Positions 1-64,000 of a stretch of DNA of 64,000 nucleotides are shown here, one piece after another (positions within the stretch are counted from its first letter, which is position 1; the number at the start of each line of letters is the position of its first letter). The stretch is from contig NZ_KZ679084.1 of assembly GCF_003024235.1 (NCBI RefSeq), forward strand, positions 186,001-250,000, in the 5' to 3' direction. A model generated the notes under the pieces. That model saw only the letters and a program-made list of their open reading frames with translations. It made no database searches and had not been told where the DNA came from. Source of the DNA: Arenimonas caeni. Lineage in GTDB: Bacteria > Pseudomonadota > Gammaproteobacteria > Xanthomonadales > Xanthomonadaceae. A program made the translations under genes and the position numbers.

Positions 1-154
1 CGTGCTCGGAGCGCACCAGCCGCCCGGCCCGCTCGAGCGCGCCGGACAGCCCGACGCGCCGCACCAGGTCGCCGAAGCCGTAGCGCATCAGCACCCGCGC
101 CACCTCCTGCAGGCGGCCCAAGTCGCGCGCGGCGCCGAGCGTCTCCCAGAGCAC
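1..154 (-). CDS. ubiB: UbiB/ABC1-family atypical kinase, N-terminal fragment
   Basis: Only the first 51 codons lie in the window; the gene runs off the left edge. A GTG start gives VLWETLGAARDLGRLQEVA followed by a repeat of short helices, the typical opening of the ABC1/AarF/UbiB family, which supports ubiquinone (coenzyme Q) biosynthesis. The start lies 8 nt after the VOC gene stop, so the two probably form one transcript reading leftwards. The kinase core is outside the window, so ubiB versus another ABC1-family member rests on the N-terminus alone. Confidence 0.55.
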   Translation of the reverse strand, partial: MLWETLGAARDLGRLQEVARVLMRYGFGDLVRRVGLSGALERAGRLVRSEH

Positions 155-161
155 GGCGCGC

Positions 162-533
162 TCAGTGCCCCATGCAGAAGAAGTTGAGCTTGTTGCCGTC
201 GGGGTCGCGGAAATAGCCGGCATAGAAGCCCTTGAAGCGCTCGCCGGGCGCGCCCTCGTCGGTGCCGCCGAGTTCGAGCGCCTTCGCGTGCAGCGCATCG
301 ACCTGGGCCGGCGTGCGCACCGCCAGCGACACCATGGTGCCGTTGCCCGGCGTCGCCTCCTTGCCGTCCCAGGGCCTGATCACGCCGACGCTGGGCGCCT
401 GCATGTCGGCGCCCCAGGCGACGAAACGCTCGCCCTCCATGATCCGCTTCGCGCCCAGCCCGGCCATCAGCGCGTCGTAGAAGGCACAGGCGCGCGGCAG
501 GTCGTTGGTGCCGAGGGTGACGTAACCGATCAT
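162..533 (-). CDS. VOC (glyoxalase/bleomycin-resistance) family protein
   Basis: A 123-residue single-domain vicinal oxygen chelate protein. It opens MIGYVTLGTNDLPRACAFYD, the first beta-alpha unit of the fold, and ends GYFRDPDGNKLNFFCMGH, the family-typical DPDGN-K-[FL] strand carrying a metal-binding region. Such proteins are dioxygenases, isomerases or drug/metal-binding proteins, and the substrate cannot be told from sequence. The ATG at 533 lies 14 nt downstream of the hutU stop, so it may be transcribed with hutU, but nothing in the sequence ties it to histidine degradation. Confidence 0.8.
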   Translation of the reverse strand: MIGYVTLGTNDLPRACAFYDALMAGLGAKRIMEGERFVAWGADMQAPSVGVIRPWDGKEATPGNGTMVSLAVRTPAQVDALHAKALELGGTDEGAPGERFKGFYAGYFRDPDGNKLNFFCMGH

Positions 534-547
534 CGTGTTCTCTCCAG

Positions 548-2215
548 TCAAAGCATCGGCAGCTGCAGGCCCTGCTCGCGGGCGCAGGCCTTGGCGATTT
601 CGTATCCGGCGTCGGCATGGCGCATGACGCCGGTGCCCGGGTCGTTCCACAGCACGCGGCCCAGGCGCGCGGCCGCGGCGTCGGTGCCGTCGGCCACGAT
701 CACCACGCCGCTGTGCTGGCTGTAGCCCATGCCCACGCCGCCGCCGTGGTGCAGGCTCACCCAGGTGGCGCCGCCGGCAACGTTGAGCATGGCGTTGAGC
801 AGCGGCCAGTCGGACACGGCGTCGGAGCCGTCGAGCATGGCCTCGGTCTCGCGGTTGGGGCTGGCGACGGAGCCGCTGTCGAGGTGGTCGCGGCCGATCA
901 CGATCGGCGCACTGACTTCGCCGTTGCGCACCATCTCGTTGAAGGCCAGCGCCAGGCGGTGGCGGTCGCCCAGGCCCACCCAGCAGATGCGCGCCGGCAG
1001 GCCCTGGAAGCTGATGCGCTCGCGCGCCATGTCCAGCCAGCGGTGCAGGTGCGGGTTGTCGGGGATCAGCTCCTTCACCTTGGCGTCGGTCTTGTAGATG
1101 TCCTCCGGGTCGCCGCTCAGGGCCACCCAGCGGAAGGGACCGATGCCGCGGCAGAACAGCGGCCGCACGTAGGCCGGCACGAAGCCCGGGAAGTCGAAGG
1201 CGTCCTCGCAGCCCACGTCGAAGGCCATCTGGCGGATGTTGTTGCCGTAGTCGAAGGTGGGCACGCCCATGTCCTCGAAGTTCAGCATCGCCTCGACGTG
1301 GATGCGCATCGAGTGCTTGGCGGCGCTGATGACCTTCTCGGGGTTGTTCTTCTGCTCGCTGAACCACTCCTCCAGCGTCCAGCCGGCCGGCAGGTAGCCG
1401 TGCAGCGGATCGTGGGCGCTGGTCTGGTCGGTGACGGCGTCGGGGCGCACGCCGCGGCGCACGAGCTCGGGCAGGATCTCGGCGGCGTTGCCCAGCAGCG
1501 CGATCGAGATGGCCTTGCCTTCGGCGGTGTACTTCTCGATGCGCGCGAGGGCGTCGTCGAGGTCGCGCGCCTGCTCGTCCACGTAGCGCGTGCGCAGGCG
1601 CATGTCGATGCGCGACTGCTGGCATTCGATGGTCAGCGAGCAGGCACCGGCCAGCGAGGCCGCCAGCGGCTGCGCGCCGCCCATGCCGCCCAGGCCCGCG
1701 GTGAGGATCCAGCGGCCGGTGAGGTCGCCGCCGTAATGCTGGCGGCCCATTTCGACGAAGGTTTCGTAGGTGCCCTGCACGATGCCCTGCGAACCGATGT
1801 AGATCCAGCTGCCGGCCGTCATCTGGCCGTACATCATCAGGCCCTTGGCATCGAGCTCGTGGAAGTGTTCCCAGGTGGCCCAGTGCGGCACCAGGTTGGA
1901 ATTGGCGATCAGCACGCGCGGCGCGTCCGGATGGGTCGGGAACACGCCCACCGGCTTGCCCGACTGCACCAGCAGGGTCTGGTCGTCGCGCAGGGTGCGC
2001 AGGGTGTCGAGGATGCGGTCGTAGCACTGCCAGTCGCGCGCCGCGCGGCCGATGCCGCCGTACACCACCAGCTCGGCCGGGTTCTCGGCCACGTCCGGGT
2101 CCAGGTTGTTCTGGATCATCCGGTAGGCGGCTTCGGTGAGCCAGGACTGGCAGCTGAGCTGGTTGCCGCGCGGGGCTCGGATGCTGCGCGACGGGTCTTT
2201 GCGGCTGGCGGGCAT
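548..2215 (-). CDS. hutU: Urocanate hydratase (urocanase)
   Basis: 555 residues, the normal full length. HutU converts urocanate to 4-imidazolone-5-propionate, step two of histidine degradation, using tightly bound NAD+ as an electrophile. Visible signatures are the family N-terminus ([17 protein letters not shown], about residues 30-46), the NAD-binding glycine motif GLGGMGG at 174-180, and the conserved Cys-containing segment [11 protein letters not shown] near residue 410. The product feeds HutI, encoded 9 kb away. hutH is not adjacent: upstream lies modB after a 42-nt gap and downstream a VOC gene. The hut pathway is therefore dispersed here. Confidence 0.97.
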
Positions 2216-2257
2216 GGGGCGCTCCCTTGGACGGTTGCCCCAGTATAGTCGCCGCCC

Positions 2258-2947
2258 CTATTCGCTCGCCCGCCGGTAGGGCGAGCGCCGCACCATCCAC
2301 TCCGAGGCCAGTAGCGCGCCGAGCGCCAGCAGCACCGACACCACCGCCAGGCGCAGGATGCCGGCCTCGCCGCCCGGCACCTGCAGCAGGCCGTGCATGG
2401 CCAGCGAGAGCGTCTGCGTGCGCCCGGGGATGTTGGCCACGAAGGTGATGGTGGCGCCGAACTCACCCAGGGCCTTGGCGAAAGCCAGGGCCATGCCGGC
2501 GAGGATGCCGGGTCGGCTCAGCGGCAGCACCACGTGCAGGAAGGTGGCCCAGGGCCGGGCGCCGACGCTGGCGGCCATCTCGTCGATCTCGCGCGGGATG
2601 GCTTCGATCGACAGCCGGATCGCGCGCACGTACAGCGGGAAGGCCATCACCGCCGCCGCCAGCACCGCGCCGGTCCAGTCGAAGGCCAGCACCAGCCCGA
2701 AGCCCTGCTCGAGCACTCGCCCCACCGGCCCCTGCCGGCCGAACAGCAGCAGCAGCCAGTAGCCGGTGAGCACCGGCGGCAGCAACAGCGGCAGGTGCAC
2801 CAGGGCGTCGAACAGGGCCTTGCCGGGAAAACGCCAGCGCGCCAGCACGTAGGCCGTGGCAAGCGCGAACGGCAGCGACAGCAGGGTCGACAGCATCGCC
2901 ACCCGAAGGCTCAGGCCGATGATGGTCCATTCCGCCTCGCTGAACAT
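2258..2947 (-). CDS. modB: Molybdate ABC transporter permease
   Basis: 229 residues, typical for ModB. It is an inner-membrane permease with about five hydrophobic segments, including LLPPVLTGYWLLLLFG. The EAA-type loop is seen around GEFGATITFVANIPG, which contacts the ATPase. The start codon directly follows the modA stop (0-nt gap), so the two are translationally coupled. No modC ATPase follows: the next gene is hutU. The transporter would need an ATPase encoded elsewhere. The family could also carry tungstate. Confidence 0.92.
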   Translation of the reverse strand: MFSEAEWTIIGLSLRVAMLSTLLSLPFALATAYVLARWRFPGKALFDALVHLPLLLPPVLTGYWLLLLFGRQGPVGRVLEQGFGLVLAFDWTGAVLAAAVMAFPLYVRAIRLSIEAIPREIDEMAASVGARPWATFLHVVLPLSRPGILAGMALAFAKALGEFGATITFVANIPGRTQTLSLAMHGLLQVPGGEAGILRLAVVSVLLALGALLASEWMVRRSPYRRASE

Positions 2948-3760
2948 TCAGGGCTCGCTGAAACCGTGCTTGCGCAGGATGATCCGGGCTTCGGGGCCGC
3001 GCAGCCAGGCCAGGAAGTCGTCGGCCGTTCCCGCCGGCGAACGGGCCAGGCCCGCGACCGGGTAGACGATCGGCGCGTGGCTGCCCGGCTCGAACCGCGC
3101 CACCACCGCCACCCGCGGCTCCACCCGGGCGTCGGTGGCGTAAACGATGCCCAGCGGCGCCTCGCCGCGCGCCACGAAGTTCAGCGCGGTGCGCACGTTG
3201 TCCGACTGCGACAGCCGCGCTTCGACCTCGTCCCAGTGGCCGGTGGCCTGCAGCGCCTGGCGGGCGTAACGCCCGGCCGGCACCGACCCGACGTCCGCCA
3301 CCGCCAGCAGGCCCCGGTCGCCCAGCCGCGCGGCGATGGCTCCGGGCGCGGCGTGATCGAGCGGCACCGCCTCCGTCGCCGGCGCCACCAGCACCAGCGT
3401 GTTGCCGGCCAGGTCGAAGCGCGAGCCGGCGCGCAGCCGGCCCTGCGCCTGCAGGTGGTCCATCCACTGCGCATCGGCGGAGATGAAAACATCGGCCGGT
3501 GCCCCGGCTTCGATCTGCCGCGCCAGCGTGGCGCTGCCGGCGAAGGCCAGCTCGACGCGCCGGCCGCCGCGGGCGTTCCAGTCCCCGGCCAGCGCCTGCA
3601 TGGCTTCCTGCAGGCTCGCGGCCGCGAACACCAGCACGGGCCGCCCGGGCCCCGACCGGGTGCCGGAGGGAACGACCAGCACCACGAGGCCCGCGACCAG
3701 CACGAGCAGCAGCAAGGCCTTTGCGAGGATCCGCGCGAGGACAACCGAAGGGGTGCGCAT
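2948..3760 (-). CDS. modA: Molybdate-binding periplasmic protein
   Basis: 270 residues. An N-terminal hydrophobic segment (about residues 8-32) acts as signal peptide or anchor. The mature part starts VLVFAAASLQEAMQALAGDW, the ModA opening with its ligand-contacting Ser, and has a second ligand-site segment, EAGAPADVFISADAQWMDHL. It captures molybdate or tungstate for ModB, encoded immediately downstream. The start is 60 nt beyond the LytTR regulator stop. No recognisable ModE site or molybdenum riboswitch was seen in that gap. Confidence 0.9.
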   Translation of the reverse strand: MRTPSVVLARILAKALLLLVLVAGLVVLVVPSGTRSGPGRPVLVFAAASLQEAMQALAGDWNARGGRRVELAFAGSATLARQIEAGAPADVFISADAQWMDHLQAQGRLRAGSRFDLAGNTLVLVAPATEAVPLDHAAPGAIAARLGDRGLLAVADVGSVPAGRYARQALQATGHWDEVEARLSQSDNVRTALNFVARGEAPLGIVYATDARVEPRVAVVARFEPGSHAPIVYPVAGLARSPAGTADDFLAWLRGPEARIILRKHGFSEP

Positions 3761-3820
3761 CCGAAAACCCAGCCTGGCCAGCCGCGAGCGTAACCGCCCG
3801 CGCCACCGCCGGCCAGCGGC

Positions 3821-4582
3821 TCACATGCCGCGGAAGCGGTGCAGGAAGGCCGCGCTCACGGGCAGGGAACCGTCGCGGCCGCGCAGGCTCAGGCGGGCCT
3901 TGCCCAACTCGTCCTTGCGCACCCGGTCGATCGCCGACACGCGCACCACCACGCCGCGGTGGACCTGCCAGAACTCGTCCGGGTCGAGCCCGGCCAGCAG
4001 TTCCTTGAGCGGCGTGCGGATCACCGCCTCGTCGTCGGCGGTGACGACCCGCACGTACTTGTCCTGGGCCTGGAAAAACAGCACCTCGTCCACGCCCAGC
4101 ATGCGCACGTTGTCGCCGACGCTGGCGCTGATCCAGCGGATGCGCCGTTCGCCCTCGGGCCGCAGGCGCGCCTCGAGCTGCTCGATCCGGGCCTGCAGGT
4201 CCTCTTCGCGCGCGTTCGCCAGGCGCTCGCGCAAGCGCTCGACGGCGGTGGCCAGGCGCGCCGGCGCCACCGGCTTGAGCAGGTAGTCGACGGCGCCGGC
4301 CTCGAAGGCGCGGATGGCGTAGTCGTCGTAGGCGGTGGTGAAGACGACCTGGCCGCCGGCCGCGACGACGGCGCGCGCCACGTCCAGGCCGGACACGCCG
4401 GGCATGCGGATGTCGAGGAAGGCGACCCCGGGCCGGTGCACGGCCAGCGCCTCGAGCGCGGCCACGCCATCCTCGCAGGCGGCCACGACCTCGAGTTCCG
4501 GCCAGGCCTCGGCCAGCATGTCGAGCAGGGCCGCGCGCTGCGGGGCCTCGTCCTCGGCGATGAGCGCGGTGACGGTGGTCAT
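3821..4582 (-). CDS. LytTR-family response regulator
   Basis: 253 residues: a receiver domain (1-120) with the phosphoacceptor Asp57 in AFLDIRMPG and the conserved T/Y/K switch region (FTTAYDDY..YLLKP), then a LytTR DNA-binding domain (about 150-253) containing FQAQDKYVRV and the FWQVHRGVVVRV strand. It is a transcription factor for the kinase encoded just upstream; the ATG overlaps that gene's TGA by 4 nt. AlgR/LytR-type regulators bind tandem 9-bp half sites. Targets are unknown; the adjacent modAB and serine hydrolase genes are candidates by position only. Confidence 0.93.
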   Translation of the reverse strand: MTTVTALIAEDEAPQRAALLDMLAEAWPELEVVAACEDGVAALEALAVHRPGVAFLDIRMPGVSGLDVARAVVAAGGQVVFTTAYDDYAIRAFEAGAVDYLLKPVAPARLATAVERLRERLANAREEDLQARIEQLEARLRPEGERRIRWISASVGDNVRMLGVDEVLFFQAQDKYVRVVTADDEAVIRTPLKELLAGLDPDEFWQVHRGVVVRVSAIDRVRKDELGKARLSLRGRDGSLPVSAAFLHRFRGM

Positions 4583-5820
4583 CGGCCCTCCCCTTCCCCG
4601 TTCGCCGGCAGGATGATCTCGGCCACCGCGCCGCGGCCGCCGGCCAGGTTGCGCAGGCTGAAGGTGGCGGCGCCACCGTAGCGCGTGGCCAGCTGCTCGC
4701 GCACGTTGGCCAGGCCCACGCCGCTGCCCAGGCCGGGCTGCAGGCCGGCGCCGTCGTCGACCACGCTCAGCACCAGGCGATCGCCGCGCAGGCTGGCGCG
4801 CACGTCCACCCGGCCCGGCCCGGGCTGGGGCTCGATGCCGTGCTTGATCGCGTTCTCGACCAGGGTGATCAGCAGCAGCGGCGGGAACGGGCGCGCGCGC
4901 AGCGGCGGTTCGGCCTCCACCGCGTAGCTCAGCCGCCCGCCCATGCGCAGGCGCATCAGCTCGAGGTAGCTGGCGCAGATGTCGAGCTGCTGGCCGAGCG
5001 TGGAATGCAGCATGGCCTGGCCGTCGCGAAGCTTCGGGATGGTGGCGCGCAGGTGCGCGACCAGGGCGTCGAGCGTGGCCTCGGCCTGGGCCGGGTCCTT
5101 GCGCACCAGCGCGCGCACCGAGGCCAGGGTGTTGAACAGGAAGTGCGGCTCCACCTGCGCCTGCAGCAGGCCCAGGCGCAGGTCGGCCTGCTGCTTGTGC
5201 TCGCGCAGGGCGCGAAGCTCGCGCGTGCGCTGCACCGCCTGCCAGCGCTGGTGCTCGCGGAAATAGGCGCGCAGGGCGAGGCCGCCGCCGAGCAGTCCAT
5301 AGATGCCCGCCAGGAACACCAGGTTGATGGCGGTCGCCAGCGGCCGGACCCCGGGCGCCAACTCGGGCTCGCGCTCCGACACGACGCCGGAGCTGGCCAG
5401 CGAGGGCCGGACGGTGCGGTCGACCTCGGCCGAGCTCCAGCGGTCGATCACGAAGCTCGCGCCCATCCCCAGCAACAGCGCCAGCACCACCGCGGCGCGC
5501 TCGCGCCGGTACGGCCAGCGCTGGTGCCGCACCCAGCTCGCCAGCGCCGGCCCGCCCATCGCCATCAGGAAGAAGGCCACGCCCTGCAGCGCGGTGATCC
5601 GTGCGCCGAGTTGCCACTGCCCGGTGAGGGCGGCGATGCCGACACCCGACAGCAGCGCGAAACACAGGATGGCGACGCCGAAGACCCTGGCGCGGCCGGC
5701 CAGCCAGCGACGGCTGAACACCGGGAAGCGCTGGTAGCGGTTCCAGGGCGCGTCCCCGCCCACCAGCACTTCGGCGGGCAGGGGCTGGCGCAGGGAGTAG
5801 GTCGAGGCAGGCTCGCTCAT
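4579..5820 (-). CDS. LytS-type sensor histidine kinase
   Basis: 413 residues. About four hydrophobic segments lie in the first 185 residues (near 45-65, 75-98, 108-126, 160-185), then a linker coiled coil, then the His_kinase domain with His226 in EPHFLFNTL. The HATPase_c domain carries the N-box LVENAIKHGIEP and the G-box DDGAGLQPGLGSGVGLANV. It phosphorylates the LytTR regulator encoded downstream (4-nt overlap). No known sensor domain is evident apart from the membrane region, so the input may be membrane-related. Its start is 23 nt after the serine hydrolase stop. Confidence 0.92.
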   Translation of the reverse strand: MSEPASTYSLRQPLPAEVLVGGDAPWNRYQRFPVFSRRWLAGRARVFGVAILCFALLSGVGIAALTGQWQLGARITALQGVAFFLMAMGGPALASWVRHQRWPYRRERAAVVLALLLGMGASFVIDRWSSAEVDRTVRPSLASSGVVSEREPELAPGVRPLATAINLVFLAGIYGLLGGGLALRAYFREHQRWQAVQRTRELRALREHKQQADLRLGLLQAQVEPHFLFNTLASVRALVRKDPAQAEATLDALVAHLRATIPKLRDGQAMLHSTLGQQLDICASYLELMRLRMGGRLSYAVEAEPPLRARPFPPLLLITLVENAIKHGIEPQPGPGRVDVRASLRGDRLVLSVVDDGAGLQPGLGSGVGLANVREQLATRYGGAATFSLRNLAGGRGAVAEIILPANGEGEGR

Positions 5821-5843
5821 GGCCGTCGCAGGATAACCAGCGT

Positions 5844-7223
5844 TCAGGGCCGGGCACCACGTTCCGGCAGGCGCTGCGCCGGCACCGCGCCGCCGCCCTG
5901 CAGCCAGACGAAGGCCAGGCTGCCATCGGGCCGGGGCACCGGCCGCAGCACGGCGTCGAAGGCCAGCGGATAGAAATCACCGGCGCTGTCGTAGCCCATG
6001 GCGAAGGGCGGCTGGCCTTCGGCCTGGATCTCGAGCGCGTCCTGCTTGCGGCGCACGGACATCTTCATCGCGCCCTGCAGCTGGTAATCGCCGGCCAGCG
6101 CGTCGAGCAGCTCGCCGGGCGCGGTCGCCTCGCGACGGGGCACGCCCAGCGGCACCGCCGGGTCGAGCAGGTGCAGGCCCAGGCTGCCCAGGCCGCCGAG
6201 CGAATGCTGGGCCGTATCGGACAGCACCACGACGCCGCGGCCGGCCTGGCGGTCGAAGACCACCATCGAGGTGAAACCGCCGGTGCCGCCTTCGTGCACG
6301 TGCACGCGGCGCTCGTTGAGCGGCGCGATGATCCAGCCCATGCCCATCTCCGGCCGGCCGCCGGTCCAGGCGGGCGCCTGGGTGAGGTCCAGCAATGGCT
6401 GAAGATCCGCCGGCGCGCCGCCGAGCTGGCCCTGCACGTAGGCCACCATGTCGTCGAGCGTGGCGCGCACGCCGCCGACGCCGCCGGTATCGTCGCGGAA
6501 CGTCCAGGCCGGCACGACGTTGCGGTTGGGCGCGTGGCCCCGGGCCGCCTGCACGCCCTCGGGGCGATCGTCGAGATAGGCGCCGGCCATGCCCAGCGGG
6601 CTGAACACGTGCGCGTCCAGCAGCGCTTCCACCGGCTGGCCGGCGCGCCGCGCCAGCGCTTCGGAAAGCAGCATCAGCGCGAAGTTGGAGTATTCGAAGG
6701 CAGTGCCGGGGGCGCGCGACAGCGTCACCCGGCCCAGCGCCGCATGCAGGTCGGCGGCGCGCATGCCGGCGTAGGGATTGCCCGGGTCGGCGATGGCCAC
6801 GCCGGGCGGCAGGGCCGGCAGGCCGCCGGTATGGGTGAGCACGTGGCGCAGCAGGATCGGCTTGCCCTCGAAGTCGGGCACGCGCGTGCCTTCGGGCAGC
6901 CAGCTGGCCAGCGTGTCGTCGAGCGAGGCGCGGCCGGCCTCGATTTCCCGCGCGACCAGGGCCGCGACCATCGTCTTGCTGACCGAGCCGATCTCGAAGG
7001 CGGTGCCGGGGCCGACGCGGGGCTCGGCCGCGGGGTCGGCGCAGCCATAGGCGCGGGCGACGGTGCCGTCTTCGACGACGGCGACCGCGAGACAGGCGCC
7101 GGTGCGGTCGCCATGCAGGCGCTGGCCCAGTTTGGCGGCCAGTTCGGCATCGGACATCGCGGCGGCCGGCGTGGACACCAACAGGGCAAGCGACAGGCAG
7201 GACAGGGACGGAACCAGGGACAT
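5844..7223 (-). CDS. Secreted serine hydrolase, beta-lactamase/PBP4* (S12-like) family
   Basis: 459 residues with a signal peptide ending near STPAAA (about residue 22). The beta-lactamase fold carries the catalytic SxxK motif S80-V-S-K83 in EIGSVSKTM and the second motif Tyr-x-Asn in FEYSNFALML. The HEGGTGGF segment stands in for the KTG motif. Members include class C beta-lactamases, D-aminopeptidases and esterases, so this could be any of them. I chose the ATG at 7223 because GGAGG lies 8 nt upstream; a GTG at 7238 would include that Shine-Dalgarno in the gene. It is co-oriented with the LytS/LytTR genes. Confidence 0.85.
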   Translation of the reverse strand: MSLVPSLSCLSLALLVSTPAAAMSDAELAAKLGQRLHGDRTGACLAVAVVEDGTVARAYGCADPAAEPRVGPGTAFEIGSVSKTMVAALVAREIEAGRASLDDTLASWLPEGTRVPDFEGKPILLRHVLTHTGGLPALPPGVAIADPGNPYAGMRAADLHAALGRVTLSRAPGTAFEYSNFALMLLSEALARRAGQPVEALLDAHVFSPLGMAGAYLDDRPEGVQAARGHAPNRNVVPAWTFRDDTGGVGGVRATLDDMVAYVQGQLGGAPADLQPLLDLTQAPAWTGGRPEMGMGWIIAPLNERRVHVHEGGTGGFTSMVVFDRQAGRGVVVLSDTAQHSLGGLGSLGLHLLDPAVPLGVPRREATAPGELLDALAGDYQLQGAMKMSVRRKQDALEIQAEGQPPFAMGYDSAGDFYPLAFDAVLRPVPRPDGSLAFVWLQGGGAVPAQRLPERGARP

Positions 7224-7334
7224 GGCAGCAACCTCCACCGTGGGCAGGCTGGCAGATTGCCGCCGCCGCGGCGGGGCCGCCGGGCTTTGCGACGAAACCC
7301 GCGACCGGACCGACGAACCCCCCGGGGGCCGGCC

Positions 7335-8900
7335 TCAGTCGGCCCGCATGCGGAAGGCCTCGTAGAGCGTGATCAGGCCCTGGCGGGCCAGCGAGAGCGC
7401 ATGCTGGGGCAGCGGCACCATGCCGTCGGCTTCGGCGCGGGCGGCGATCGCGTCGGTGTCGGCCTCCTCGACCAGCAGCTGGCGTAGTGCCGGCGTGACG
7501 AACAGCAGCTCGTAGGTCATCCGCCGGCCGCGGGTGCCCGTGCCGTTGCAGGCCGGGTATCCCTTGCCGGCGTAGAAGACCTCGCCGGGGCCGAGGCCCA
7601 TCTGCGCGCGCAGGCTGGGATCGACCGGCTCGGGAGCCCTGCACTCATTGCAGATCAGCCGCACCAGCCGCTGCGAGAGGATGCACAGCAGGGTCGCGCG
7701 GATCAGGTACGCCTCGACGTCCATCTCCAGCAGGCGCGCGATGGTGGCGGCCGCGGAGTTGGTGTGCAGCGTGCTGAGCATCAGGTGGCCGGTGAGCGCG
7801 CTCTCGACGGCGATCTTGGCGGTCTCGTGGTCGCGGATCTCGCCGACCATGATCACGTCGGGGTCGTGGCGCAGGATGTTGCGCAGCACGCGCGAGAACG
7901 TGAGGCCCACCTCGGCGTTGATCGGCACCTGCTCGACGCCGGGGATGTGGTACTCGACCGGGTTCTCGACGGTGATGATGTTGACGTTGCGCTGCAGGAT
8001 CGTGTTGAGCGCCGCGTACAGCGTGGTCGACTTGCCCGAGCCGGTCGGGCCGGTGACCAGGATCATGCCCTGGTTGCGCTCGCAGGCATCGGCCAGGCGG
8101 GCGGCGTCCTGCGGTGACATGCCCAGGTCGGCGATCGACTTCATCGCCACCGAGGTGTTGAGCAGGCGGATTACGACGCTCTCGCCGTGGATGGTGGGGA
8201 TGGTGGAGATGCGCAGGTCCACCATGCGCCCGTTGACGCCGATGCGGGCCTGGCCGTCCTGCGGCAGGCGGCGCTCGGTGATGTCCATGCCGGCGAGGAT
8301 CTTGATCCGGCCGACCACCATCGTCAGCAGCGACTGCGAGAAAGTGCGGATGGGCACCAGCACGCCGTCGATGCGGAACACCAGGTCCACGTCGGCCTCG
8401 CCCGGGCGGATGTGCACGTCCGAAGCGCCGCGCCGCACCGCCATCGTGAGGATGTGCGACACCAGCCGCACGATCGGGCGCAGCAGGTAGCGCTCCTCCT
8501 CCGGTGTGGGCACGTGGCCGGGCCCGGACCGGGCCTCGATGATCTCGTCGTCCTTGCCCACCTCGAACAGTTCGGCGCCGTGGCTGTCGCCTTAATGCCG
8601 GGTGATGGCGCGGTCGAGGTCGGCGCGCGCGGCCACGAACAACTGCAGGCGCTTGCCCGCCAGGAACTGCAGCAGGTGCACCGTGTCGGCGTCGGCCGGG
8701 TCGGCCATCGCCAGCCGCAGCACGTCGCCGCACACGTCCAGCGGCAACACCGAGCGGGCGTAGGCCAGTTCGGCCGGCACCATGGCCAGCGCCGCGCCCG
8801 TCGGCGAGACGTCCGTCAGGGTGATGAAGGGCAGCCCCAGCCGCTGGGCCAGCAACCGCTCGACCGATGGCGCCTCGCCGGCAAGCTCGGCCCCGGCCAT
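7335..8900 (-). pseudogene. GspE/PulE-like secretion ATPase interrupted by an in-frame stop
   Basis: Together 7335-8900 encode a type II secretion/type IV pilus-type ATPase of about 520 residues. The first 102 codons form the GspE N-terminal domain and stop at TAA (8592-8594) after DLDRAITRH. The same frame resumes at once and encodes the core ATPase with Walker A GPTGSGKSTTL, Walker B region DVIMVGEIRD and the His box LSTLHTNSAAATI. Homologues usually read RHY at this point, so TAC to TAA is the simplest change. The zinc-binding tetracysteine is also damaged: CNEC is present, but the second pair reads GYPAC rather than CPAC. A start at GTG 8561 could express the 408-residue core alone. It stands alone, without other T2SS or pilus genes. 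A sequencing error is the main alternative. Confidence 0.75.
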
Positions 8901-10162
8901 CAGCCGCCTCCCCCGAGCAGGTCCGCCAGGGCCAGGCGATAGCGCGCGGCGATGCCGTCGGCGTCGCGATGCCGGCCTCCGCGCACGCAGGCCCGGCCGG
9001 CCACGTCGACCTCGCGCACCAGCGGGCGGTTGCCGGCGAAGACGAAGCGGTCGAGCAGATCGCCGGCGGTGGCGCCGGCCAGGGCGGGCGCGTCGCCATC
9101 GAGCTGCACGCGATCGGCGGCAGACCCCGGCTGGCCGCAGGCGCGCATGCCGCCGGCATGCGCCTGGGAATACAGCAGCGCGCCGGTGCTCGGCTGCGCC
9201 GGCGACACCGCCACGTTGCGCCGGTGCGTGCGCAGGCGCTGGCCGTACTCGAGCCAGCGCAGCTCCTCGACCACCGACACCGACACGTGCGAATCGCTGC
9301 CCACGCCCCAGTGCCCGCCGGCCGCCAGGTAGTCGGCCAGCGGGAACAGGCCGTCGCCGAGGTTGGCCTCGGTGGTCGGGCAGATCGCCACGGTGGCGCC
9401 GCTGGCGGCGATGCCGGCCACTTCGCCGGCGTCGAGGTGGGTTGCGTGCACGAGGGTCCAGCGGGCATCGACACCGGCGTTGTCGAGCAGCCAGCGCACC
9501 GGCCGGGCGCCGCGCAGGGCCAGGCATTCCTCCACTTCGTGCAGCTGCTCGGCGATATGGATGTGCACCGGCATCGGCTCGTCGCCGATGGCCGAAAGCA
9601 GCGCCCGCATGGCGTCGGCGGGCACGGCGCGCAGGCTGTGCAGGGCGACGCCGGCCTCGAACGTCTCCCCGCGCAGGCCCCGCAGTTGCTGCAGCAGCGC
9701 CAGGTAGGCGTCGAGCGAATGGCCGAAGCGGCGCTGCCGATCCGACAGCGGCCGGCCGTCGAAGCCGCCGCTCATGTACAGCACCGGCAGGAGGGTGAGC
9801 CGGATGCCGGTGTCGCGCGCCGCGGCGACCAGTGCCTTCGACATCGCCGCCGGATCGTCGTAGGGCCGGCCGTCGGGCTGGTGGTGCAGGTAGTGGAACT
9901 CGCAGACGGTCGTGTAGCCCGCCTCGAGCATCTCGGCGTAGAGCTGGCAGGCGACCGCATGCAGGCTGTCGGGATCGAAGCGGCCGGCGAAGCGGTACAT
10001 CAGTTCGCGCCAGGTCCAGAAGCTGTCGTTCGGGTCGCCCTGGCGCTCGGCCAGGCCGGCCATGGCGCGCTGGAAGGCGTGCGAATGCAGGTTGGCCAGG
10101 CCCGGCAATTGCCAGTGGCCGGCGGCGTCGCGAAGGGGCTCGATGGCGTCGGGAGGCGTCAT
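8900..10162 (-). CDS. hutF: Formimidoylglutamate deiminase, short N-terminus
   Basis: 420 residues of the amidohydrolase superfamily. HutF hydrolyses N-formimino-L-glutamate to N-formylglutamate and ammonia, in the five-step histidine pathway. The metal motif HxH is at 26-28 (NLHSHAF), followed by the HIHIAEQ strand, the HATHLD segment and the late Asp in GVGSDSHVSVS. From memory of the family, about 40-50 N-terminal residues that form the small beta-sandwich are missing, and an in-frame TGA just upstream rules out extension beyond the TTG at 10201. The stop shares 1 nt with the GspE-like start. HutG, its expected partner, is not in the window. Confidence 0.88.
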   Translation of the reverse strand: MTPPDAIEPLRDAAGHWQLPGLANLHSHAFQRAMAGLAERQGDPNDSFWTWRELMYRFAGRFDPDSLHAVACQLYAEMLEAGYTTVCEFHYLHHQPDGRPYDDPAAMSKALVAAARDTGIRLTLLPVLYMSGGFDGRPLSDRQRRFGHSLDAYLALLQQLRGLRGETFEAGVALHSLRAVPADAMRALLSAIGDEPMPVHIHIAEQLHEVEECLALRGARPVRWLLDNAGVDARWTLVHATHLDAGEVAGIAASGATVAICPTTEANLGDGLFPLADYLAAGGHWGVGSDSHVSVSVVEELRWLEYGQRLRTHRRNVAVSPAQPSTGALLYSQAHAGGMRACGQPGSAADRVQLDGDAPALAGATAGDLLDRFVFAGNRPLVREVDVAGRACVRGGRHRDADGIAARYRLALADLLGGGG

Positions 10163-10171
10163 GGCGGGAGT

Positions 10172-10202
10172 TTGGCATGCCGCCCGACGGGCCGCATACA
10201 AT
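10172..10202 (+). promoter_or_regulatory. Sigma-70-like promoter of caiB-hutI, leaderless arrangement
   Basis: TTGGCA at 10172-10177 and TACAAT at 10197-10202 are separated by 19 bp. The -10 box overlaps the first possible ATG (10201), and transcription starting 7-8 nt downstream would begin at the second ATG (10210). That predicts a leaderless mRNA. There is no Shine-Dalgarno ahead of either ATG. Seen by eye only. Confidence 0.45.
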
Positions 10203-10209
10203 GCCCGGC

Positions 10210-11370
10210 ATGGGCGCCCTCTCCGGCATCACGGTCCTTGAATTCTCGCGCGTGCTCGCCGGCCCCTGGTGCGGCATGACCCTGGCCGACCTGGGCGCCG
10301 ACGTCATCAAGCTCGAGTCCTTCGACGGCGACGACACCCGCGGCCTGGGCCCGCCCTTCCTGGACGGCATGTCGGCCTATTTCGCCTGCTGCAACCGCAA
10401 CAAGCGCTCGCTGGCCATCGACCTGCGCACGCCGGCCTCGCGGCCGCTGCTCGAGGCCCTGGTGCGCGAGGCCGACGTGCTGGTGGAGAACTACCGCACC
10501 GGCGGCGCCGAGGCGCTGGGCGTGGGCTACGAGGCGATGGCGGCGATCAACCCGCGCCTGGTCTACTGCTCGATCTCCGGCTACGGCCGCGACGGCCCGG
10601 CGGCGATGCGCCCGGGCTACGACTACGTGGTGCAGGCCGAGGCCGGGCTGATGTCCATCACCGGCCCGGCCGACGGCGAGCCCTCCAAGGTGGGCGTGGC
10701 CGTGGCCGACCTGGCCACCGGCCAGAACGCCGCCACGGCGATCCTGGCGGCGCTGCTGCAGCGCCATCGCGACGGCCGCGGCCAGCGCATCGACGTCTCG
10801 CTGTTCGACAGCCAGCTGGCGCTGCTGGCCAACGTCGCCGGCAACGCGCTGTTCACCGGCGCCGACGCGCCGCGCTACGGCAACGCGCACGCCAGCATCG
10901 TGCCCTACCAGGCCTTCCGCGCCAGCGACGGCGAATTCGTCCTGGCGGTGGCGAGCGAGAAACTCTGGATCCAACTGTGCAATGCGCTCGGGCGCGAGGA
11001 CTGGCTGCGCGACCCGCGCTTTGGCAACAACGCCGCCCGCGTGGCCCACCGCGACGCCCTGTGCGAGGCGCTGGAAGGGGTGTTCGCCGGCGGGACCATC
11101 GGGCACTGGCTGGCCCTGTTCGAGCAGGCCGGCGTGCCGGCCGCGCCGATCAACTCGGTGCGCCAGGCGCTCGAGCACCCGGTGGCGCGGGCGCGCGGCA
11201 TGCGCGTGGAGATCGGCGGCATCCCGCTGGTGGGCAGCCCGATCAAGCTCTCCGGTACGCCGCCCAGGCTCGAGCGTCCGCCGCCGAAGCTGGGCGAGCA
11301 CAGCGACGAGATCGCCGGCGCCTTCGGCTTCGACCCGGCCGCGCTGCGCGCCGCGGGGGCCATCCGGTGA
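10210..11370 (+). CDS. CaiB/BaiF family CoA-transferase
   Basis: 386 residues (389 if the ATG at 10201 is used). Class III CoA-transferases move CoA between carboxylic acids through an aspartyl-CoA intermediate. Family signatures are [40 protein letters not shown], the catalytic Asp in [18 protein letters not shown], and [14 protein letters not shown]. Substrate unknown. It overlaps hutI by 4 nt (GTGA) and diverges from hutF, so it is almost certainly co-transcribed with a histidine-degradation gene, although no known step of that pathway uses CoA esters. Confidence 0.9.
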
Positions 11371-12602
11371 TCGGCCGGCTCGCCCCGCCCTGGGACCGGC
11401 TGCTGCTGGACGCACGGCTGGCGACGCTGCGCGACGACCTCGGCGCCTACGGCGCGATCGAGGACGGCGCGCTGGCCTGGAAGGACGGCCTGATCGCCTT
11501 CGCCGGCCCGGCCAGGGAGCTGCCCGGCGAGCCGGCCGCGCTGGCGGCCCGGGTGGAGTCGGCCGGGCACCGCTGGATCACGCCGGGCCTGGTCGACTGC
11601 CATACCCACCTGGTGTTCGGCGGCGACCGCGCGCAGGAATTCGAGCGCCGCCTGCAGGGCGCCAGTTACGAACAGATCGCCCGCGAGGGCGGCGGCATCC
11701 TCTCGAGCGTGCGCGCCACCCGCGCGGCCGACGAGCAGGCGCTGCTGGCCGCCTCGCTGCCGCGGGCGCGGGCGCTGCTGGCCGACGGCGTGACCACGCT
11801 GGAGATCAAGTCGGGCTACGGCCTGGACTTCGAAACCGAGCGGCGCATGCTGCGGGTGGCGCGGCGCGTGGGCGAGACGCTGGGCATCACGGTGCGCACG
11901 ACCTGCCTGGCCGCGCACGCGCTGCCGCCGGAGTTCGCCGGCCGGCCCGACGACTACATCGCCGCCACCATCGAGTGGCTGCCGCGCCTGCAGCAGGAAG
12001 GGCTGGTGGATGCGGTGGACGCCTTCTGCGAAGGCATCGGCTTCACGCCGGCGCAGACCCGGCGCCTGTTCGAGGCCGCCACCGCGCTCGGCCTGCCGGT
12101 GAAGCTGCACGCCGACCAGCTCAGCGACCTCGGTGGTGCGGCGCTGGTGGCGGGCTTCTCCGGCCTCTCGGCCGACCACATCGAGTGGACCGGCGAGGAC
12201 GCGGTGCGGGCCATGGCGGCGGCCGGCACCGTGGCGGTGCTGCTGCCCGGCGCCTTCCACGTGCTGCGCGAAACGAAACTGCCGCCGATCGACGCGCTGC
12301 GTGCGAACGCCGTGCCCATGGCCGTGGCCACCGACCTCAACCCCGGCACGGCGCCGCTGCAGTCGCTGCGGCTGGCCATGTCGCTGGCCTGCACCCACTT
12401 CCGGCTCACGCCCGAGGAGGCGCTGCGCGGCGCCACCCACCACGGTGCACTGGCCCTGGGCCTGCACGACCGCGGCCGCCTCGTGCCCGGGCAGCGCGCC
12501 GACTTCGTGCAGTGGCGCATCGGCCACCCGGCGGAACTGGCCTACTGGCTGGGCGGCGAACTCGTGCACGCCGTCCATGTCGCCGGCCGCCGCGTCCAAT
12601 GA
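11367..12602 (+). CDS. hutI: Imidazolonepropionase
   Basis: 411 residues, normal length. HutI hydrolyses 4-imidazolone-5-propionate to N-formimino-L-glutamate, the substrate of HutF. It is a metal-dependent amidohydrolase with HxH at 79-81 ([11 protein letters not shown]), the substrate-contacting segment EIKSGYGLD, the metal-site His in [18 protein letters not shown] and [11 protein letters not shown]. The GTG start overlaps the CoA-transferase stop by 4 nt, and the good N-terminal alignment supports this unusual start. A perfect palindrome directly follows the stop and may end the transcript. Confidence 0.95.
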
Positions 12603-12604
12603 AA

Positions 12605-12655
12605 ATGGGGCCGGGGAACATTCGCGCCTGAAACGCAGATGTTCCCCGGCCCCAT
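12605..12655. repeat. Perfect 17-bp extragenic inverted repeat
   Basis: Arms at 12605-12621 and 12639-12655 are perfect complements, separated by 17 nt. Each arm begins ATGGGGCCGGGGAACAT. It sits between the converging hutI and THX-like genes, so it could act as a bidirectional terminator, but no T-run follows. The outer bases (AATGGGG-CGGG) match those of the larger palindrome at 60318-60389, suggesting one repeat family, possibly mobilised by a REP-associated tyrosine transposase elsewhere. Confidence 0.8.
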
Positions 12656-12669
12656 CTCCAGAAGCGGTA

Positions 12670-12840
12670 TTACTTGGCGGCGGCCTTCTTGGTGGCCTTC
12701 TTGGCCGGCGCCTTGGCGACCGGAGCCTTGGCGGCCGGTGCCTTGCCGGCGGTCACCTTGGTGGCCGTCTGCGGGCGGGCGTTGCCGTAGCTGCTGGCGT
12801 AACGCTTGCCCTTGGTGGTCTTCTTGTCGCCCCTACCCAT
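12670..12840 (-). CDS. THX-like small ribosomal-subunit protein with Lys/Ala-rich tail
   Basis: 56 residues. The first ~24 (MGRGDKKTTKGKRYASSYGN plus ARP) match the bacterial THX family, tiny basic proteins at the head of the 30S subunit that start MGKGD-K. The rest is a Lys/Ala/Pro repeat (AGKAPAAKAPVAKAPAKK) like histone H1 or AlgP tails, suggesting general RNA or DNA binding. AAGGAAA lies about 5 nt upstream of the ATG, a good ribosome site. It is single, convergent with hutI. Confidence 0.72.
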   Translation of the reverse strand: MGRGDKKTTKGKRYASSYGNARPQTATKVTAGKAPAAKAPVAKAPAKKATKKAAAK

Positions 12841-12918
12841 GATGTTTCCTTGAATTAGTGTGTCGCGGGGCGCGTAGCCTACCATCGCGCCCCCGTTGCA
12901 CCAAGGTGCAGGCGCGCC

Positions 12919-13365
12919 TCAGTGGCTGTGGCCGAAGGACAGGCGCAGGTTGACGATGTGGGCGATCCCGATCAGCACGCCGCCGACGGCCATGGCCGCG
13001 GCATGCGGCAGGCCGGAGGTGTGCAGCGGCGAATAGAGCAGCGCCGTCCAGACCAGGGTCAGGCCCGGCGCCACCAGCAGCCAGGCGTGGTAGGCGCGAT
13101 GGCCCCGGTAGCCCATCCAAAGGCTCGCCACCGCCAGCACCGTGGCCAGGCTGGTGAAGGCCCATTCCAGCCCGTGCCAGGCCACCAGGCCCATGCCGAC
13201 CGCAGGCACCAGGGCCAGCGCCACCGGCACCAGGGCGCAGTGCAGCGCGCAGATGAAGGCGCCCCAGGCCCCCAGGCGGTCGGCCCACGCGGGCAGTCGC
13301 AGGCGCGGGCGGGGCATGGGGGTGGCCATGACGGGGGTGATCCTCGGGGCGGGGCTTGCGGACAT
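12919..13365 (-). CDS. MerC-domain membrane protein
   Basis: 148 residues with about four hydrophobic segments. Near the N-terminus is WGAFICALHCALVPVAL, the paired-cysteine helix typical of MerC inner-membrane mercury transporters, and the C-terminus ends SFGHSH. Known MerC proteins take up Hg(II). Here there is no merA or merR, and the gene diverges from a ZnuD-like receptor across a shared repeat region, so a role in zinc or another soft metal is a fair inference. ATG 13365 was chosen; ATG at 13311 is possible. Confidence 0.78.
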   Translation of the reverse strand: MSASPAPRITPVMATPMPRPRLRLPAWADRLGAWGAFICALHCALVPVALALVPAVGMGLVAWHGLEWAFTSLATVLAVASLWMGYRGHRAYHAWLLVAPGLTLVWTALLYSPLHTSGLPHAAAMAVGGVLIGIAHIVNLRLSFGHSH

Positions 13366-13371
13366 GGGGGA

Positions 13372-13412
13372 ACAATATAACATTTACGACTGAAACAGTA
13401 TAACATTGACGA
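13372..13412. promoter_or_regulatory. Two 18-bp direct repeats with 23-bp period, candidate Zur operators
   Basis: 13372-13389 (ACAATATAACATTTACGA) and 13395-13412 (ACAGTATAACATTGACGA) differ at two positions. Both contain TATAACATT, one half of the gammaproteobacterial Zur box (TGTTATA-N-TATAACA). They lie between the divergent MerC-like and ZnuD-like genes, one next to each start. zur itself is encoded 3.4 kb downstream. The full dyad of the classical box is not present, so the link to Zur is inference. Confidence 0.6.
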
Positions 13413-13432
13413 ACCCTGCTCCCGGCCCCGCC

Positions 13433-15535
13433 ATGACAGCCCAAGCCCGCCCCGCCCCGCTCACCCTCGCCGTGCTGCTCGCCCTCGCCGCCCCCGCCTG
13501 GGGCCAGGCCACCGGCACGACGGACGAGGACCACGCCCACGACAAGCCCCACACCTTGGAGGCGATCGAAGTCACCGCCTCGCCGCTGCGCCAGGGCATC
13601 GACGACCTGGCCCGGCCGGTGGACGTGCTCGCCGGCGAAGACCTCGATGCCCGCAAGGCCGGCAACCTCGGCGAAACGCTCGAGCGCCAGGCCGGCGTGC
13701 AGAACGCCAGCTTCGGCGCCGGCGTCGGCCGCCCGGTCATCCGCGGCCTCGAGGGCGCGCGGGTACAGGTGCTGGCCAACGGCAACAGCGCGCTGGACGT
13801 CTCGACCGTCAGCGCCGACCACGCGATCGGCATCGAACCCTTCCTTGCCGACCAGATCGAAGTGCTCAAGGGTCCGGCCACCCTGCTCTACGGCAGCGGC
13901 GCGATCGGCGGCGCGGTGAACGTGGTCGATGGCCGCGTACCGACCGCGCAGGTCGGCCGCGCCGTCTCCGGCCGCGCCGAACTGCGCCACGGCAGCGTCG
14001 ACGACCAGGCCACGGGCATGGCCCGCCTGGACATGGACGCCGGCGCGCTGACCCTGCACGCCGACGTCTTCCGTCGCAGCGCCGACGACTACCGCATCTC
14101 CGGCTACGCCTTCTCCGACGCACTGGTCGCCGAAGGGATCGAAGAAGGCGAAGACCCCGGCCACTTCGCCCGCGGTCGACTGCCCAACAGCCGGCTCACC
14201 ACCGAGGGCGGCGCCCTGGGCGGCAGCTGGTTCGGCGAGCGCGCCTGGTTCGGCCTGGCCGCCAGCACCTATCGCAGCAATTACGGCATTCCGCCCGGCG
14301 CGCATGCCCACGGCGAGGACGAGGACCACGACGGGGAGCGCGAGGACGAAGGGCATGGCCATGGCGAAGAGCCCGTGCGCGTCGACCTGCGCCAGGACCG
14401 CTTCGAGGCCCGCGGCGGCGTCCGCGACCCGGGTCCGCTGCAGGAGCTGAACTGGCGCGTCGTGCGCAGCCTGTACGAGCACGCCGAACTCGAGGGCGAC
14501 GAAGTCGGCACCCGCTTCGAGAACGACGGCCTCGAGGCCCGCGTCGAAGCCGTACTGCGCGAGCGCAATGGATGGCGCGGCGCCTTCGGCCTGCAGTATT
14601 CCGAGCGCGACTTCTCGGCCATCGGCGACGAGGCCTTCGTGCCGCCTTCGCTGAGCCGCGACCTGGGCCTGTTCGCGCTCACGGAGAAGGACTTCGGCCG
14701 GCTCAAGCTCGAATTCGGCGCGCGCCACGACCGCGTGCGCGTGACTCCCGACGCCCAGGCCCCCGCCGTGCACCGTTCGGCCAGCAGCCTCGCCGCCGGC
14801 GCGCTGTGGGACGTCAACGAGGCCGTGCACCTGAGCCTGAACCTCAACCGCGCCGAGCGCGTGCCGACCGCCGAGGAACTGTTCTCCGACGGCCCGCACA
14901 TCGCCACCGGCAGCTACGAGATCGGCGACGCCGGCCTGGACAACGAAGTGGCACTGGGCGCCGAACTTGGCCTGCACCTGCACCAGGGCCGCTTCGAAGG
15001 CTCCGTGTCGGTGTTCCGCACCCGCTTCGACGATTTCATCTACCTGGCCGACACCGGCGCCATGGAAGACGGGCTGCCGGTGCGCGCCTGGGTGCAGGGC
15101 GACGCCGTGTTCAGCGGCTGGGAAACCACGCTGGACGTGGAACTGGCCGACAACGCCAGCGGCCTGTGGACGCTGCGCGTATTCGCCGACGGCGTGGACG
15201 CCAGGCCCGACGCCGGCGGCCGCCTGCCGCGCATCGCGCCGGGTCGCGTGGGCAGCGACCTGCTCTGGCGGCAGGGGCCATGGCACGCGCGCCTGGGCGC
15301 GGTGCGCGTGGCGACGCAGGACGATGTCGCTGCGGGCGAGAGCGCGACCGCGGGCTACACCCTGGTCGACGCCGGCCTGGAATACCACTGGGACGTGGGC
15401 GGCGCCGGCTGGGAACTGTTCGTCGAAGGCCGCAACCTCGGCGATCGCGAGGCTCGCCAGCACACCTCCTACCTCAAGGACCTCGCCCCGCTGCCGGGCC
15501 GCAACGTGATGACCGGCGTGCGCGTGAGCTTCTGA
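13433..15535 (+). CDS. ZnuD-like TonB-dependent outer-membrane receptor
   Basis: 700 residues. Signal peptide about 1-25 (LTLAVLLALAAPAWGQA), then a His/Asp patch DEDHAHDKPH, a TonB-box-like LEAIEVTAS, a plug domain (RRxxG-type GRPVIRGLEGARVQVLANG) and a 22-strand barrel ending in a C-terminal Phe (TGVRVSF). An extracellular-loop-like insert at about 291-314 is packed with His, Asp and Glu (HAHGEDEDHDGE, then HGHGEE). That pattern is characteristic of the Neisseria ZnuD zinc receptor class. ATG 13433 was preferred over a TTG at 13406, which would lengthen the signal peptide and overlap the repeats. Confidence 0.88.
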   Translation: MTAQARPAPLTLAVLLALAAPAWGQATGTTDEDHAHDKPHTLEAIEVTASPLRQGIDDLARPVDVLAGEDLDARKAGNLGETLERQAGVQNASFGAGVGRPVIRGLEGARVQVLANGNSALDVSTVSADHAIGIEPFLADQIEVLKGPATLLYGSGAIGGAVNVVDGRVPTAQVGRAVSGRAELRHGSVDDQATGMARLDMDAGALTLHADVFRRSADDYRISGYAFSDALVAEGIEEGEDPGHFARGRLPNSRLTTEGGALGGSWFGERAWFGLAASTYRSNYGIPPGAHAHGEDEDHDGEREDEGHGHGEEPVRVDLRQDRFEARGGVRDPGPLQELNWRVVRSLYEHAELEGDEVGTRFENDGLEARVEAVLRERNGWRGAFGLQYSERDFSAIGDEAFVPPSLSRDLGLFALTEKDFGRLKLEFGARHDRVRVTPDAQAPAVHRSASSLAAGALWDVNEAVHLSLNLNRAERVPTAEELFSDGPHIATGSYEIGDAGLDNEVALGAELGLHLHQGRFEGSVSVFRTRFDDFIYLADTGAMEDGLPVRAWVQGDAVFSGWETTLDVELADNASGLWTLRVFADGVDARPDAGGRLPRIAPGRVGSDLLWRQGPWHARLGAVRVATQDDVAAGESATAGYTLVDAGLEYHWDVGGAGWELFVEGRNLGDREARQHTSYLKDLAPLPGRNVMTGVRVSF

Positions 15536-15559
15536 CGCCGCGCGGCCGCGGCGGGCGGA

Positions 15560-16837
15560 CTACTCGTAGTCTTCGCCGGCGGCCGGGTCGGGCGGCTCCG
15601 GCCGCTCGCCCGGATCCGGGTCTTCCTCGACGGCATCGCCGGGCGTGCCGGCTTCTTCCACCGCCTGCTGCTCGCTGGTCTGGATGCCGAGATGGAAGGC
15701 GGCGTAGCCGGGCAGCACCACCTGGTTCTGCGACATGCCGATGACGCGCCCGCCCACGGGCGCGAGCAGGTAACGCTCGACGTTGGCGACCGGGTCGATC
15801 ACCCGGCCCAGGCGCTGGCCCGCCTGCACGTGCTGGCCCAGCGTGACTTCGCTGATCAGCAGGCCGCCGGAATTGGCGCGGACCCAGCGCGAGTCGAGGA
15901 AGATCGGCGCCGGCTCGGGGCGTTTGGCGACCACGTCGGGGTCGAGCGCGGCGCCGGGTTCGGCGGCGCTCGGGTCCTCGCGCATGCCCACGTGCACCAT
16001 CAGGCGTTCGATCGCGGCCACGGCCTGGGCGATCTCGGTGGGCTCGAGCCGGCCGGGCGAGCCGGCCTCGAAGGTGACCGACGGAATGCCCACCGCGGTC
16101 GCGGCGACGCGCAGCATGCCCTTGTTGCCCTGGCTGTGCAGCACCACGGTGTTGCCGAAGTGGCGGCTGAACTCCAGCACCTCGGCGCGCGTGAGGTCGG
16201 CGCGCACCTGCGGCAGGTTGCTGCGGTCGAAGGAACCGGTGTGGAAGTCCACCAGCATGTCGCAATGGCTCACCACGTCCTGGAAGAAAGCGTTGGCGAT
16301 GCGCGAGGCGATCGAGCCCTGGCGGGTGCCCGGGAAGAAGCGGTTGAGGTCGCGCCGGTCCGGCAGGTAGCGCGAGCCGCGCGAATAACCGTGCACGTTC
16401 ACGATGGGCACGCCGATGATGGTGCCCGACAGGCGGGTCGGGTCGACCGAATGCGAAAGCTGGCGCACGATCTCGATGCCGTTGATCTCGTCGCCGTGTA
16501 CGCCGGCCACCAGGCACAGCACCGGCCCGGCCAGCGCGCCGCGCGTGACCACCACCGGGCTGGGGATCTCGGCGCTGCTGATGCCGCCGCCGGGCCGCCA
16601 TTCGAGCTGCATGCGCGTCCCCGGCACCACCAGCCGGTCGAGGATGGCCAGCGGCGTGACCAGGTCGGTCTGGGGCGGGAGGAAATCCGTCGGCAGGGCC
16701 AGGCCCTCCGGCGGCGCCGGCGCCGTGCCGGCGGGCGGATCGATCGGGAAGTCCTGCGCGGCCAGCGGCCCGGCCGCCAGCAGGCCGGCCAGCACCAGCG
16801 AAGGCAGCGCCGTCAGGCGGCGGCGCAGGCGGCGCAC
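15560..16837 (-). CDS. Secreted succinylglutamate desuccinylase/aspartoacylase-family protein
   Basis: 425 residues with a GTG start that overlaps the 3' end of zur by 25 nt. This start gives a clean signal peptide: MRRLRRR, then a hydrophobic run to PLAAQ (about 26). GAGG lies 10 nt upstream. The M14-like zinc amidohydrolase domain has the HxxE motif in VAGVHGDEINGIE and the third ligand in VDFHTGSFDRSN. A C-terminal biotin/lipoyl-like barrel (LGQHVQAGQRLGRVIDP) and an acidic tail follow. AstE works in cytosolic arginine breakdown; a secreted paralogue probably cleaves N-acyl amino acids or peptides in the periplasm. Substrate unknown. Confidence 0.8.
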   Translation of the reverse strand: MRRLRRRLTALPSLVLAGLLAAGPLAAQDFPIDPPAGTAPAPPEGLALPTDFLPPQTDLVTPLAILDRLVVPGTRMQLEWRPGGGISSAEIPSPVVVTRGALAGPVLCLVAGVHGDEINGIEIVRQLSHSVDPTRLSGTIIGVPIVNVHGYSRGSRYLPDRRDLNRFFPGTRQGSIASRIANAFFQDVVSHCDMLVDFHTGSFDRSNLPQVRADLTRAEVLEFSRHFGNTVVLHSQGNKGMLRVAATAVGIPSVTFEAGSPGRLEPTEIAQAVAAIERLMVHVGMREDPSAAEPGAALDPDVVAKRPEPAPIFLDSRWVRANSGGLLISEVTLGQHVQAGQRLGRVIDPVANVERYLLAPVGGRVIGMSQNQVVLPGYAAFHLGIQTSEQQAVEEAGTPGDAVEEDPDPGERPEPPDPAAGEDYE

Positions 16838-17301
16838 AGGCCGTGGACCTCGAGCGTCTGGGCGCGGGGCGAGAAGCCCAGCGCACGCGCCTGCTCGTCG
16901 AGCAGGCCGGTGATGCGTTCGTCCTCGAGCTCGATCGCGGCCTGGCACTGGTCGCAGATGAGGAAAGGCACCGAGTGGCGGACGTTCGGATGGTGGCAGC
17001 CGACGAAGGCGTTCACCGAGGCCAGGCGGTGGATGAAGCCCTGCTCGAGCAGGAAATCCAGCGCGCGGTAGACCGTGGGCGGCGCGCTCGAGCCGTTTTC
17101 TTCCTTCATGGCGTCGAGCAGGTCGTAGGCCTTCACCGGCTTGCCGGCGTCGGCGATCAGGCCCAGCACCTGGGCCCGCAGCGGGGTCAGGCGCAGCCCG
17201 CGCTCGGCGCAGGCCTGCTCGACCGCGCGCACGTAATCGCCGGCCGAATGCACGTGGTGCGAAGGATCGGTGCAGTCGTGGGCGTGGTGCTTGCGGGCCA
17301 T
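16813..17301 (-). CDS. zur: Zinc uptake regulator, Fur family
   Basis: 162 residues. N-terminal winged helix (LRLTPLRAQVLGLI...PPTVYRALDFLLEQGFIHRL), then a dimerisation domain with CDQC and CAAC pairs for structural zinc and CHHPNVRH for regulatory metal. The GFIHR and VYRAL segments and CDQC favour Zur over Fur. An extra His-rich N-terminus (KHHAHDCTDPSHHVH) may add metal binding. It represses zinc uptake genes when zinc is plentiful; the ZnuD-like receptor 3.4 kb away is the obvious target. ATG 17301 is used rather than 17331. Confidence 0.9.
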   Translation of the reverse strand: MARKHHAHDCTDPSHHVHSAGDYVRAVEQACAERGLRLTPLRAQVLGLIADAGKPVKAYDLLDAMKEENGSSAPPTVYRALDFLLEQGFIHRLASVNAFVGCHHPNVRHSVPFLICDQCQAAIELEDERITGLLDEQARALGFSPRAQTLEVHGLCAACAAA

Positions 17302-17370
17302 GGGTCTAGGTTGGGGCCTGCCAGCGCACAAATCAACGCTGCGCCGCCCCTGTTGGAGCCCCTCGAAAGA

Positions 17371-18771
17371 TCAGGCGGGCAGTTTCGCGATGGCCGCGTC
17401 GATGCGCGCCAGCGCCTCGTCCTTGCCGGCCAGGAACACCGTGTGGTCGATCGACGGGCTCACCTGCGTGCCGGTGATGGCCACGCGCAGCGGCTGGGCG
17501 ACCTTGCCCAGGCCAACGCCCAGGGCCTCGGCGGCGGCGCGCAGGGCGCCATCGACGGCCTCGGGGCTCCAGGCGTCCAGCGCCGCCAGGCGCGCGCGCA
17601 CCTCGGTGAGCGGCGCACGCGCGGCCCCGGTGAAGTGCTTGGCCACCGCGGCCTCGTCGTACTGCAGCAACGGGCAGTACCAGACGTGGGCGCGCTCGGC
17701 CATTTCCTTGAGCGTCTGCACGCGGTCGCGCAGCGCCACCACCACGTCGGCCGGCTTCGGGCCCTTCGACAGGTCGTAACCGTGGGCGAGCAACTGCGGC
17801 TCGAAGTGTTTCGCCACCTCGGCCGGGTCGTCGGTCTTGAGGTAGTGCTGGTTGAGCCAGCCGAGCTTGGCCGGGTCCATGCGCGAGGCCTTCTGGTTCA
17901 CGTCCTCGATCGCGAACAACGCCTTGAGCTCGTCGCGGCTGAAGATTTCCTGGTCGCCGTGCGACCAGCCCAGGCGCGCGAGGTAGTTCACCAGCGCGTG
18001 CGGCAGGTAGCCCTCTTGCCTGTAGGACATCACGTTGGCCGCGCCCGAACGCTTGGACAGCTTGGCGCCCTCGGGGTCGAGGATCATCGGCATGTGCGCG
18101 AAATGCGGCACCGGCGCGCCCAGCGCCTTGTAGATGTTGATCTGGCGCGGGGTGTTATTGACGTGGTCGTCGCCGCGGATGACGTCGGTGATGCCCATGT
18201 CCAGGTCATCGACGACGACGGCGAAGTTGTAGGTCGGGTAGCCGTCGGAGCGGAAGATCACCAGGTCGTCGAGCTCGTCGTTGCTCCACTCGATGCGGCC
18301 CTTGATCTTGTCCTCGAACACCACCGTGCCGCCGATCGGGTTCTTGAAGCGGATGACGCGGTTGGGATCCTCGCGGTACGGCTCGTTGCGGTCGCGGTAG
18401 TAGCCGTTGTAGCGCGGCTTGAGGTTCTGGGCCATGGCGGCCTCGCGCATGGCCTCGAGCTCTTCCTTGGTCTCGTAGGCGTAGTACGCCGTGCCGGCGG
18501 CGACCATCTGCTCGGCCACCTCGCGGTAGCGGCCAAGGCGCGCGGTCTGGTAGATCGGGCCCTCGTCGTAGTCCAGGCCCAGCCAGTCCATCGCCTCGAG
18601 GATGGCGTCGATCGCGGCCTGCGTGCTGCGCTCGCGGTCGGTGTCTTCCACGCGCAGGATGAACTGGCCGCCGCGGCGGCGCGCCTCCAGGTAGCAGTAC
18701 AGCGCCGTGCGGGCGCCGCCGATGTGCAGGAAACCGGTCGGGCTGGGGGCGAAGCGGGTGCGGCAGGTCAT
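17371..18771 (-). CDS. gltX: Glutamyl-tRNA synthetase
   Basis: 466 residues, full length. A class I aminoacyl-tRNA synthetase that charges tRNA-Glu in the cytosol. The nucleotide-binding HIGH-type motif is in [18 protein letters not shown] near residue 10 and the KMSKS-type loop is [10 protein letters not shown]. The C-terminal helical anticodon-binding domain follows. The minus strand has a -10-like TAAAAT (plus positions 18802-18807), 31 nt upstream of the ATG. It diverges from the cyclophilin gene. Confidence 0.97.
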
Positions 18772-18902
18772 CGGGCCGGGCTCGGGGTCGGAAAGCCGGC
18801 CATTTTACGCCAATCCCCCCTGGACGGCGCCTGCGGCAACGCCCCCGGGGCCGCGCACGTGGTGGAGGCCCGAAGCAGGGGCCCGGGACGGGGTGCGCTA
18901 CC

Positions 18903-19571
18903 ATGGCCCGGTCCGCATACCCGAACCGGCCGATGCTCCTGCGCCCTGCCCTGCTGCTGCCCCTGCTGCTTCCTCTTGCCGCCCTCGCCGCGCCGCCCGC
19001 CCCGCCGGTGCCGGTCGCCGCGACCGACGCGCAGGAACCCGCGCCCGCGCCGCCGCGCGTGCGGCTGGAAACGACGATGGGCGAGATCGTGCTCGAACTC
19101 GATGCGGCCGCCGCGCCGCGTACGGTCGAGAACTTCCTGGCCTACGCCCGCGAGGGCCACTACAACGGCACCGTATTCCACCGCGTGGTGCCGGGCCTGC
19201 TGGTGCAGGGCGGCGGCTTCACGCCCGACCTGCAGCCCAAGCCCAGCCGCGCGCCTATCCCGAACGAGGCCGGCAACGGCCTGTCCAACCGCCGCGGCAC
19301 CATCGCCGCCGCGCGCGACCGCGGCGTGAGCGAATCGGCCACGACGCAGTTCTTCATCAACCTTGCCGACAACCCCGCGTTCGACCCGCGCCCGGGCGAC
19401 AGCCCCTACACCTCGGGCTACGCCGTGTTCGGCCGCGTGGTGCTGGGCATGGACGTGCTCGAGCGCATCGCCGCCGTCCCCACCGCCGGCCAGGGCCCGT
19501 TCGCGGCCTGGGTGCCGACCACGCCGGTGCTGATCGAGCGCGTGCAGCTGCTCGACCCGGGCACGCCATGA
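18903..19571 (+). CDS. Periplasmic cyclophilin-type peptidyl-prolyl isomerase
   Basis: 222 residues from ATG 18903; ATG 18933 gives a more compact signal peptide (MLLRPALLLPLLLPLAALAA) and is equally possible. The cyclophilin fold spans about 50-218 with TTMGEIVLELD, HYNGTVFHRVVPG and the catalytic Arg in FHRVV. ESATTQFFINLADNPAFD carries the QFFIN motif, and YAVFGRVVLGMDV follows. Bacterial cyclophilins lack the human Trp, as here. It folds exported proteins. The stop overlaps the lpxH start by 4 nt (ATGA), a pairing common in this lineage. Confidence 0.93.
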   Translation: MARSAYPNRPMLLRPALLLPLLLPLAALAAPPAPPVPVAATDAQEPAPAPPRVRLETTMGEIVLELDAAAAPRTVENFLAYAREGHYNGTVFHRVVPGLLVQGGGFTPDLQPKPSRAPIPNEAGNGLSNRRGTIAAARDRGVSESATTQFFINLADNPAFDPRPGDSPYTSGYAVFGRVVLGMDVLERIAAVPTAGQGPFAAWVPTTPVLIERVQLLDPGTP

Positions 19572-20317
19572 GCCTGCTGCTGGTTTCCGACCTGCACCTG
19601 GATGCGGCGCGCCCGGCGACCACGCGTGCCTTCATCGAACTGCTCGAAGGCGAGGCGCGCGGCTGCGAGGCGCTCTACATCCTCGGCGACCTGTTCGAGG
19701 CCTGGGTCGGCGACGACGATCCCGGCGAACCCGGCGCCAGCGTCTGCGCCGCGCTCAAGGCGCTGTCCGACGCCGGCGTGCCCGTGTTCCTGATGCGCGG
19801 CAACCGCGATTTCCTCTACGGCCAGCGCATGGCCGAACGCTGCGGCGCCACCCTGCTGCCCGACCCCTGCGTGGCCGTGCTGCAGGGCGTGCCCACCCTG
19901 CTCATGCACGGCGACCTGCTGTGCACCGACGACACCGCCTACCAGGCCTTCCGCCGCCAGGTGCGCGACCCGGCCTGGCAGGCGCAGTTCCTTTCCCAGC
20001 CGCTGGCCGCACGCCAGGCCTTCGCCGCGCAGGCGCGCGCCGCCAGCCGCGAGCACCAGCAGGGGCTGTCGGAAACCATCACCGACGTGAATCCGCGGGC
20101 GGTGGCCGAGACGATGGCGCGTTACGGCGTCACGCGGCTGATCCACGGCCACACGCACCGTCCGGCGATGCACGCACTCGAGGTCGGCGGCCGCCCGGCC
20201 CAGCGTTTCGTGCTGGGCGACTGGTACGACCAGGGCAGCGTGCTGCGCATTCACGCCGACGGCGAGGTGCTCGAGGCCCTGGCCGTGCCCGGCGCCGGCG
20301 CCGCCGCCACCGCCTGA
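19568..20317 (+). CDS. lpxH: UDP-2,3-diacylglucosamine pyrophosphohydrolase
   Basis: 249 residues. LpxH cleaves UDP-2,3-diacylglucosamine to lipid X and UMP in lipid A synthesis, at the inner face of the membrane. All calcineurin-like phosphoesterase metal motifs are visible: SDLHLD (residues 7-12), GDLFEAWVGDD, GNRDF, LMHGDLL and HGHTHRP. The start overlaps the cyclophilin stop by 4 nt. The short Ala-rich C-terminus is not conserved. Confidence 0.96.
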   Translation: MSLLLVSDLHLDAARPATTRAFIELLEGEARGCEALYILGDLFEAWVGDDDPGEPGASVCAALKALSDAGVPVFLMRGNRDFLYGQRMAERCGATLLPDPCVAVLQGVPTLLMHGDLLCTDDTAYQAFRRQVRDPAWQAQFLSQPLAARQAFAAQARAASREHQQGLSETITDVNPRAVAETMARYGVTRLIHGHTHRPAMHALEVGGRPAQRFVLGDWYDQGSVLRIHADGEVLEALAVPGAGAAATA

Positions 20318-20387
20318 ACCGGCGCCCCGCTGGCGGACTCCGCCACGAACCTGCGTGGCAAGGACACCCCCTCGAGGAGTCCCGCCC

Positions 20388-20996
20388 ATGTCCATCGATC
20401 GCCGCCGTTTCCTCACCGCTGCCGGCCTGGCCGGCCTGGCCCTGGCCGCCCCTTCGCTTGCCGCCACCCGTGATGGCCGGCGCGTCTCGTCCGCGCTGTC
20501 GATTTCCTTTGCCGCCTTCCCCGGCGTCGGACGCCTCGGCGGCCCGAAGCTGGCCGACGCCATCTGGTCGAACACCAAAGCCCGGGGCCGCGTGCCCGAT
20601 TCGATCGGCGTGCAGCTGCTGGCGGCGCGCCTCTTCGCCGGCAAGCCGGTGGAGGGTTTCGCCTCGCGGGTCGCCAAATTCGCGTCGTCCGACGACGGCA
20701 GCGTGCTGGCCAAGCTGCTGCGCGACGAGGCCGACTACCCCAACCATTTTTTCCAGAGCGACCATTACCTGCCGGGCGACATGTACCTGCCCGGTTCGCT
20801 GTCGATCCCGGCCCCGGCCATGCCGGCGCAACGCAAGCAGGGATATTCCGCACGCGAGGCGCTGGCGCTGCTGGGCAAGGCCGAGGTCCGCGACGTCGAT
20901 CCCCGCCACCGCGGGCCGCAGGTGCGGCTGGCCATTGCCTGCCCGGACGAAGCCTTCGCGCTGCAGGGCCTGGTGTTCGAACTCCAACCGGCCTGA
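20388..20996 (+). CDS. Tat-exported protein of unknown function
   Basis: 202 residues. The N-terminus MSIDRRRFLTAAGLAGLALA is a textbook twin-arginine signal (RRRFLT with a weak hydrophobic core), cleaved near SLAA. It is therefore exported folded and may carry a cofactor or be part of an oxidoreductase or sugar enzyme system. The rest has no motif I recognise; it is moderately basic, with several Ser/Asp turns and no cysteine pair. ATG 20388 lies after GAGGAG about 8 nt upstream. It precedes the ECF sigma gene by 63 nt. Confidence 0.7.
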   Translation: MSIDRRRFLTAAGLAGLALAAPSLAATRDGRRVSSALSISFAAFPGVGRLGGPKLADAIWSNTKARGRVPDSIGVQLLAARLFAGKPVEGFASRVAKFASSDDGSVLAKLLRDEADYPNHFFQSDHYLPGDMYLPGSLSIPAPAMPAQRKQGYSAREALALLGKAEVRDVDPRHRGPQVRLAIACPDEAFALQGLVFELQPA

Positions 20997-21059
20997 GCCA
21001 TCACGGTCGTGCTGGCGCCATGCAGTAGACTCCGGGGCAGGCGCCGCCCCGGAGTCGCG

Positions 21060-21605
21060 ATGAACGACACCCCCGACGAGAACGCCGCCGACGACGCCGG
21101 CCCGGTGCCGGCGTCGCTGGACGAGCAGATCTACGCGCAGCTGCGCGCGATCGCCCGACGCCAGCTGGCGCGCTGGGGCAATGCCGCCACCACCAGCCCC
21201 ACCACCATCGTGCACGAGGCCTGGATGCGCCTGGCCGGCAACGGCGGCGAGTTCTGGGCCGACCGCGGCCACTTCCTGGCCGTGGCCTCGCGCGCGATGC
21301 GCCAGCTGCTGGTGGACAAGGCGCGGCGACGCCTGGCCGCCAAGCGCGGCGCCGGCGCCGTGCACCTGGACAACGCCGAACTGGCCGGCGACGACCCGCT
21401 GGCGCGCGCCACTGTGCTCAACGTCGATTCCGCCCTGGCCGCGCTCGAACGGCACGACGAGGTGCTGGCGCGCGTGGTCGAGTGCCGGTTCTTCGCCGGC
21501 CTGACCACCGCCGAAACCGCCCTCGCGCTGGGCCGCTCGGTGCGCACCGTGGAGCGCGACTGGGCCCGGGCCCGCGCCTACCTGGTGCTGGCGCTGCAGG
21601 ACTGA
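21060..21605 (+). CDS. ECF-family RNA polymerase sigma factor
   Basis: 181 residues. Region 2 (about 20-85; LDEQIYAQLRAIARRQLARW..SPTTIVHEAWMRLA) and region 4 (about 130-178; VVECRFFAGLTTAETALALGRSVRTVERDWARARAYL) match the ECF-subfamily sigma factors often paired with Ser/Thr kinases in Xanthomonadaceae and Planctomycetes. There is no anti-sigma gene. Instead the kinase gene starts 2 nt after the stop, so activity is probably controlled by phosphorylation. Its promoter targets are unknown. Confidence 0.88.
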   Translation: MNDTPDENAADDAGPVPASLDEQIYAQLRAIARRQLARWGNAATTSPTTIVHEAWMRLAGNGGEFWADRGHFLAVASRAMRQLLVDKARRRLAAKRGAGAVHLDNAELAGDDPLARATVLNVDSALAALERHDEVLARVVECRFFAGLTTAETALALGRSVRTVERDWARARAYLVLALQD

Positions 21606-21607
21606 GC

Positions 21608-24217
21608 ATGGCCACCAACGCCACCGAGTGGCAGCGCATCGACGACCTGTTCAGCGCCTGCCTGGCGCTGGCGCCTGAAGCCCGCTCAAGCTACCTGGCC
21701 CGCGAATGCGCCGGCGACGAGCGGCTGCTCGAACGCGTGCAGGCGCTGCTGGCCGCCAGCGAATGCGGCGAAGGCCTGCTGTCGCGGCGCGAGTCCCTGC
21801 TGGCGACCCTGCTGCCCGGCGCGCCGGAGGAAACCGACGCGGCGCCGACCCTGGCGCCCGGCGATTCACTGGGCGACTGCCGCATCCTCTCGCTGATCGG
21901 CGAAGGCGGCATGTCGCACGTCTACCTCGCCGAGCAGCGCCAGGCCGACTGGCAGCGGCGGGTGGCGGTGAAGGTGCTGCGCGTCGGCGGCGCCGAGATG
22001 CTGGCGCGCTTCCACGCCGAGCGCCGCATCCTGGCCAGCCTCGAACACCCGGGCATCGCCCGCCTGATCGACGCCGGCACCACCGCCGGCGGCCAGCCCT
22101 ACCTGGTCACCGAGCTGGTGCAGGGCGAGCCGATCCACCGCCACTGCGAGCGCAAGGCGCTGCCGCTGCCGGCGCGGCTGGACCTGTTCCTGCAGCTGGC
22201 CGACGCCGTGCAGCATGCGCATGCGCGCCTGGTCGTGCACCGCGACATCAAGCCCTCGAACGTGCTGGTCGACGAAGCGGGGCGCGTGCGCCTGCTCGAT
22301 TTCGGCATCGCCCGCCTGGTCGAGGGCGGCGACCGCGACCCGGTGACGCGCGCCGGCGCGCCGCCGATGACGCCCGAATACGCCGCGCCCGAGCAGCTCG
22401 GCGGCGGCGCCATCAGCACCGCCATCGACATCTACCAGCTCGGCCTGCTGCTGTTCGAACTGGTGGTCGGGCAGCCGCCGTGGAAACACTGGACCAGCGG
22501 CGCCGACCTGCCCTCGCGCCTGTTGCCGCGCGCCAGCGAGGCCGCGCTGGCCGGCGGCGACGACGGAGCGCGCACGCATTCGCGGCGCCTGGCCGGCGAC
22601 CTCGATGCGATCATCGCGCGCGCCACCGCCAGCCGGCCGGGCGACCGTTACGCCACCGTGCAGGGCCTGGCGCGCGACATCCGCTGCCACCTGCGCGGCG
22701 AGCGCCCCAGCGTTCGCCAGGAAGGCCTGCTGCAGGGGCTGTGGCGCCTGGCCAGGCGAAACCGCGCCGCCGCGGCCGCGAGCCTCGCCCTGCTCGCGGC
22801 CCTGGTGGGCTGGGGTGCGACGATGCAATGGCATTCGGCCCGGCTCGAGCGCGAGCGCGCCGCGGTGCAGCGCGAGGCCCTGCGCGCGCAGCAGTCGCGC
22901 GCCTTCCTGCTCGACATCTTCCAGCGCTCCGACCCGCTGTTCCAGGAGCAGCCGGGCGAGCAGGAGGTCGTGGCCTGGCGCTGGCTGCCGCAGGTGGAAG
23001 CCGACGCGCGCCGCACCCTGGCGGCCACGCCGGGCGTGCAGGCCGACCTGTTCGAGAGCATCGGCGCGCTCTACCGGCGCGCGCGCCAGCCCGACGACGC
23101 GCAACGTTTGCTGCGCGAGGCGCTCACCCTGCACCAGGCCAACGTGCCGCCCGATCGCGCCGCGATGGCGCGCATCCGCGCCGAGCTGGCTTCGCTGCTG
23201 GTCGAGGACGGCCCCGACGACGAAGCCGAGGGCCTGGCCGCGGCCGCCGTGGACGAGGCCCGCGCGCTGGCCGCGACCGACGTGCGCAACGCAGTGGCGA
23301 TCCTGCTCGACGCGGCCAGCGTGCTCGGTGCGTCGGCCCGCAACCTCGAGCGTGCCGCGCTGATGCGCGAGGCCCTGGCCCTGGTGCAGGCCACCGAAGG
23401 CGGCATGCCGGTGGCCGAGGCCGAAGTGCGGCTGCAGCTGGCCAGCGCCCTGCAGGCCCAGGGCGACTCGGCCGCGGCGCTGGCCGAGGCCAGCCGCGCC
23501 CTCGAGCGCGCGGATGCCGCGCTCGGCAGGAACCACGGCCGGCTGGTCGCCATCCTTTCCAGCCAGGCCAGCGCCCTGGGCGGGCTCGGTCGCCACGAAG
23601 AGGCCCAGGCCGCGCTTCGGCGCGCGCTCGACATCCAGACCCGCTGGGACCACCCGGACAGCAGCACCGTGCTGGCGCTTCGCAACAACCTCGCGCTCGC
23701 GCTCGGCGGCGCGGGGCGCCGCGAGGAGGAGCAGGCCGAGCTGCGGCTGCTGATCGAGCAACGACGACGCATCCGCGGCGACGACCACCTCGAGGTCGGC
23801 CGGAACTGGCAGAACCTCGGCGCCTCGCTGGCCAAGTCCGGCCAGCACGTGCAGGCGCGCGAGGCGCTCGGCGAAGCCCTGCGCATCTTCACCCTGCGCC
23901 TGCCGGAGGGGCATCCGCAGCGCGCCTTCCCGCACATCACCCTGGCCGCGGTGCACCTGGACGAAGGCACGCCGGGGAAGGCGCTCGCAGCCGCCACCGC
24001 CGCCGCGGCCGGCCTGCGCGGCAGCCTGCCGGAAGGCCACTTCGCCCACGCCGTGGTGGGCTGCCTGCAGGCCGAGGCGCGACACGCGCTGGCGCCGACG
24101 GCGGAATCGGCCGCCGAATTGCGTGCACAGGCCAGGCGACTCGCCGCCGCGCCATCGGCGCCGGCCGAGTACCTGCAGCGCTGCGAGGACGCGGCGCGCG
24201 GGGCCGAACCGACCTGA
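21608..24217 (+). CDS. Transmembrane Ser/Thr protein kinase with C-terminal TPR repeats
   Basis: 869 residues. The Hanks-type kinase domain (about 95-375) is complete: glycine loop IGEGGMSHVYLAE, Lys122 in VAVKVL, HRDIKPSNVL at 211-220, DFG at 231-233 and PEYAAPEQLGG. One hydrophobic segment (about 387-407) is followed by a large, probably periplasmic, region of TPR-like helices (440-860). It most likely senses a signal outside and phosphorylates the ECF sigma factor, whose gene is 2 nt upstream. This organisation is like the EcfK-PknS pair of Xanthomonas, but no T6SS genes are nearby. Confidence 0.92.
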   Translation: MATNATEWQRIDDLFSACLALAPEARSSYLARECAGDERLLERVQALLAASECGEGLLSRRESLLATLLPGAPEETDAAPTLAPGDSLGDCRILSLIGEGGMSHVYLAEQRQADWQRRVAVKVLRVGGAEMLARFHAERRILASLEHPGIARLIDAGTTAGGQPYLVTELVQGEPIHRHCERKALPLPARLDLFLQLADAVQHAHARLVVHRDIKPSNVLVDEAGRVRLLDFGIARLVEGGDRDPVTRAGAPPMTPEYAAPEQLGGGAISTAIDIYQLGLLLFELVVGQPPWKHWTSGADLPSRLLPRASEAALAGGDDGARTHSRRLAGDLDAIIARATASRPGDRYATVQGLARDIRCHLRGERPSVRQEGLLQGLWRLARRNRAAAAASLALLAALVGWGATMQWHSARLERERAAVQREALRAQQSRAFLLDIFQRSDPLFQEQPGEQEVVAWRWLPQVEADARRTLAATPGVQADLFESIGALYRRARQPDDAQRLLREALTLHQANVPPDRAAMARIRAELASLLVEDGPDDEAEGLAAAAVDEARALAATDVRNAVAILLDAASVLGASARNLERAALMREALALVQATEGGMPVAEAEVRLQLASALQAQGDSAAALAEASRALERADAALGRNHGRLVAILSSQASALGGLGRHEEAQAALRRALDIQTRWDHPDSSTVLALRNNLALALGGAGRREEEQAELRLLIEQRRRIRGDDHLEVGRNWQNLGASLAKSGQHVQAREALGEALRIFTLRLPEGHPQRAFPHITLAAVHLDEGTPGKALAAATAAAAGLRGSLPEGHFAHAVVGCLQAEARHALAPTAESAAELRAQARRLAAAPSAPAEYLQRCEDAARGAEPT

Positions 24218-24231
24218 ACCGAGGATTCGCC

Positions 24232-24786
24232 ATGAACCTGCGTCCCATCACCGCCGGCCTGCTGCTGGCCACGCTCGCCGCCTGCTCGCCCGCGTCCGAC
24301 GCCCCGCCGCCGGCGACGGGCGCCGACCCCGCCGCCCGCGCCGCCAGCGCGCCGCCCCCGGCGGCACCGGCCGCCAAGGCCCAGGGCGACTGTGACCTGA
24401 TCAGCAACGAGGAGTTGAGCCAGGCTTTCGACGGCCGCCTCAGCGTGCGACGCGCCGGCGGCCGCGGCGAACGCGGCAGCGGCTGCACCTTCTCCCTGGC
24501 CGAGGTGGATGAAAGCGAGCTGGTGCTCCAGGCCGGCGGCCTCGACCAGTTCAATGCGCGCAAGCAGTCCTATTCGAGCCAGTCGGGCGTGGCGATGGAG
24601 CCGCTGGACATCGGCCGCGAGGCCTGGCTGGTCAACAACGCCCAGGTGATCGCCGTGCGCGAGGACGGCGGTTCGGTGAGCCTGGGGCTGCTGCTGATCA
24701 CCTTAGGCCAGACGCCGCCGGTGGACAAGGCGCAGGCCCGCGAAGGCCTGGAGGAGCTGGCCCGGCTGGCGCTCGAGCGCCTGTGA
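24232..24786 (+). CDS. Lipoprotein of unknown function
   Basis: 184 residues. Lipoprotein signal with lipobox LAAC at about 16-19, a Pro/Ala-rich linker (20-50), then a small globular part starting GDCDLISNEELSQAF and containing a second Cys (GSGCTFSL), so a disulfide is possible. It starts 14 nt after the kinase stop and is likely in the same operon; it could bind the TPR region of the kinase outside the membrane, which is inference. No family recognised. Confidence 0.72.
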   Translation: MNLRPITAGLLLATLAACSPASDAPPPATGADPAARAASAPPPAAPAAKAQGDCDLISNEELSQAFDGRLSVRRAGGRGERGSGCTFSLAEVDESELVLQAGGLDQFNARKQSYSSQSGVAMEPLDIGREAWLVNNAQVIAVREDGGSVSLGLLLITLGQTPPVDKAQAREGLEELARLALERL

Positions 24787-24804
24787 GCCGGGCCGCGGCG
24801 GCGC

Positions 24805-25521
24805 TCAGTCGGCGCGGTAGAGCGCCGGCCGGAAGCCGCCGACCTCGAACTCGAACACCGGCACCAGCGCGCCCGAGCGCGGTAGTTCGATGCGCACGGT
24901 CTTCGACTGCGCCATCGCTTCGCGGAACGCGGCCTCGTCCTTGATGAAGAGCGCCGGGCCGGTGCCGGTGTCGGCCGGCTCGCCGGCGAAACTGCGCGCC
25001 GGCGCATCGTCGAAGCGGATCGAGAGCCTGCACGGCGGGCCGCAGCGCAGCTCGCTCATCTCCAGCACCAAGTAGGCGCTGACGCCCCAGTCCGGATGGT
25101 TGCGCAGCACCAGGCGCGCGTCCGGGCGCGGCGGCGGCGCGTCCTCGTCGACGTAGGCCTGCGGGACCTTGCTGTAGATCGCCGCCGAATGCTGGGTGCC
25201 GCCCTCGACGGCCACCGACTGGTAGTCCCAGAGCGCGATCAGCCGGCGCTGCTCGCGCATGGCCTCAGCCTCGGTGCGCACCGCGTCGATCGTCGCGCGC
25301 ATCGTCGCGGCGGCCTCGGTGCGGCCGTGGCGGTCGTCGAGCATGTTGCCGTGCATCTCGGCGATCTCGAAATCGCCGTCGGCGCGGGCCTGCTCGTAAA
25401 GCGCCAGCAATTCGGCGCCGGCGGTTTCGTCCGCGGCCGGGTCCACCGGCTCGGGCTGGCAGGCGGCCAGCGCGAGCGCGAGCGGCAGCAGGGCGAGGCG
25501 GCGCAGCAGGGCAAGGCTCAT
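24805..25521 (-). CDS. Lipoprotein of unknown function
   Basis: 238 residues. Signal peptide with lipobox LAAC (about 17-20). A helical, charged segment (35-90) is followed by a beta-rich part with two cysteines in ELRCGPPCRLSIRFDD, probably a disulfide loop. ATG 25521 was chosen; it gives the best signal peptide. It begins 4 nt after the DUF455 stop and is probably the last gene of the purF operon. No function can be assigned. Confidence 0.7.
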   Translation of the reverse strand: MSLALLRRLALLPLALALAACQPEPVDPAADETAGAELLALYEQARADGDFEIAEMHGNMLDDRHGRTEAAATMRATIDAVRTEAEAMREQRRLIALWDYQSVAVEGGTQHSAAIYSKVPQAYVDEDAPPPRPDARLVLRNHPDWGVSAYLVLEMSELRCGPPCRLSIRFDDAPARSFAGEPADTGTGPALFIKDEAAFREAMAQSKTVRIELPRSGALVPVFEFEVGGFRPALYRAD

Positions 25522-25525
25522 CGTT

Positions 25526-26338
25526 TCACTCCAGCGATTCGAGTTGGGCGATCTCATTCTCGTCGAAACCGGCGGCCAGCCGCGCCGGCCGGTTGAAGGG
25601 ACCGCGCACGCCGCCGCGCACCTCCTCGCGCACCAGGCGGATGAACTCGCGACCGGGCGCCAGGCCCTCGCGCTCGCAGTGCCAGTGGTACCAGCGGCTG
25701 CCGGCGGCGACGTGGGCGACCTCCTCGCGCAGGATCAGCTCGAGGATCGCCGCCGAGGCCTCGTCGCCGTTGCTGCGCAGGCGGTGGATCATGCCCGGCG
25801 TCACGTCCAGGCCGCGCGCCTCGAGCACCCGCGGCACCAGCGCCATGCGGCGCAGGCACGAATCGGCGGTCTTGACCGCCATCTCCCACAGGCCGTTGTG
25901 GGCGTCGAAGTCGCCGTAGGCGAACCCCAGCTCGCCCAGCCGCGCCGAGAGCAGCTCGAAGTGCCGCGCCTCGTCGTCGGCCACGCCGACCCAGTCGGCG
26001 TAATAACCATCCGGCATTGCGCGGAAGCGGTAGACCGCATCCCAGGCCAGGTTGATGGCGTTGAACTCGATGTGGGCGATGGCGTGCAGGAAGGCCGCGC
26101 GGCCCTCGACGCTGCCCAGGCCACGCTGCGGCACGTCGCGCGGCATCACCAGCCGCGGCCGCGCCGGCCGCCCGGGCTCGCCGATCGCCTCGGGCGCCGG
26201 CGAATCCGCGCGCGGCGCCAGCGCCCCCTTGCGGAACGCCGCCGCCATTTCGCGCGTCAGCCGCACCTTCTCCGCCGGCTCGCAGGCCGCGATGCAGCGC
26301 GCCGCGGCGGCGTGCAGGTCGCCGGTCTCAGGCACCAC
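25526..26338 (-). CDS. Ferritin-like DUF455 family protein
   Basis: 270 residues, helical. It carries ferritin-like di-iron motifs: [16 protein letters not shown] (ExxH-type) at about 91-106, [14 protein letters not shown], and [22 protein letters not shown]455 proteins are commonly found in gammaproteobacteria and are presumed di-iron oxygenases or oxidases; their substrate is not established to my knowledge. The start overlaps the purF 3' end by 11 nt, so expression is coupled. Confidence 0.85.
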
Positions 26339-27797
26339 GGCGCTTGCGCTTGGCGTCGTCGGAGCGCAGCTGGCGCAGGCGCTCGAAGTAGCCGGGCTCG
26401 ATGCCGGTGACGTATTCGCCGCTGAAGCAGGAGCTGTCGAACTTGCGGCCCGGGAACTTCGGGCCGGCGACGGCGGCCTCGAGGTCGGGCAGGTCCTGGT
26501 AGATGAGCCAGTCGCAGCCGAGCAGCTTCTCGATCTCGGCCTCGGTGCGGCCGTGGGCCACCAGCTCCTCGGACGAGGGCATGTCGATGCCGTAGATGTT
26601 CGGGTGCCGCACCGGCGGCGCCGCCGAGGCCAAATAGACCTTCCTCGCGCCGGCGTCGCGGGCCATCTGCACGATCTGCTGGCTGGTGGTGCCGCGCACG
26701 ATCGAATCGTCCACCAGCAGCACCACCCGGTCCTTGAACTCCAGCGGGATCGGGTTGAGCTTGCGGCGCACCGACTTAACCCGCTCGCCCTGCCCCGGCA
26801 TGATGAAGGTGCGGCCGACGTAGCGGTTCTTGATGAAACCCTCGCGGTACTTCACGCCCAGCACGTTGGCGATCTCCAGCGCCGCGTCGCGCGAGGTGTC
26901 CGGGATCGGGATCACCGTGTCGATGTCGTGGTCGGGGCGCAGGCGCAGGATCTTCTGGCCCAGCGTGACGCCCATGCGCATGCGCGCCTTGTGCACCGAG
27001 ATGTTCTCGATCATCGAGTCGGGGCGGGCGAAATACACGAACTCGAAGATGCAGGGCGCGTGCGGCTGCTCCTGCACGGTCGCCTCGGCGTGCAGCTGGC
27101 CGTCGCCGGTGATCACCACCGCCTCGCCCGGCAGCACGTCGCGCACGCGCACGAAGCCCAGGATGTCGAGCGCCACCGATTCCGAGGCCACCGCGTATTC
27201 GGCGCGGCCGTCGCGCTCGCGCTTGCCCAGCACCAGCGGCCGGATGCCGTGCGGGTCGCGGAAAGCCACCAGGCCCAGGCCCAGCACCATCGCCACGGCC
27301 GCGTAACCGCCGGTGCAGCGCCGGTGCACGCCGGCCACCGCCGCGGCCGCGGCGCGCGGGTCGAGCCGGCCCTGCACCTGCAGCTCGTGCGCGAACACGT
27401 TGAGCAGCACTTCAGAGTCGGACTCGGTGTTGATGTTGCGCTTGTCCTGCTCGAACACCATCTGCCGCAGCGCGTCGGTATTGATCAGGTTGCCGTTGTG
27501 GGCCAGGGCGATGCCGTAGGGCGAGTTGACGTAGAACGGCTGCGCCTCGTCGCTGCCCTCGGAGCCGGCGGTCGGGTAGCGGCAGTGGCCGATGCCGACG
27601 CGGCCGGTGAGCAGCTCCATCGCGCGTTCGTCGAAGACCTCCTTCACCAGGCCGTTGCCCTTGTGCAGGCGCAGGCGGCTGCCGTCGAGCGTGGCGATGC
27701 CGGCCGCGTCCTGGCCGCGGTGCTGGAGCACCGTCAGGCCGTCGTACAGGGCCGCCGCGACGTCGGTGGCGCCGGCGATTCCGATGATGCCGCACAT
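26328..27797 (-). CDS. purF: Amidophosphoribosyltransferase
   Basis: 489 residues. PurF makes 5-phosphoribosylamine from PRPP and glutamine, the committed step of purine synthesis. The N-terminal Ntn glutaminase starts at once with the catalytic Cys2 (MCGIIGIAG), with no propeptide. The PRPP-binding loop is [18 protein letters not shown]. It follows cvpA with a 3-nt gap, the usual Xanthomonadales order folC-dedD-cvpA-purF. Confidence 0.97.
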
Positions 27798-27800
27798 GGT

Positions 27801-28367
27801 TCAGGTCTCCGGGAGGGCTGGGGCCTCGCCTTCCGGCTCGGTCCCGATGAAAGGTTCGACGGGCATCGCGGGCGATGCCAGGAATTCAAGTTCGGCCGCG
27901 GCTTCGGGCGGCAGGAAGCCGGCCATCCACTCGGCGCCGCGCTGCACGGCCGGCATGAAGCGCGATTCGCTCCACCAGGCATCGCGCGGCACCGGCGTGA
28001 AGCCCAGCAGCAGCACCAGCACGCAGGCCAGCACCAGGCCGCGCACCAGGCCGAAGCCGATGCCCAGCACGCGGTCGGTGGCCGACAGGCCGGTGTTGGC
28101 GATCAGCTTGCCGATCGCCCAGGTCGCCAGGCCACCCAGCAGCAGCGTGCCGACGAACACGCCGGCATAGCCGAGGAACAGCCGCGCCGAGGCGGCCTCG
28201 ACGCCGGTGAAATAAGCCGCGAGGTCGGCACCGAAGGCCACCGACAGCCAGAACGCCGCCACCCACACCGTCAGCGACAGCACCTCGACCACGAAACCGC
28301 GCCACAGGCCGACGGCCATCGAGACCGCCAGCACCGTCAGCAGCGCGTAGTCGGCCCAGTTGAGCAT
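27801..28367 (-). CDS. cvpA: CvpA family membrane protein
   Basis: 188 residues with four hydrophobic segments in the first ~135: ADYALLTVLAVSMAVGLWRG, a second with AFWLSVAFG, GVFVGTLLLGGLATWAIG and LVRGLVLACVLVLLLGF. CvpA is an inner-membrane protein linked to colicin V export and envelope stress tolerance; its biochemical role is unclear. It sits between the SPOR protein (2-nt gap) and purF (3-nt gap). Confidence 0.9.
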   Translation of the reverse strand: MLNWADYALLTVLAVSMAVGLWRGFVVEVLSLTVWVAAFWLSVAFGADLAAYFTGVEAASARLFLGYAGVFVGTLLLGGLATWAIGKLIANTGLSATDRVLGIGFGLVRGLVLACVLVLLLGFTPVPRDAWWSESRFMPAVQRGAEWMAGFLPPEAAAELEFLASPAMPVEPFIGTEPEGEAPALPET

Positions 28368-28369
28368 GC

Positions 28370-29353
28370 TCAGGGGTGCGAAACGACGATCAGGTCGCGC
28401 ATGCCCAGCTTCGAGGCCACGCTGTCGCGCAGGCGTTCGGCGGCGGCGCGGTCGGCCTCGGGCCCCACGCGCACGCGCCACACGGTGCCCCGCTCGGTCT
28501 GCACGCGCTGGTGGAAGGCGACGAAGCCGGCGGCGCGGGCGCGGTCGCGCAGTGCGCTGGCATCCGCTTCGCTGGAGAAGGCCCCCAGCTGCACGGCGAA
28601 ACCGACGTTGGCCGCGGCGGCCGGGCGGGTCGGCACGGGAGCCGGCGTGGCGCTCGCGTCGAGCGCGACCACGACGGTCGGGGAACCGGCCACGCGCTCG
28701 GCGCGCTGGCGGGCGGCCTCGGCCAGGGCGCGTTCGGCGTAGGGACCAACGCGCAGGCGCATGGCCGGCTTGCCGTTGACGTCCACCGTCTCGCTGGTGA
28801 CCGGCAGCCCGGCCGCGCGCAGCTTGTCGGCCAGGGCGCGGGCGTTGGCGAGGTTGGAGAAGCTGCCGACATTGACGGCGTAGCGGCCACCGGCGGCGGC
28901 GGCGGGAAGCGGGGTCGGATCGGCCGCCGGCGTCGGGGCGGGCGCAGGCGTCGGCGCGGGTGCGGGCGGGGGCGTGGTTTCGCGCGCGATCGGCTGGCCG
29001 GTGGCGGCGTCGACGGCCTGCGGCGGCGCCTCCTCCTCCGGCGCCACCACCGGCGCGTCCACGCGCGGGGCGGCCTCGCTGCCGGCGTCCACGGTGGCGA
29101 CGGCATTGGGGTCGTCGGACGGCGCGACCGGCGTGCCCAGCACCGGGCCGCCGGTGCTTTCCGGCTGCGGCAGCGCCAGCGGCAGCTCGCGGGTCTCGAA
29201 ATCCTGGTCCGGCGCGTCGGGCATCGACAGCGGCACCTGCGCCGCGCCCTGCGACTCGACGTCGGGGCCCTGCAGGAGCATCGGAAGGAAGATCATTGCC
29301 AGCGCCACCAGCACGGCGGCACCGATCAGGCGCTGTTTCAGGGCGGAATCCAT
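28370..29353 (-). CDS. dedD: SPOR-domain cell-division protein (DedD-like) with two SPOR repeats
   Basis: 327 residues. One N-terminal membrane segment (about 8-28, LIGAAVLVALAMIFLPMLL), a long Pro/Ala-rich linker, and two SPOR repeats: RYAVNVGSFSNLANARAL (about 175) and VGFAVQLGAFSSEADASAL (about 253). SPOR domains bind denuded peptidoglycan at the septum. E. coli DedD has one such domain, so the duplication is a lineage feature. It starts 63 nt beyond folC's stop. Confidence 0.87.
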   Translation of the reverse strand: MDSALKQRLIGAAVLVALAMIFLPMLLQGPDVESQGAAQVPLSMPDAPDQDFETRELPLALPQPESTGGPVLGTPVAPSDDPNAVATVDAGSEAAPRVDAPVVAPEEEAPPQAVDAATGQPIARETTPPPAPAPTPAPAPTPAADPTPLPAAAAGGRYAVNVGSFSNLANARALADKLRAAGLPVTSETVDVNGKPAMRLRVGPYAERALAEAARQRAERVAGSPTVVVALDASATPAPVPTRPAAAANVGFAVQLGAFSSEADASALRDRARAAGFVAFHQRVQTERGTVWRVRVGPEADRAAAERLRDSVASKLGMRDLIVVSHP

Positions 29354-29416
29354 CGGGGGCGTCGGTCCGGCCGGAGGAGTGGCCTGAATTATAGCCGGGT
29401 TGCCGGCCGCGCCGGT

Positions 29417-30664
29417 TCAGCCGGGCGACATCGCCGCCGCGACGGTGTGGAAGGAACCGAACACCAGCACCCTGCCCTGCGCGCCGGCCGCCTGCCGGGC
29501 CGCGGCCAGGGCGTCGGCCAGGCTCCGGTGCGGGTGCAGGATGTCGGCCGGCAGGTGTTCGCCCAGCCGGCGGGCCAGCTCATCCACCGGCAGGCCGCGC
29601 CGGCCGGCGTCGGTGATCGGGCCCAGGTGCCAGGCCTGCAGCCAGGGCGCCAGCGCCTCGCAGACGCCGCCCAGGTCCTTGTCGGCCAGGGCGCTGAACA
29701 CGGCGACGGTGGTTTTCGGGTTCGCCTGCAGCCAGGCCGCGAGCTGGCGCGCACCTTGCGGGTTGTGCGCCACGTCGAGCACGGTCTCCGGCTCGCCGGC
29801 CAGCACCTGCAGGCGGCCGGGCGCGCGCGCCGAGGCCACGCCCTCGCGGATCGCCGCGTCCGGCACCGGCAGGTCGAGCGCACGCAGCGCGGCGATGGCG
29901 GCGGCGGCGTTGTCGCGCTGGGCCGGGGCAGCCATCGCCGGGTCGGGCAGTTCGATCTCGTAGCCGGGCTCGCGCCAGCGCCAGCCGGCCCCGAGCACGT
30001 CGACCAGGTAGTCCGAATGCCCGCGGATGGCGAATGCGCCAATGGCATAGGCGCGACGCAGCACCGACGAGGGCGGGTCCTTCTCGGCCAGCACGCAGGG
30101 CTTGCCGGCGCGCAGGATGCCGGCCTTCTCGGCGCCGATGGCCTCGCGGTCCTCGCCCAGGTAGTCCTGGTGGTCGAGGTCGACGGTGGTGATGACGGCG
30201 CAGTCGGGGTCGACGATGTTGGTGGCGTCCAGCCGCCCGCCCAGGCCCACCTCGAGGATCGCCAGGTCGAGGTCGGCGGCCTCGAACAGCAGCAGCGCCG
30301 CCAGCGTGCCGAACTCGAAGAAGGTCAGCGGCACGTCGCCGCGCGCGGCCTCGATGCGTTCGAAGGCCGCCACCAGCGCCTCGTCGGCCGCCTCGGTGCC
30401 GTCGATGCGCACGCGCTCGTTGTAGCGCAGCAGGTGCGGCGAGGTGTAGGCGCCGGTGCGCAGGCCGGCCGCGCGCGCGATCGCCTCGAGGAAGGCCACC
30501 GTCGAGCCCTTGCCATTGGTGCCGCCGACGGTGATGACGTGGCGCGCCGGCCTGCCGACGCCCAGCCGCTTCGCCACCTCGCCCACGCGTTCGAGGCCCA
30601 TGTCGATGGACTTGGGGTGGACCCGCTGCTGGTAATCCAGCCATTGCGCGAGGGTGCGTGCCAT
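29417..30664 (-). CDS. folC: Bifunctional folylpolyglutamate/dihydrofolate synthase
   Basis: 415 residues. FolC adds glutamates to dihydropteroate and tetrahydrofolate. Signatures are the P-loop TVGGTNGKGSTVAFLEAI (about 43-60), YTSPHLLRYNERVRIDG, the Mg-binding segment LEVGLGGRLDATN, and LDVAHNPQGARQL in the C-terminal ligase domain. In many relatives accD lies directly upstream. Here the upstream neighbour is a divergent P-type ATPase, so accD has moved or is elsewhere. Confidence 0.95.
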   Translation of the reverse strand: MARTLAQWLDYQQRVHPKSIDMGLERVGEVAKRLGVGRPARHVITVGGTNGKGSTVAFLEAIARAAGLRTGAYTSPHLLRYNERVRIDGTEAADEALVAAFERIEAARGDVPLTFFEFGTLAALLLFEAADLDLAILEVGLGGRLDATNIVDPDCAVITTVDLDHQDYLGEDREAIGAEKAGILRAGKPCVLAEKDPPSSVLRRAYAIGAFAIRGHSDYLVDVLGAGWRWREPGYEIELPDPAMAAPAQRDNAAAAIAALRALDLPVPDAAIREGVASARAPGRLQVLAGEPETVLDVAHNPQGARQLAAWLQANPKTTVAVFSALADKDLGGVCEALAPWLQAWHLGPITDAGRRGLPVDELARRLGEHLPADILHPHRSLADALAAARQAAGAQGRVLVFGSFHTVAAAMSPG

Positions 30665-30706
30665 GGCGGCATTATCCGCCGGCGGCGCGGGTGGCGACAG
30701 TCGCCG

Positions 30707-30735
30707 TTGTCGGCCGGCCCCGGGTGCCCTACCCT
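30707..30735 (+). promoter_or_regulatory. Candidate promoter of the P-type ATPase, leaderless arrangement
   Basis: TTGTCG (30707-30712) and TACCCT (30730-30735) are spaced by 17 bp. The ATG at 30742 begins 6 nt after the -10 box, which places the transcription start on or next to the start codon. No Shine-Dalgarno is present before it. This suggests leaderless translation. Identified by eye. Confidence 0.4.
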
Positions 30736-30741
30736 GCCGCC

Positions 30742-33408
30742 ATGAGCGACTGGCACACCCGCGACATCGAGGGCGCCATCCAGGCGCTGTTCGCCCGAGC
30801 CGATGGCCTGGCCGGCGAAGAGGCCGCGCGCCGCCTGCAGGTTCACGGCCCGAACCGGTTGCCGGAACCGGCACGCACGCACCCCGCCCTGCGCTTCCTG
30901 CGCCAGTTCCACAACATCCTCATTTACGTGCTGCTGGGCGCCGCGGTGGTGACCGCCCTGCTTGGCCACGGTGTGGACACCGCGGTGATCCTGGCGGTGG
31001 TGCTGGCCAACGCGATCATCGGCCACCTCCAGGAAGGCAAGGCCGAGCGCGCGATGGAGGCCCTGCGCGGGCTGCTGGCGCCGCGCGCCGCGGTGCTTCG
31101 CGACGGCCGCCGGGTCGGCGTGGACGCAAGCGCACTGGTGCCGGGCGACGTGGTGCTGCTCGAAGCCGGCGACCGCGTGCCAGCCGACCTGCGCCTGCTG
31201 CAGGTGCGCGGCTTGCAGGTGCAGGAGGCGCTGCTCACTGGCGAGTCTGTGCCGGTGGAAAAACAGCCGGCGCCGGTGGCCGCCGACGCGCCGCTGGGCG
31301 ACCGCAGCTGCCTGGCCTTCAGCGGCACCTTGGTCACCGCCGGCCAGGGTCGCGGCCTGGTGGTGGGCACCGGCGCCGACACCGAGATCGGCCGCATCAG
31401 CGGCCTGCTGACGCGCGTCGAGACGCTGGAAACGCCGCTGGTGCGCCAAATGGATGCCTTCGCCCGCGGCCTGACCTTCGCCATCCTCGGGGCGGCCGCG
31501 CTGTTGCTGGTTCTTGGCCATTTCGCGGGCGGCCGTGCGTTTGCCGAGGTCTTCATGGCCGTGGTGGGCCTGGCGGTCGCAGCCATCCCGGAAGGCCTGC
31601 CGGCCGTGCTGACCATCACCCTGGCCGTGGGTGTGCAGGCGATGGCCAGACGCAATGCCATCGTGCGCCGCCTGCCGGCGATCGAGACCCTGGGCGCGGT
31701 CTCGGTGATCTGCACCGACAAGACCGGCACGCTCACCCGCAACGAAATGGTGGTGGCCACCGTGGCGCTGGCCGGCGTGCGTTACCGCGTCGAAGGCGAG
31801 GGTTACGCCCCGCAGGGCCGCCTGCTGCTCGAATCCGGCAATGGCCCGGATCCGCCGGCGCTGGCCTGGCTGGCGCGGGCCTGCGCGCTGTGCAACGACG
31901 CCGCCCTGCATTCGCGCGACGGCGAGTGGCAGGTCGAGGGTGACCCGATGGAAGGAGCGCTGCTGGCCCTGGCCGGCAAGGCCGGCGTCGACCTCGGCCA
32001 GGTCGGTGCCCAGTGGCCACGCGTGGATGCGATTCCCTTCGATGCGCGCCATCGGTTCATGGCCAGCCTGCACCACGACCACACCGGCCACGCGGTGGCC
32101 CTGGCCAAGGGCGCGCCCGAGCGCCTGCTGGCGATGTGCGCGCACCAGCGAGGCGAGAACGGCGACGAAGCCCTGGACGTCGACGCCTGGTGCGAGGCCG
32201 CTGACGCCATCGCCGCGCGTGGCCAGCGCGTACTCGCCTTCGCGCTTCGCGAGATGCCCGCGGGCAGCACCCGCCTGGACTTCGCCGACGTCGAAGGGCC
32301 GATGGTGCTGCTGGGGCTGGTCGGCCTGGTGGATCCGCCGCGTCCCGAGGCCGTGGCAGCCGTCGCCGACTGCCGGCGCGCCGGCATCCGCGTCAAGATG
32401 ATCACCGGCGACCACGCCGGCACGGCCGCCGCCATCGGCGCCGAAGTCGGGCTGGAGGCGCCCGGCCGCGTGCTCACCGGCGCCGACCTCGACCAGCTCG
32501 ACGACGACGCGCTGCGCGAGACTGTCTGGCACACCGACGTGTTCGCCCGCACCAGCCCCGAGCACAAATTACGGCTGGTGATGGCGCTGCAGTCGCTGGG
32601 GCGCGTCGTGGCGATGACCGGCGACGGCGTCAACGACGCCCCCGCGCTCAAGCGCGCCGACGCCGGCATCGCCATGGGCCGCGGCGGCAGCGAGGCAGCC
32701 AAGGAAGCGGCGGAACTGGTGCTGGCCGACGACAACTTCGCCTCCATCGCCGCCGCGGTGCGCGAGGGGCGCACGGTCTACGACAACCTGCGCAAGGTGA
32801 TCCGCTGGACCCTGCCGACCAATGCCGGCGAGGCCGGCACGATCATCATCGCGCTGCTGGCAGGGCTGGCGCTTCCGGTGACGCCGGTGCAGATCCTGTG
32901 GGTGAACCTGGCCACGGCCATCACCCTGGGACTGGCGCTGGCCTTCGAACCGATCGAGGCCAACACCATGCGCCGGCCGCCGCGTCGGCCCGAGGAACCG
33001 CTGCTCAACCGCCATCTGGCCTGGCACATCACGCTGGTGGCCAGCCTGTTCGTGCTGGCGGTGTTCGGCATGTTCGAGTGGGCGCTGGCGCGCGGGCATT
33101 CGATCGAGCTGGCGCGAACGATGGCGGTCAACACGCTGGTGGTGCTGGAGATCTTCCACCTCTTCCACGTGCGCAACCTTCACGGCACCTCGTTCAACCT
33201 GCAGGCGCTCAAGGGCACGCCGGTGATCTGGCTCACCATCACGATCGTCACCGCCGCGCAGTTCGCCATCACCTACGTGCCGGCGCTGCAGCAGGTATTC
33301 GGCACCGCCGCCGTGCCGCTGGCCGAGGGCGTGGTGGTGGTTTCGCTCGGCATGCTGCTGCTCATGGTGCTGGAAACCGAAAAGGCCCTGCGGCTCAGGC
33401 GCACCTGA
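30742..33408 (+). CDS. P2-type cation-transporting ATPase
   Basis: 888 residues. N-terminal cation-ATPase domain, actuator LLTGESVPVEKQ, PEGLP in M4 (about 283-287), phosphorylation site Asp326 in CTDKTGTLTRNE, nucleotide domain KGAPERLL, and hinge MTGDGVNDAPALKRADAGIAMG. About ten membrane segments. PEGLP resembles calcium or Na/K ATPases, but M6 reads WVNLATAITLGLAL, with Ala where Ca2+ pumps have Asp. The ion is therefore uncertain. Two C-terminal segments follow; the protein ends in a basic tail. Divergent from folC. Confidence 0.93.
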   Translation: MSDWHTRDIEGAIQALFARADGLAGEEAARRLQVHGPNRLPEPARTHPALRFLRQFHNILIYVLLGAAVVTALLGHGVDTAVILAVVLANAIIGHLQEGKAERAMEALRGLLAPRAAVLRDGRRVGVDASALVPGDVVLLEAGDRVPADLRLLQVRGLQVQEALLTGESVPVEKQPAPVAADAPLGDRSCLAFSGTLVTAGQGRGLVVGTGADTEIGRISGLLTRVETLETPLVRQMDAFARGLTFAILGAAALLLVLGHFAGGRAFAEVFMAVVGLAVAAIPEGLPAVLTITLAVGVQAMARRNAIVRRLPAIETLGAVSVICTDKTGTLTRNEMVVATVALAGVRYRVEGEGYAPQGRLLLESGNGPDPPALAWLARACALCNDAALHSRDGEWQVEGDPMEGALLALAGKAGVDLGQVGAQWPRVDAIPFDARHRFMASLHHDHTGHAVALAKGAPERLLAMCAHQRGENGDEALDVDAWCEAADAIAARGQRVLAFALREMPAGSTRLDFADVEGPMVLLGLVGLVDPPRPEAVAAVADCRRAGIRVKMITGDHAGTAAAIGAEVGLEAPGRVLTGADLDQLDDDALRETVWHTDVFARTSPEHKLRLVMALQSLGRVVAMTGDGVNDAPALKRADAGIAMGRGGSEAAKEAAELVLADDNFASIAAAVREGRTVYDNLRKVIRWTLPTNAGEAGTIIIALLAGLALPVTPVQILWVNLATAITLGLALAFEPIEANTMRRPPRRPEEPLLNRHLAWHITLVASLFVLAVFGMFEWALARGHSIELARTMAVNTLVVLEIFHLFHVRNLHGTSFNLQALKGTPVIWLTITIVTAAQFAITYVPALQQVFGTAAVPLAEGVVVVSLGMLLLMVLETEKALRLRRT

Positions 33409-33475
33409 GCCTGCCGCTGCCCCCCGGCACGCGCTTGCCGTAAGGTGGCGGGACCGCAACGCACGAGGAGCCCCG

Positions 33476-33646
33476 GTGGCCAAGCCCAATTATTCGTTCG
33501 AAAAACGCCAGCGCGAGCTCGCCAAGCAGAAGAAGAAGGCCGAGAAAGAGTCGGAAAAGGCCGCCCGCAAGCGCGCCAACCAGTCGCAGCCGGACGCAGA
33601 AGTGGCCGACGCCCCGGACGGCGACCCGCCCGCCCGGGGCGACTGA
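33476..33646 (+). CDS. Small highly charged conserved protein
   Basis: 56 residues from a GTG start with AGGAG 6 nt upstream. The sequence begins VAKPNYSFEKRQRELAKQKK, continues as a Lys/Glu/Ala helix to about residue 40, and ends in an acidic tail. The opening KPNYSFEKRQRELAKKKK pattern recurs in many proteobacterial small proteins of unknown role. It is a probable single alpha helix. It lies 67 nt after the ATPase and converges with the phosphatase gene. Confidence 0.68.
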   Translation: MAKPNYSFEKRQRELAKQKKKAEKESEKAARKRANQSQPDAEVADAPDGDPPARGD

Positions 33647-33659
33647 GCCCCGTCCCGCC

Positions 33660-34307
33660 CTAGAGCGCCCGGTGCACCGCCTCGCCGAACAGCGGGGTGT
33701 GGTGCTGGCAGTCGTTCAGGCGCACCACTTCCAGCGCGTCCACGCCGCTGCCTTCGAGCAGGTTGAGCGTGGTCGGCGCCTGCCGGAACGACCACAGGCG
33801 CGAGAGCGACAGGCCGAGGATGCGGCACAGGATGACGCGGTTGACCGCGTCGTGCGCCACCACCAGCAGCGTGTCGGCCTCGCCCAGGCCTTCGCAGGCC
33901 GCGGCGAAGGCCGGCCAGGCGCGTTCGAGCACCTGGCCCAGCGATTCACCGCCGCCGGGCATCTGCACCGTCGCCGGCGACTCGCGCCAGGCGCGCAGGC
34001 GCTCGGGGTCGCGCGCGCGGATCTCGGAGGCCAGCAGGCCTTCCCAGTCGCCGTGGGCGATCTCGGCCAGGCCGGGGTCGATCGTCAGCAGGCCGGCGCG
34101 CTCGTCGCCCAGCGCCAGCTCGGCCGTGCGGCGCGCGCGCGACAGCGGCGAGGCGACCGCACGCGTGATGGGCAGTTCGCGCAGGCGCTGGCCGAGCGCG
34201 CGCGCCTGGCCTTCGCCGGTTTCCGAGAGCGCGATGTCGCGCTGGCCCTGGTAGCGGCCTTCGGCGTTCCACGGGGTCTCGCCGTGGCGGGCAAGCAGGA
34301 TGCGCAT
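33660..34307 (-). CDS. Histidine phosphatase family protein (phosphoglycerate mutase-like)
   Basis: 215 residues. Catalytic RHG motif at the N-terminus (LLARHGETPWNAEGRYQGQ) with second His in LLVVAHDAVNRVIL and the acid in GDWEGL. This subgroup includes cofactor-independent phosphatases such as GpmB or alpha-ribazole phosphatase. The start overlaps the serA stop by 1 nt. That placement suggests it could be the missing phosphoserine phosphatase of the serine branch, as seen for some histidine-phosphatase PSPs, but this is inference. Confidence 0.85.
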   Translation of the reverse strand: MRILLARHGETPWNAEGRYQGQRDIALSETGEGQARALGQRLRELPITRAVASPLSRARRTAELALGDERAGLLTIDPGLAEIAHGDWEGLLASEIRARDPERLRAWRESPATVQMPGGGESLGQVLERAWPAFAAACEGLGEADTLLVVAHDAVNRVILCRILGLSLSRLWSFRQAPTTLNLLEGSGVDALEVVRLNDCQHHTPLFGEAVHRAL

Positions 34308-35869
34308 CAGAGCTGCTCCATCGAAACGATGCCGGGGATGCCGCGCAGCGAGGCGAGCTGGGGCGCGGCGACTTCGCGGTCGACCGTGATCGCCGCCACC
34401 GCGCCGCCGTCGCCGGTGGCGCCGAGCGAGAAGTTGACGATATTCACGCCGGCCGCGCCCAGGTGCGAGCCGACCAGGCCGATCACGCCGGGCCTGTCCT
34501 CGTTGCGCATCAGCAGGATGTGCGCCAGCGGGTCGAAGTCGAGCTCGACGCCGTCCAGGCGCACCACGCGCGGACCGCGGTGCAGGGTGGCCTCGATTGC
34601 GCGCGACTGGCCGCCGCCCTCGACGCGGATGCGCAGCAGGCGGTCGAAACCGTCGCCGTCCCCGCCCAGGGTCTCGGCCACTTCCAGGCCGCGCGCGGCG
34701 GCCTCGTGCAGCGCGTTCACCGGCGTCACCCGGCCCGAGGCCGGACCCAGCAGCGCCGCCACCAGCAGGCGGGTCAGCGGGCGCGTGTCGAGCCCTTCGG
34801 TGCGGCCCGAGTAGGTGACCTGCAGCTTCACCGGCGCCGGCACCAGGCGCGCGGCCAGCTTGCCCAGCGCGGTCATCAGCGGCATCCAGGGGCCGACCTC
34901 GCGCGCGGTCTCCGGCGTGAGCGGCGGCAGGTTGACGCAGCCCGCGACCGCGCCGGTGGCCACGAAGTCGATGATCTGCCGCGCCAGGATCGTGCTCACC
35001 GCCTGCTGCGCCTCGCCGGTGCTGGCGCCCAGGTGCGGCGTGAGCACCAGGCGCGGGTGGCCGCGCAGCGGCGAGTCCTTGGGCAGCGGCTCGGTGGCGA
35101 AGGTGTCGAGCGCGGCGCCGGCGATGTGGCCCTCGTCGAGCAGGCGCAGCAGCGCGCCTTCGTCGACCAGGCCGCCGCGGGCGGCGTTGATCAGGAAGGC
35201 GCCCTTTTTCATGCCGCGCAGGCGGGCTTCGTCGAGCAGGTTGGTGGTTTCCTTGGTGCGCGGGATGTGCAGCGTCACCACGTCGGCCCAGGCCAGCAGC
35301 TGCTCGAGCGTCATCAGCGGCACGCTGCCCTTGCCGGCGGCGGCGGCCGGCAGGAAGGGATCGTGCGCGGCCACTTCCATGCCGATGCCCTGGGCCTTGC
35401 GCGCCACGGTGGCGCCGATGCGGCCCAGGCCAATCACGCCCAGCTTCTTGCCCTCGAGCTCGAAGCCGGTAAGGCCGTTCTTGGGCCACTCGCCGGCCTT
35501 CATGCCGGCGTCGGCGCGCGGCACGTGGCGGGCGAGCGCGAACAGCAGGCTGATGGCGTGCTCGGCGGCGGCCAGGGTGTTGCCGTCGGGCGCGTTCATC
35601 ACCGCGATGCCGCGGGCCGTGGCGGCCTCGACGTCGATGGTGTCCACGCCGGCGCCGGCGCGGCCGATCACGCGCAGCCTGTCGGCCCGCGCCAGGGCCT
35701 CGGCCGGCACCTGGGTGGCCGAGCGCACCAGCACTGCGTCGAAGCCGGCCAGCCGTTCGGCCAGCGCCTTGGGGTCCTTGATCGGCTCGCTCACCTCGAC
35801 CGTCCAGCCCGCCTGGCGGAACAGCTCCAGTCCGTCCTCATGGATGCCATCACAGGCCAGTACACGCAT
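34307..35869 (-). CDS. serA: D-3-phosphoglycerate dehydrogenase
   Basis: 520 residues, the long (ASB plus ACT) form. It oxidises 3-phosphoglycerate to 3-phosphohydroxypyruvate, the first step of serine synthesis. NAD-binding VIGLGRIGATVARKAQG (about 144-160), catalytic Arg in NAARGGLVDEG and His in LTPHLGASTGEAQ. The C-terminal ACT domain (MRNEDRPGVIGLVGSHLG) is a likely serine feedback site. ATG 35869 was chosen: GGAGAG precedes it. The 433-nt upstream region contains hairpins that may be a regulatory leader. Confidence 0.95.
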   Translation of the reverse strand: MRVLACDGIHEDGLELFRQAGWTVEVSEPIKDPKALAERLAGFDAVLVRSATQVPAEALARADRLRVIGRAGAGVDTIDVEAATARGIAVMNAPDGNTLAAAEHAISLLFALARHVPRADAGMKAGEWPKNGLTGFELEGKKLGVIGLGRIGATVARKAQGIGMEVAAHDPFLPAAAAGKGSVPLMTLEQLLAWADVVTLHIPRTKETTNLLDEARLRGMKKGAFLINAARGGLVDEGALLRLLDEGHIAGAALDTFATEPLPKDSPLRGHPRLVLTPHLGASTGEAQQAVSTILARQIIDFVATGAVAGCVNLPPLTPETAREVGPWMPLMTALGKLAARLVPAPVKLQVTYSGRTEGLDTRPLTRLLVAALLGPASGRVTPVNALHEAAARGLEVAETLGGDGDGFDRLLRIRVEGGGQSRAIEATLHRGPRVVRLDGVELDFDPLAHILLMRNEDRPGVIGLVGSHLGAAGVNIVNFSLGATGDGGAVAAITVDREVAAPQLASLRGIPGIVSMEQL

Positions 35870-36302
35870 CACCACTCTCCTCGGTCGACGTTTCGAAGAC
35901 CCGGCGACCCGCCCCGGCCGGGGCGGCATGGCCGGGCCCGGGGTTCAGGCCCTGGAAACACCCGCGGCCGCAAGGGCGGCCGGTGGGATGCACGCGAATT
36001 CCATCGTCTGCCGGCGCGCGAACGGCGCAGGCTTCATCGATGCCGGAGGGCAAGCGAGGCGCCCGGGGGCGCGGTGACCATCAGAAAGCCGGTGCGGGAC
36101 AACGCCACCGGCGTGACTTCGGGTCTGGAGACGGGGCTTCATGAGCATGGGAGTCCAGGACCAACGTGCCGATTTTAGCAGGGCGCCCCTCCGTCGGCCA
36201 GTCGCCCGCGGGGCGGCCTTCACGGCCGGGGCATGACCTTTGGCCTAGGGTTCGCCCCGTCGATTACCCTAGGCTCGACCCTTTCGTTTCCCGTCCCGAG
36301 AC
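35870..36302. other. Gene-free region upstream of serA and of the M13 cluster
   Basis: 433 nt between the divergent serA and first M13 gene. Contents I can see: an 18-bp perfect palindrome at 35909-35926 (CCGCCCCGGCCGGGGCGG); a possible 19-codon leader reading MEFACIPPAALAAAGVSRA from 36004 to 35945 on the minus strand, without a good ribosome site; and a CTAG-containing inverted repeat at 36244-36273. On the minus strand the palindrome lies about 40 nt before the serA start, where a translational attenuator could sit. No known riboswitch pattern recognised. Confidence 0.5.
36244..36273. promoter_or_regulatory. Inverted repeat CCTAGGGT...ACCCTAGG, candidate operator
   Basis: Arms 36244-36251 and 36266-36273 match perfectly with a 14-nt spacer, giving 22 bp centre to centre (about two helical turns). 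CTAG is rare in bacterial genomes. The site ends 29 nt upstream of the first M13 peptidase ATG. It could bind a dimeric regulator or fold as a weak hairpin in the leader. Confidence 0.4.
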
Positions 36303-38399
36303 ATGCCAATGACCTTCCGCGCCAAGCCGCTCGCCCTCGCCCTTTCGATTTCCTTCGCGCTGGCCGCCTGCCAGCCGGCCGCCGACCAGACCGCCCCCGA
36401 GGCGCCGAAGCTGGTGGTGGACCTGTCGCAGGTTGCCCAGCAGCCGATCTCGCTCAACGTCGCCGACCTCGACACCTCGATCGAGGCCTGCCAGGACTTC
36501 AACGGCTTCGTGAACTCCAAGTGGCTCGCCGCCAACCCGGTGCCGGCCGACCGCACCACCTGGGGCGCCTTCCCGGCGCTGGGCGAGCGCTCGCTGCAGG
36601 TGCAGCACGAGATCGCCAAGGCCGCGGCCGCCGGCAGCTGGCCGGCCGGTTCGATGGAGCAGAAGGTCGGTGACTTCTTCGCCGCCGGCATGGACGAGGC
36701 CGCGATCGAGGCCGCCGGCCTGACGCCGATCCAGGCCGAGCTCGACGCCATCGCCGCGCTCACCGCCACCAGCGACATCCCGGGCTTCCTGGGCGACTCG
36801 TACGCCAGCGGCCAGGGCATGCTGTTCGGCTTCTACGCGATGGCCGACTACAACGACTCGACCACCAACATCGCCTACGCCGGCCAGGGCGGCCTGTCCC
36901 TGCCCGAGCGCGCCTACTACCTGGAAGACCGCGAGGACTACAAGCTCGCCCGCGCCGCCTTCCTCGACCACGTGGCCAAGCTGATGCAGCTGGCCGGCGC
37001 CGACGAGGAGACCGCCAAGGCCCAGGCCCAGGTGGTGATGGACTTCGAGACCCGCCTGGCCAAGGCCTCGCTGGGCCGCCTAGAGCTGCGCGACCCGGCC
37101 ACCCGCTACAACCCGGTGAGCCTGGCCGATGCCGACGCCTTGACCCCGAACTTCAGCTGGACGGCCTTCTTCGCCGACCTGGGCGTGAATGCGCCGGAAA
37201 AGTTCTCGCTGGCCAACCCGAACTTCTTCAAGGAGTTCGACGCCATGCTGGCCGACGTGCCGCTGGAGCAGTGGCAGACCTGGCTGCGCTTCCGCGCCAT
37301 CGACGGCGCCTCGCCCTACCTGGGCAAGGCCTTCGTCGAGCGCAACTTCGAGTTCTACGCCAAGACCCTGCGCGGCCAGCAGGAGCAGCAGGAGCGCTGG
37401 AAGCAGGTGCTCGGCGCGCTCAACGGCTCGATGGGCGAAGGCTTCGGCCAGCTCTACGTGGCCCAGGCCTTCCCGCCGGAGTCGAAGGCGAAGATGGAGG
37501 AACTGGTGGGCAACCTGATGGCCGCGCTCAAGGTGCGCCTCGAGAACCTCGAGTGGATGAGCGAGGACACCAAGGCCAAGGCGGTCGAGAAGTGGTCCTC
37601 GTTCACGCCCAAGGTGGGCTACCCGGACAAGTGGCGCGACTGGAACGGCCTGGAGATCAGCCGCGACAGCTACGCCGGCAACCTGATGGCCGCGGCCGCC
37701 TTCAACTACCGCTACAACCTCGACAAGATCGGCAAGCCGGTCGACCGCAGCGAGTGGGGCATGAGCCCGCAGACGGTGAACGCCTACTACCGGGCCACCG
37801 CCAACGAGATCGTGTTCCCGGCCGCCATCCTGCAGCCGCCGTTCTTCGACGTTAACGCCGACGACGCGCTCAACTACGGCGGCATCGGCGCGGTGATCGG
37901 CCACGAGATGCTGCACGGCTTCGACGACCAGGGCAGCAAGTTCGACGCCCAGGGCAACATGGCCAACTGGTGGACCGACGAGGACCGCGCCAAGTTCGAG
38001 GCCGCCGCCTCGAAGCTGGCCGACCAGTACAGCGGCTACGAGGCGCTGCCGGGCCTGTTCGTGAACGGTCGCCTGGGCCTGGGCGAGAACATCGCCGACC
38101 TCGGCGGCACCACCGTCGCCTACGACGCGCTCAAGCGCGCCCAGGGCGAGGGCTTCACCGACCCGATGATCGACGGCTACAGCCAGGACCAGCGCTTCTA
38201 CATGAACTGGGCCACGGTCTGGCGCATCGCCTTCACCGAAGCCCAGCTCAAGCAGCAGCTGACGGTCGGCCCGCACTCGCCGGGCATGTTCCGCGCCATC
38301 GGCGCGCCCTCGAACCAGCAGGCCTTCGCCGACGCCTTCGGCTGCAAGGCGGGCGACAAGATGGTGCGTTCGGGCGACGACCGCGTCGTCATCTGGTAA
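36303..38399 (+). CDS. M13 (neprilysin/PepO) family metallopeptidase, lipoprotein
   Basis: 698 residues (696 if ATG 36309 is used). Lipoprotein signal with lipobox LAAC (about 21-24). The family domain follows: YLGKAFVERNFEF, the substrate-contact NAYYRATANEIVFPAAILQPPFF, zinc site HEMLH with His534, and third ligand Glu595 in GENIADLGG. The C-terminus ends VVIW, as is usual. It degrades peptides up to about 40 residues in the periplasm, facing outward or inward. First of three tandem M13 genes, each preceded by its own signals. A terminator follows it. Confidence 0.95.
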   Translation: MPMTFRAKPLALALSISFALAACQPAADQTAPEAPKLVVDLSQVAQQPISLNVADLDTSIEACQDFNGFVNSKWLAANPVPADRTTWGAFPALGERSLQVQHEIAKAAAAGSWPAGSMEQKVGDFFAAGMDEAAIEAAGLTPIQAELDAIAALTATSDIPGFLGDSYASGQGMLFGFYAMADYNDSTTNIAYAGQGGLSLPERAYYLEDREDYKLARAAFLDHVAKLMQLAGADEETAKAQAQVVMDFETRLAKASLGRLELRDPATRYNPVSLADADALTPNFSWTAFFADLGVNAPEKFSLANPNFFKEFDAMLADVPLEQWQTWLRFRAIDGASPYLGKAFVERNFEFYAKTLRGQQEQQERWKQVLGALNGSMGEGFGQLYVAQAFPPESKAKMEELVGNLMAALKVRLENLEWMSEDTKAKAVEKWSSFTPKVGYPDKWRDWNGLEISRDSYAGNLMAAAAFNYRYNLDKIGKPVDRSEWGMSPQTVNAYYRATANEIVFPAAILQPPFFDVNADDALNYGGIGAVIGHEMLHGFDDQGSKFDAQGNMANWWTDEDRAKFEAAASKLADQYSGYEALPGLFVNGRLGLGENIADLGGTTVAYDALKRAQGEGFTDPMIDGYSQDQRFYMNWATVWRIAFTEAQLKQQLTVGPHSPGMFRAIGAPSNQQAFADAFGCKAGDKMVRSGDDRVVIW

Positions 38400-38421
38400 G
38401 CCCCGCCCCACCGCTGCACCG

Positions 38422-38448
38422 AAAAGCCCGGCCTCGCGCCGGGCTTTT
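38422..38448. terminator. Rho-independent terminator after the first M13 gene
   Basis: An 11-bp stem (AAAAGCCCGGC / GCCGGGCTTTT) with a CTCGC loop and a following TTTTCC run, 22 nt after the stop. The A/T tracts on both sides mean it could also work in the other direction. Confidence 0.85.
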
Positions 38449-38507
38449 CCTTTTCCGCGCCCCGCGCGGGCCCCTGCCCTGCTGCACCTGCAGGCGGTCT
38501 GGATCTT

Positions 38508-38535
38508 CCACAGGAGCCGCTTCAGGGGTGAAGCC
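38508..38535 (+). repeat. REP-like GGAG-CTTC element, copy 1
   Basis: ACAGGAGCCGCTTCAGGGG followed by GAAGCC. This is a degenerate form of the GTAGGAG-GGCTTCAGCC short repeats common in Pseudomonas and Xanthomonadaceae. Two further copies lie on the opposite strand within 220 bp. Confidence 0.5.
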
Positions 38536-38539
38536 TTAT

Positions 38540-38586
38540 GCCTTCCGTCGGGTTGGTCGCCCCCGGCGACCAACCCGACGGAAGGC
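38540..38586. repeat. 22-bp perfect hairpin with 3-nt loop
   Basis: Arms 38540-38561 and 38565-38586 are perfect complements (GCCTTCCGTCGGGTTGG..., loop CCC). Such a long perfect cruciform is not a simple terminator: no T-run follows. It is inside a 372-nt gap between two M13 genes and flanked by three REP-like units. Confidence 0.85.
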
Positions 38587-38600
38587 GGTCGAAGGCAAAG

Positions 38601-38628
38601 GGCGTCGGCCCCGAAGGGCGTCCTGCGA
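38601..38628 (-). repeat. REP-like GGAG-CTTC element, copy 2
   Basis: On the minus strand: CTCGCAGGACGCCCTTCGGG then GCCGACGCC. It matches copy 3 at most positions around AGGA-GCCCTTCGGG-CCGAC, with an internal palindrome. Confidence 0.5.
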
Positions 38629-38703
38629 GGGCGAGGCGTGACTATCGACTTATGCCGGCCCCCGGCCGCGGGCGCAGAATCGGGGGTGGTGGGCATGCCC
38701 GGC

Positions 38704-38730
38704 GGAGTCGGGCCCGAAGGCCCTCCTACG
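38704..38730 (-). repeat. REP-like GGAG-CTTC element, copy 3
   Basis: On the minus strand: CGTAGGAGGGCCTTCGGGCC then CGACTCC. This is the copy nearest to the GTAGGAG consensus, with the imperfect inverted repeat GGGCCTTCGGGCCC. It ends 42 nt before the next gene's GTG. With copies 1 and 2 it fills most of the 38450-38771 gap. Confidence 0.55.
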
Positions 38731-38771
38731 TTCATTTCTTGCCGCCCCCGCCCGGGGGCACGGAGCCCCTC

Positions 38772-40865
38772 GTGAATTTCCGCACCCTCAAACCCCTGTC
38801 GCTGGCCCTCGCCGTCAGCGTCGCCCTTGCCGCCTGCCAAAAGGCCGAGACCCCGGCCGACACCGCCGTGGCCGAGCCGGCCAGGCCGGCCATCGACCTG
38901 GCCAGCCTCAAGACCCCGGTCAGCTCGCTGCAGGCCGCCGACCTCGACACCAGCGTCTCCGCCTGCACCGACCTCGACCAGTTCGTGAACGCCAAGTGGC
39001 TCGCCGCCAACCCGGTGCCGGCCGACCGCACCACCTGGGGCAGCTTCGAACTGCTGGCCGACCGCTCGCTCGAGATCCAGCGCGCCCTGGTCGAGAACCT
39101 CGCCGCCACCAACGCCGACACCGGCACCGCCAAGCTCATCGGCGACGTCTGGGCCACCGGCATGGACGAGGCCGGCATCGAAGCCGCCGGCCTGGCGCCG
39201 ATCCAGTCGATCCTCGATTCCATCGCCGCGCTCGACTCCGGCGACGCGGTGGCCGAGTGGCTGCGCGGCAACTACGCCAAGGGCCAGGGCTACGTGTTCG
39301 GCTTCGGCCCGAGCCCGGACTTCGCCAACTCGAGCATGAACATCGCCTACGCCGGCCAGGGCGGCCTGGGCCTGCCGGACAAGGGCTACTACTTCGACGA
39401 CCAGCACGCCGGCATCCGCGAGGCCTACGTCGCGCACGTGGCCAAGGTGCTCGAGCTGGCCGGCGCCGACGCCGCCACCGCCGCCGCGCAGGCCGCCGAG
39501 GTGATGGCCTTCGAGACCCGCCTGGCCAAGGTGTCGATGTCGAGCGAGGAGCTCTCGCGCGACGTGTCCAAGTACTACAACCCGGTGAGCCTGGCCGACG
39601 CCGACGCGATCAGCCCGAACTTCCCGTGGTCGAAGTTCTTCGACTCGCAGGGCATCGCCGCGCCGGCGATGTTCTCGCTGGCCCAGCCCGACTTCCACAA
39701 GGAAGTGAGCAGCATGCTCGCCGACGTGCCGGTCGCCACCTGGCAGGCCTACCTGCGCTACCAGGCCATCGACAGCGCCGCGCCCTTCCTGGCCAGCGCC
39801 TACGCCGAGGAGAACTTCAACTTCTACGGCCGCACCCTGCGCGGCCAGCAGGAGATGCAGCCGCGCTGGAAGCGCGTGCTCAACACCATCAATGGCCAGA
39901 TGGGCGAGGCCCTGGGCCAGGAGTACGTGCAGGTCGCGTTCTCGCCCGAGGCCAAGGAGCGCATGCAGCAGCTGGTGGGCAACCTGTCCGAAGCGCTCAA
40001 GGCCCGCATCGAGGGCCTGGAGTGGATGGGCGAGGACACCAAGGCCAAGGCGCTCGAGAAGTGGGCCGCTTTCACGCCCAAGATCGGCTACCCGGACAAG
40101 TGGCGTGACTGGAGCGGCCTGCAGACCGGCCGCGACAGCTACGTGGCCAACCTGATGGCCGCCAACGAGTTCAACTACCGCTTCAACCTGGCCAAGATCG
40201 GCCAGCCGGTCGACAAGACCGAGTGGCAGATGAGCCCGCAGACGGTCAACGCCTACTACAACCCGCTGGCCAACGAGATCGTCTTCCCGGCCGCCATCCT
40301 GCAGCCGCCCTTCTTCGACCTGCAGGCCGACGACGCGCTCAACTACGGCGGCATCGGCGCGGTGATCGGCCACGAGATGATCCACGGCTACGACGACCAG
40401 GGCAGCCGCTTCGGTGCCTCGGGCAACTTCGAGAACTGGTGGTCCGACAAGGACAAGGCCGGCTTCGAGGAGCGCACCGGCAAGCTGGTGGCACAGTTCG
40501 ACGAGTACGTCGCCATCGACGACCTGCACGTCAACGGCAAGCTGACGCTGGGCGAGAACATCGCCGACCTCGGCGGCCTGGCCGTGGCCTACGACGCCCT
40601 GCAGCGTGAGCTGGCCACCAAGAAGGTGGGCGAGATCGACGGCTACACCCAGGACCAGCGCTTCTTCATGAACTGGGCCACCGTCTGGCGCCGCAACTTC
40701 AAGCCCGAGGAGCTGAAGGTGCGCCTGCAGACCGACCCGCACGCCCCGGCGCGCTTCCGCGCGATCGGCGCGCCCTCGAACCTGCCGACCTTCGCCGCCG
40801 CCTTCGGCTGCCAGGCCGGCGACCCGATGGTGCGCCCGGCCGACAAGCAGGTCGCCATCTGGTGA
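38772..40865 (+). CDS. M13 (neprilysin/PepO) family metallopeptidase, lipoprotein
   Basis: 697 residues from a GTG start with GGAG 7 nt upstream. Lipobox LAAC at about 20-23. The zinc and catalytic motif HEMIH (His534) and Glu595 in GENIADLGG fall at exactly the same residue numbers as in the preceding gene. The two proteins share long identical blocks such as KWLAANPVPADRTTWG, so they arose by tandem duplication. Predicted periplasmic endopeptidase anchored by lipid. The substrate is unknown. It is followed by a terminator and by a third, degenerate copy. Confidence 0.94.
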   Translation: MNFRTLKPLSLALAVSVALAACQKAETPADTAVAEPARPAIDLASLKTPVSSLQAADLDTSVSACTDLDQFVNAKWLAANPVPADRTTWGSFELLADRSLEIQRALVENLAATNADTGTAKLIGDVWATGMDEAGIEAAGLAPIQSILDSIAALDSGDAVAEWLRGNYAKGQGYVFGFGPSPDFANSSMNIAYAGQGGLGLPDKGYYFDDQHAGIREAYVAHVAKVLELAGADAATAAAQAAEVMAFETRLAKVSMSSEELSRDVSKYYNPVSLADADAISPNFPWSKFFDSQGIAAPAMFSLAQPDFHKEVSSMLADVPVATWQAYLRYQAIDSAAPFLASAYAEENFNFYGRTLRGQQEMQPRWKRVLNTINGQMGEALGQEYVQVAFSPEAKERMQQLVGNLSEALKARIEGLEWMGEDTKAKALEKWAAFTPKIGYPDKWRDWSGLQTGRDSYVANLMAANEFNYRFNLAKIGQPVDKTEWQMSPQTVNAYYNPLANEIVFPAAILQPPFFDLQADDALNYGGIGAVIGHEMIHGYDDQGSRFGASGNFENWWSDKDKAGFEERTGKLVAQFDEYVAIDDLHVNGKLTLGENIADLGGLAVAYDALQRELATKKVGEIDGYTQDQRFFMNWATVWRRNFKPEELKVRLQTDPHAPARFRAIGAPSNLPTFAAAFGCQAGDPMVRPADKQVAIW

Positions 40866-40891
40866 CCTGAACAGGCTGGAGCGGCAGTCAC

Positions 40892-40924
40892 GACGGCCCG
40901 GGACCTCCCGGGCCGTCTTTTCTT
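40892..40924 (+). terminator. Rho-independent terminator after the second M13 gene
   Basis: An 11-bp perfect GC stem (GACGGCCCGGG / CCCGGGCCGTC), loop ACCT, followed by TTTTCTT. It begins 27 nt after the stop codon and separates the second from the third M13 gene, which therefore needs its own promoter. Confidence 0.9.
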
Positions 40925-40952
40925 GGGAGCCACCCCGCCCCGGCGGTAGAAT
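40923..40952 (+). promoter_or_regulatory. Sigma-70-like promoter of the third M13 gene
   Basis: TTGGGA (40923-40928), 18-bp spacer, TAGAAT (40947-40952). A Shine-Dalgarno GAGGAG sits about 7 nt ahead of the ATG at 40978. It directly follows the terminator T-run. Confidence 0.55.
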
Positions 40953-40977
40953 CGCCCTCCCCCACGAGGAGTCCGCG

Positions 40978-42870
40978 ATGTCCCTGCGCACCGCCCCCCT
41001 GTTTGCCGCCCTCCTGCTCAGCCTGGCCGCCGCCCCCGCCGCCGCCCAGCGGGCGCCCGCCAAACCGGCCGCCTGCGTCGACTTCTACGCCCATATCAAC
41101 CACGACTGGCTGGCCGCGAACCCGCTGCCGGCCGGCCGCACCGCCTTCAGCCGCTGGGACGAGCTGACCGCCCTGGGCCTGGCCCAGCGCAACCAGGTGC
41201 TGGGCGCGACCACCGCGCCCGAGGGCGCCACCGTCTCCCTGCACCTGGCCCAGCTGTTCGCCTCGGCCCAGGACGAGGCCGGCATCGAGGCCAATGGCCT
41301 CAAGTCGCTGGCGCCGCTGTTCGAAGTGATCGAGGCCATCCGCCGCAAGAAGGACATCGCCCCCGCCATCGCCCGCCTGCACGCCCTGGGCATGCCGGTG
41401 CTGGTGGACGTGCAGGTGCTGCGCGACGACAAGGGCGAGCCGTACGCCCAGCTCGGCGCCGGCGGCCTGGGCCTGCCCGACGCCGGCTTCTACACCGGCG
41501 GCGAACCCGAACTGGCCGCGGTGCGCACCCAGTACAAGGCCGCGCTGGCCGAGTGGCTGCGCCACGGCGGCGTCGCCAGCCGCGACGTGGCCGCGCAGGC
41601 CGAGGGCGCCTGGCAGTTCGAGCTGATCCTGGCCAACGCCACCGCCGCCGGCACGCCCTTCCAGGTGATGAAGATCGAGGACGCCGCCAAGGTGGCCGGC
41701 GCGCTGGAGATCCAGGGCCTGCTGGCCGCGCACGGCCTGAAGGCCAGCCAGGTGGCGATGACCGGCCCGGGCTTCTTCCGCGCCATCGACCAGATGATCA
41801 ACCGCAACAAGCCCGAGCAGTGGCGCGCCTACCTGCGCGCCCAGGTGCTGCGCGAGATGGCGCCCACGCTCGGCAAGTCGCTGCACGACCCCTGGGTGCA
41901 GCTCTACGACGTGACCCTGGGTGGCCAGGCCGAACCCACCCCGCGCGCGGTGCGGGCGCGCCAGGTGCTCGAGGCGCGCGTGCCGGGCTTCCTGGACGCG
42001 GCCTACACCGAACGTTTCCTGCCGGTGCCGCGCCAGCGCCGGGCCCAGGAGATCGCCGCGCAGGTGCGCGCCGCCGCCGGCGCCGCCATCGACCGCGCGC
42101 CCTGGCTCAGCGCCGCCGGCAAGGCCGGTGCCCGCCAGCGCCTGGACGCGATGACGATCCAGGTGGGCCTCGACGCCCCCGCCAACCTGTTCGACGACCT
42201 GGTCTTCAAGCGCGACGACCTGGCCGGCAACGTGCTGGCCCTGCGCCGCTGGCTGATGAAGTACTCGCTGCCGCGCGCGCGCTACGCCTGGCCGGCGGAG
42301 CAATGGCAGCCCCTGGTGGCCTGGATGCCCGGGGAAAACCGCCTGGTGGTGACCTCGGCCACGCTGCAGCCGCCGGTGATCGGCGACGCCGCCGACGCCG
42401 GCGACTACGGCAGCTTCGGCGGCCTGCTGGCCCAGCAGATGATGCTGGCCTTCCAGGCCTGGGACGGCGCCGACGCCACGGCCTGGAACCAGCGCGCCGC
42501 GCCGCTGGTCCCGCAATACAACGCCTACTCCGCCACCGGCGGCGCTACCCGCGTCAACGGCACCCGCACCCTCGCCCAGAACCAGGCCGACCTGGCCGGG
42601 CTGGAGATCGCCTGGCAGGCCCTGGCCGCAGGCGGCGAACCGAACCAGGCGCAGGCCCAGGCCTTCTTCGCCGGCTGGGCCGGGCTGTGGGCGCGCCAGG
42701 ACCAGGCCCAGGCCCTGGCCGACGCGCAGGCCAGCACCGACCACGCGCCGGCGCGCTGGCGCGTGAATGGCCCGCTGGCCAACCTGCCCGCCTTCGGCAA
42801 GGCCCACGCCTGCCCGGCCCGCGCCGCGATGCAGCGCGCGGCCAAGGACCAGGTGGCGTTCTGGCGCTGA
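40978..42870 (+). CDS. Catalytically dead M13-family peptidase homologue, secreted
   Basis: 630 residues with a cleavable signal peptide (ending AAAPAAAQ, about 24) and no lipobox. It shares the M13 framework: CVDFYAHINHDWLAANPLPAGR, LGLPDAGFYTGG and ATLQPPVIG. The active site is gone: HE-M-x-H of the paralogues reads Q486-Q-M-M-L490, and the GENIAD glutamate is Q534 in AQNQADLAG. It therefore lacks all three zinc ligands and the catalytic Glu, yet the frame is open over its length and the C-terminal aromatic remains (VAFWR). It may bind peptides or regulate the neighbouring enzymes. The stop overlaps rapA by 1 nt. Confidence 0.9.
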   Translation: MSLRTAPLFAALLLSLAAAPAAAQRAPAKPAACVDFYAHINHDWLAANPLPAGRTAFSRWDELTALGLAQRNQVLGATTAPEGATVSLHLAQLFASAQDEAGIEANGLKSLAPLFEVIEAIRRKKDIAPAIARLHALGMPVLVDVQVLRDDKGEPYAQLGAGGLGLPDAGFYTGGEPELAAVRTQYKAALAEWLRHGGVASRDVAAQAEGAWQFELILANATAAGTPFQVMKIEDAAKVAGALEIQGLLAAHGLKASQVAMTGPGFFRAIDQMINRNKPEQWRAYLRAQVLREMAPTLGKSLHDPWVQLYDVTLGGQAEPTPRAVRARQVLEARVPGFLDAAYTERFLPVPRQRRAQEIAAQVRAAAGAAIDRAPWLSAAGKAGARQRLDAMTIQVGLDAPANLFDDLVFKRDDLAGNVLALRRWLMKYSLPRARYAWPAEQWQPLVAWMPGENRLVVTSATLQPPVIGDAADAGDYGSFGGLLAQQMMLAFQAWDGADATAWNQRAAPLVPQYNAYSATGGATRVNGTRTLAQNQADLAGLEIAWQALAAGGEPNQAQAQAFFAGWAGLWARQDQAQALADAQASTDHAPARWRVNGPLANLPAFGKAHACPARAAMQRAAKDQVAFWR

Positions 42871-45719
42871 TGGACAAGCTCTTCGCCCCCGGACAACGCT
42901 GGTTCTCGAGCGCCGAACCCGAACTCGGCCTGGGCACGGTGCTGCGCCTGGCCGGACGCCAGGTGCAGATCGTCTTCACTGGCTCGGGCGTGGTGCGCAT
43001 GTACGCGCTGGGCTCGGCGCCGCTGCTGCGGGCGGTGTTCCGCCCCGGCGAGCGGGTGCGCGTCGGCGGCCACGACCTCGAGGTCGCGCAGGTCGAGGCG
43101 CGCGGCGCGCTGGTGCACTACCTGTGCGGCGAACACTGGCACGCCGAGGGCGAGCTCGATGCCGAACAGCCGGTGTCGCAGGCCGACTCGCGCCTGCTCT
43201 CGGGCCGGGTCGATCGCAACGACCAGTTCGAGTTCCGGGTCGAAAGCCTGCGCCGCCGCGCCGAGGCGCGCGCGCACCCGGGCTGGGGCGTGCTGGGCGC
43301 GCGCATCGACCTGGTGCCGCATCAGCTGCAGGTGGCCGAGGCCGCCGCCGCGCGCCGGCCGCCGCGCCTGCTGCTGGCCGACGAGGTCGGCCTGGGCAAG
43401 ACCATCGAAGCCTGCCTGGTCACCGCCCAGGCGCTGGCCTCGGGCCGCGCGCGCCGCGTGCTGGTGCTGGTGCCCGAGAGCCTGGTCAACCAGTGGTTCG
43501 TCGAACTGCTGCGCCGCTTCAACCTTGCCTTCGCCATCTACGACGAGGAGCGCTGCGAGTCGATCGAGCTCACCGAGCCGCGGGCCAATCCCTTCGAGGA
43601 CGAGCAGTGCGTCATCGCCTCGGTGGACTGGCTGGCCAGCCACGAAAAGCGCGCCCGCCAGGCACTCGAGGCCGGCTGGGACCTGCTGCTGGTGGACGAG
43701 GCGCACCACCTGGTGTGGACGCCGGAGTTCACCAGCCCCGGCTATGCCCTGGTCGAAGCGCTGTCGGCGCGCACGCCGGGCCTGCTGCTGCTGACCGCGA
43801 CGCCGGAACAGCTGGGCCTGGGCGGCCACTTCGCGCGCCTGCGCCTGCTCGACCCGGCCCGCTACACGGATCTTGAAGCCTTCCGCGCCGAGACCCGCGG
43901 CTACCTCGCCCTCTCGGGCCTGGCCGGCCGCCTGCTCGACGGCGAGGCCCTGACCACCGGCGACATGCAGCCGCTGGCGGCGCTGTTCCCCGGCGATGAC
44001 GAGCACCTGGCCCAGCGCCTGGGCCGCATCGCCAACGGCGACGCCGCCGAGCGCGATGCGCTGCTGGCCGACCTGGTCGACCGCCACGGCACCGGCCGGG
44101 TGATGGTGCGCAACCGTCGCGCCGCGGTCGGTGGCTTCCCGGAACGCATCCCGCACGTCACCACCCTGCCCGCGCCGGAGGACCCGACCGTGCTCGGCCG
44201 TCTGCGCGCCGAGTTCGCCCACGACGTCGGCGACACCGACGACGAGCCGGAGCACGACTTCACGCGCGACCCGCGCATGGACTGGCTGCTCGAAACGCTC
44301 GAGGCCGTGGCGCCGGCCAAGGTGCTGCTGCTGTGCCGCTCGCGCGCCAAGGTGCAGGCCATCGAGGAAGCCCTGCGCCTGCGCAGCGGCCTGCAGGTGG
44401 CGCGTTTCCACGAAGACATGAACCTGCTCCAGCGCGACCGCAACGCCGCCTACTTCGCCGACCCGGAGGGCGCGCGCCTGCTGGTGTCGAGCGAGATCGG
44501 CGCCGAAGGCCGCAACTTCCAGTTCGCCCAGCACCTGCTGCTGTGGGACCTGCCGCTGCACCCGGACATGCTCGAGCAGCGCATCGGCCGGCTCGACCGC
44601 ATCGGCCAGCAGGGCGACGTGCACCTGCACGCCGCCGCCGTCGCCGGCAGCGCGCAGGAAGTGCTGCAGCGCTGGCTGCACGAGGGCCTGGACGCCTTCC
44701 GCCAGGTGCTGCCCGACGGCCGCGAGCTGCTGCGCAGCTTCGGCGCCGAGCTGCTGGACCTGGCCGCGCAGGATGCCGACGCGCGCGAGCCGGCCTTCAC
44801 CGGGCTGCTTGAACGCAGCCGCACGAAACACGCGGAACTCTCGCGCCTGATCGCCGAGGGCCGCGACCGCCTGCTCGAACTTGGCAGCCGCGGCCTGGGC
44901 GAAGCCGACGCGCTGCGCCGCGCCCTGGCCGAGGACGACGCCCACGCGGCGCTCGACGACTTCCCGCTGCGCCTGCTGGAAAGCTTCGGCGTGCACAACG
45001 AACCGCTGGGCCCGAACACCTGGGTGCTCGACCCCGAGCACCTGACCGTGGACGGCTTCGAAGAGCTGCGCCAGGGCCCGCGCGCCTGCACCACCGACCG
45101 CGCCACCGCGCTCGCGCGCGACGACCTGCTCTACCTGCGCCCGGACCACCCGCTGGTGCTGTCGGCGCTCGACCTGCTGGTCTCGGGCGAATCAGGCAAC
45201 GCCGCCTTCCTGGTGGACGACGCGCTGCCGCCGCGCACCGTGGTGCTCGAGGCCGTGAACGTGATCGAGTGCGTGGCCGAGCGCCGGCTCGACATCGAGC
45301 GCTGGCTGCCGCCGGCGCCGCTGTCGGTGGCGGTGGACACGCGCCTGCAGCCGCGCCCGGACTTCGCGCCCGGCGAGCGCGCGCGCCATCGCGCCGGCGA
45401 CCGCGTGTTCGACCTCGGCCCGCAGCGCAAGGTGCTGGCGGCGCTGGTGCCGCCGATGCTCGAACGCGCGAGGGAAGCCGCGCAGACGGCGGCGCAGGCG
45501 CGCATCGAGGCCGCGCTGGCCGCGGCGGCGGCGTCCTTCGATGCCGAGCTGGCGCGCCTGCGCGCGCTGGCGCGGGTCAACCCGGCGGTTCGCCCGGCGG
45601 AGATCGCCGGGCTCGAAGCCGAACGCGAGGCCGTGCTGGCCGCCCTGCCCACCGCGCGTCCGCGCCTGGACAGCCTGCGACTGGTCGCCAGCCCCGACTT
45701 CCTGCAGCTGCGCCGCTGA
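42870..45719 (+). CDS. rapA: RNA polymerase-associated ATP-dependent helicase RapA
   Basis: 949 residues, typical length. Swi2/Snf2-type ATPase that recycles stalled or post-termination RNA polymerase. N-terminal Tudor-like domains (1-110), helicase core with Walker A DEVGLGKTIEA (about 170), the Walker B variant DEAHH (about 275), motif VLLLCRSRAKVQAIE and LEQRIGRLDRIGQQGDVHLH (motif VI) around 575. The C-terminal RapA domain follows. The ATG shares one base with the stop of the M13 homologue, so it is translationally coupled to it. Confidence 0.96.
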   Translation: MDKLFAPGQRWFSSAEPELGLGTVLRLAGRQVQIVFTGSGVVRMYALGSAPLLRAVFRPGERVRVGGHDLEVAQVEARGALVHYLCGEHWHAEGELDAEQPVSQADSRLLSGRVDRNDQFEFRVESLRRRAEARAHPGWGVLGARIDLVPHQLQVAEAAAARRPPRLLLADEVGLGKTIEACLVTAQALASGRARRVLVLVPESLVNQWFVELLRRFNLAFAIYDEERCESIELTEPRANPFEDEQCVIASVDWLASHEKRARQALEAGWDLLLVDEAHHLVWTPEFTSPGYALVEALSARTPGLLLLTATPEQLGLGGHFARLRLLDPARYTDLEAFRAETRGYLALSGLAGRLLDGEALTTGDMQPLAALFPGDDEHLAQRLGRIANGDAAERDALLADLVDRHGTGRVMVRNRRAAVGGFPERIPHVTTLPAPEDPTVLGRLRAEFAHDVGDTDDEPEHDFTRDPRMDWLLETLEAVAPAKVLLLCRSRAKVQAIEEALRLRSGLQVARFHEDMNLLQRDRNAAYFADPEGARLLVSSEIGAEGRNFQFAQHLLLWDLPLHPDMLEQRIGRLDRIGQQGDVHLHAAAVAGSAQEVLQRWLHEGLDAFRQVLPDGRELLRSFGAELLDLAAQDADAREPAFTGLLERSRTKHAELSRLIAEGRDRLLELGSRGLGEADALRRALAEDDAHAALDDFPLRLLESFGVHNEPLGPNTWVLDPEHLTVDGFEELRQGPRACTTDRATALARDDLLYLRPDHPLVLSALDLLVSGESGNAAFLVDDALPPRTVVLEAVNVIECVAERRLDIERWLPPAPLSVAVDTRLQPRPDFAPGERARHRAGDRVFDLGPQRKVLAALVPPMLERAREAAQTAAQARIEAALAAAAASFDAELARLRALARVNPAVRPAEIAGLEAEREAVLAALPTARPRLDSLRLVASPDFLQLRR

Positions 45720-45725
45720 CCGGCC

Positions 45726-46631
45726 TCAGTCGCGGATGCGCACCGACTGGTCGTCGTAGACCAGCGGCACCAGCACCGTGCGCGTCGGCGCGCCGTCGGC
45801 CACGGCATTGAAGCGCAGGCGCTGCACCGACGCCCTCAGCGCTTCGCCGGCGGCCGGCCCGGGCAGGCTCTCGACCACCAGCGCCTGGCTCACCTCGCCC
45901 GACGGCGCGATGTGCAGGCGGAACAGGGCCATGCCCGGCCGGTGCAGGTCATGGCGGCGGACGGTGTTGCGGCCACCCGACAACGGCACGCGCCCGCTGC
46001 CGCGCAGCTCGGTCGGATAGACTTGGTGCAGGGGCCGGCAGGGCGGGCCGGCGGTGGCGTCGTCGCCCGGCCCGGCCGCGAAGCCGGCTTCGATCCGGGG
46101 ACCGAAGCGATCGAGCACGGCCCTGACGTTGCCAGCCACCCGTTCCTCGGTCTCCTGGCCGGGCGGCAGCGCCGCGAAACCGCGCCTGATCAGGTCGGCC
46201 TGGTAGGTCCGGTGCTGGCTGGGCTCCCTGATCTGCATGTAGTGGGCGTAAAGCTGGGCCCAGACCATGCCCGACATCGCGTCGCCGTGGGCCAGCTCGA
46301 GTTCGGCCGAAGACGCCATCGCGGTCAGCTCGCCATCGAGCGCGGCGTCCGCCAGCAGCTCGCGCGCCTTCTGCAGGTCGGCATCGACCAGCGCCGCCGG
46401 ATGGCTCCGCCCCAGGCGGTAGAGCGCACCCATCCGCAGCTTCTGGGAGGCCGAGGGATCTTCCTGCTGCCAGCGGGCCAGCGTCTCCAGGCGGCGGGCC
46501 GGGTCGGCGCCCGGGTCTTCGGGCAACCCGGACGGGTCGGGGCCGGCACACAGCGGCAGGGCATCGTCCGCGCGGACGTCGGCGGCAAGGCCAAGGGCGA
46601 ACAGCAGCACCAGCGGGAGCAGTCGCGTCAT
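45726..46631 (-). CDS. Secreted Sel1-like protein with TonB-C-like domain
   Basis: 301 residues with signal peptide (about 1-21, LLPLVLLFALGLAADVRA). A helical region contains one or two Sel1/TPR-like repeats (about 55-130) and ends with a TonB C-terminal-type fold: VYPTELRGSGRVPLSGG.. and LFRLHIAPSGEVSQALVVES. Similar proteins in this family are periplasmic, with no known activity. It converges on rapA with a 6-nt gap. No operon partner is apparent; rhomboid lies 27 nt upstream. Confidence 0.68.
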   Translation of the reverse strand: MTRLLPLVLLFALGLAADVRADDALPLCAGPDPSGLPEDPGADPARRLETLARWQQEDPSASQKLRMGALYRLGRSHPAALVDADLQKARELLADAALDGELTAMASSAELELAHGDAMSGMVWAQLYAHYMQIREPSQHRTYQADLIRRGFAALPPGQETEERVAGNVRAVLDRFGPRIEAGFAAGPGDDATAGPPCRPLHQVYPTELRGSGRVPLSGGRNTVRRHDLHRPGMALFRLHIAPSGEVSQALVVESLPGPAAGEALRASVQRLRFNAVADGAPTRTVLVPLVYDDQSVRIRD

Positions 46632-46658
46632 CCTGGCTTTTCCTGGGGTGGGAAAGGC

Positions 46659-47318
46659 TCAGCGCACCAGCCGCGGGCCGCGCGGCCGGAACGGCGGCTG
46701 GCCGCGCCAGTAGCGGATCATCAGCCAGCCGAACAGCATGCCGCCCAGGTGCGCGAAGTGCGCCACGCCCGAGGCGGTGTTGAACACGCCCATCAGCAGC
46801 TCGATGGCGCCGAAGACGATGACGAAGGTGCGCGCCTTCATCGGGATCGGCGGGAACAGCAGCATGACCTTGCGGTTCGGGAACAGCATGCCGTAGGCCA
46901 GCAGCAGGCCGAAGATGCCGCCCGAGGCGCCCACGGTCGGGTAGACGCCCTGGCCGGTGATGCCGCTGGTGACGACGATCAGCTGGATCAAGCCGGCGCC
47001 GGCGACGCAGGCGAGGAAGTAGCCGAGGAAACGACGCGAGCCCCAGGCCTGCTCGAGCGAGCCGCCGAACATGAAGATCGCCAGGCCGTTGAAGAACAGG
47101 TGGCCGAAGCTGCCATGCAGCGCGCCATAGGTGAGGATCTGCCAGGGCAGGAAGCCGATCGTGAAGGGCAGGCCGTCGGGCCCGGTGCCGATGACGTGCT
47201 CGCCCAGCGGCCAGAGCGCGAAATAGAGGATGGCGATTTCCGGCGCGAGCATCTGCGCCAGGTAGGCCACCACCAGTGCGATCAGCAGCGCCTTGGTGAC
47301 CGGGGGAAGTGCGTACAT
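46659..47318 (-). CDS. Rhomboid family intramembrane serine protease
   Basis: 219 residues and six hydrophobic segments. The catalytic dyad is Ser in VGASGGIFGLLLAYG and His in AHFAHLGGMLFGW. The oxyanion Asn/His pair is in HGSFGHLFFNGLAIF, and the L1 loop includes the WxR-like WGSRRFLGYF. Rhomboids cut transmembrane helices near helix-breaking residues, in quality control or signalling. No substrate is suggested by neighbours. Confidence 0.92.
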   Translation of the reverse strand: MYALPPVTKALLIALVVAYLAQMLAPEIAILYFALWPLGEHVIGTGPDGLPFTIGFLPWQILTYGALHGSFGHLFFNGLAIFMFGGSLEQAWGSRRFLGYFLACVAGAGLIQLIVVTSGITGQGVYPTVGASGGIFGLLLAYGMLFPNRKVMLLFPPIPMKARTFVIVFGAIELLMGVFNTASGVAHFAHLGGMLFGWLMIRYWRGQPPFRPRGPRLVR

Positions 47319-47377
47319 GCGGGCATCCGTTTCGGGGGCGGCCCATCATAGCGTCGGCCGCGGCGCCGAAGCAGGCC

Positions 47378-47734
47378 TCAGTCCGGCGGCGCCCAGAGCA
47401 TCTGGTCAAGCGTGGCGGCGGCGCGCTGGCCGCGCACGCGCCCGGCCTCGACCCGCACGCCCTCGGCCCGCAGGCGCTGCACCTGCTCGTCGAAGCCAGG
47501 CGAACCCGGCGGGAAGGCGATCCGTCCGTCCGAGCGCAGCACCCGGTGCCAGGGCAGGCCCGGTTCGTCGCCGGCCGAGAGGATGCGCGCCACCAGCCGC
47601 GCGCGGCCCGGCAGTCCGGCGCGCCGCGCGACCTCGCCATAGCCGGCCACTTCGCCCGGCGCCAGCGCCTTCACGGCCGCCAGCACGAGGCGGCGGTTGC
47701 GTCCGGCCGGGGTTTCCTTGGGCTTTGCGGGCAT
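47378..47734 (-). CDS. Alkyltransferase-like protein (ATL), O6-alkylguanine binding
   Basis: 118 residues, the MGMT DNA-binding domain only. The active-site motif PCHR of methyltransferases reads P61-W62-H-R here (LPWHRVLRSDGRIAFP), which defines the ATL subfamily: they bind O6-alkylguanine tightly and recruit nucleotide excision repair without removing the alkyl group. The recognition helix segment GYGEVARRAGLPGRARLVARIL is intact. Divergent from the next gene. Confidence 0.9.
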   Translation of the reverse strand: MPAKPKETPAGRNRRLVLAAVKALAPGEVAGYGEVARRAGLPGRARLVARILSAGDEPGLPWHRVLRSDGRIAFPPGSPGFDEQVQRLRAEGVRVEAGRVRGQRAAATLDQMLWAPPD

Positions 47735-47746
47735 GGGCGCTAGGAT
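47718..47746 (+). promoter_or_regulatory. Sigma-70-like promoter
   Basis: TTGGGC (47718-47723), 17-bp spacer, TAGGAT (47741-47746). It would start a transcript near 47753, ahead of the small unknown gene, and it overlaps the 5' end of the divergent ATL gene. Confidence 0.5.
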
Positions 47747-47775
47747 ACCCCTCCCCCCATGCGATGCACTCCGAC

Positions 47776-48183
47776 ATGCAGAACTTCGAACAGATCCGCA
47801 GCCACCTGCAGGGCAAATACAAGCTCACCGCCAGCGAGCCCTACCTGGTGTGCGTGCAGCTCTCGCTCGACCAGGGCCGGCGGCACCAGAGCATCTTCCT
47901 GTCGGAGATGATGGGCGAGGACGGGCGCGGCTACCTGCGCGTGAGCACGGTGATCGCGCCGATGACCGGCATCGACGCCCGGCGCATGCTGGCCTTCAAC
48001 TGGCAGAGCCCGGTGGGCTACCTGGCCATCGGCGAACTCGACGGCGTGCCCTGGCTGCAGCTGTGCGAGAACCGCCCCTACGACTGCGTCGTGGCCGCCG
48101 AGATCGACCGCCTCGTGCTCGAGATCGGTGGCCTCGGCGACCAGATGGAACGCATGCTCTCGGCCGGCGGCGACCTGCTCTGA
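47776..48183 (+). CDS. Uncharacterised 15-kDa protein
   Basis: 135 residues from ATG 47776; an earlier in-frame ATG at 47764 adds MHSD. No signal peptide or membrane segment. The pattern of an N-terminal helix (MQNFEQIRSHLQGKYKL), five or so strands and a long C-terminal helix (AAEIDRLVLEIGGLGDQMERML) resembles the YbjN/type III secretion chaperone-like fold. That is an impression, not an identification. It converges with pit, 7 nt away. Confidence 0.6.
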   Translation: MQNFEQIRSHLQGKYKLTASEPYLVCVQLSLDQGRRHQSIFLSEMMGEDGRGYLRVSTVIAPMTGIDARRMLAFNWQSPVGYLAIGELDGVPWLQLCENRPYDCVVAAEIDRLVLEIGGLGDQMERMLSAGGDLL

Positions 48184-48190
48184 ACCGGGC

Positions 48191-49315
48191 TTATTCCCAG
48201 CCCATGGCGATCACGCCACGGTAGAGCAGCCAGGCCATGCCGCCCGAGGCGGGGATGGTCAGGATCCACGCCCAGACGATCTTCTGGATGATGTTCCACT
48301 TGAGCGCGCGCGGGTTCTTGGCCACGCCCACGCCCATGATCGCGGTCGAGATCGAGTGCGTGGTGGACACCGGCATGCCGAAGTGCGCGGCCAGCGACAG
48401 GATGGTGGCCGAGCTGGTTTCCGCGGCGAAGCCGTGGATCGGGTGCAGCTTCACCATCTTGTGGCCGAGCGTCTTGATGATGCGCCAGCCGCCGGCCGCG
48501 GTGCCGGCCGCCATCACCAGGGCGCAGGTGACCACGATCCAGGTCTCGATGCCCTCGGCGTCGCCCGGGTGCATGAAGGCCAGCCAGGACGGCAGGTTGT
48601 CGAGCGTGCCGGCCGCCTCGGCGCCGATCAGGGCCAGGGCGATGATGCCCATGGTCTTCTGCGCGTCGTTGGTGCCGTGGGCCCAGCCCATGTAGGCCGC
48701 CGAGACGATCTGGGCCTTGCCGAAGGTGAAGTTGATCCACTTTGGCCGGGAAATGCGCGCCAGCCAGCCGCCGGCGCCGTTCATGGCGCTGACGATGGCC
48801 ATGAGCGCGCCCATCATGAACAGGCCGAGGAAGAAGCCGGCCACCGGCGAGGTGACCATCGGCAGCACCACCTTCCAGAAGATGCCCTGGCTCTTGGTCC
48901 AGACCTCGGCCTGCTGCGACCAGATCAGCACGTCGACGTTGTTGCCCGAGGCCGCCAGCGCCGCGCCGATCAGGCCGCCGATCAGCGCGTGGCTGGACGA
49001 GGACGGCAGGCCGAACCACCAGGTGATCAGGTTCCAGATGATGCCGCCCGAGAGTGCGCAGATCAGCACCTGCGAACCGACCACCAGCACGTTGGCGTCG
49101 ATCAGGCCCGAGGAGATGGTCTTGGCCACGGCGGTGCCGGACAGGGCGCCGATGAGGTTCATCACGGCCGCCAGCGACACGGCCTGCAGAGGCGTGAGCA
49201 CCTTGGTGGCCACCACCGTGGCGATGGAGTTGGCGGTGTCGTGGAAACCGTTGATGTACTCGAAGACCAGCGCGACGAGCACGACCACCAGCACCAGGAT
49301 CAGGGCGGTGGACAT
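48191..49315 (-). CDS. pit: Low-affinity inorganic phosphate transporter (PiT)
   Basis: 374 residues, about ten membrane segments. The two PiT signature repeats are visible: GFHDTANSIATVVATKVL (about 23-40) and GWAHGTNDAQKTMGIIAL (about 208-225). Single-file SSSSHALIGG and PVSTTHSISTAIMG segments contribute the phosphate path. It imports metal-phosphate with protons. It lies 3 nt after the DUF47 gene, the standard regulator-transporter pair. Confidence 0.95.
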   Translation of the reverse strand: MSTALILVLVVVLVALVFEYINGFHDTANSIATVVATKVLTPLQAVSLAAVMNLIGALSGTAVAKTISSGLIDANVLVVGSQVLICALSGGIIWNLITWWFGLPSSSSHALIGGLIGAALAASGNNVDVLIWSQQAEVWTKSQGIFWKVVLPMVTSPVAGFFLGLFMMGALMAIVSAMNGAGGWLARISRPKWINFTFGKAQIVSAAYMGWAHGTNDAQKTMGIIALALIGAEAAGTLDNLPSWLAFMHPGDAEGIETWIVVTCALVMAAGTAAGGWRIIKTLGHKMVKLHPIHGFAAETSSATILSLAAHFGMPVSTTHSISTAIMGVGVAKNPRALKWNIIQKIVWAWILTIPASGGMAWLLYRGVIAMGWE

Positions 49316-49318
49316 GGA

Positions 49319-49948
49319 TCAGGAGTTCTTGAGCACGATGTGGTAGACGACGTTGCCGGCATCGCGGCAGCGGTCGATGGCCTTCTCCAGGATCTCGTAG
49401 AGGTCCTTGAGGATCAGGTAGCGCATCGGGTCGGTTTCGTTGGTGTAGGTGTCCCGGTACATCTCCAGGATCAGCCGGTCGGCCTCCGACTCGATGGCCT
49501 GCAGCTTGTCGTTGAGCGCCTTGGTGCCCTCGAGCGACATGCCCTTGCGCAGGGTGCCCACCATTTCCTCGAGCACGGCGCAGGCGCGCTCGAGCATGGC
49601 CGCGCGCGGCACGAAGTCGGCGTCGCCCACCCGCTCGGAGGCCAGCTCGTAGCGCTCGGCGAACTTCTCGACCACCTTGGGGATCTTGTAGAGGGCGCTC
49701 GACAGTTCTTCGATGTCCTCGCGCTCGAGCGCGGTGACGAAGGTGTTCACCAGCTCCTGGCTGATCTCGGCCGCCAGGTCCTTCTCGCGCTGCCGGGCCA
49801 GCTTGAACTTCTCCTGGCTGCGCTGGGCCGGCGGCGTGGCCAGCAGCTCGCCCAGGGCCCGGGCGCTCTCGCGCGCGGCGGCGGCGCTGGCCTCGAGCAG
49901 GCCATAGAACTTGTCGCCCTTGCCGAAGATGGTCTGGAGGGAAAACAT
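49319..49948 (-). CDS. DUF47 family PhoU-like phosphate transport regulator
   Basis: 209 residues, all alpha helical with many heptad charges. It starts MFSLQTIFGKGDKFYGLLEA, the common DUF47 N-terminus, and has acidic helix motifs E-x-x-A-D-R-L that bind metal clusters in PhoU. These proteins are thought to tune the adjacent PiT transporter. First gene of the pit operon; a Pho-box-like site lies 50-68 nt upstream. Confidence 0.9.
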   Translation of the reverse strand: MFSLQTIFGKGDKFYGLLEASAAAARESARALGELLATPPAQRSQEKFKLARQREKDLAAEISQELVNTFVTALEREDIEELSSALYKIPKVVEKFAERYELASERVGDADFVPRAAMLERACAVLEEMVGTLRKGMSLEGTKALNDKLQAIESEADRLILEMYRDTYTNETDPMRYLILKDLYEILEKAIDRCRDAGNVVYHIVLKNS

Positions 49949-49998
49949 CGCGGAATCCTGTGCTTGGCCGGGCCAACCGGCCTTCGGAAGGCGCGTAT

Positions 49999-50016
49999 GT
50001 TACACCCATGTGACCG
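49999..50016 (-). promoter_or_regulatory. Pho-box-like direct repeat upstream of DUF47-pit
   Basis: Read on the minus strand: CGGTCAC-ATGG-GTGTAAC. Two 7-mers with a 4-nt spacer (11-bp period) match the PhoB repeat CTGTCAC at 6/7 and 5/7 positions. It ends 51 nt before the DUF47 start codon. Inferred from the consensus only. Confidence 0.45.
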
Positions 50017-50115
50017 CCCGCAACCCCGGGGGCGGCCCGGGCCTGTGGCATAGTTTCGCCATTCCCCCGCCTCCAACCGACCCCGGAGCCCCTTGCCGGC
50101 CCTGCCCGGTAGCCC

Positions 50116-51432
50116 ATGACCCTCGACCTCGCCCTCGTCCTGTTCCTCATCCTCTGCAACGGCTTCTTCGCCCTGTCGGAGATGTCCGTGGTCACCTCCC
50201 GCAAGGCCCGCCTCAAGCAGCAGGCCGGGGAGAGCCGCCGGGCCAAGGCCGCCCTGGAGCTGGCCGAACACCCCGAGCGCTTCCTGTCCACGGTGCAGGT
50301 GGGAATCACCCTGATCGGCATCCTCACCGGCATGTACGGCGGCGAGGCGATCGGCGTGCGCATCCAGGCCCTGATCGAGCCCTTCTTCGAGGACCCGGAC
50401 TGGGCGCGCAACATCGGCCTGGGCGTGAGCGTCGGCCTGATCACCTTCACCACCATCATCCTGGGCGAGCTGCTGCCCAAGCGCATCGCGCTGCTGGCCC
50501 CCGAGCGCATCGCCGGGGCGGTGGCGATGCCGATGAACCTGCTGTCGATCATGGCGACCCCGGCCGTGTGGCTGCTTTCGTTCACCACCCGCAACCTGCT
50601 GCGCCTGCTGCGCCTGGACCGCGGCCAGGCCGACCAGGTGACGGAAGAGGAGATCCGCATGCTGGTGGCCGAGAGCCACGAGCAGGGCGTGATCGACGCC
50701 GACGAGCGCAACATGATCAACCGCGTGCTGCGCCTGGGCGACCGCTCCAGCGCCGGCCTGATGACCCCGCGCACGCGCATCGTCTGGCTAGACGCCTCGG
50801 CCAGCTACGAGGAGAACCTGGCGACCATGCGCGAGACACCGTTCGCGCGCTACCCGGTGTACCGCGGCTCGGACGCCGAGGTGCTGGGCATCCTCGAGGT
50901 GAAGGCCCTCACCGGCATGATCGGCCGCGACGGCTCGAACGCCGAGCTGTTCCGCGAGCTGCGCCCGGCCCTGTTCGTGTCCGAATCGACCCAGGCCATG
51001 AAGCTGCTGGAGATCTTCCGCGAGGAGCAGCAGACCCTAGCCCTGGTGGTGGACGAGTACGGCGACATCCAGGGCATGGTCTCGTCCAACGACCTGCTGG
51101 CCGCCGTGCTGGGCCGCGTCCAGGACACCGAGGGCGCGCCCGAGGAGGCCCTGGTGGTCACCCGTGCCGACGGCTCCTACCTGGTGGACGGCCGGCTCTC
51201 GACCGAGGAGCTGCGCGAGCTGCTCTCGCTCACCCGCCTGCCCGACGAGGAAGACGGCGACTACCACACCGCCGCCGGCATGGTGATCGCCCAGTTCGGC
51301 CGCATCCCGCATTCAGGCGAGCACTTCGACTGGGCCGGCTGGCGCTTCGAAGTGGTCGACCTCGACGGCGCCCGCATCGACAAGCTGCTGGTGGCGCGGC
51401 TGCCCGAGCCCGAGCGCGAGGATGGGATTTAG
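50116..51432 (+). CDS. CNNM/CorC-type hemolysin-family transporter
   Basis: 438 residues. The N-terminal DUF21 domain has four membrane segments (about 1-150; ALVLFLILCNGFFALSEMSV and LITFTTIILGELLPKRIAL), then a CBS pair (about 200-335) and a CorC_HlyC domain (about 345-430; AGMVIAQFGRIPHSGEHFDWAGWRFEVVD in two halves). Such proteins export Mg2+/Co2+ or protect membranes; this one resembles the YfjD/YtfL group. Single gene, divergent from the phosphate operon. Confidence 0.92.
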   Translation: MTLDLALVLFLILCNGFFALSEMSVVTSRKARLKQQAGESRRAKAALELAEHPERFLSTVQVGITLIGILTGMYGGEAIGVRIQALIEPFFEDPDWARNIGLGVSVGLITFTTIILGELLPKRIALLAPERIAGAVAMPMNLLSIMATPAVWLLSFTTRNLLRLLRLDRGQADQVTEEEIRMLVAESHEQGVIDADERNMINRVLRLGDRSSAGLMTPRTRIVWLDASASYEENLATMRETPFARYPVYRGSDAEVLGILEVKALTGMIGRDGSNAELFRELRPALFVSESTQAMKLLEIFREEQQTLALVVDEYGDIQGMVSSNDLLAAVLGRVQDTEGAPEEALVVTRADGSYLVDGRLSTEELRELLSLTRLPDEEDGDYHTAAGMVIAQFGRIPHSGEHFDWAGWRFEVVDLDGARIDKLLVARLPEPEREDGI

Positions 51433-51468
51433 CACGGATAAAGCCGGGCCCACCCAGACTGCCAGGCC

Positions 51469-52104
51469 ATGAGCCCCGCCGAAATCAGTACCCGCGCCCT
51501 GCTCGACGCCCTGTCCGAAGGCAACGGCGACACGGGCAACGGGCCGCTGACGCTCGGCGGCGTGCTCGACCGCTTCCGCGCCCGCGCCTTCGGCATCTTC
51601 CTGCTGCTGGCCGTACTGCCCGCCTTCGTGCCCCTGCCGGTGGGCGCCGGCGCCGTCAGCGGCCCGCTGGTGAGCCTGGCCGGGCTGCAGCTGCTGGTGC
51701 TGATGGCCCACCCCTGGGTGCCGGGTTTCCTGTCGCGCCGGCCGCTGTCGCGCGAGGGCGTGGCCAGGTTCCGTGACCGCACCTCGGGCCTGCTGCGCCG
51801 GCTCGAGAAGCTCAGCCGCCCGCGCACCGAGTGGGTCATCGACCACGCCGCCGCGCGCATGTTCACCGGCCTGCTGCTGGTGCTGCTGGGTTTCCTGCTG
51901 GCCCTGCCGATCCCGGCCACCAACTACCCTTTCGGCCTGGTCCTGCTGGCCTACGCCATCGCCCTGATCGAGCGCGACGGCCGGCTGATGCTGGTGGCCT
52001 GGATCCTGGGCATCGCCCAGATCGTGGTGCTGGTGGTGTTCTCGGGCCAGCTGGCCGGCGCACTGGCCGACGTGCTGGACTGGGCCCGCGGCCTATTCGG
52101 CTGA
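51469..52104 (+). CDS. exoD: ExoD family membrane protein
   Basis: 211 residues with about four hydrophobic segments (FGIFLLLAVLPAFVPLPVG near 42-60; a loop PLVSLAGLQLLVLM; then MFTGLLLVLLGFLLALPIPA and MLVAWILGIAQIVVLVVFS). ExoD was found in Rhizobium exopolysaccharide synthesis and alkali tolerance; its mechanism is unknown. The final 12 nt overlap the 3' end of the opposite-strand GGDEF-EAL gene. Confidence 0.85.
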   Translation: MSPAEISTRALLDALSEGNGDTGNGPLTLGGVLDRFRARAFGIFLLLAVLPAFVPLPVGAGAVSGPLVSLAGLQLLVLMAHPWVPGFLSRRPLSREGVARFRDRTSGLLRRLEKLSRPRTEWVIDHAAARMFTGLLLVLLGFLLALPIPATNYPFGLVLLAYAIALIERDGRLMLVAWILGIAQIVVLVVFSGQLAGALADVLDWARGLFG

Positions 52105-54222
52105 TTCGCGGAAGGAACGGCGCATGTCGTTGGCCGGCATCGGCCGGCCCAGCCAGAAGCCCTGGCCCTGGTCGCAGCCGCGCTCGCGCAGCACGGCGTA
52201 CTGGCCCTCGGTCTCGATGCCCTCGGCCACCACGGTGATGCCCAGCGAATGCGCCATGGCGATGATCGCCGAGGTCAGCGCCAGGTCGTCCGGGTCGCGC
52301 AGCACGTCGGCGACGAAGCTGCGGTCGATCTTCACGCCGTCCACGGGCACCCGGCGCAGGTGGCTCAGGCCCGAGAAGCCGGTGCCGAAGTCGTCCAGCC
52401 AGACCTTCACGCCGGTGGCGCGCAGGCGCGAGAGCAGCGCGCTGGCCTGGGCCTCGTCGCCCAGCACCGCGGTCTCGGTGAGTTCGAGGTGCAGCTGCCC
52501 CGGCGCCACGCCGGTCGAGGCCAGGGCGCTGGCGACCACGTCCGGCAGGTCGCCACTGCGCAGCTGGCGGGGCGAGATGTTCACCGACACGAAGGGCGGC
52601 TCCTGGCCCGGCAGGACCCAGGTGGCGGCGTCGCGGCAGGCCTGCACCAGCACGTGCCGGCCCAGGGCCTCGATCAGGCCGCTCTGCTCGGCGACTTCGA
52701 TGAACACCGAGGGCGGCACCACGCCGAGGCGCGGGTGCTCCCAGCGGCACAGGGCCTCAGCGCCCATCGGGCGGCCGTCGGCGAGGCGGTAGATGGGCTG
52801 GTAGTGCAGGCTCAGCTCGCCACGCTCCCAGGCGCCGCGCAGTTCCTCCTCGAGCTGCACCCGGCGTTCGACCGCCTGGTCCATGGCCTTGGAGTAGAAG
52901 CGGTAGCAGCCCTTGCCGGCCACCTTGGCCTGGTACATGGCGATGTCGGCGTTCTTGAGCAGCTGGCCGGCGCTGGAGGCGTCGAAGGGGAACAGGGTGA
53001 TGCCCACCGAGGCACCCAGGAACACCTGCCGCCCCTGCAGCACCAGCGGCCGCTGCACCTCCTCGATCAGCGCCTCGGCCAGGCGGCCGGAGCTGGCGCG
53101 GATGTCCTCGGCCAGGAACAGCACAATGAACTCGTCGCCGCCGAAACGGGCGATCTCGGCGCCCTGCCCGCCAAGGCGCTCGACCGTCATGCGGATGCGC
53201 ACCGACAGCTGGCCCAGCACTTCGTCGCCGGCTTCGTGGCCCAGGGTGTCGTTGACGCGCTTGAAGTCGTCGAGGTCGACGAACAGCAGGGCCAGCTCGC
53301 CGCTGCTGGCCTGCAGGGTGAGCAGGCGGTCGTCGAGCGCCTCGCGGAAGGCCAGGCGGTTGGACAGGCCGGTGAGCGAATCGGTGTAGGCCATGCGGCG
53401 GATGTCGCGGTCGTGGCGCGCCACCGCCTCGCTCATGCGATTGAAGCCGCGCACCAGGTCGCCCAGTTCGTCCTGGCGCTCGGAGTGCAGGCCGACCTCG
53501 TCGTAGCGGCCTTGTTCGATGCGGCCCGCGGCCTCGGCCAGGGCGCTGATCGGCTGCACGATGCGCCGCTGCAGCAGCCACATGGCCAGGCAGGCGATGC
53601 CGAACAGCCCCGCCAGCAGGGTCAGGATCCAGGCCAGCTGCGCGTGGTTGGACGCGGCCAGGCGCTGCTCCAGCGGCCCGAGCACGTCGACCTCGCGGCG
53701 GTTGGCGTTCTCGCGCGACAGGCCCACGCGCACGCCGCCGATGCGCTCGCCGCCGATGCGGATCGGGCTGGCGACGTCGAGCAGCGTGTCGTTCCACTGC
53801 CCGTGCGGGCCCTCGGCCTGCAGGGCCTCGAAGGCCATCGGGTCGGCCATCGGCTGGCCGAAGGCCGGGATGTCGCCCGAGCCGTCGTGCAGCACCTGGC
53901 CCTCGGCGTCGTGGATGATCACGTAGACCACGTCCGGCTGGCGCAGGGTGGCGCGCGCCAGTTCGCCGAGCTTGGCCAGGTCGAGGTAATACAGCGGATT
54001 GGTGGCGGCGTCGGCCAGCTGGCTCGACAGGGTCTCGCCGCGGCTGAGCAGGCCTTCGCGGGCGAGCGTGCGCACCGCGCCGGCGCTGATCTGGTGGGCG
54101 TCCTCGTTGCTGCGCTTGGTGTGCAGCCAGAGCGCCGAGAACAGCCCGGACACCACCAGCATCACGCCGGCCAGCAGCCACAGCAGTTCACCGCGCAGGC
54201 CCAGGCGGAAGGGCAGCCTCAT
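52093..54222 (-). CDS. Membrane GGDEF-EAL protein with periplasmic sensor and HAMP
   Basis: 709 residues. Membrane helix 1 (about 8-30), periplasmic sensor region of about 165 residues, helix 2 (WILTLLAGLFGIACLAMWLL, about 198-217), HAMP, GGDEF domain (ARFGGDEFIVLF near 360) and EAL domain (GAEALCRWEHP near 488; KIDRSFVADV; GIETEGQ). Both catalytic motifs look complete, so it may make and break c-di-GMP. The GGDEF lacks the RxxD inhibitory site. The start overlaps the PhnD-like gene's stop by 4 nt, so a periplasmic binding protein and this sensor are made together. Confidence 0.93.
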   Translation of the reverse strand: MRLPFRLGLRGELLWLLAGVMLVVSGLFSALWLHTKRSNEDAHQISAGAVRTLAREGLLSRGETLSSQLADAATNPLYYLDLAKLGELARATLRQPDVVYVIIHDAEGQVLHDGSGDIPAFGQPMADPMAFEALQAEGPHGQWNDTLLDVASPIRIGGERIGGVRVGLSRENANRREVDVLGPLEQRLAASNHAQLAWILTLLAGLFGIACLAMWLLQRRIVQPISALAEAAGRIEQGRYDEVGLHSERQDELGDLVRGFNRMSEAVARHDRDIRRMAYTDSLTGLSNRLAFREALDDRLLTLQASSGELALLFVDLDDFKRVNDTLGHEAGDEVLGQLSVRIRMTVERLGGQGAEIARFGGDEFIVLFLAEDIRASSGRLAEALIEEVQRPLVLQGRQVFLGASVGITLFPFDASSAGQLLKNADIAMYQAKVAGKGCYRFYSKAMDQAVERRVQLEEELRGAWERGELSLHYQPIYRLADGRPMGAEALCRWEHPRLGVVPPSVFIEVAEQSGLIEALGRHVLVQACRDAATWVLPGQEPPFVSVNISPRQLRSGDLPDVVASALASTGVAPGQLHLELTETAVLGDEAQASALLSRLRATGVKVWLDDFGTGFSGLSHLRRVPVDGVKIDRSFVADVLRDPDDLALTSAIIAMAHSLGITVVAEGIETEGQYAVLRERGCDQGQGFWLGRPMPANDMRRSFRESAE

Positions 54223-55151
54223 TCCAGCGCCTCCCGCACTTCGCGGGCGCCACGGCGCAGCTCGTCGAGCGCGCGCCGGGTCTCGGCATCGGACTCGTAG
54301 AAACCGGTGGTGCGGAAGAACTGGCGCAGCGCGTCGCGCGCCTGCGGGTCCTCGGCGGCGCCCAGCAGCACCTGCTTCAGCCGCGCCGCCACCTCGGGCC
54401 GCATGTTGCCGTTGACCAGCTCCATCGCCCGCGGCACCGGGCCGGTGGTGTGGATGACGACCAGGTCGCGGCGGAAGGCGTCCGACACCCGCAGCAGCGA
54501 CTCCCAGTCCTGGTCGCTGAAGCCGCCGGCGTCGACCAGGCGCTTGTGCACCCAGGTGCCGAGGTTGGCGTCGGTGTTGGCGAAGACGTAACCCACCGAA
54601 CCCGGGTCGGCCTCGTCGAGCGGCGAAACCATCAGGGTCATCGGCAGGCCGCGCTCGCGCAGCACCATGGCCGGCACCAGGTAGGCACTGGTCGAGGACG
54701 GCGACTGGAAGGCGATGGTGTGGCCGCGCAGTTGCGAGAGCTCGGTGATGCCGCTGTCGCGGTGGGTGAAGATGACGCTGCGGTACTCGCGCGAGCCGCT
54801 GCGTTCGGTGAGCAGAAGCGGACGGGCGCCGACCTTGTCGGCCAGCAGCAGGCCCGTGCCCGGGGTCTCGGTGACCCAGTCGACCTTGCCGCGGCGCAGG
54901 TAGCTCATCATCTGCTGCGGGTCGCGGGCCATCAGGATGCGGCCCTCGGTGATGCCGACGTCCTTCATGCGCGGCACGACGTAATCGAGCAGCGGCTTGA
55001 GCTGCTCGTAGTGGCGGCGCGGGTCGTCGCTGATGCGACCGAGCACGAGCACGCCGTCGGAAGCCTGGGCCAGGCCCGACAGCAGCAGGAGCAGCGGGAG
55101 AGCCAGACGCACCAGGCCACCGGATACAACGCTTGGGGACTTGGACGTCAC
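54219..55151 (-). CDS. PhnD-like periplasmic substrate-binding protein
   Basis: 310 residues with a signal peptide (about 1-30, LALPLLLLLSGLAQAS). It belongs to the phosphate/phosphite/phosphonate-binding family: RISDDPRRHYEQLKPLLDYV, GKVDWVTETPGTG, YRSVIFTHRDSGI, TIAFQSPSSTSAYLVPAMVL and GTWVHKRLVD. There is no ABC permease or ATPase beside it. Its 4-nt overlap with the GGDEF-EAL gene suggests that it passes a ligand signal to that membrane protein. The ligand could be phosphate, phosphonate, another oxyanion or an unrelated small anion. Confidence 0.88.
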   Translation of the reverse strand: MTSKSPSVVSGGLVRLALPLLLLLSGLAQASDGVLVLGRISDDPRRHYEQLKPLLDYVVPRMKDVGITEGRILMARDPQQMMSYLRRGKVDWVTETPGTGLLLADKVGARPLLLTERSGSREYRSVIFTHRDSGITELSQLRGHTIAFQSPSSTSAYLVPAMVLRERGLPMTLMVSPLDEADPGSVGYVFANTDANLGTWVHKRLVDAGGFSDQDWESLLRVSDAFRRDLVVIHTTGPVPRAMELVNGNMRPEVAARLKQVLLGAAEDPQARDALRQFFRTTGFYESDAETRRALDELRRGAREVREALE

Positions 55152-55215
55152 TGGGGGCTCGGCACTCGGGGAAAGGCCCGCCTACTGTATTCGCCCGGCC
55201 GCAACGGCGCTAGGC

Positions 55216-55980
55216 TCAAGCGCCCCGGGCCAGCCGGGCCATGCGCTGCGCCTCGGACAGGATGCCGCGCAGGATCTTGACCTCGCGGCTGTCGAGCCCG
55301 GCCCGCAGGTAAAGGCGGCGCAGGCGGGCCATGACCATTTCCGGCGCACGGCCCTTGTGGAAGTCGATGTCGTCCAGGGCCTCGGCCAGGTGCCCGAACA
55401 GGCGCTCGAGCTCGTCGGCGGTGGCCGGCGGCTCGGCGCCCTGGGCCGGCACCGGCCGGCCCACCGGCAGCTGGCCGCCGGCGGCGTCGAGCACCGCCAG
55501 GCGCAGTTCGTAGGACAGCACCTGCACGGCCGCGGCCAGGTTGAGCGAGGCGAAGCCCGGGTCGGTGGGAATGCAGACCGAGGCATGGCAGCGCTGCAGC
55601 TCCTCGTTCTCCAGGCCGGTGCGCTCGCGGCCGAACAGCAGGGCCACGGGACCCTCGTCCGCGGCCTGCACGAGCTGGCGGGCGGCCTCGCGGGGGCTGA
55701 GTTCGGGCAGGGGCACGGTGCGGCGCCGCGCGCTGGTGCCCACCACCAGCCGGCAGCCCTCGAGGGCCTGCAGCAGGTCGGCGTGGACGGGCGCGGCGGC
55801 CAGCAGGTCGTCGGCGCCGGCGGCCAGGGCCACGGCCTCGGGGTCGGGGAAACGCTCGGGCGCGACCAGGTGCAGGGCCGACAGGCCCATGGTCTTCATG
55901 GCCCGGGCGGCCGAACCGATGTTGCCGGGGTGCTGGGTGCCGACGAGGACGATCCGGAGGTTCTTGGCTTCGATGCTCAT
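55216..55980 (-). CDS. trmJ: tRNA (cytidine/uridine-2'-O-)-methyltransferase TrmJ
   Basis: 254 residues, SPOUT fold. It methylates the 2'-O of residue 32 in tRNA. N-terminal [20 protein letters not shown] and the knot motifs [16 protein letters not shown] and [23 protein letters not shown] are visible. The C-terminal helical extension is typical of TrmJ rather than TrmL. Divergent from suhB, an arrangement commonly seen in gammaproteobacteria. Confidence 0.94.
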
Positions 55981-56083
55981 GAATTTAGAGCCCCGCCCCG
56001 GGGCAACCTGTTATCCTTGCGGCGCGCCGGCGACGACCGGCCCCTTGTTCTTCACACAATCCAGCGGTCATTCGGACGGGAAT

Positions 56084-56890
56084 ATGCAGAAACCTGTCGT
56101 CAACGTCATGGTCAAGGCGGCCCGTTCGGCCGGCAACCTGATCTTGCGCCACATGGGCAAGCTCGACGCCCTCAACGTCTTCGAGAAATCGAAGCAGGAC
56201 TACGCCAGCGAGGTCGATTCCGAGGCCGAGGCGCTGATCATACGCGAGCTGCGCCGGGCCTTCCCCGACTACGCCATCCTGGGCGAGGAGTCGGGCGCCA
56301 TGGGCAAGGGCCGCCACACCTTCGTCATCGATCCGCTGGACGGCACCTCGAACTATCTCCGGGGCTGGCCGCACTTCTGCGTGTCGATCGCGCTGGTGGA
56401 GAACGGCGAGCCGGTGCACGGCGTGATCTTCGACCCGCTGCGCAACGAGCTGTTCACGGCCTCCCGGGGCGCGGGCGCGCTGCTCAACGACAAGAAGATC
56501 CGCGTCGGCGAGCGCAAGGACCTCAAGGGCGCGATGCTCATCACCGGCTTCCCGCCGCGCGAGCGGCCGCGGCTGGCGCCGCAGCTCGACGCGATCCGCG
56601 CCATGCTCTCGGAAGCCGAGGACATCCGCCGCACGGGTTCGGCCGCGCTCGACCTGGCCTACGTGGCCTGCGGCCGCGCCGACGCCTACTTCGAGGCGGG
56701 CGTGAAGCCCTGGGACATCGCGGCCGGCCTGCTGCTGGTCCGCGAGGCCGGCGGCCGCACCTGCGACTTCCTGGGCCGCGGCGAGCAGCTGCTCAACTCG
56801 GGCCAGATCATCGCCGGCAACCTCAAGATCAGCGACGTGCTCCAGAAGGCCGTCTACTCGAACAACTACGCCGCCGCCTTCTCCGCCTGA
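56084..56890 (+). CDS. suhB: Inositol-1-monophosphatase / SuhB
   Basis: 268 residues. Metal-dependent inositol-phosphatase fold with GEESG (about 66-70), [16 protein letters not shown] (about 85-100) and [15 protein letters not shown] (C-terminal metal site). SuhB also acts in rRNA antitermination complexes with NusA/NusB. It starts 103 nt from trmJ, which diverges, and ends at a strong hairpin. Confidence 0.95.
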
Positions 56891-56923
56891 GCCCCGCCCT
56901 CCCCTTGCAGGAGCGCCCCCAGA

Positions 56924-56967
56924 CATGATCCCGAAAGGCCCGCCGAAGCGGGCCTTTCGGGGTCATG
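56924..56967. terminator. Bidirectional terminator between suhB and secF
   Basis: 20-bp stem with one G-T wobble (arms 56924-56943 and 56948-56967; loop CGAA). CCCGAAAGGCCCGC pairs with GCGGGCCTTTCGGG. It separates two convergent genes. There is no long T-run on either side. Confidence 0.82.
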
Positions 56968-56981
56968 CGGAGCGGCGCGGC

Positions 56982-57950
56982 TCAGGGACGCCTGGCGAGT
57001 TCCGCTTCGACGTCCTCGCGGGCCTTGGGCATCAGGTCCTGCTTGGTGACGCCGAGCAGCAGCAGGATCGGGCAGGCGACCAGGATCGAGCTGAGCGTGC
57101 CGATCACGATGCCGATCATCTGCGACTCGGCCATGCCCTTGAGCGAGTTGCCGCCGTACAGGTACAGCGCCAGCACCGTCAGGAAGGCCACGAACGAGGT
57201 GATGATCGTGCGCGAGAGCGTCTGGTTGATCGAGCGGTTGAGCACTTCCTTCGGCTCGAGCTTGCTGAGCAGGCGGAAGTTCTCGCGCACGCGGTCGAAC
57301 ACCACGATCTTGTCGTTGATCGAGAAGCCCATCACCGACAGGATGCCGGCCAGCACCGTCAGGTCGAACTCGTGCTGGTTGAGCGCGAACCAGCCGCACA
57401 CCAGCAGGATGTCGCCCAGGGTCGCGACCACGGACGCGATGGCGAACTTGAACTCGAAGCGCAGCGCGATGTAGGCCAGGAAGCCCAGCGCCACGAACAC
57501 CGCAGCGTAGACGCCGTTGAGCGCCAGCTCGTTGCCGATCTGCGGACCCACGAAGTCGCTGCGGATCACCCGGCCCGGGTTGTCCGGGGTCTGGGCCACG
57601 TTGAGGATCGAGGTGCCGGCCTGTTCGGCGGGCGGCGCGGCCTCGGGGGCGCCGCCTTCGGCCATTTCCGGCGGCTGGAGGCGGATGACGATGTCGTTGC
57701 CGGAGCCGAAGGTCTGCACGATCGGGCTCGAATAACCGGCGCCCTCGAGGCGGGTGCGGATGCCTTCGACGTCGGCCGGCTTCTCGAACTCGATTTCCAC
57801 CACGGTGCCGCCGGTGAAGTCGAGCGCGTAGTTGAAGCCCTTGGTGGCCAGCGCGAAGATCGCGACGGCCATCAGCGCGACGAACACGCCGACCGTCGCG
57901 TGCCGCGCCGACATGAACTTGATGTTGCTATTGGACGGGAAGAGTTCCAC
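56982..57950 (-). CDS. secF: Protein translocase subunit SecF
   Basis: 322 residues. Six membrane segments; N-terminal FALATKGFNYALDFTGGT with the conserved DFTGGT, and MGFSINDKIVVFDRVREN (about 210-227), the SecF signature. With SecD it uses the proton gradient to draw exported proteins out of the SecYEG channel. It lies 21 nt after secD. A periplasmic Ala/Glu-rich insert (PEMAEGGAPEAAPPAEQAG) is not usual. Confidence 0.97.
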   Translation of the reverse strand: MELFPSNSNIKFMSARHATVGVFVALMAVAIFALATKGFNYALDFTGGTVVEIEFEKPADVEGIRTRLEGAGYSSPIVQTFGSGNDIVIRLQPPEMAEGGAPEAAPPAEQAGTSILNVAQTPDNPGRVIRSDFVGPQIGNELALNGVYAAVFVALGFLAYIALRFEFKFAIASVVATLGDILLVCGWFALNQHEFDLTVLAGILSVMGFSINDKIVVFDRVRENFRLLSKLEPKEVLNRSINQTLSRTIITSFVAFLTVLALYLYGGNSLKGMAESQMIGIVIGTLSSILVACPILLLLGVTKQDLMPKAREDVEAELARRP

Positions 57951-57971
57951 GCCGTCTCTCCTGGGATTCGT

Positions 57972-59849
57972 TTAGATCGAGACCTTGGCCAGCTTCTTGC
58001 GCTTGCCGTAGATCAGGGTGGCGATGCCGCGCGACACCGACACCGCGGTGTACATCGAAGTGATGATGCCGAGGATCAGCGTGATGCCGAAGCCGCGGAT
58101 CGGGCCCGAGCCGAACACCGCCATCGCCACGCCGGCCAGCAGCGCCGTCGTGTTGGCGTCGGTGATGGTTCCGGAGGCCTTGTCGTAGCCGTTGGCGATC
58201 GATGCCAGCGGCGTGTTGCCGTTGCGCAACTCCTCGCGGATTCGTTCGTTGATCAGCACGTTCGCGTCCACCGACATGCCCACCGTCAACGCGATGCCGG
58301 CCAGGCCGGGCAGCGTCAGCGTGGCTCCGATGACCGACATCAGGGCGACCACCATGAGCAGGTTCAGCAGCAGCGCCAGGTTGGTGACGATGCCGAACAT
58401 CTTGTAGTAGATCAGGAAGAAGATGAGCACCAGCATGAACGACCAAAACACGGCCGTGGTGCCCGCGGCGATGTTCTCGGCGCCCAGGCTCGGGCCGATG
58501 ATGCGCTCTTCGATGATCACCATCGGCGCGGCCAGCGAGCCGGCGCGCAGAAGGCGGGCCAGGTCGGTGGCTTCCTGCTGGCTGTCGAGGCCGGTGGTCT
58601 GGAAGTTCTTGCCGAACACGCCCTGCAGGCGCGCGGCGCTGATCACTTCCTCGCTGACGCGGGTGGTGACCACTTCCTTGCCGTCCACCATCCGGATCTC
58701 GGGGATGGTCTCGATGTAGACCGCCGCCATCAGCTGGCCGACGTTCTCGAGCGTGTGCGCGCGCATGCGGTTGCCGCCGGCGGCGTTGAGCTCGATCTGC
58801 ACGGCCGGCTGGCCGGACTGCGGATCGCGGTTGGAGGTGGCGTTGACCAGCTGGTCGCCGGTGACGATGACCCGGCGCGAGAGCAGGATCGGACGCGGCT
58901 TGCCGTCCGGGCCGAGCTCGCGGCTGTAGTACAGGCGCGCGTTCGGAGGCACCACGCCGGTGGCGGCGGCCTGCACGGCCTGGTTGCCGTAGTCGATGAC
59001 GTGGCGGTATTCGAGCGTGGCGGTGGCGCCGATGAGCTTGCGGGCCTCGGCGGTGTCCTGCACGCCGGGCAGCTGCACCACGATGCGGCTTTCGCCCTGG
59101 CGCTGGATCACCTGCTCGCCCACGCCCAGGCTGTTGATGCGGTTGTCGAGCGTGGTGCGGTTCTGCTCGATGGCGCCGTCCATGATGGACTTGACCAGCG
59201 TCGGGGTCAGGCGGGCGACGAAGCGGCCGGGCTGGGCCGGGTCGGCCTGCAGCTGCAGCTCGGGCGCCTCGCGGCCGATGGCGACGAACACCGCCTGCAT
59301 GTCGGCGCCGTCCTTGAGCAGCACCTGGATGCCGTCGGGGGTGCGCGAGACGCTGGTGTAGGCGAACTTGCCGTCGCGCAGCACGCCCGAGATCTCGTCG
59401 GCGAAGGCGTTGGCGCGCTTGTCGATGGCGGCCTGCTGGTCGACTTCAAGCAGGAAGTGCACGCCGCCCTGCAGGTCCAGGCCCATGGCCATCGGCTTGG
59501 CGCCGAAGGCCGAGAGCCAGCCCGGCACGGTCGAGGCCAGGTTCAGCGCCACCGTGTACTGGCTGCCCAGGTCCTCGCGCAGCAGGTCCGCGACGCGGGT
59601 CTGCTCGTCGGGGCTGGTGGTGCGCACCACGAGGCGTTCGCCCTCGATGGCCACGGACTTGGCCGGCAGCGACTGCGCCTCGAGCGCGCTGCGCACGCGC
59701 AGCAGCAGGGCATCGTCGATGGCGCCGCCGCGGTTGGCCGCGACCTGCACCGCCGGATCCTGCGGGTACAGGTTCGGCAGCGAGTAGAAGGCGGAGAGTG
59801 CGATCAGGATCGCGGCGAGGGCGTACTTCCAGGTGGCGTACTGAAGCAT
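57972..59849 (-). CDS. secD: Protein translocase subunit SecD
   Basis: 625 residues. N-terminal helix, then the large periplasmic P1 region with MGLDLQGGVHFLLEVD (about 125-140), and a C-terminal block of five helices with VGMSVDANVLINERIREEL. ATG 59849 replaces a TTG at 59858 in the same frame. It is between yajC (56-nt gap) and secF. Confidence 0.97.
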   Translation of the reverse strand: MLQYATWKYALAAILIALSAFYSLPNLYPQDPAVQVAANRGGAIDDALLLRVRSALEAQSLPAKSVAIEGERLVVRTTSPDEQTRVADLLREDLGSQYTVALNLASTVPGWLSAFGAKPMAMGLDLQGGVHFLLEVDQQAAIDKRANAFADEISGVLRDGKFAYTSVSRTPDGIQVLLKDGADMQAVFVAIGREAPELQLQADPAQPGRFVARLTPTLVKSIMDGAIEQNRTTLDNRINSLGVGEQVIQRQGESRIVVQLPGVQDTAEARKLIGATATLEYRHVIDYGNQAVQAAATGVVPPNARLYYSRELGPDGKPRPILLSRRVIVTGDQLVNATSNRDPQSGQPAVQIELNAAGGNRMRAHTLENVGQLMAAVYIETIPEIRMVDGKEVVTTRVSEEVISAARLQGVFGKNFQTTGLDSQQEATDLARLLRAGSLAAPMVIIEERIIGPSLGAENIAAGTTAVFWSFMLVLIFFLIYYKMFGIVTNLALLLNLLMVVALMSVIGATLTLPGLAGIALTVGMSVDANVLINERIREELRNGNTPLASIANGYDKASGTITDANTTALLAGVAMAVFGSGPIRGFGITLILGIITSMYTAVSVSRGIATLIYGKRKKLAKVSI

Positions 59850-59905
59850 GGGCGACAACCGTTGGCGGCCGGTTCAGGGCCGTGGGTGATTCGGATGGGG
59901 ACGGA

Positions 59906-60247
59906 TCAGGCCGACTTCAACGTGCCCTTGGGCAGGACGGCGGTGATGGCGCCACGCTGGACCTTGATGCTGACCTTGTCGGCCACCTCGACGGTGACGA
60001 AGCTCTCGCCCAGGTCCTCGATGCGGCCGGCGATGCCGCCGTTGGTCAGCACTTCGTCGCCCTTCTGCAGCTTGGCGACCAGCTCGCGGTGCTCCTTGGC
60101 CTTCTTCATCTGCGGGCGCAGCAGCAGGAACCAGAACACCACGAACAGCACGATCAGCGGCAGCAGGCTCATCAGCGGGCTGGCCGGGGCCGGGCCACCG
60201 GCAGCCTGGGCGGCGGCGGGGGAAACCAGAATATCGAGCAGGGACAT
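59906..60247 (-). CDS. yajC: Sec translocase accessory protein YajC
   Basis: 113 residues. One hydrophobic helix (LMSLLPLIVLFVVFWFLLL, about 25-43), then RPQMKKAKEHRELVAKLQKGDEV split over a cytosolic basic region and small beta domain. YajC joins SecDF-YidC. It is followed by secD and preceded by a long palindrome that separates it from tgt. Confidence 0.95.
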   Translation of the reverse strand: MSLLDILVSPAAAQAAGGPAPASPLMSLLPLIVLFVVFWFLLLRPQMKKAKEHRELVAKLQKGDEVLTNGGIAGRIEDLGESFVTVEVADKVSIKVQRGAITAVLPKGTLKSA

Positions 60248-60317
60248 AGGCTTGTGAATCCGTATGGAAAAACCAGCGGGCAAGTATGCCACAGGCACCC
60301 CGTGCCGCCGGGGGAAT

Positions 60318-60389
60318 GGGGACGGGTGCAATTTGCCCCGGGGCGCCCCGGGGCACCGGAATGCCCCGGGGCAAATTGCACCCGTCCCC
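60318..60389. repeat. 27-bp perfect inverted repeat between tgt and yajC
   Basis: Arms 60318-60344 and 60363-60389 are perfect complements with an 18-nt spacer; each arm starts GGGGACGGGTGCAATTTG. The unit GCCCCGGGGC appears three times (60335, 60345, 60363), so alternative folds are likely. It interrupts the otherwise conserved tgt-yajC junction, 4 nt after the tgt stop on the minus strand. The outer motif resembles the palindrome at 12605. Candidate REP/REPIN-type mobile palindrome; it may also stop or slow transcription. Confidence 0.85.
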
Positions 60390-60393
60390 GGCC

Positions 60394-63154
<2,761 letters not shown>

Positions 63155-63182
63155 TGCCGGGACTCCTTGTGTCCGCGTGAAC

Positions 63183-63785
63183 TCAGAGCCAGCCCTTGGC
63201 GCGGGCGGTGCGGTAGGCCTCGATGCGGTTCTCGGCGCCGAGCTTGCCGATGACTTCCGACAGATAGTTGCGCACCGTGCCCGGGGACAGGTTCAGGCGC
63301 GCGGCGATCTCCAGGGTCTTCACGCCCTCGCCCGCCAGGCGCAGCACCTGGCGCTCGCGCTCGGTCAGCGGGTCGTCCTCGCCCCAGGCCGCCACCGCCA
63401 GCTGCGGGTCGATGGCGCGGCCGCCGGCATGCACCTGGCGCAGCGCCGCGGCCAGCTGCGTGGCCGGCGCGTCCTTGAGCAGGTAGCCACGCACGCCCGC
63501 CTCCAGCGCGCGACGCAGGTAACCGGCGCGGGCGAAGGTGGTCAGGATCACCACCCGCGTCGGCAGGCCAGCCTCCTGCACGCGCAGCGCCAGGTCCAGG
63601 CCGGTCTGGCCGGGCATTTCGATGTCGGTCACCAGCAGGTCCGGGCGATGCTGCTGCACCGCCTCCCAGGCGGCGTCGCCGTCGCCGGCCTGCGCCAGCA
63701 CCTGCAGGTCGTGCTCCAGCCCGAGCAGCGCCGCCAGGGCGCCGCGCACCATGGCCTGGTCCTCGGCCAGCACCAGCCCGATCAC
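63183..63785 (-). CDS. LuxR/NarL-family response regulator
   Basis: 200 residues. Receiver domain (Asp54 in LLVTDIEMPGQTG; Lys in YLLKDAP) and C-terminal LuxR helix-turn-helix (PLTERERQVLRLAGEGVKTL and LSPGTVRNYLSEVIGKL). It resembles DesR-type regulators that respond to membrane state. The ATG overlaps the kinase stop by 4 nt. The membrane protein just downstream is a likely target or effector. Confidence 0.93.
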   Translation of the reverse strand: MIGLVLAEDQAMVRGALAALLGLEHDLQVLAQAGDGDAAWEAVQQHRPDLLVTDIEMPGQTGLDLALRVQEAGLPTRVVILTTFARAGYLRRALEAGVRGYLLKDAPATQLAAALRQVHAGGRAIDPQLAVAAWGEDDPLTERERQVLRLAGEGVKTLEIAARLNLSPGTVRNYLSEVIGKLGAENRIEAYRTARAKGWL

Positions 63786-64000
63786 GGCGCCGGCCCCTGC
63801 AGCGCGGTCTGGGGCAGGTGCAGGCCCAGGCGCGTACCGGCGCCGGCCGCCGACTCGATCTCCAGGTGGCCACCCAGGGCCGCGAGTCGCTCGCGCATGC
63901 CGGCCAGGCCGGTGTTGGCCTCGCCCACGCCGCCGCAGCCGTCGTCGCTGATGCCCAGGCGGATGCCGCCGCGCTCGCGCACCAGTTCGACCTCGACGCG
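63782..64000 (-). CDS. Sensor histidine kinase, C-terminal fragment
   Basis: The last 72 residues of a kinase that enters from the right edge. It shows the end of the HATPase domain: LGISDDGCGGVGEANTGLAG, MRERLAALGGHLEIESAAGAG, TRLGLHLP. This arrangement (GLxxMRER) is the HisKA_3/DesK type that pairs with LuxR regulators, in agreement with the gene that follows. The sensor part is outside the window. Confidence 0.88.
   Translation of the reverse strand, partial: RVEVELVRERGGIRLGISDDGCGGVGEANTGLAGMRERLAALGGHLEIESAAGAGTRLGLHLPQTALQGPAP

Follow-up and report, generated by a model that had tools for sequence, protein, structure and literature searches.

Organisation of the locus

The window analysed here, a stretch of 64,000 nucleotides of contig NZ_KZ679084.1 from Arenimonas caeni, carries three M13 homologues in tandem on the forward strand, designated P1, P2 and Q. 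A genome search with Q returned just these three, in this order (E ≤ 0.001). P1 (36303..38399) and P2 (38772..40865, directly 5′ of Q) were identified by Pfam and alignment as intact M13 lipoprotein peptidases, containing HEMLH and HEMIH, respectively, along with GENIAD and VNAYY in both. A LAAC lipobox is visible by eye in each of them. The residue-for-residue agreement between the two paralogues that had been noted in a sequence-only reading of this DNA was found again, with His534 and Glu595 coinciding when P2 is read from its GTG start codon at 38772.

Q (40978..42870, forward strand) reads from ATG 40978 to TGA 42870 and encodes a 630-residue M13 pseudopeptidase with an export signal. Both M13 Pfam domains, PF05649 (E = 2.9e-54) and PF01431 (E = 9.8e-24), span nearly the whole protein, and their scores of 185.4 and 84.6 bits, against curated cut-offs of 32 and 24.5, respectively, place it in the family by homology. 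Residues 34–629 match solved M13 structures at the sequence level. The GC content by codon position is 0.76/0.52/0.97, compared with 0.98 at the third position in P1 and P2, in line with the normal codon use first described for the 630-codon open frame. The protein begins with a signal peptide of about 24 residues (40978..41049, forward strand) which, by eye and by pattern, is of the cleavable type and has no lipobox Cys; its end, again judged by eye, is AAAQ.

A terminator-like hairpin with a T tract, located by scan and fold, lies between P2 and Q (40892..40926, forward strand). The scan expects 0.6 such sites by chance, so that one site is near chance level, and the fold of the hairpin itself (40892–40917) has a z-score of −2.45, with 6 of 200 shuffles equally good. 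The promoter proposed earlier for Q was recovered as a promoter-like site at 40923..40952 (forward strand, 9/12 matches), one such site being found before Q against a mean of 0.0 in shuffled sequences. On the other side, the start of rapA (42870..45719, forward strand) overlaps the stop codon of Q (TGATG), the coupling already recognised from the sequence, and in all 13 Arenimonas loci compared rapA starts at most 7 bases from the last sense codon of Q. This looks like shared transcription rather than shared function. Two further genes served as syntenic markers: a rhomboid gene convergent to the locus (46659..47318, reverse strand), which is a family-wide marker, and a small conserved gene (47776..48183, forward strand) for a protein beginning with MQNFEQIRSHL, for which a scan of a slightly longer in-frame stretch returned no Pfam match.

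The zinc site of Q

In an alignment with P1, P2 and the orthologs from the genus, HExxH is replaced in Q by QQMML (residues 486–490, 42433..42447, forward strand) and GENxAD by AQNQAD (residues 533–538, 42574..42591, forward strand). Gln534 thereby stands where the third zinc ligand, a Glu, belongs, while Asp538 is kept, and the place of the VNAxY substrate motif is occupied by PLVAWM. In neprilysin numbering, Q has Gln in place of His583, Glu584 and Glu646 and Leu in place of His587, and the description of a full-length third M13 gene in which all four zinc-binding and catalytic positions are changed is thus accurate; the equivalents of Asp650 and Arg717 are still present. The roles of H583, E584, H587, E646 and N542 follow the available portion of PMC2259306. 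With HExxH, the Glu of GENxAD and VNAxY all absent, Q does not have the sequence of an active M13 peptidase; being a complete M13 protein apart from its substituted zinc ligands and general base, it has that of a pseudopeptidase. A structure prediction from six input sequences (from the window and from locus L004) reached a mean pLDDT of 48.9, which is too poor to read the pocket.

Conservation and selection within Arenimonas

An ortholog of Q was found in 18 of the 27 Arenimonas genomes, three of the orthologs (G005, G012 and G023) being cut or split at contig ends, and no internal stops were found in the matches to Q in the 27 genomes searched. A gene restricted to this strain, with frameshifted relatives, had been named as the observation that would speak for simple decay, and it is not what the genus contains. 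Q is absent from nine genomes, of which three are less than 90% complete. The locus was fetched for six of the nine, and in all six a P2-type M13 gene is the immediate neighbour of rapA or of a rapA-like piece, Q being cleanly missing. In three Q-less genomes of 2.0–2.2 Mb (L101, L103 and L104), an ORF scan showed nothing beyond short rapA-like frames downstream of the M13 gene. At another locus (L062:3628-5779, genome G002) P1 is apparently broken across two frames and Q is intact.

Pairwise Nei-Gojobori dN/dS values, computed on stop-to-stop frames and therefore including some codons upstream of the start, are 0.19, 0.24, 0.24, 0.28 and 0.39 for five Arenimonas Q pairs and 0.17–0.62 for five P1/P2 pairs. 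Outside Arenimonas, six pairs from the lineage described below gave 0.05–0.32 and three pairs of active genes 0.23–0.47. Both Gln of the QQ pair are invariant in the 16 aligned Arenimonas orthologs, as are N535, A537 and D538. Position 490 (the former His587) is L, M, I or T, position 534 is Q in 14 rows and M in two, and Asp590 is missing from all 16, two of which have gaps there. With QQ in 16/16 orthologs, the observation is beyond chance. The alignment has 74 invariant columns out of 628, and adjacent pairs of columns are invariant in 19 of 625 cases, which puts QQ within the top 3%; part of this invariance inside the genus is common ancestry. The orthologs, the dN/dS values and the fixed QQ together indicate retention by selection across species.

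A family-wide lineage of third M13 genes

Matches to Q at E ≤ 1e-70 were obtained in 255 of 297 genomes of the family, covering 44 of 54 genera; the 297 are a draw from a larger group, and not all of the 255 matched genomes entered a tree. The best score of a P1/P2-type protein against Q within the genus is 3.9e-64, above this limit. In a tree of 133 proteins built without the active-site columns, 63 rows, Q included, are separated by a fork from the other 70. The 63 are precisely the rows without VNAYY, and the 70 all have it. This tree is the proper test of the motif, as the 79 lineage rows used in the later trees were chosen by the absence of VNA[YS]Y/INAYY, so that the loss of N542 in 79/79 is no test. 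The 16 Arenimonas rows form a single clade with 100% SH-aLRT support, and the QQ signature, for which a search in related genomes had been suggested, thus occurs in 16/16 rows of a separate clade. Two trees were made with the 79 lineage rows, a quick one and a careful one without L059; the quick tree flagged long branches meeting (L059 and L064). Two stem proteins that still have VNAYY, L086 and L088, were placed beside the lineage in these trees. L086 has an intact zinc site, and L088 (L088:6783-8795, genome G066) has lost two zinc ligands (HELMR, GSNIAD). Rows dropped from the alignments were L016 (a fragment), the wrong-frame row of L062, a fragment from L136, and L112, L113, L119, L121, L122 and L132, which repeat genes already included. 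Also unused were short loci whose genes recur in longer ones, L098 and L106, and the Q genes of G023 (split over contigs) and G012 (a fragment).

The surroundings of the lineage genes agree with the trees. An active-type M13 gene (VNA[YS]Y) lies close 5′ on the same strand at 46 of the 51 lineage loci with surroundings; the remaining five comprise one at a contig start and four with sequence there. When the two stem loci are added, giving 53, the convergent rhomboid gene is found within 8 kb downstream at 48. The MQNFEQIRSHL gene is nearby at 31 of the 53, the fetched sequence often ending before reaching its place, and rapA is present at 16 of the 53 (13 in Arenimonas, L064 and the two stem loci). 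By these synteny counts, Q therefore corresponds in position to the third M13 gene found across the Lysobacteraceae and is its ortholog in Arenimonas, the gene being old and fast-evolving. The picture of Q as a lately inactivated member of a local array is accordingly rejected, since trees and synteny rule out the recent death of a copy of P1 or P2 and show that Q represents, at this locus, a lineage spread through the family.

Outside the family, 151 genomes of the order, drawn from a larger group, were searched at E ≤ 1e-105. One genome labelled as belonging to family f11 (G358) holds a lineage gene. This gene, at L130, is 58% identical to the family query, and represents either a transfer or a misassigned contig. 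The remaining matches in other families reach at most 418 bits, and all eight loci fetched from among them have VNA[YS]Y and HExxH. Several of the matches within the family carry stops in this search; their open frames are of at least 675 aa, and the query included codons before the start.

The cleavable-type signal seen in Q is also a trait of the lineage. The N-terminus is present in 78 of the 79 rows and, by eye, consists of a cleavable-type signal and, after it, a stretch that is basic or rich in A/P; a search for the lipobox pattern was negative in 76 of these 78. The cleaved type of signal proposed for Q is hence shared by the lineage and not particular to this gene. In L048 and L065 (genus group g29) LAAC occurs within the hydrophobic stretch, with an end of the AGAQ type behind it, and these two could be lipoproteins.

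Active-site states and the number of losses

The zinc triad, meaning all three ligands, is intact in 16 of the 79 lineage rows and lacking in 63. Individually, H583 is kept in 51 rows, E584 in 55, H587 in 25, E646 in 46 and H711 in 50, and D650 and R717 in all 79. Among the 70 non-lineage rows, H583, E584, H587, E646 and D650 are all present in 69, the exception being L088. Counted by parsimony without regain, the losses inside the lineage number nine on the resolved tree and five when branches below 95 are collapsed; collapsing those below 80 gives seven on the quick tree or five on the careful one (without L059). Adding the stem row L088 contributes one more loss, bringing the quick-tree counts to 10/8/6 (resolved/80/95). 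Both the omission of L059 and L064 from the careful tree and the acceptance of Asp at E646 give 8/4/4, and with regain allowed the minimum is six changes. The count depends on weak branches. The collapsed values lump together dead clades that lost different ligands, some having H587R with E646 kept and others retaining both His but carrying E646A or E646I, and are for this reason low bounds if there was no regain. In L078 and L047 (genus group g14), which belong to a distant clade, H583/E584 are also QQ and E646 is Gln, with His587 kept, a parallel change.

When the 79 lineage rows were compared with 75 active rows at a conservation level of 95%, 32 columns share one residue in both sets and two are fixed for different residues; this level is confined to the active set in 108 columns and to the lineage in 34, a few of the 34 narrowly so. 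These 34 include Arg455, Asn597 and His135 and are spread all along the chain. Constraint in the lineage thus appears to have shifted rather than vanished.

What the pseudopeptidase may do

Q is very probably unable to bind the catalytic zinc or to cleave peptides in the manner of M13 enzymes, and is very probably retained for another function. The claim of a maintained pseudoenzyme is borne out by the stop-free matches across the genus, by dN/dS values well below 1 and by the fixation of QQ in a clade of its own. That the other function is binding may be suggested with less assurance. Our best reading, to which we give an even chance, is that Q is a periplasmic or extracellular M13 clamshell that binds and does not cut, in a lineage that became independent of cleavage early. 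According to this proposal, M13 homologues with export signals would have given up their dependence on peptide-bond cleavage early on. The two-lobed shell, held by a salt bridge between Asp650 and Arg717, would hold a peptide or exported polypeptide uncut in the periplasm or outside the cell, and what is held would be either sequestered from the active M13 enzymes or presented. Where cutting was worthless or harmful, the zinc ligands would have been lost repeatedly and through different substitutions. Homology, synteny, the cleavable-type N-terminus, the clade-wide absence of VNAYY, the repeated loss of the triad, purifying selection and the fixed Gln-Gln are the sequence features in its favour, while the Asn that contacts the substrate is absent from the lineage, a counterpoint to binding. 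The retention of the D650/R717 pair without the zinc ligands points to a structural role, and the pair may be just a structural salt bridge, saying nothing about peptide binding. The 16 members with an intact triad may still be enzymes, cutting being of value in some genera. In Arenimonas the site is both emptied and charge-neutral (His, Glu and Glu all being Gln), and the loop after it is deleted; as the emptied site is itself conserved, the Gln site is probably involved in binding or helps to hold the two lobes. We suggest more tentatively, as a possibility, that a non-catalytic function preceded zinc loss, that five to nine separate deaths followed, and that in Arenimonas the site was rebuilt into a fixed Gln pocket binding a specific peptide or protein.

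Q could instead be an envelope chaperone or scaffold whose shell makes protein-protein contacts beyond the old cleft, the cleft being irrelevant. The high variability of the former ligand positions in the other genera and the distribution of the 34 lineage-only conserved columns along the whole chain speak for such a role, but the old site is constrained in Arenimonas, given the invariance of QQ, N535, A537 and D538 in 16/16 orthologs, and we regard a scaffold as rather unlikely. Somewhat less probable still, and in our view doubtful, is a regulatory partner that forms a mixed complex with P1 or P2, or competes with them for substrate, as inhibitor or non-catalytic subunit. M16B offers a precedent, with a two-gene operon containing an inactive subunit (PMC11266112, available text). 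The active-type M13 gene close 5′ of 46 of 51 lineage loci fits this idea, and the partial distance correlation between lineage and M13 gene, with the rhomboid held fixed, is 0.38 (0.24 outside Arenimonas). The plain correlation, however, is 0.53, against 0.56 between lineage and rhomboid (0.36 against 0.47 outside Arenimonas), P2 runs directly into rapA or a rapA-like piece, with no Q between, in all six loci fetched from the nine Q-less genomes, and at four lineage loci with upstream sequence no M13 gene was found there. Active M13 enzymes are, moreover, generally self-sufficient. Inhibition of the neighbouring enzymes, one of the roles first suggested for Q, has little support. That Q is still an enzyme using another metal, or none, is very improbable: the QQ/N-x-A-D cluster is fixed in the Arenimonas clade, but the same positions vary in sister genera, and inspection of Q revealed no second set of catalytic residues. 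Decay into a pseudogene, which the absence of Q from nine of 27 genomes (three of them less than 90% complete) and branches that on inspection of the tree are longer than those of P1/P2 might suggest, is rejected by the stop-free genus matches, dN/dS of 0.19–0.39 in five pairs and the coupling to rapA (within 7 bases at 13/13 loci).

Relation to known pseudoenzymes

A binding pseudopeptidase, as preferred here for Q, would have its nearest precedent in kind in Drosophila Nepl15, and in evolutionary pattern in Ssd1/Dis3L2. Nepl15 (PMC7822871) shares with Q the loss of the zinc ligands from an M13 homologue, the change of the general base Glu to Gln, the conservation of the substitutions across a genus and the presence of active paralogues. 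It is described there as likely secreted and predicted inactive, with peptide sequestration proposed by modelling. Nepl15 is, however, an animal protein with a role in lipid and glycogen storage shown by knockout (PMC7822871), whereas Q is bacterial and belongs to a family-wide lineage with several separate losses. Drosophila Gone early likewise has all key M13 active-site positions substituted, but it is a type II membrane protein of germ cells with other substitutions (PMC11266112, available text). The fungal Ssd1/Dis3L2 pseudonucleases lost their active site at least four separate times within one lineage while other regions were conserved, and led to the same inference as the Q lineage, namely that a non-catalytic function came first; they differ in being eukaryotic and of the RNase II fold (PMC8097288, available text).

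The bacterial enzymes PepS, PepO and Zmp1 have the HExxH/Glu zinc site that Q lacks (for PepS, available text of PMC4701951), and the NCBIfam PepO model matches Q far below its own cut-off. In PepS, a salt bridge reportedly joins Asp596 and Arg660, the counterparts of D650 and R717, and mutants showed little activity (H654A) or none (D538N, D596A, R660K) (PMC4701951, same portion). The M13 example given in a 2024 review of pseudometallopeptidases is Gone early, and its available text has no bacterial M13 case (PMC11266112). In a survey of 111 M13 proteins, thirty have changed key positions, and all of these, in the portion available, are from invertebrates except rat Kell (PMC2259306). No description of a bacterial M13 pseudopeptidase was found in the open-licence literature searched. 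Pseudoenzymes, and M13 pseudopeptidases among them, are already known; what is new, within the reach of this search, is a lineage that is bacterial, spans a family and lost its site repeatedly.

If correct, no lineage of bacterial M13 pseudopeptidases would have been described before this one, and its sites would form a natural series running from intact to completely replaced. A graded set exists at one syntenic locus, from the stem protein L086 with intact site and VNAYY, through members with intact zinc site and no VNAYY and those with one ligand gone, to those with all replaced, and the order of events in the birth of a pseudoenzyme is therefore testable. For the family itself, with 63 of the 79 aligned lineage proteins lacking the triad, many proteins of the Lysobacteraceae probably are not peptidases despite matching the M13 models.
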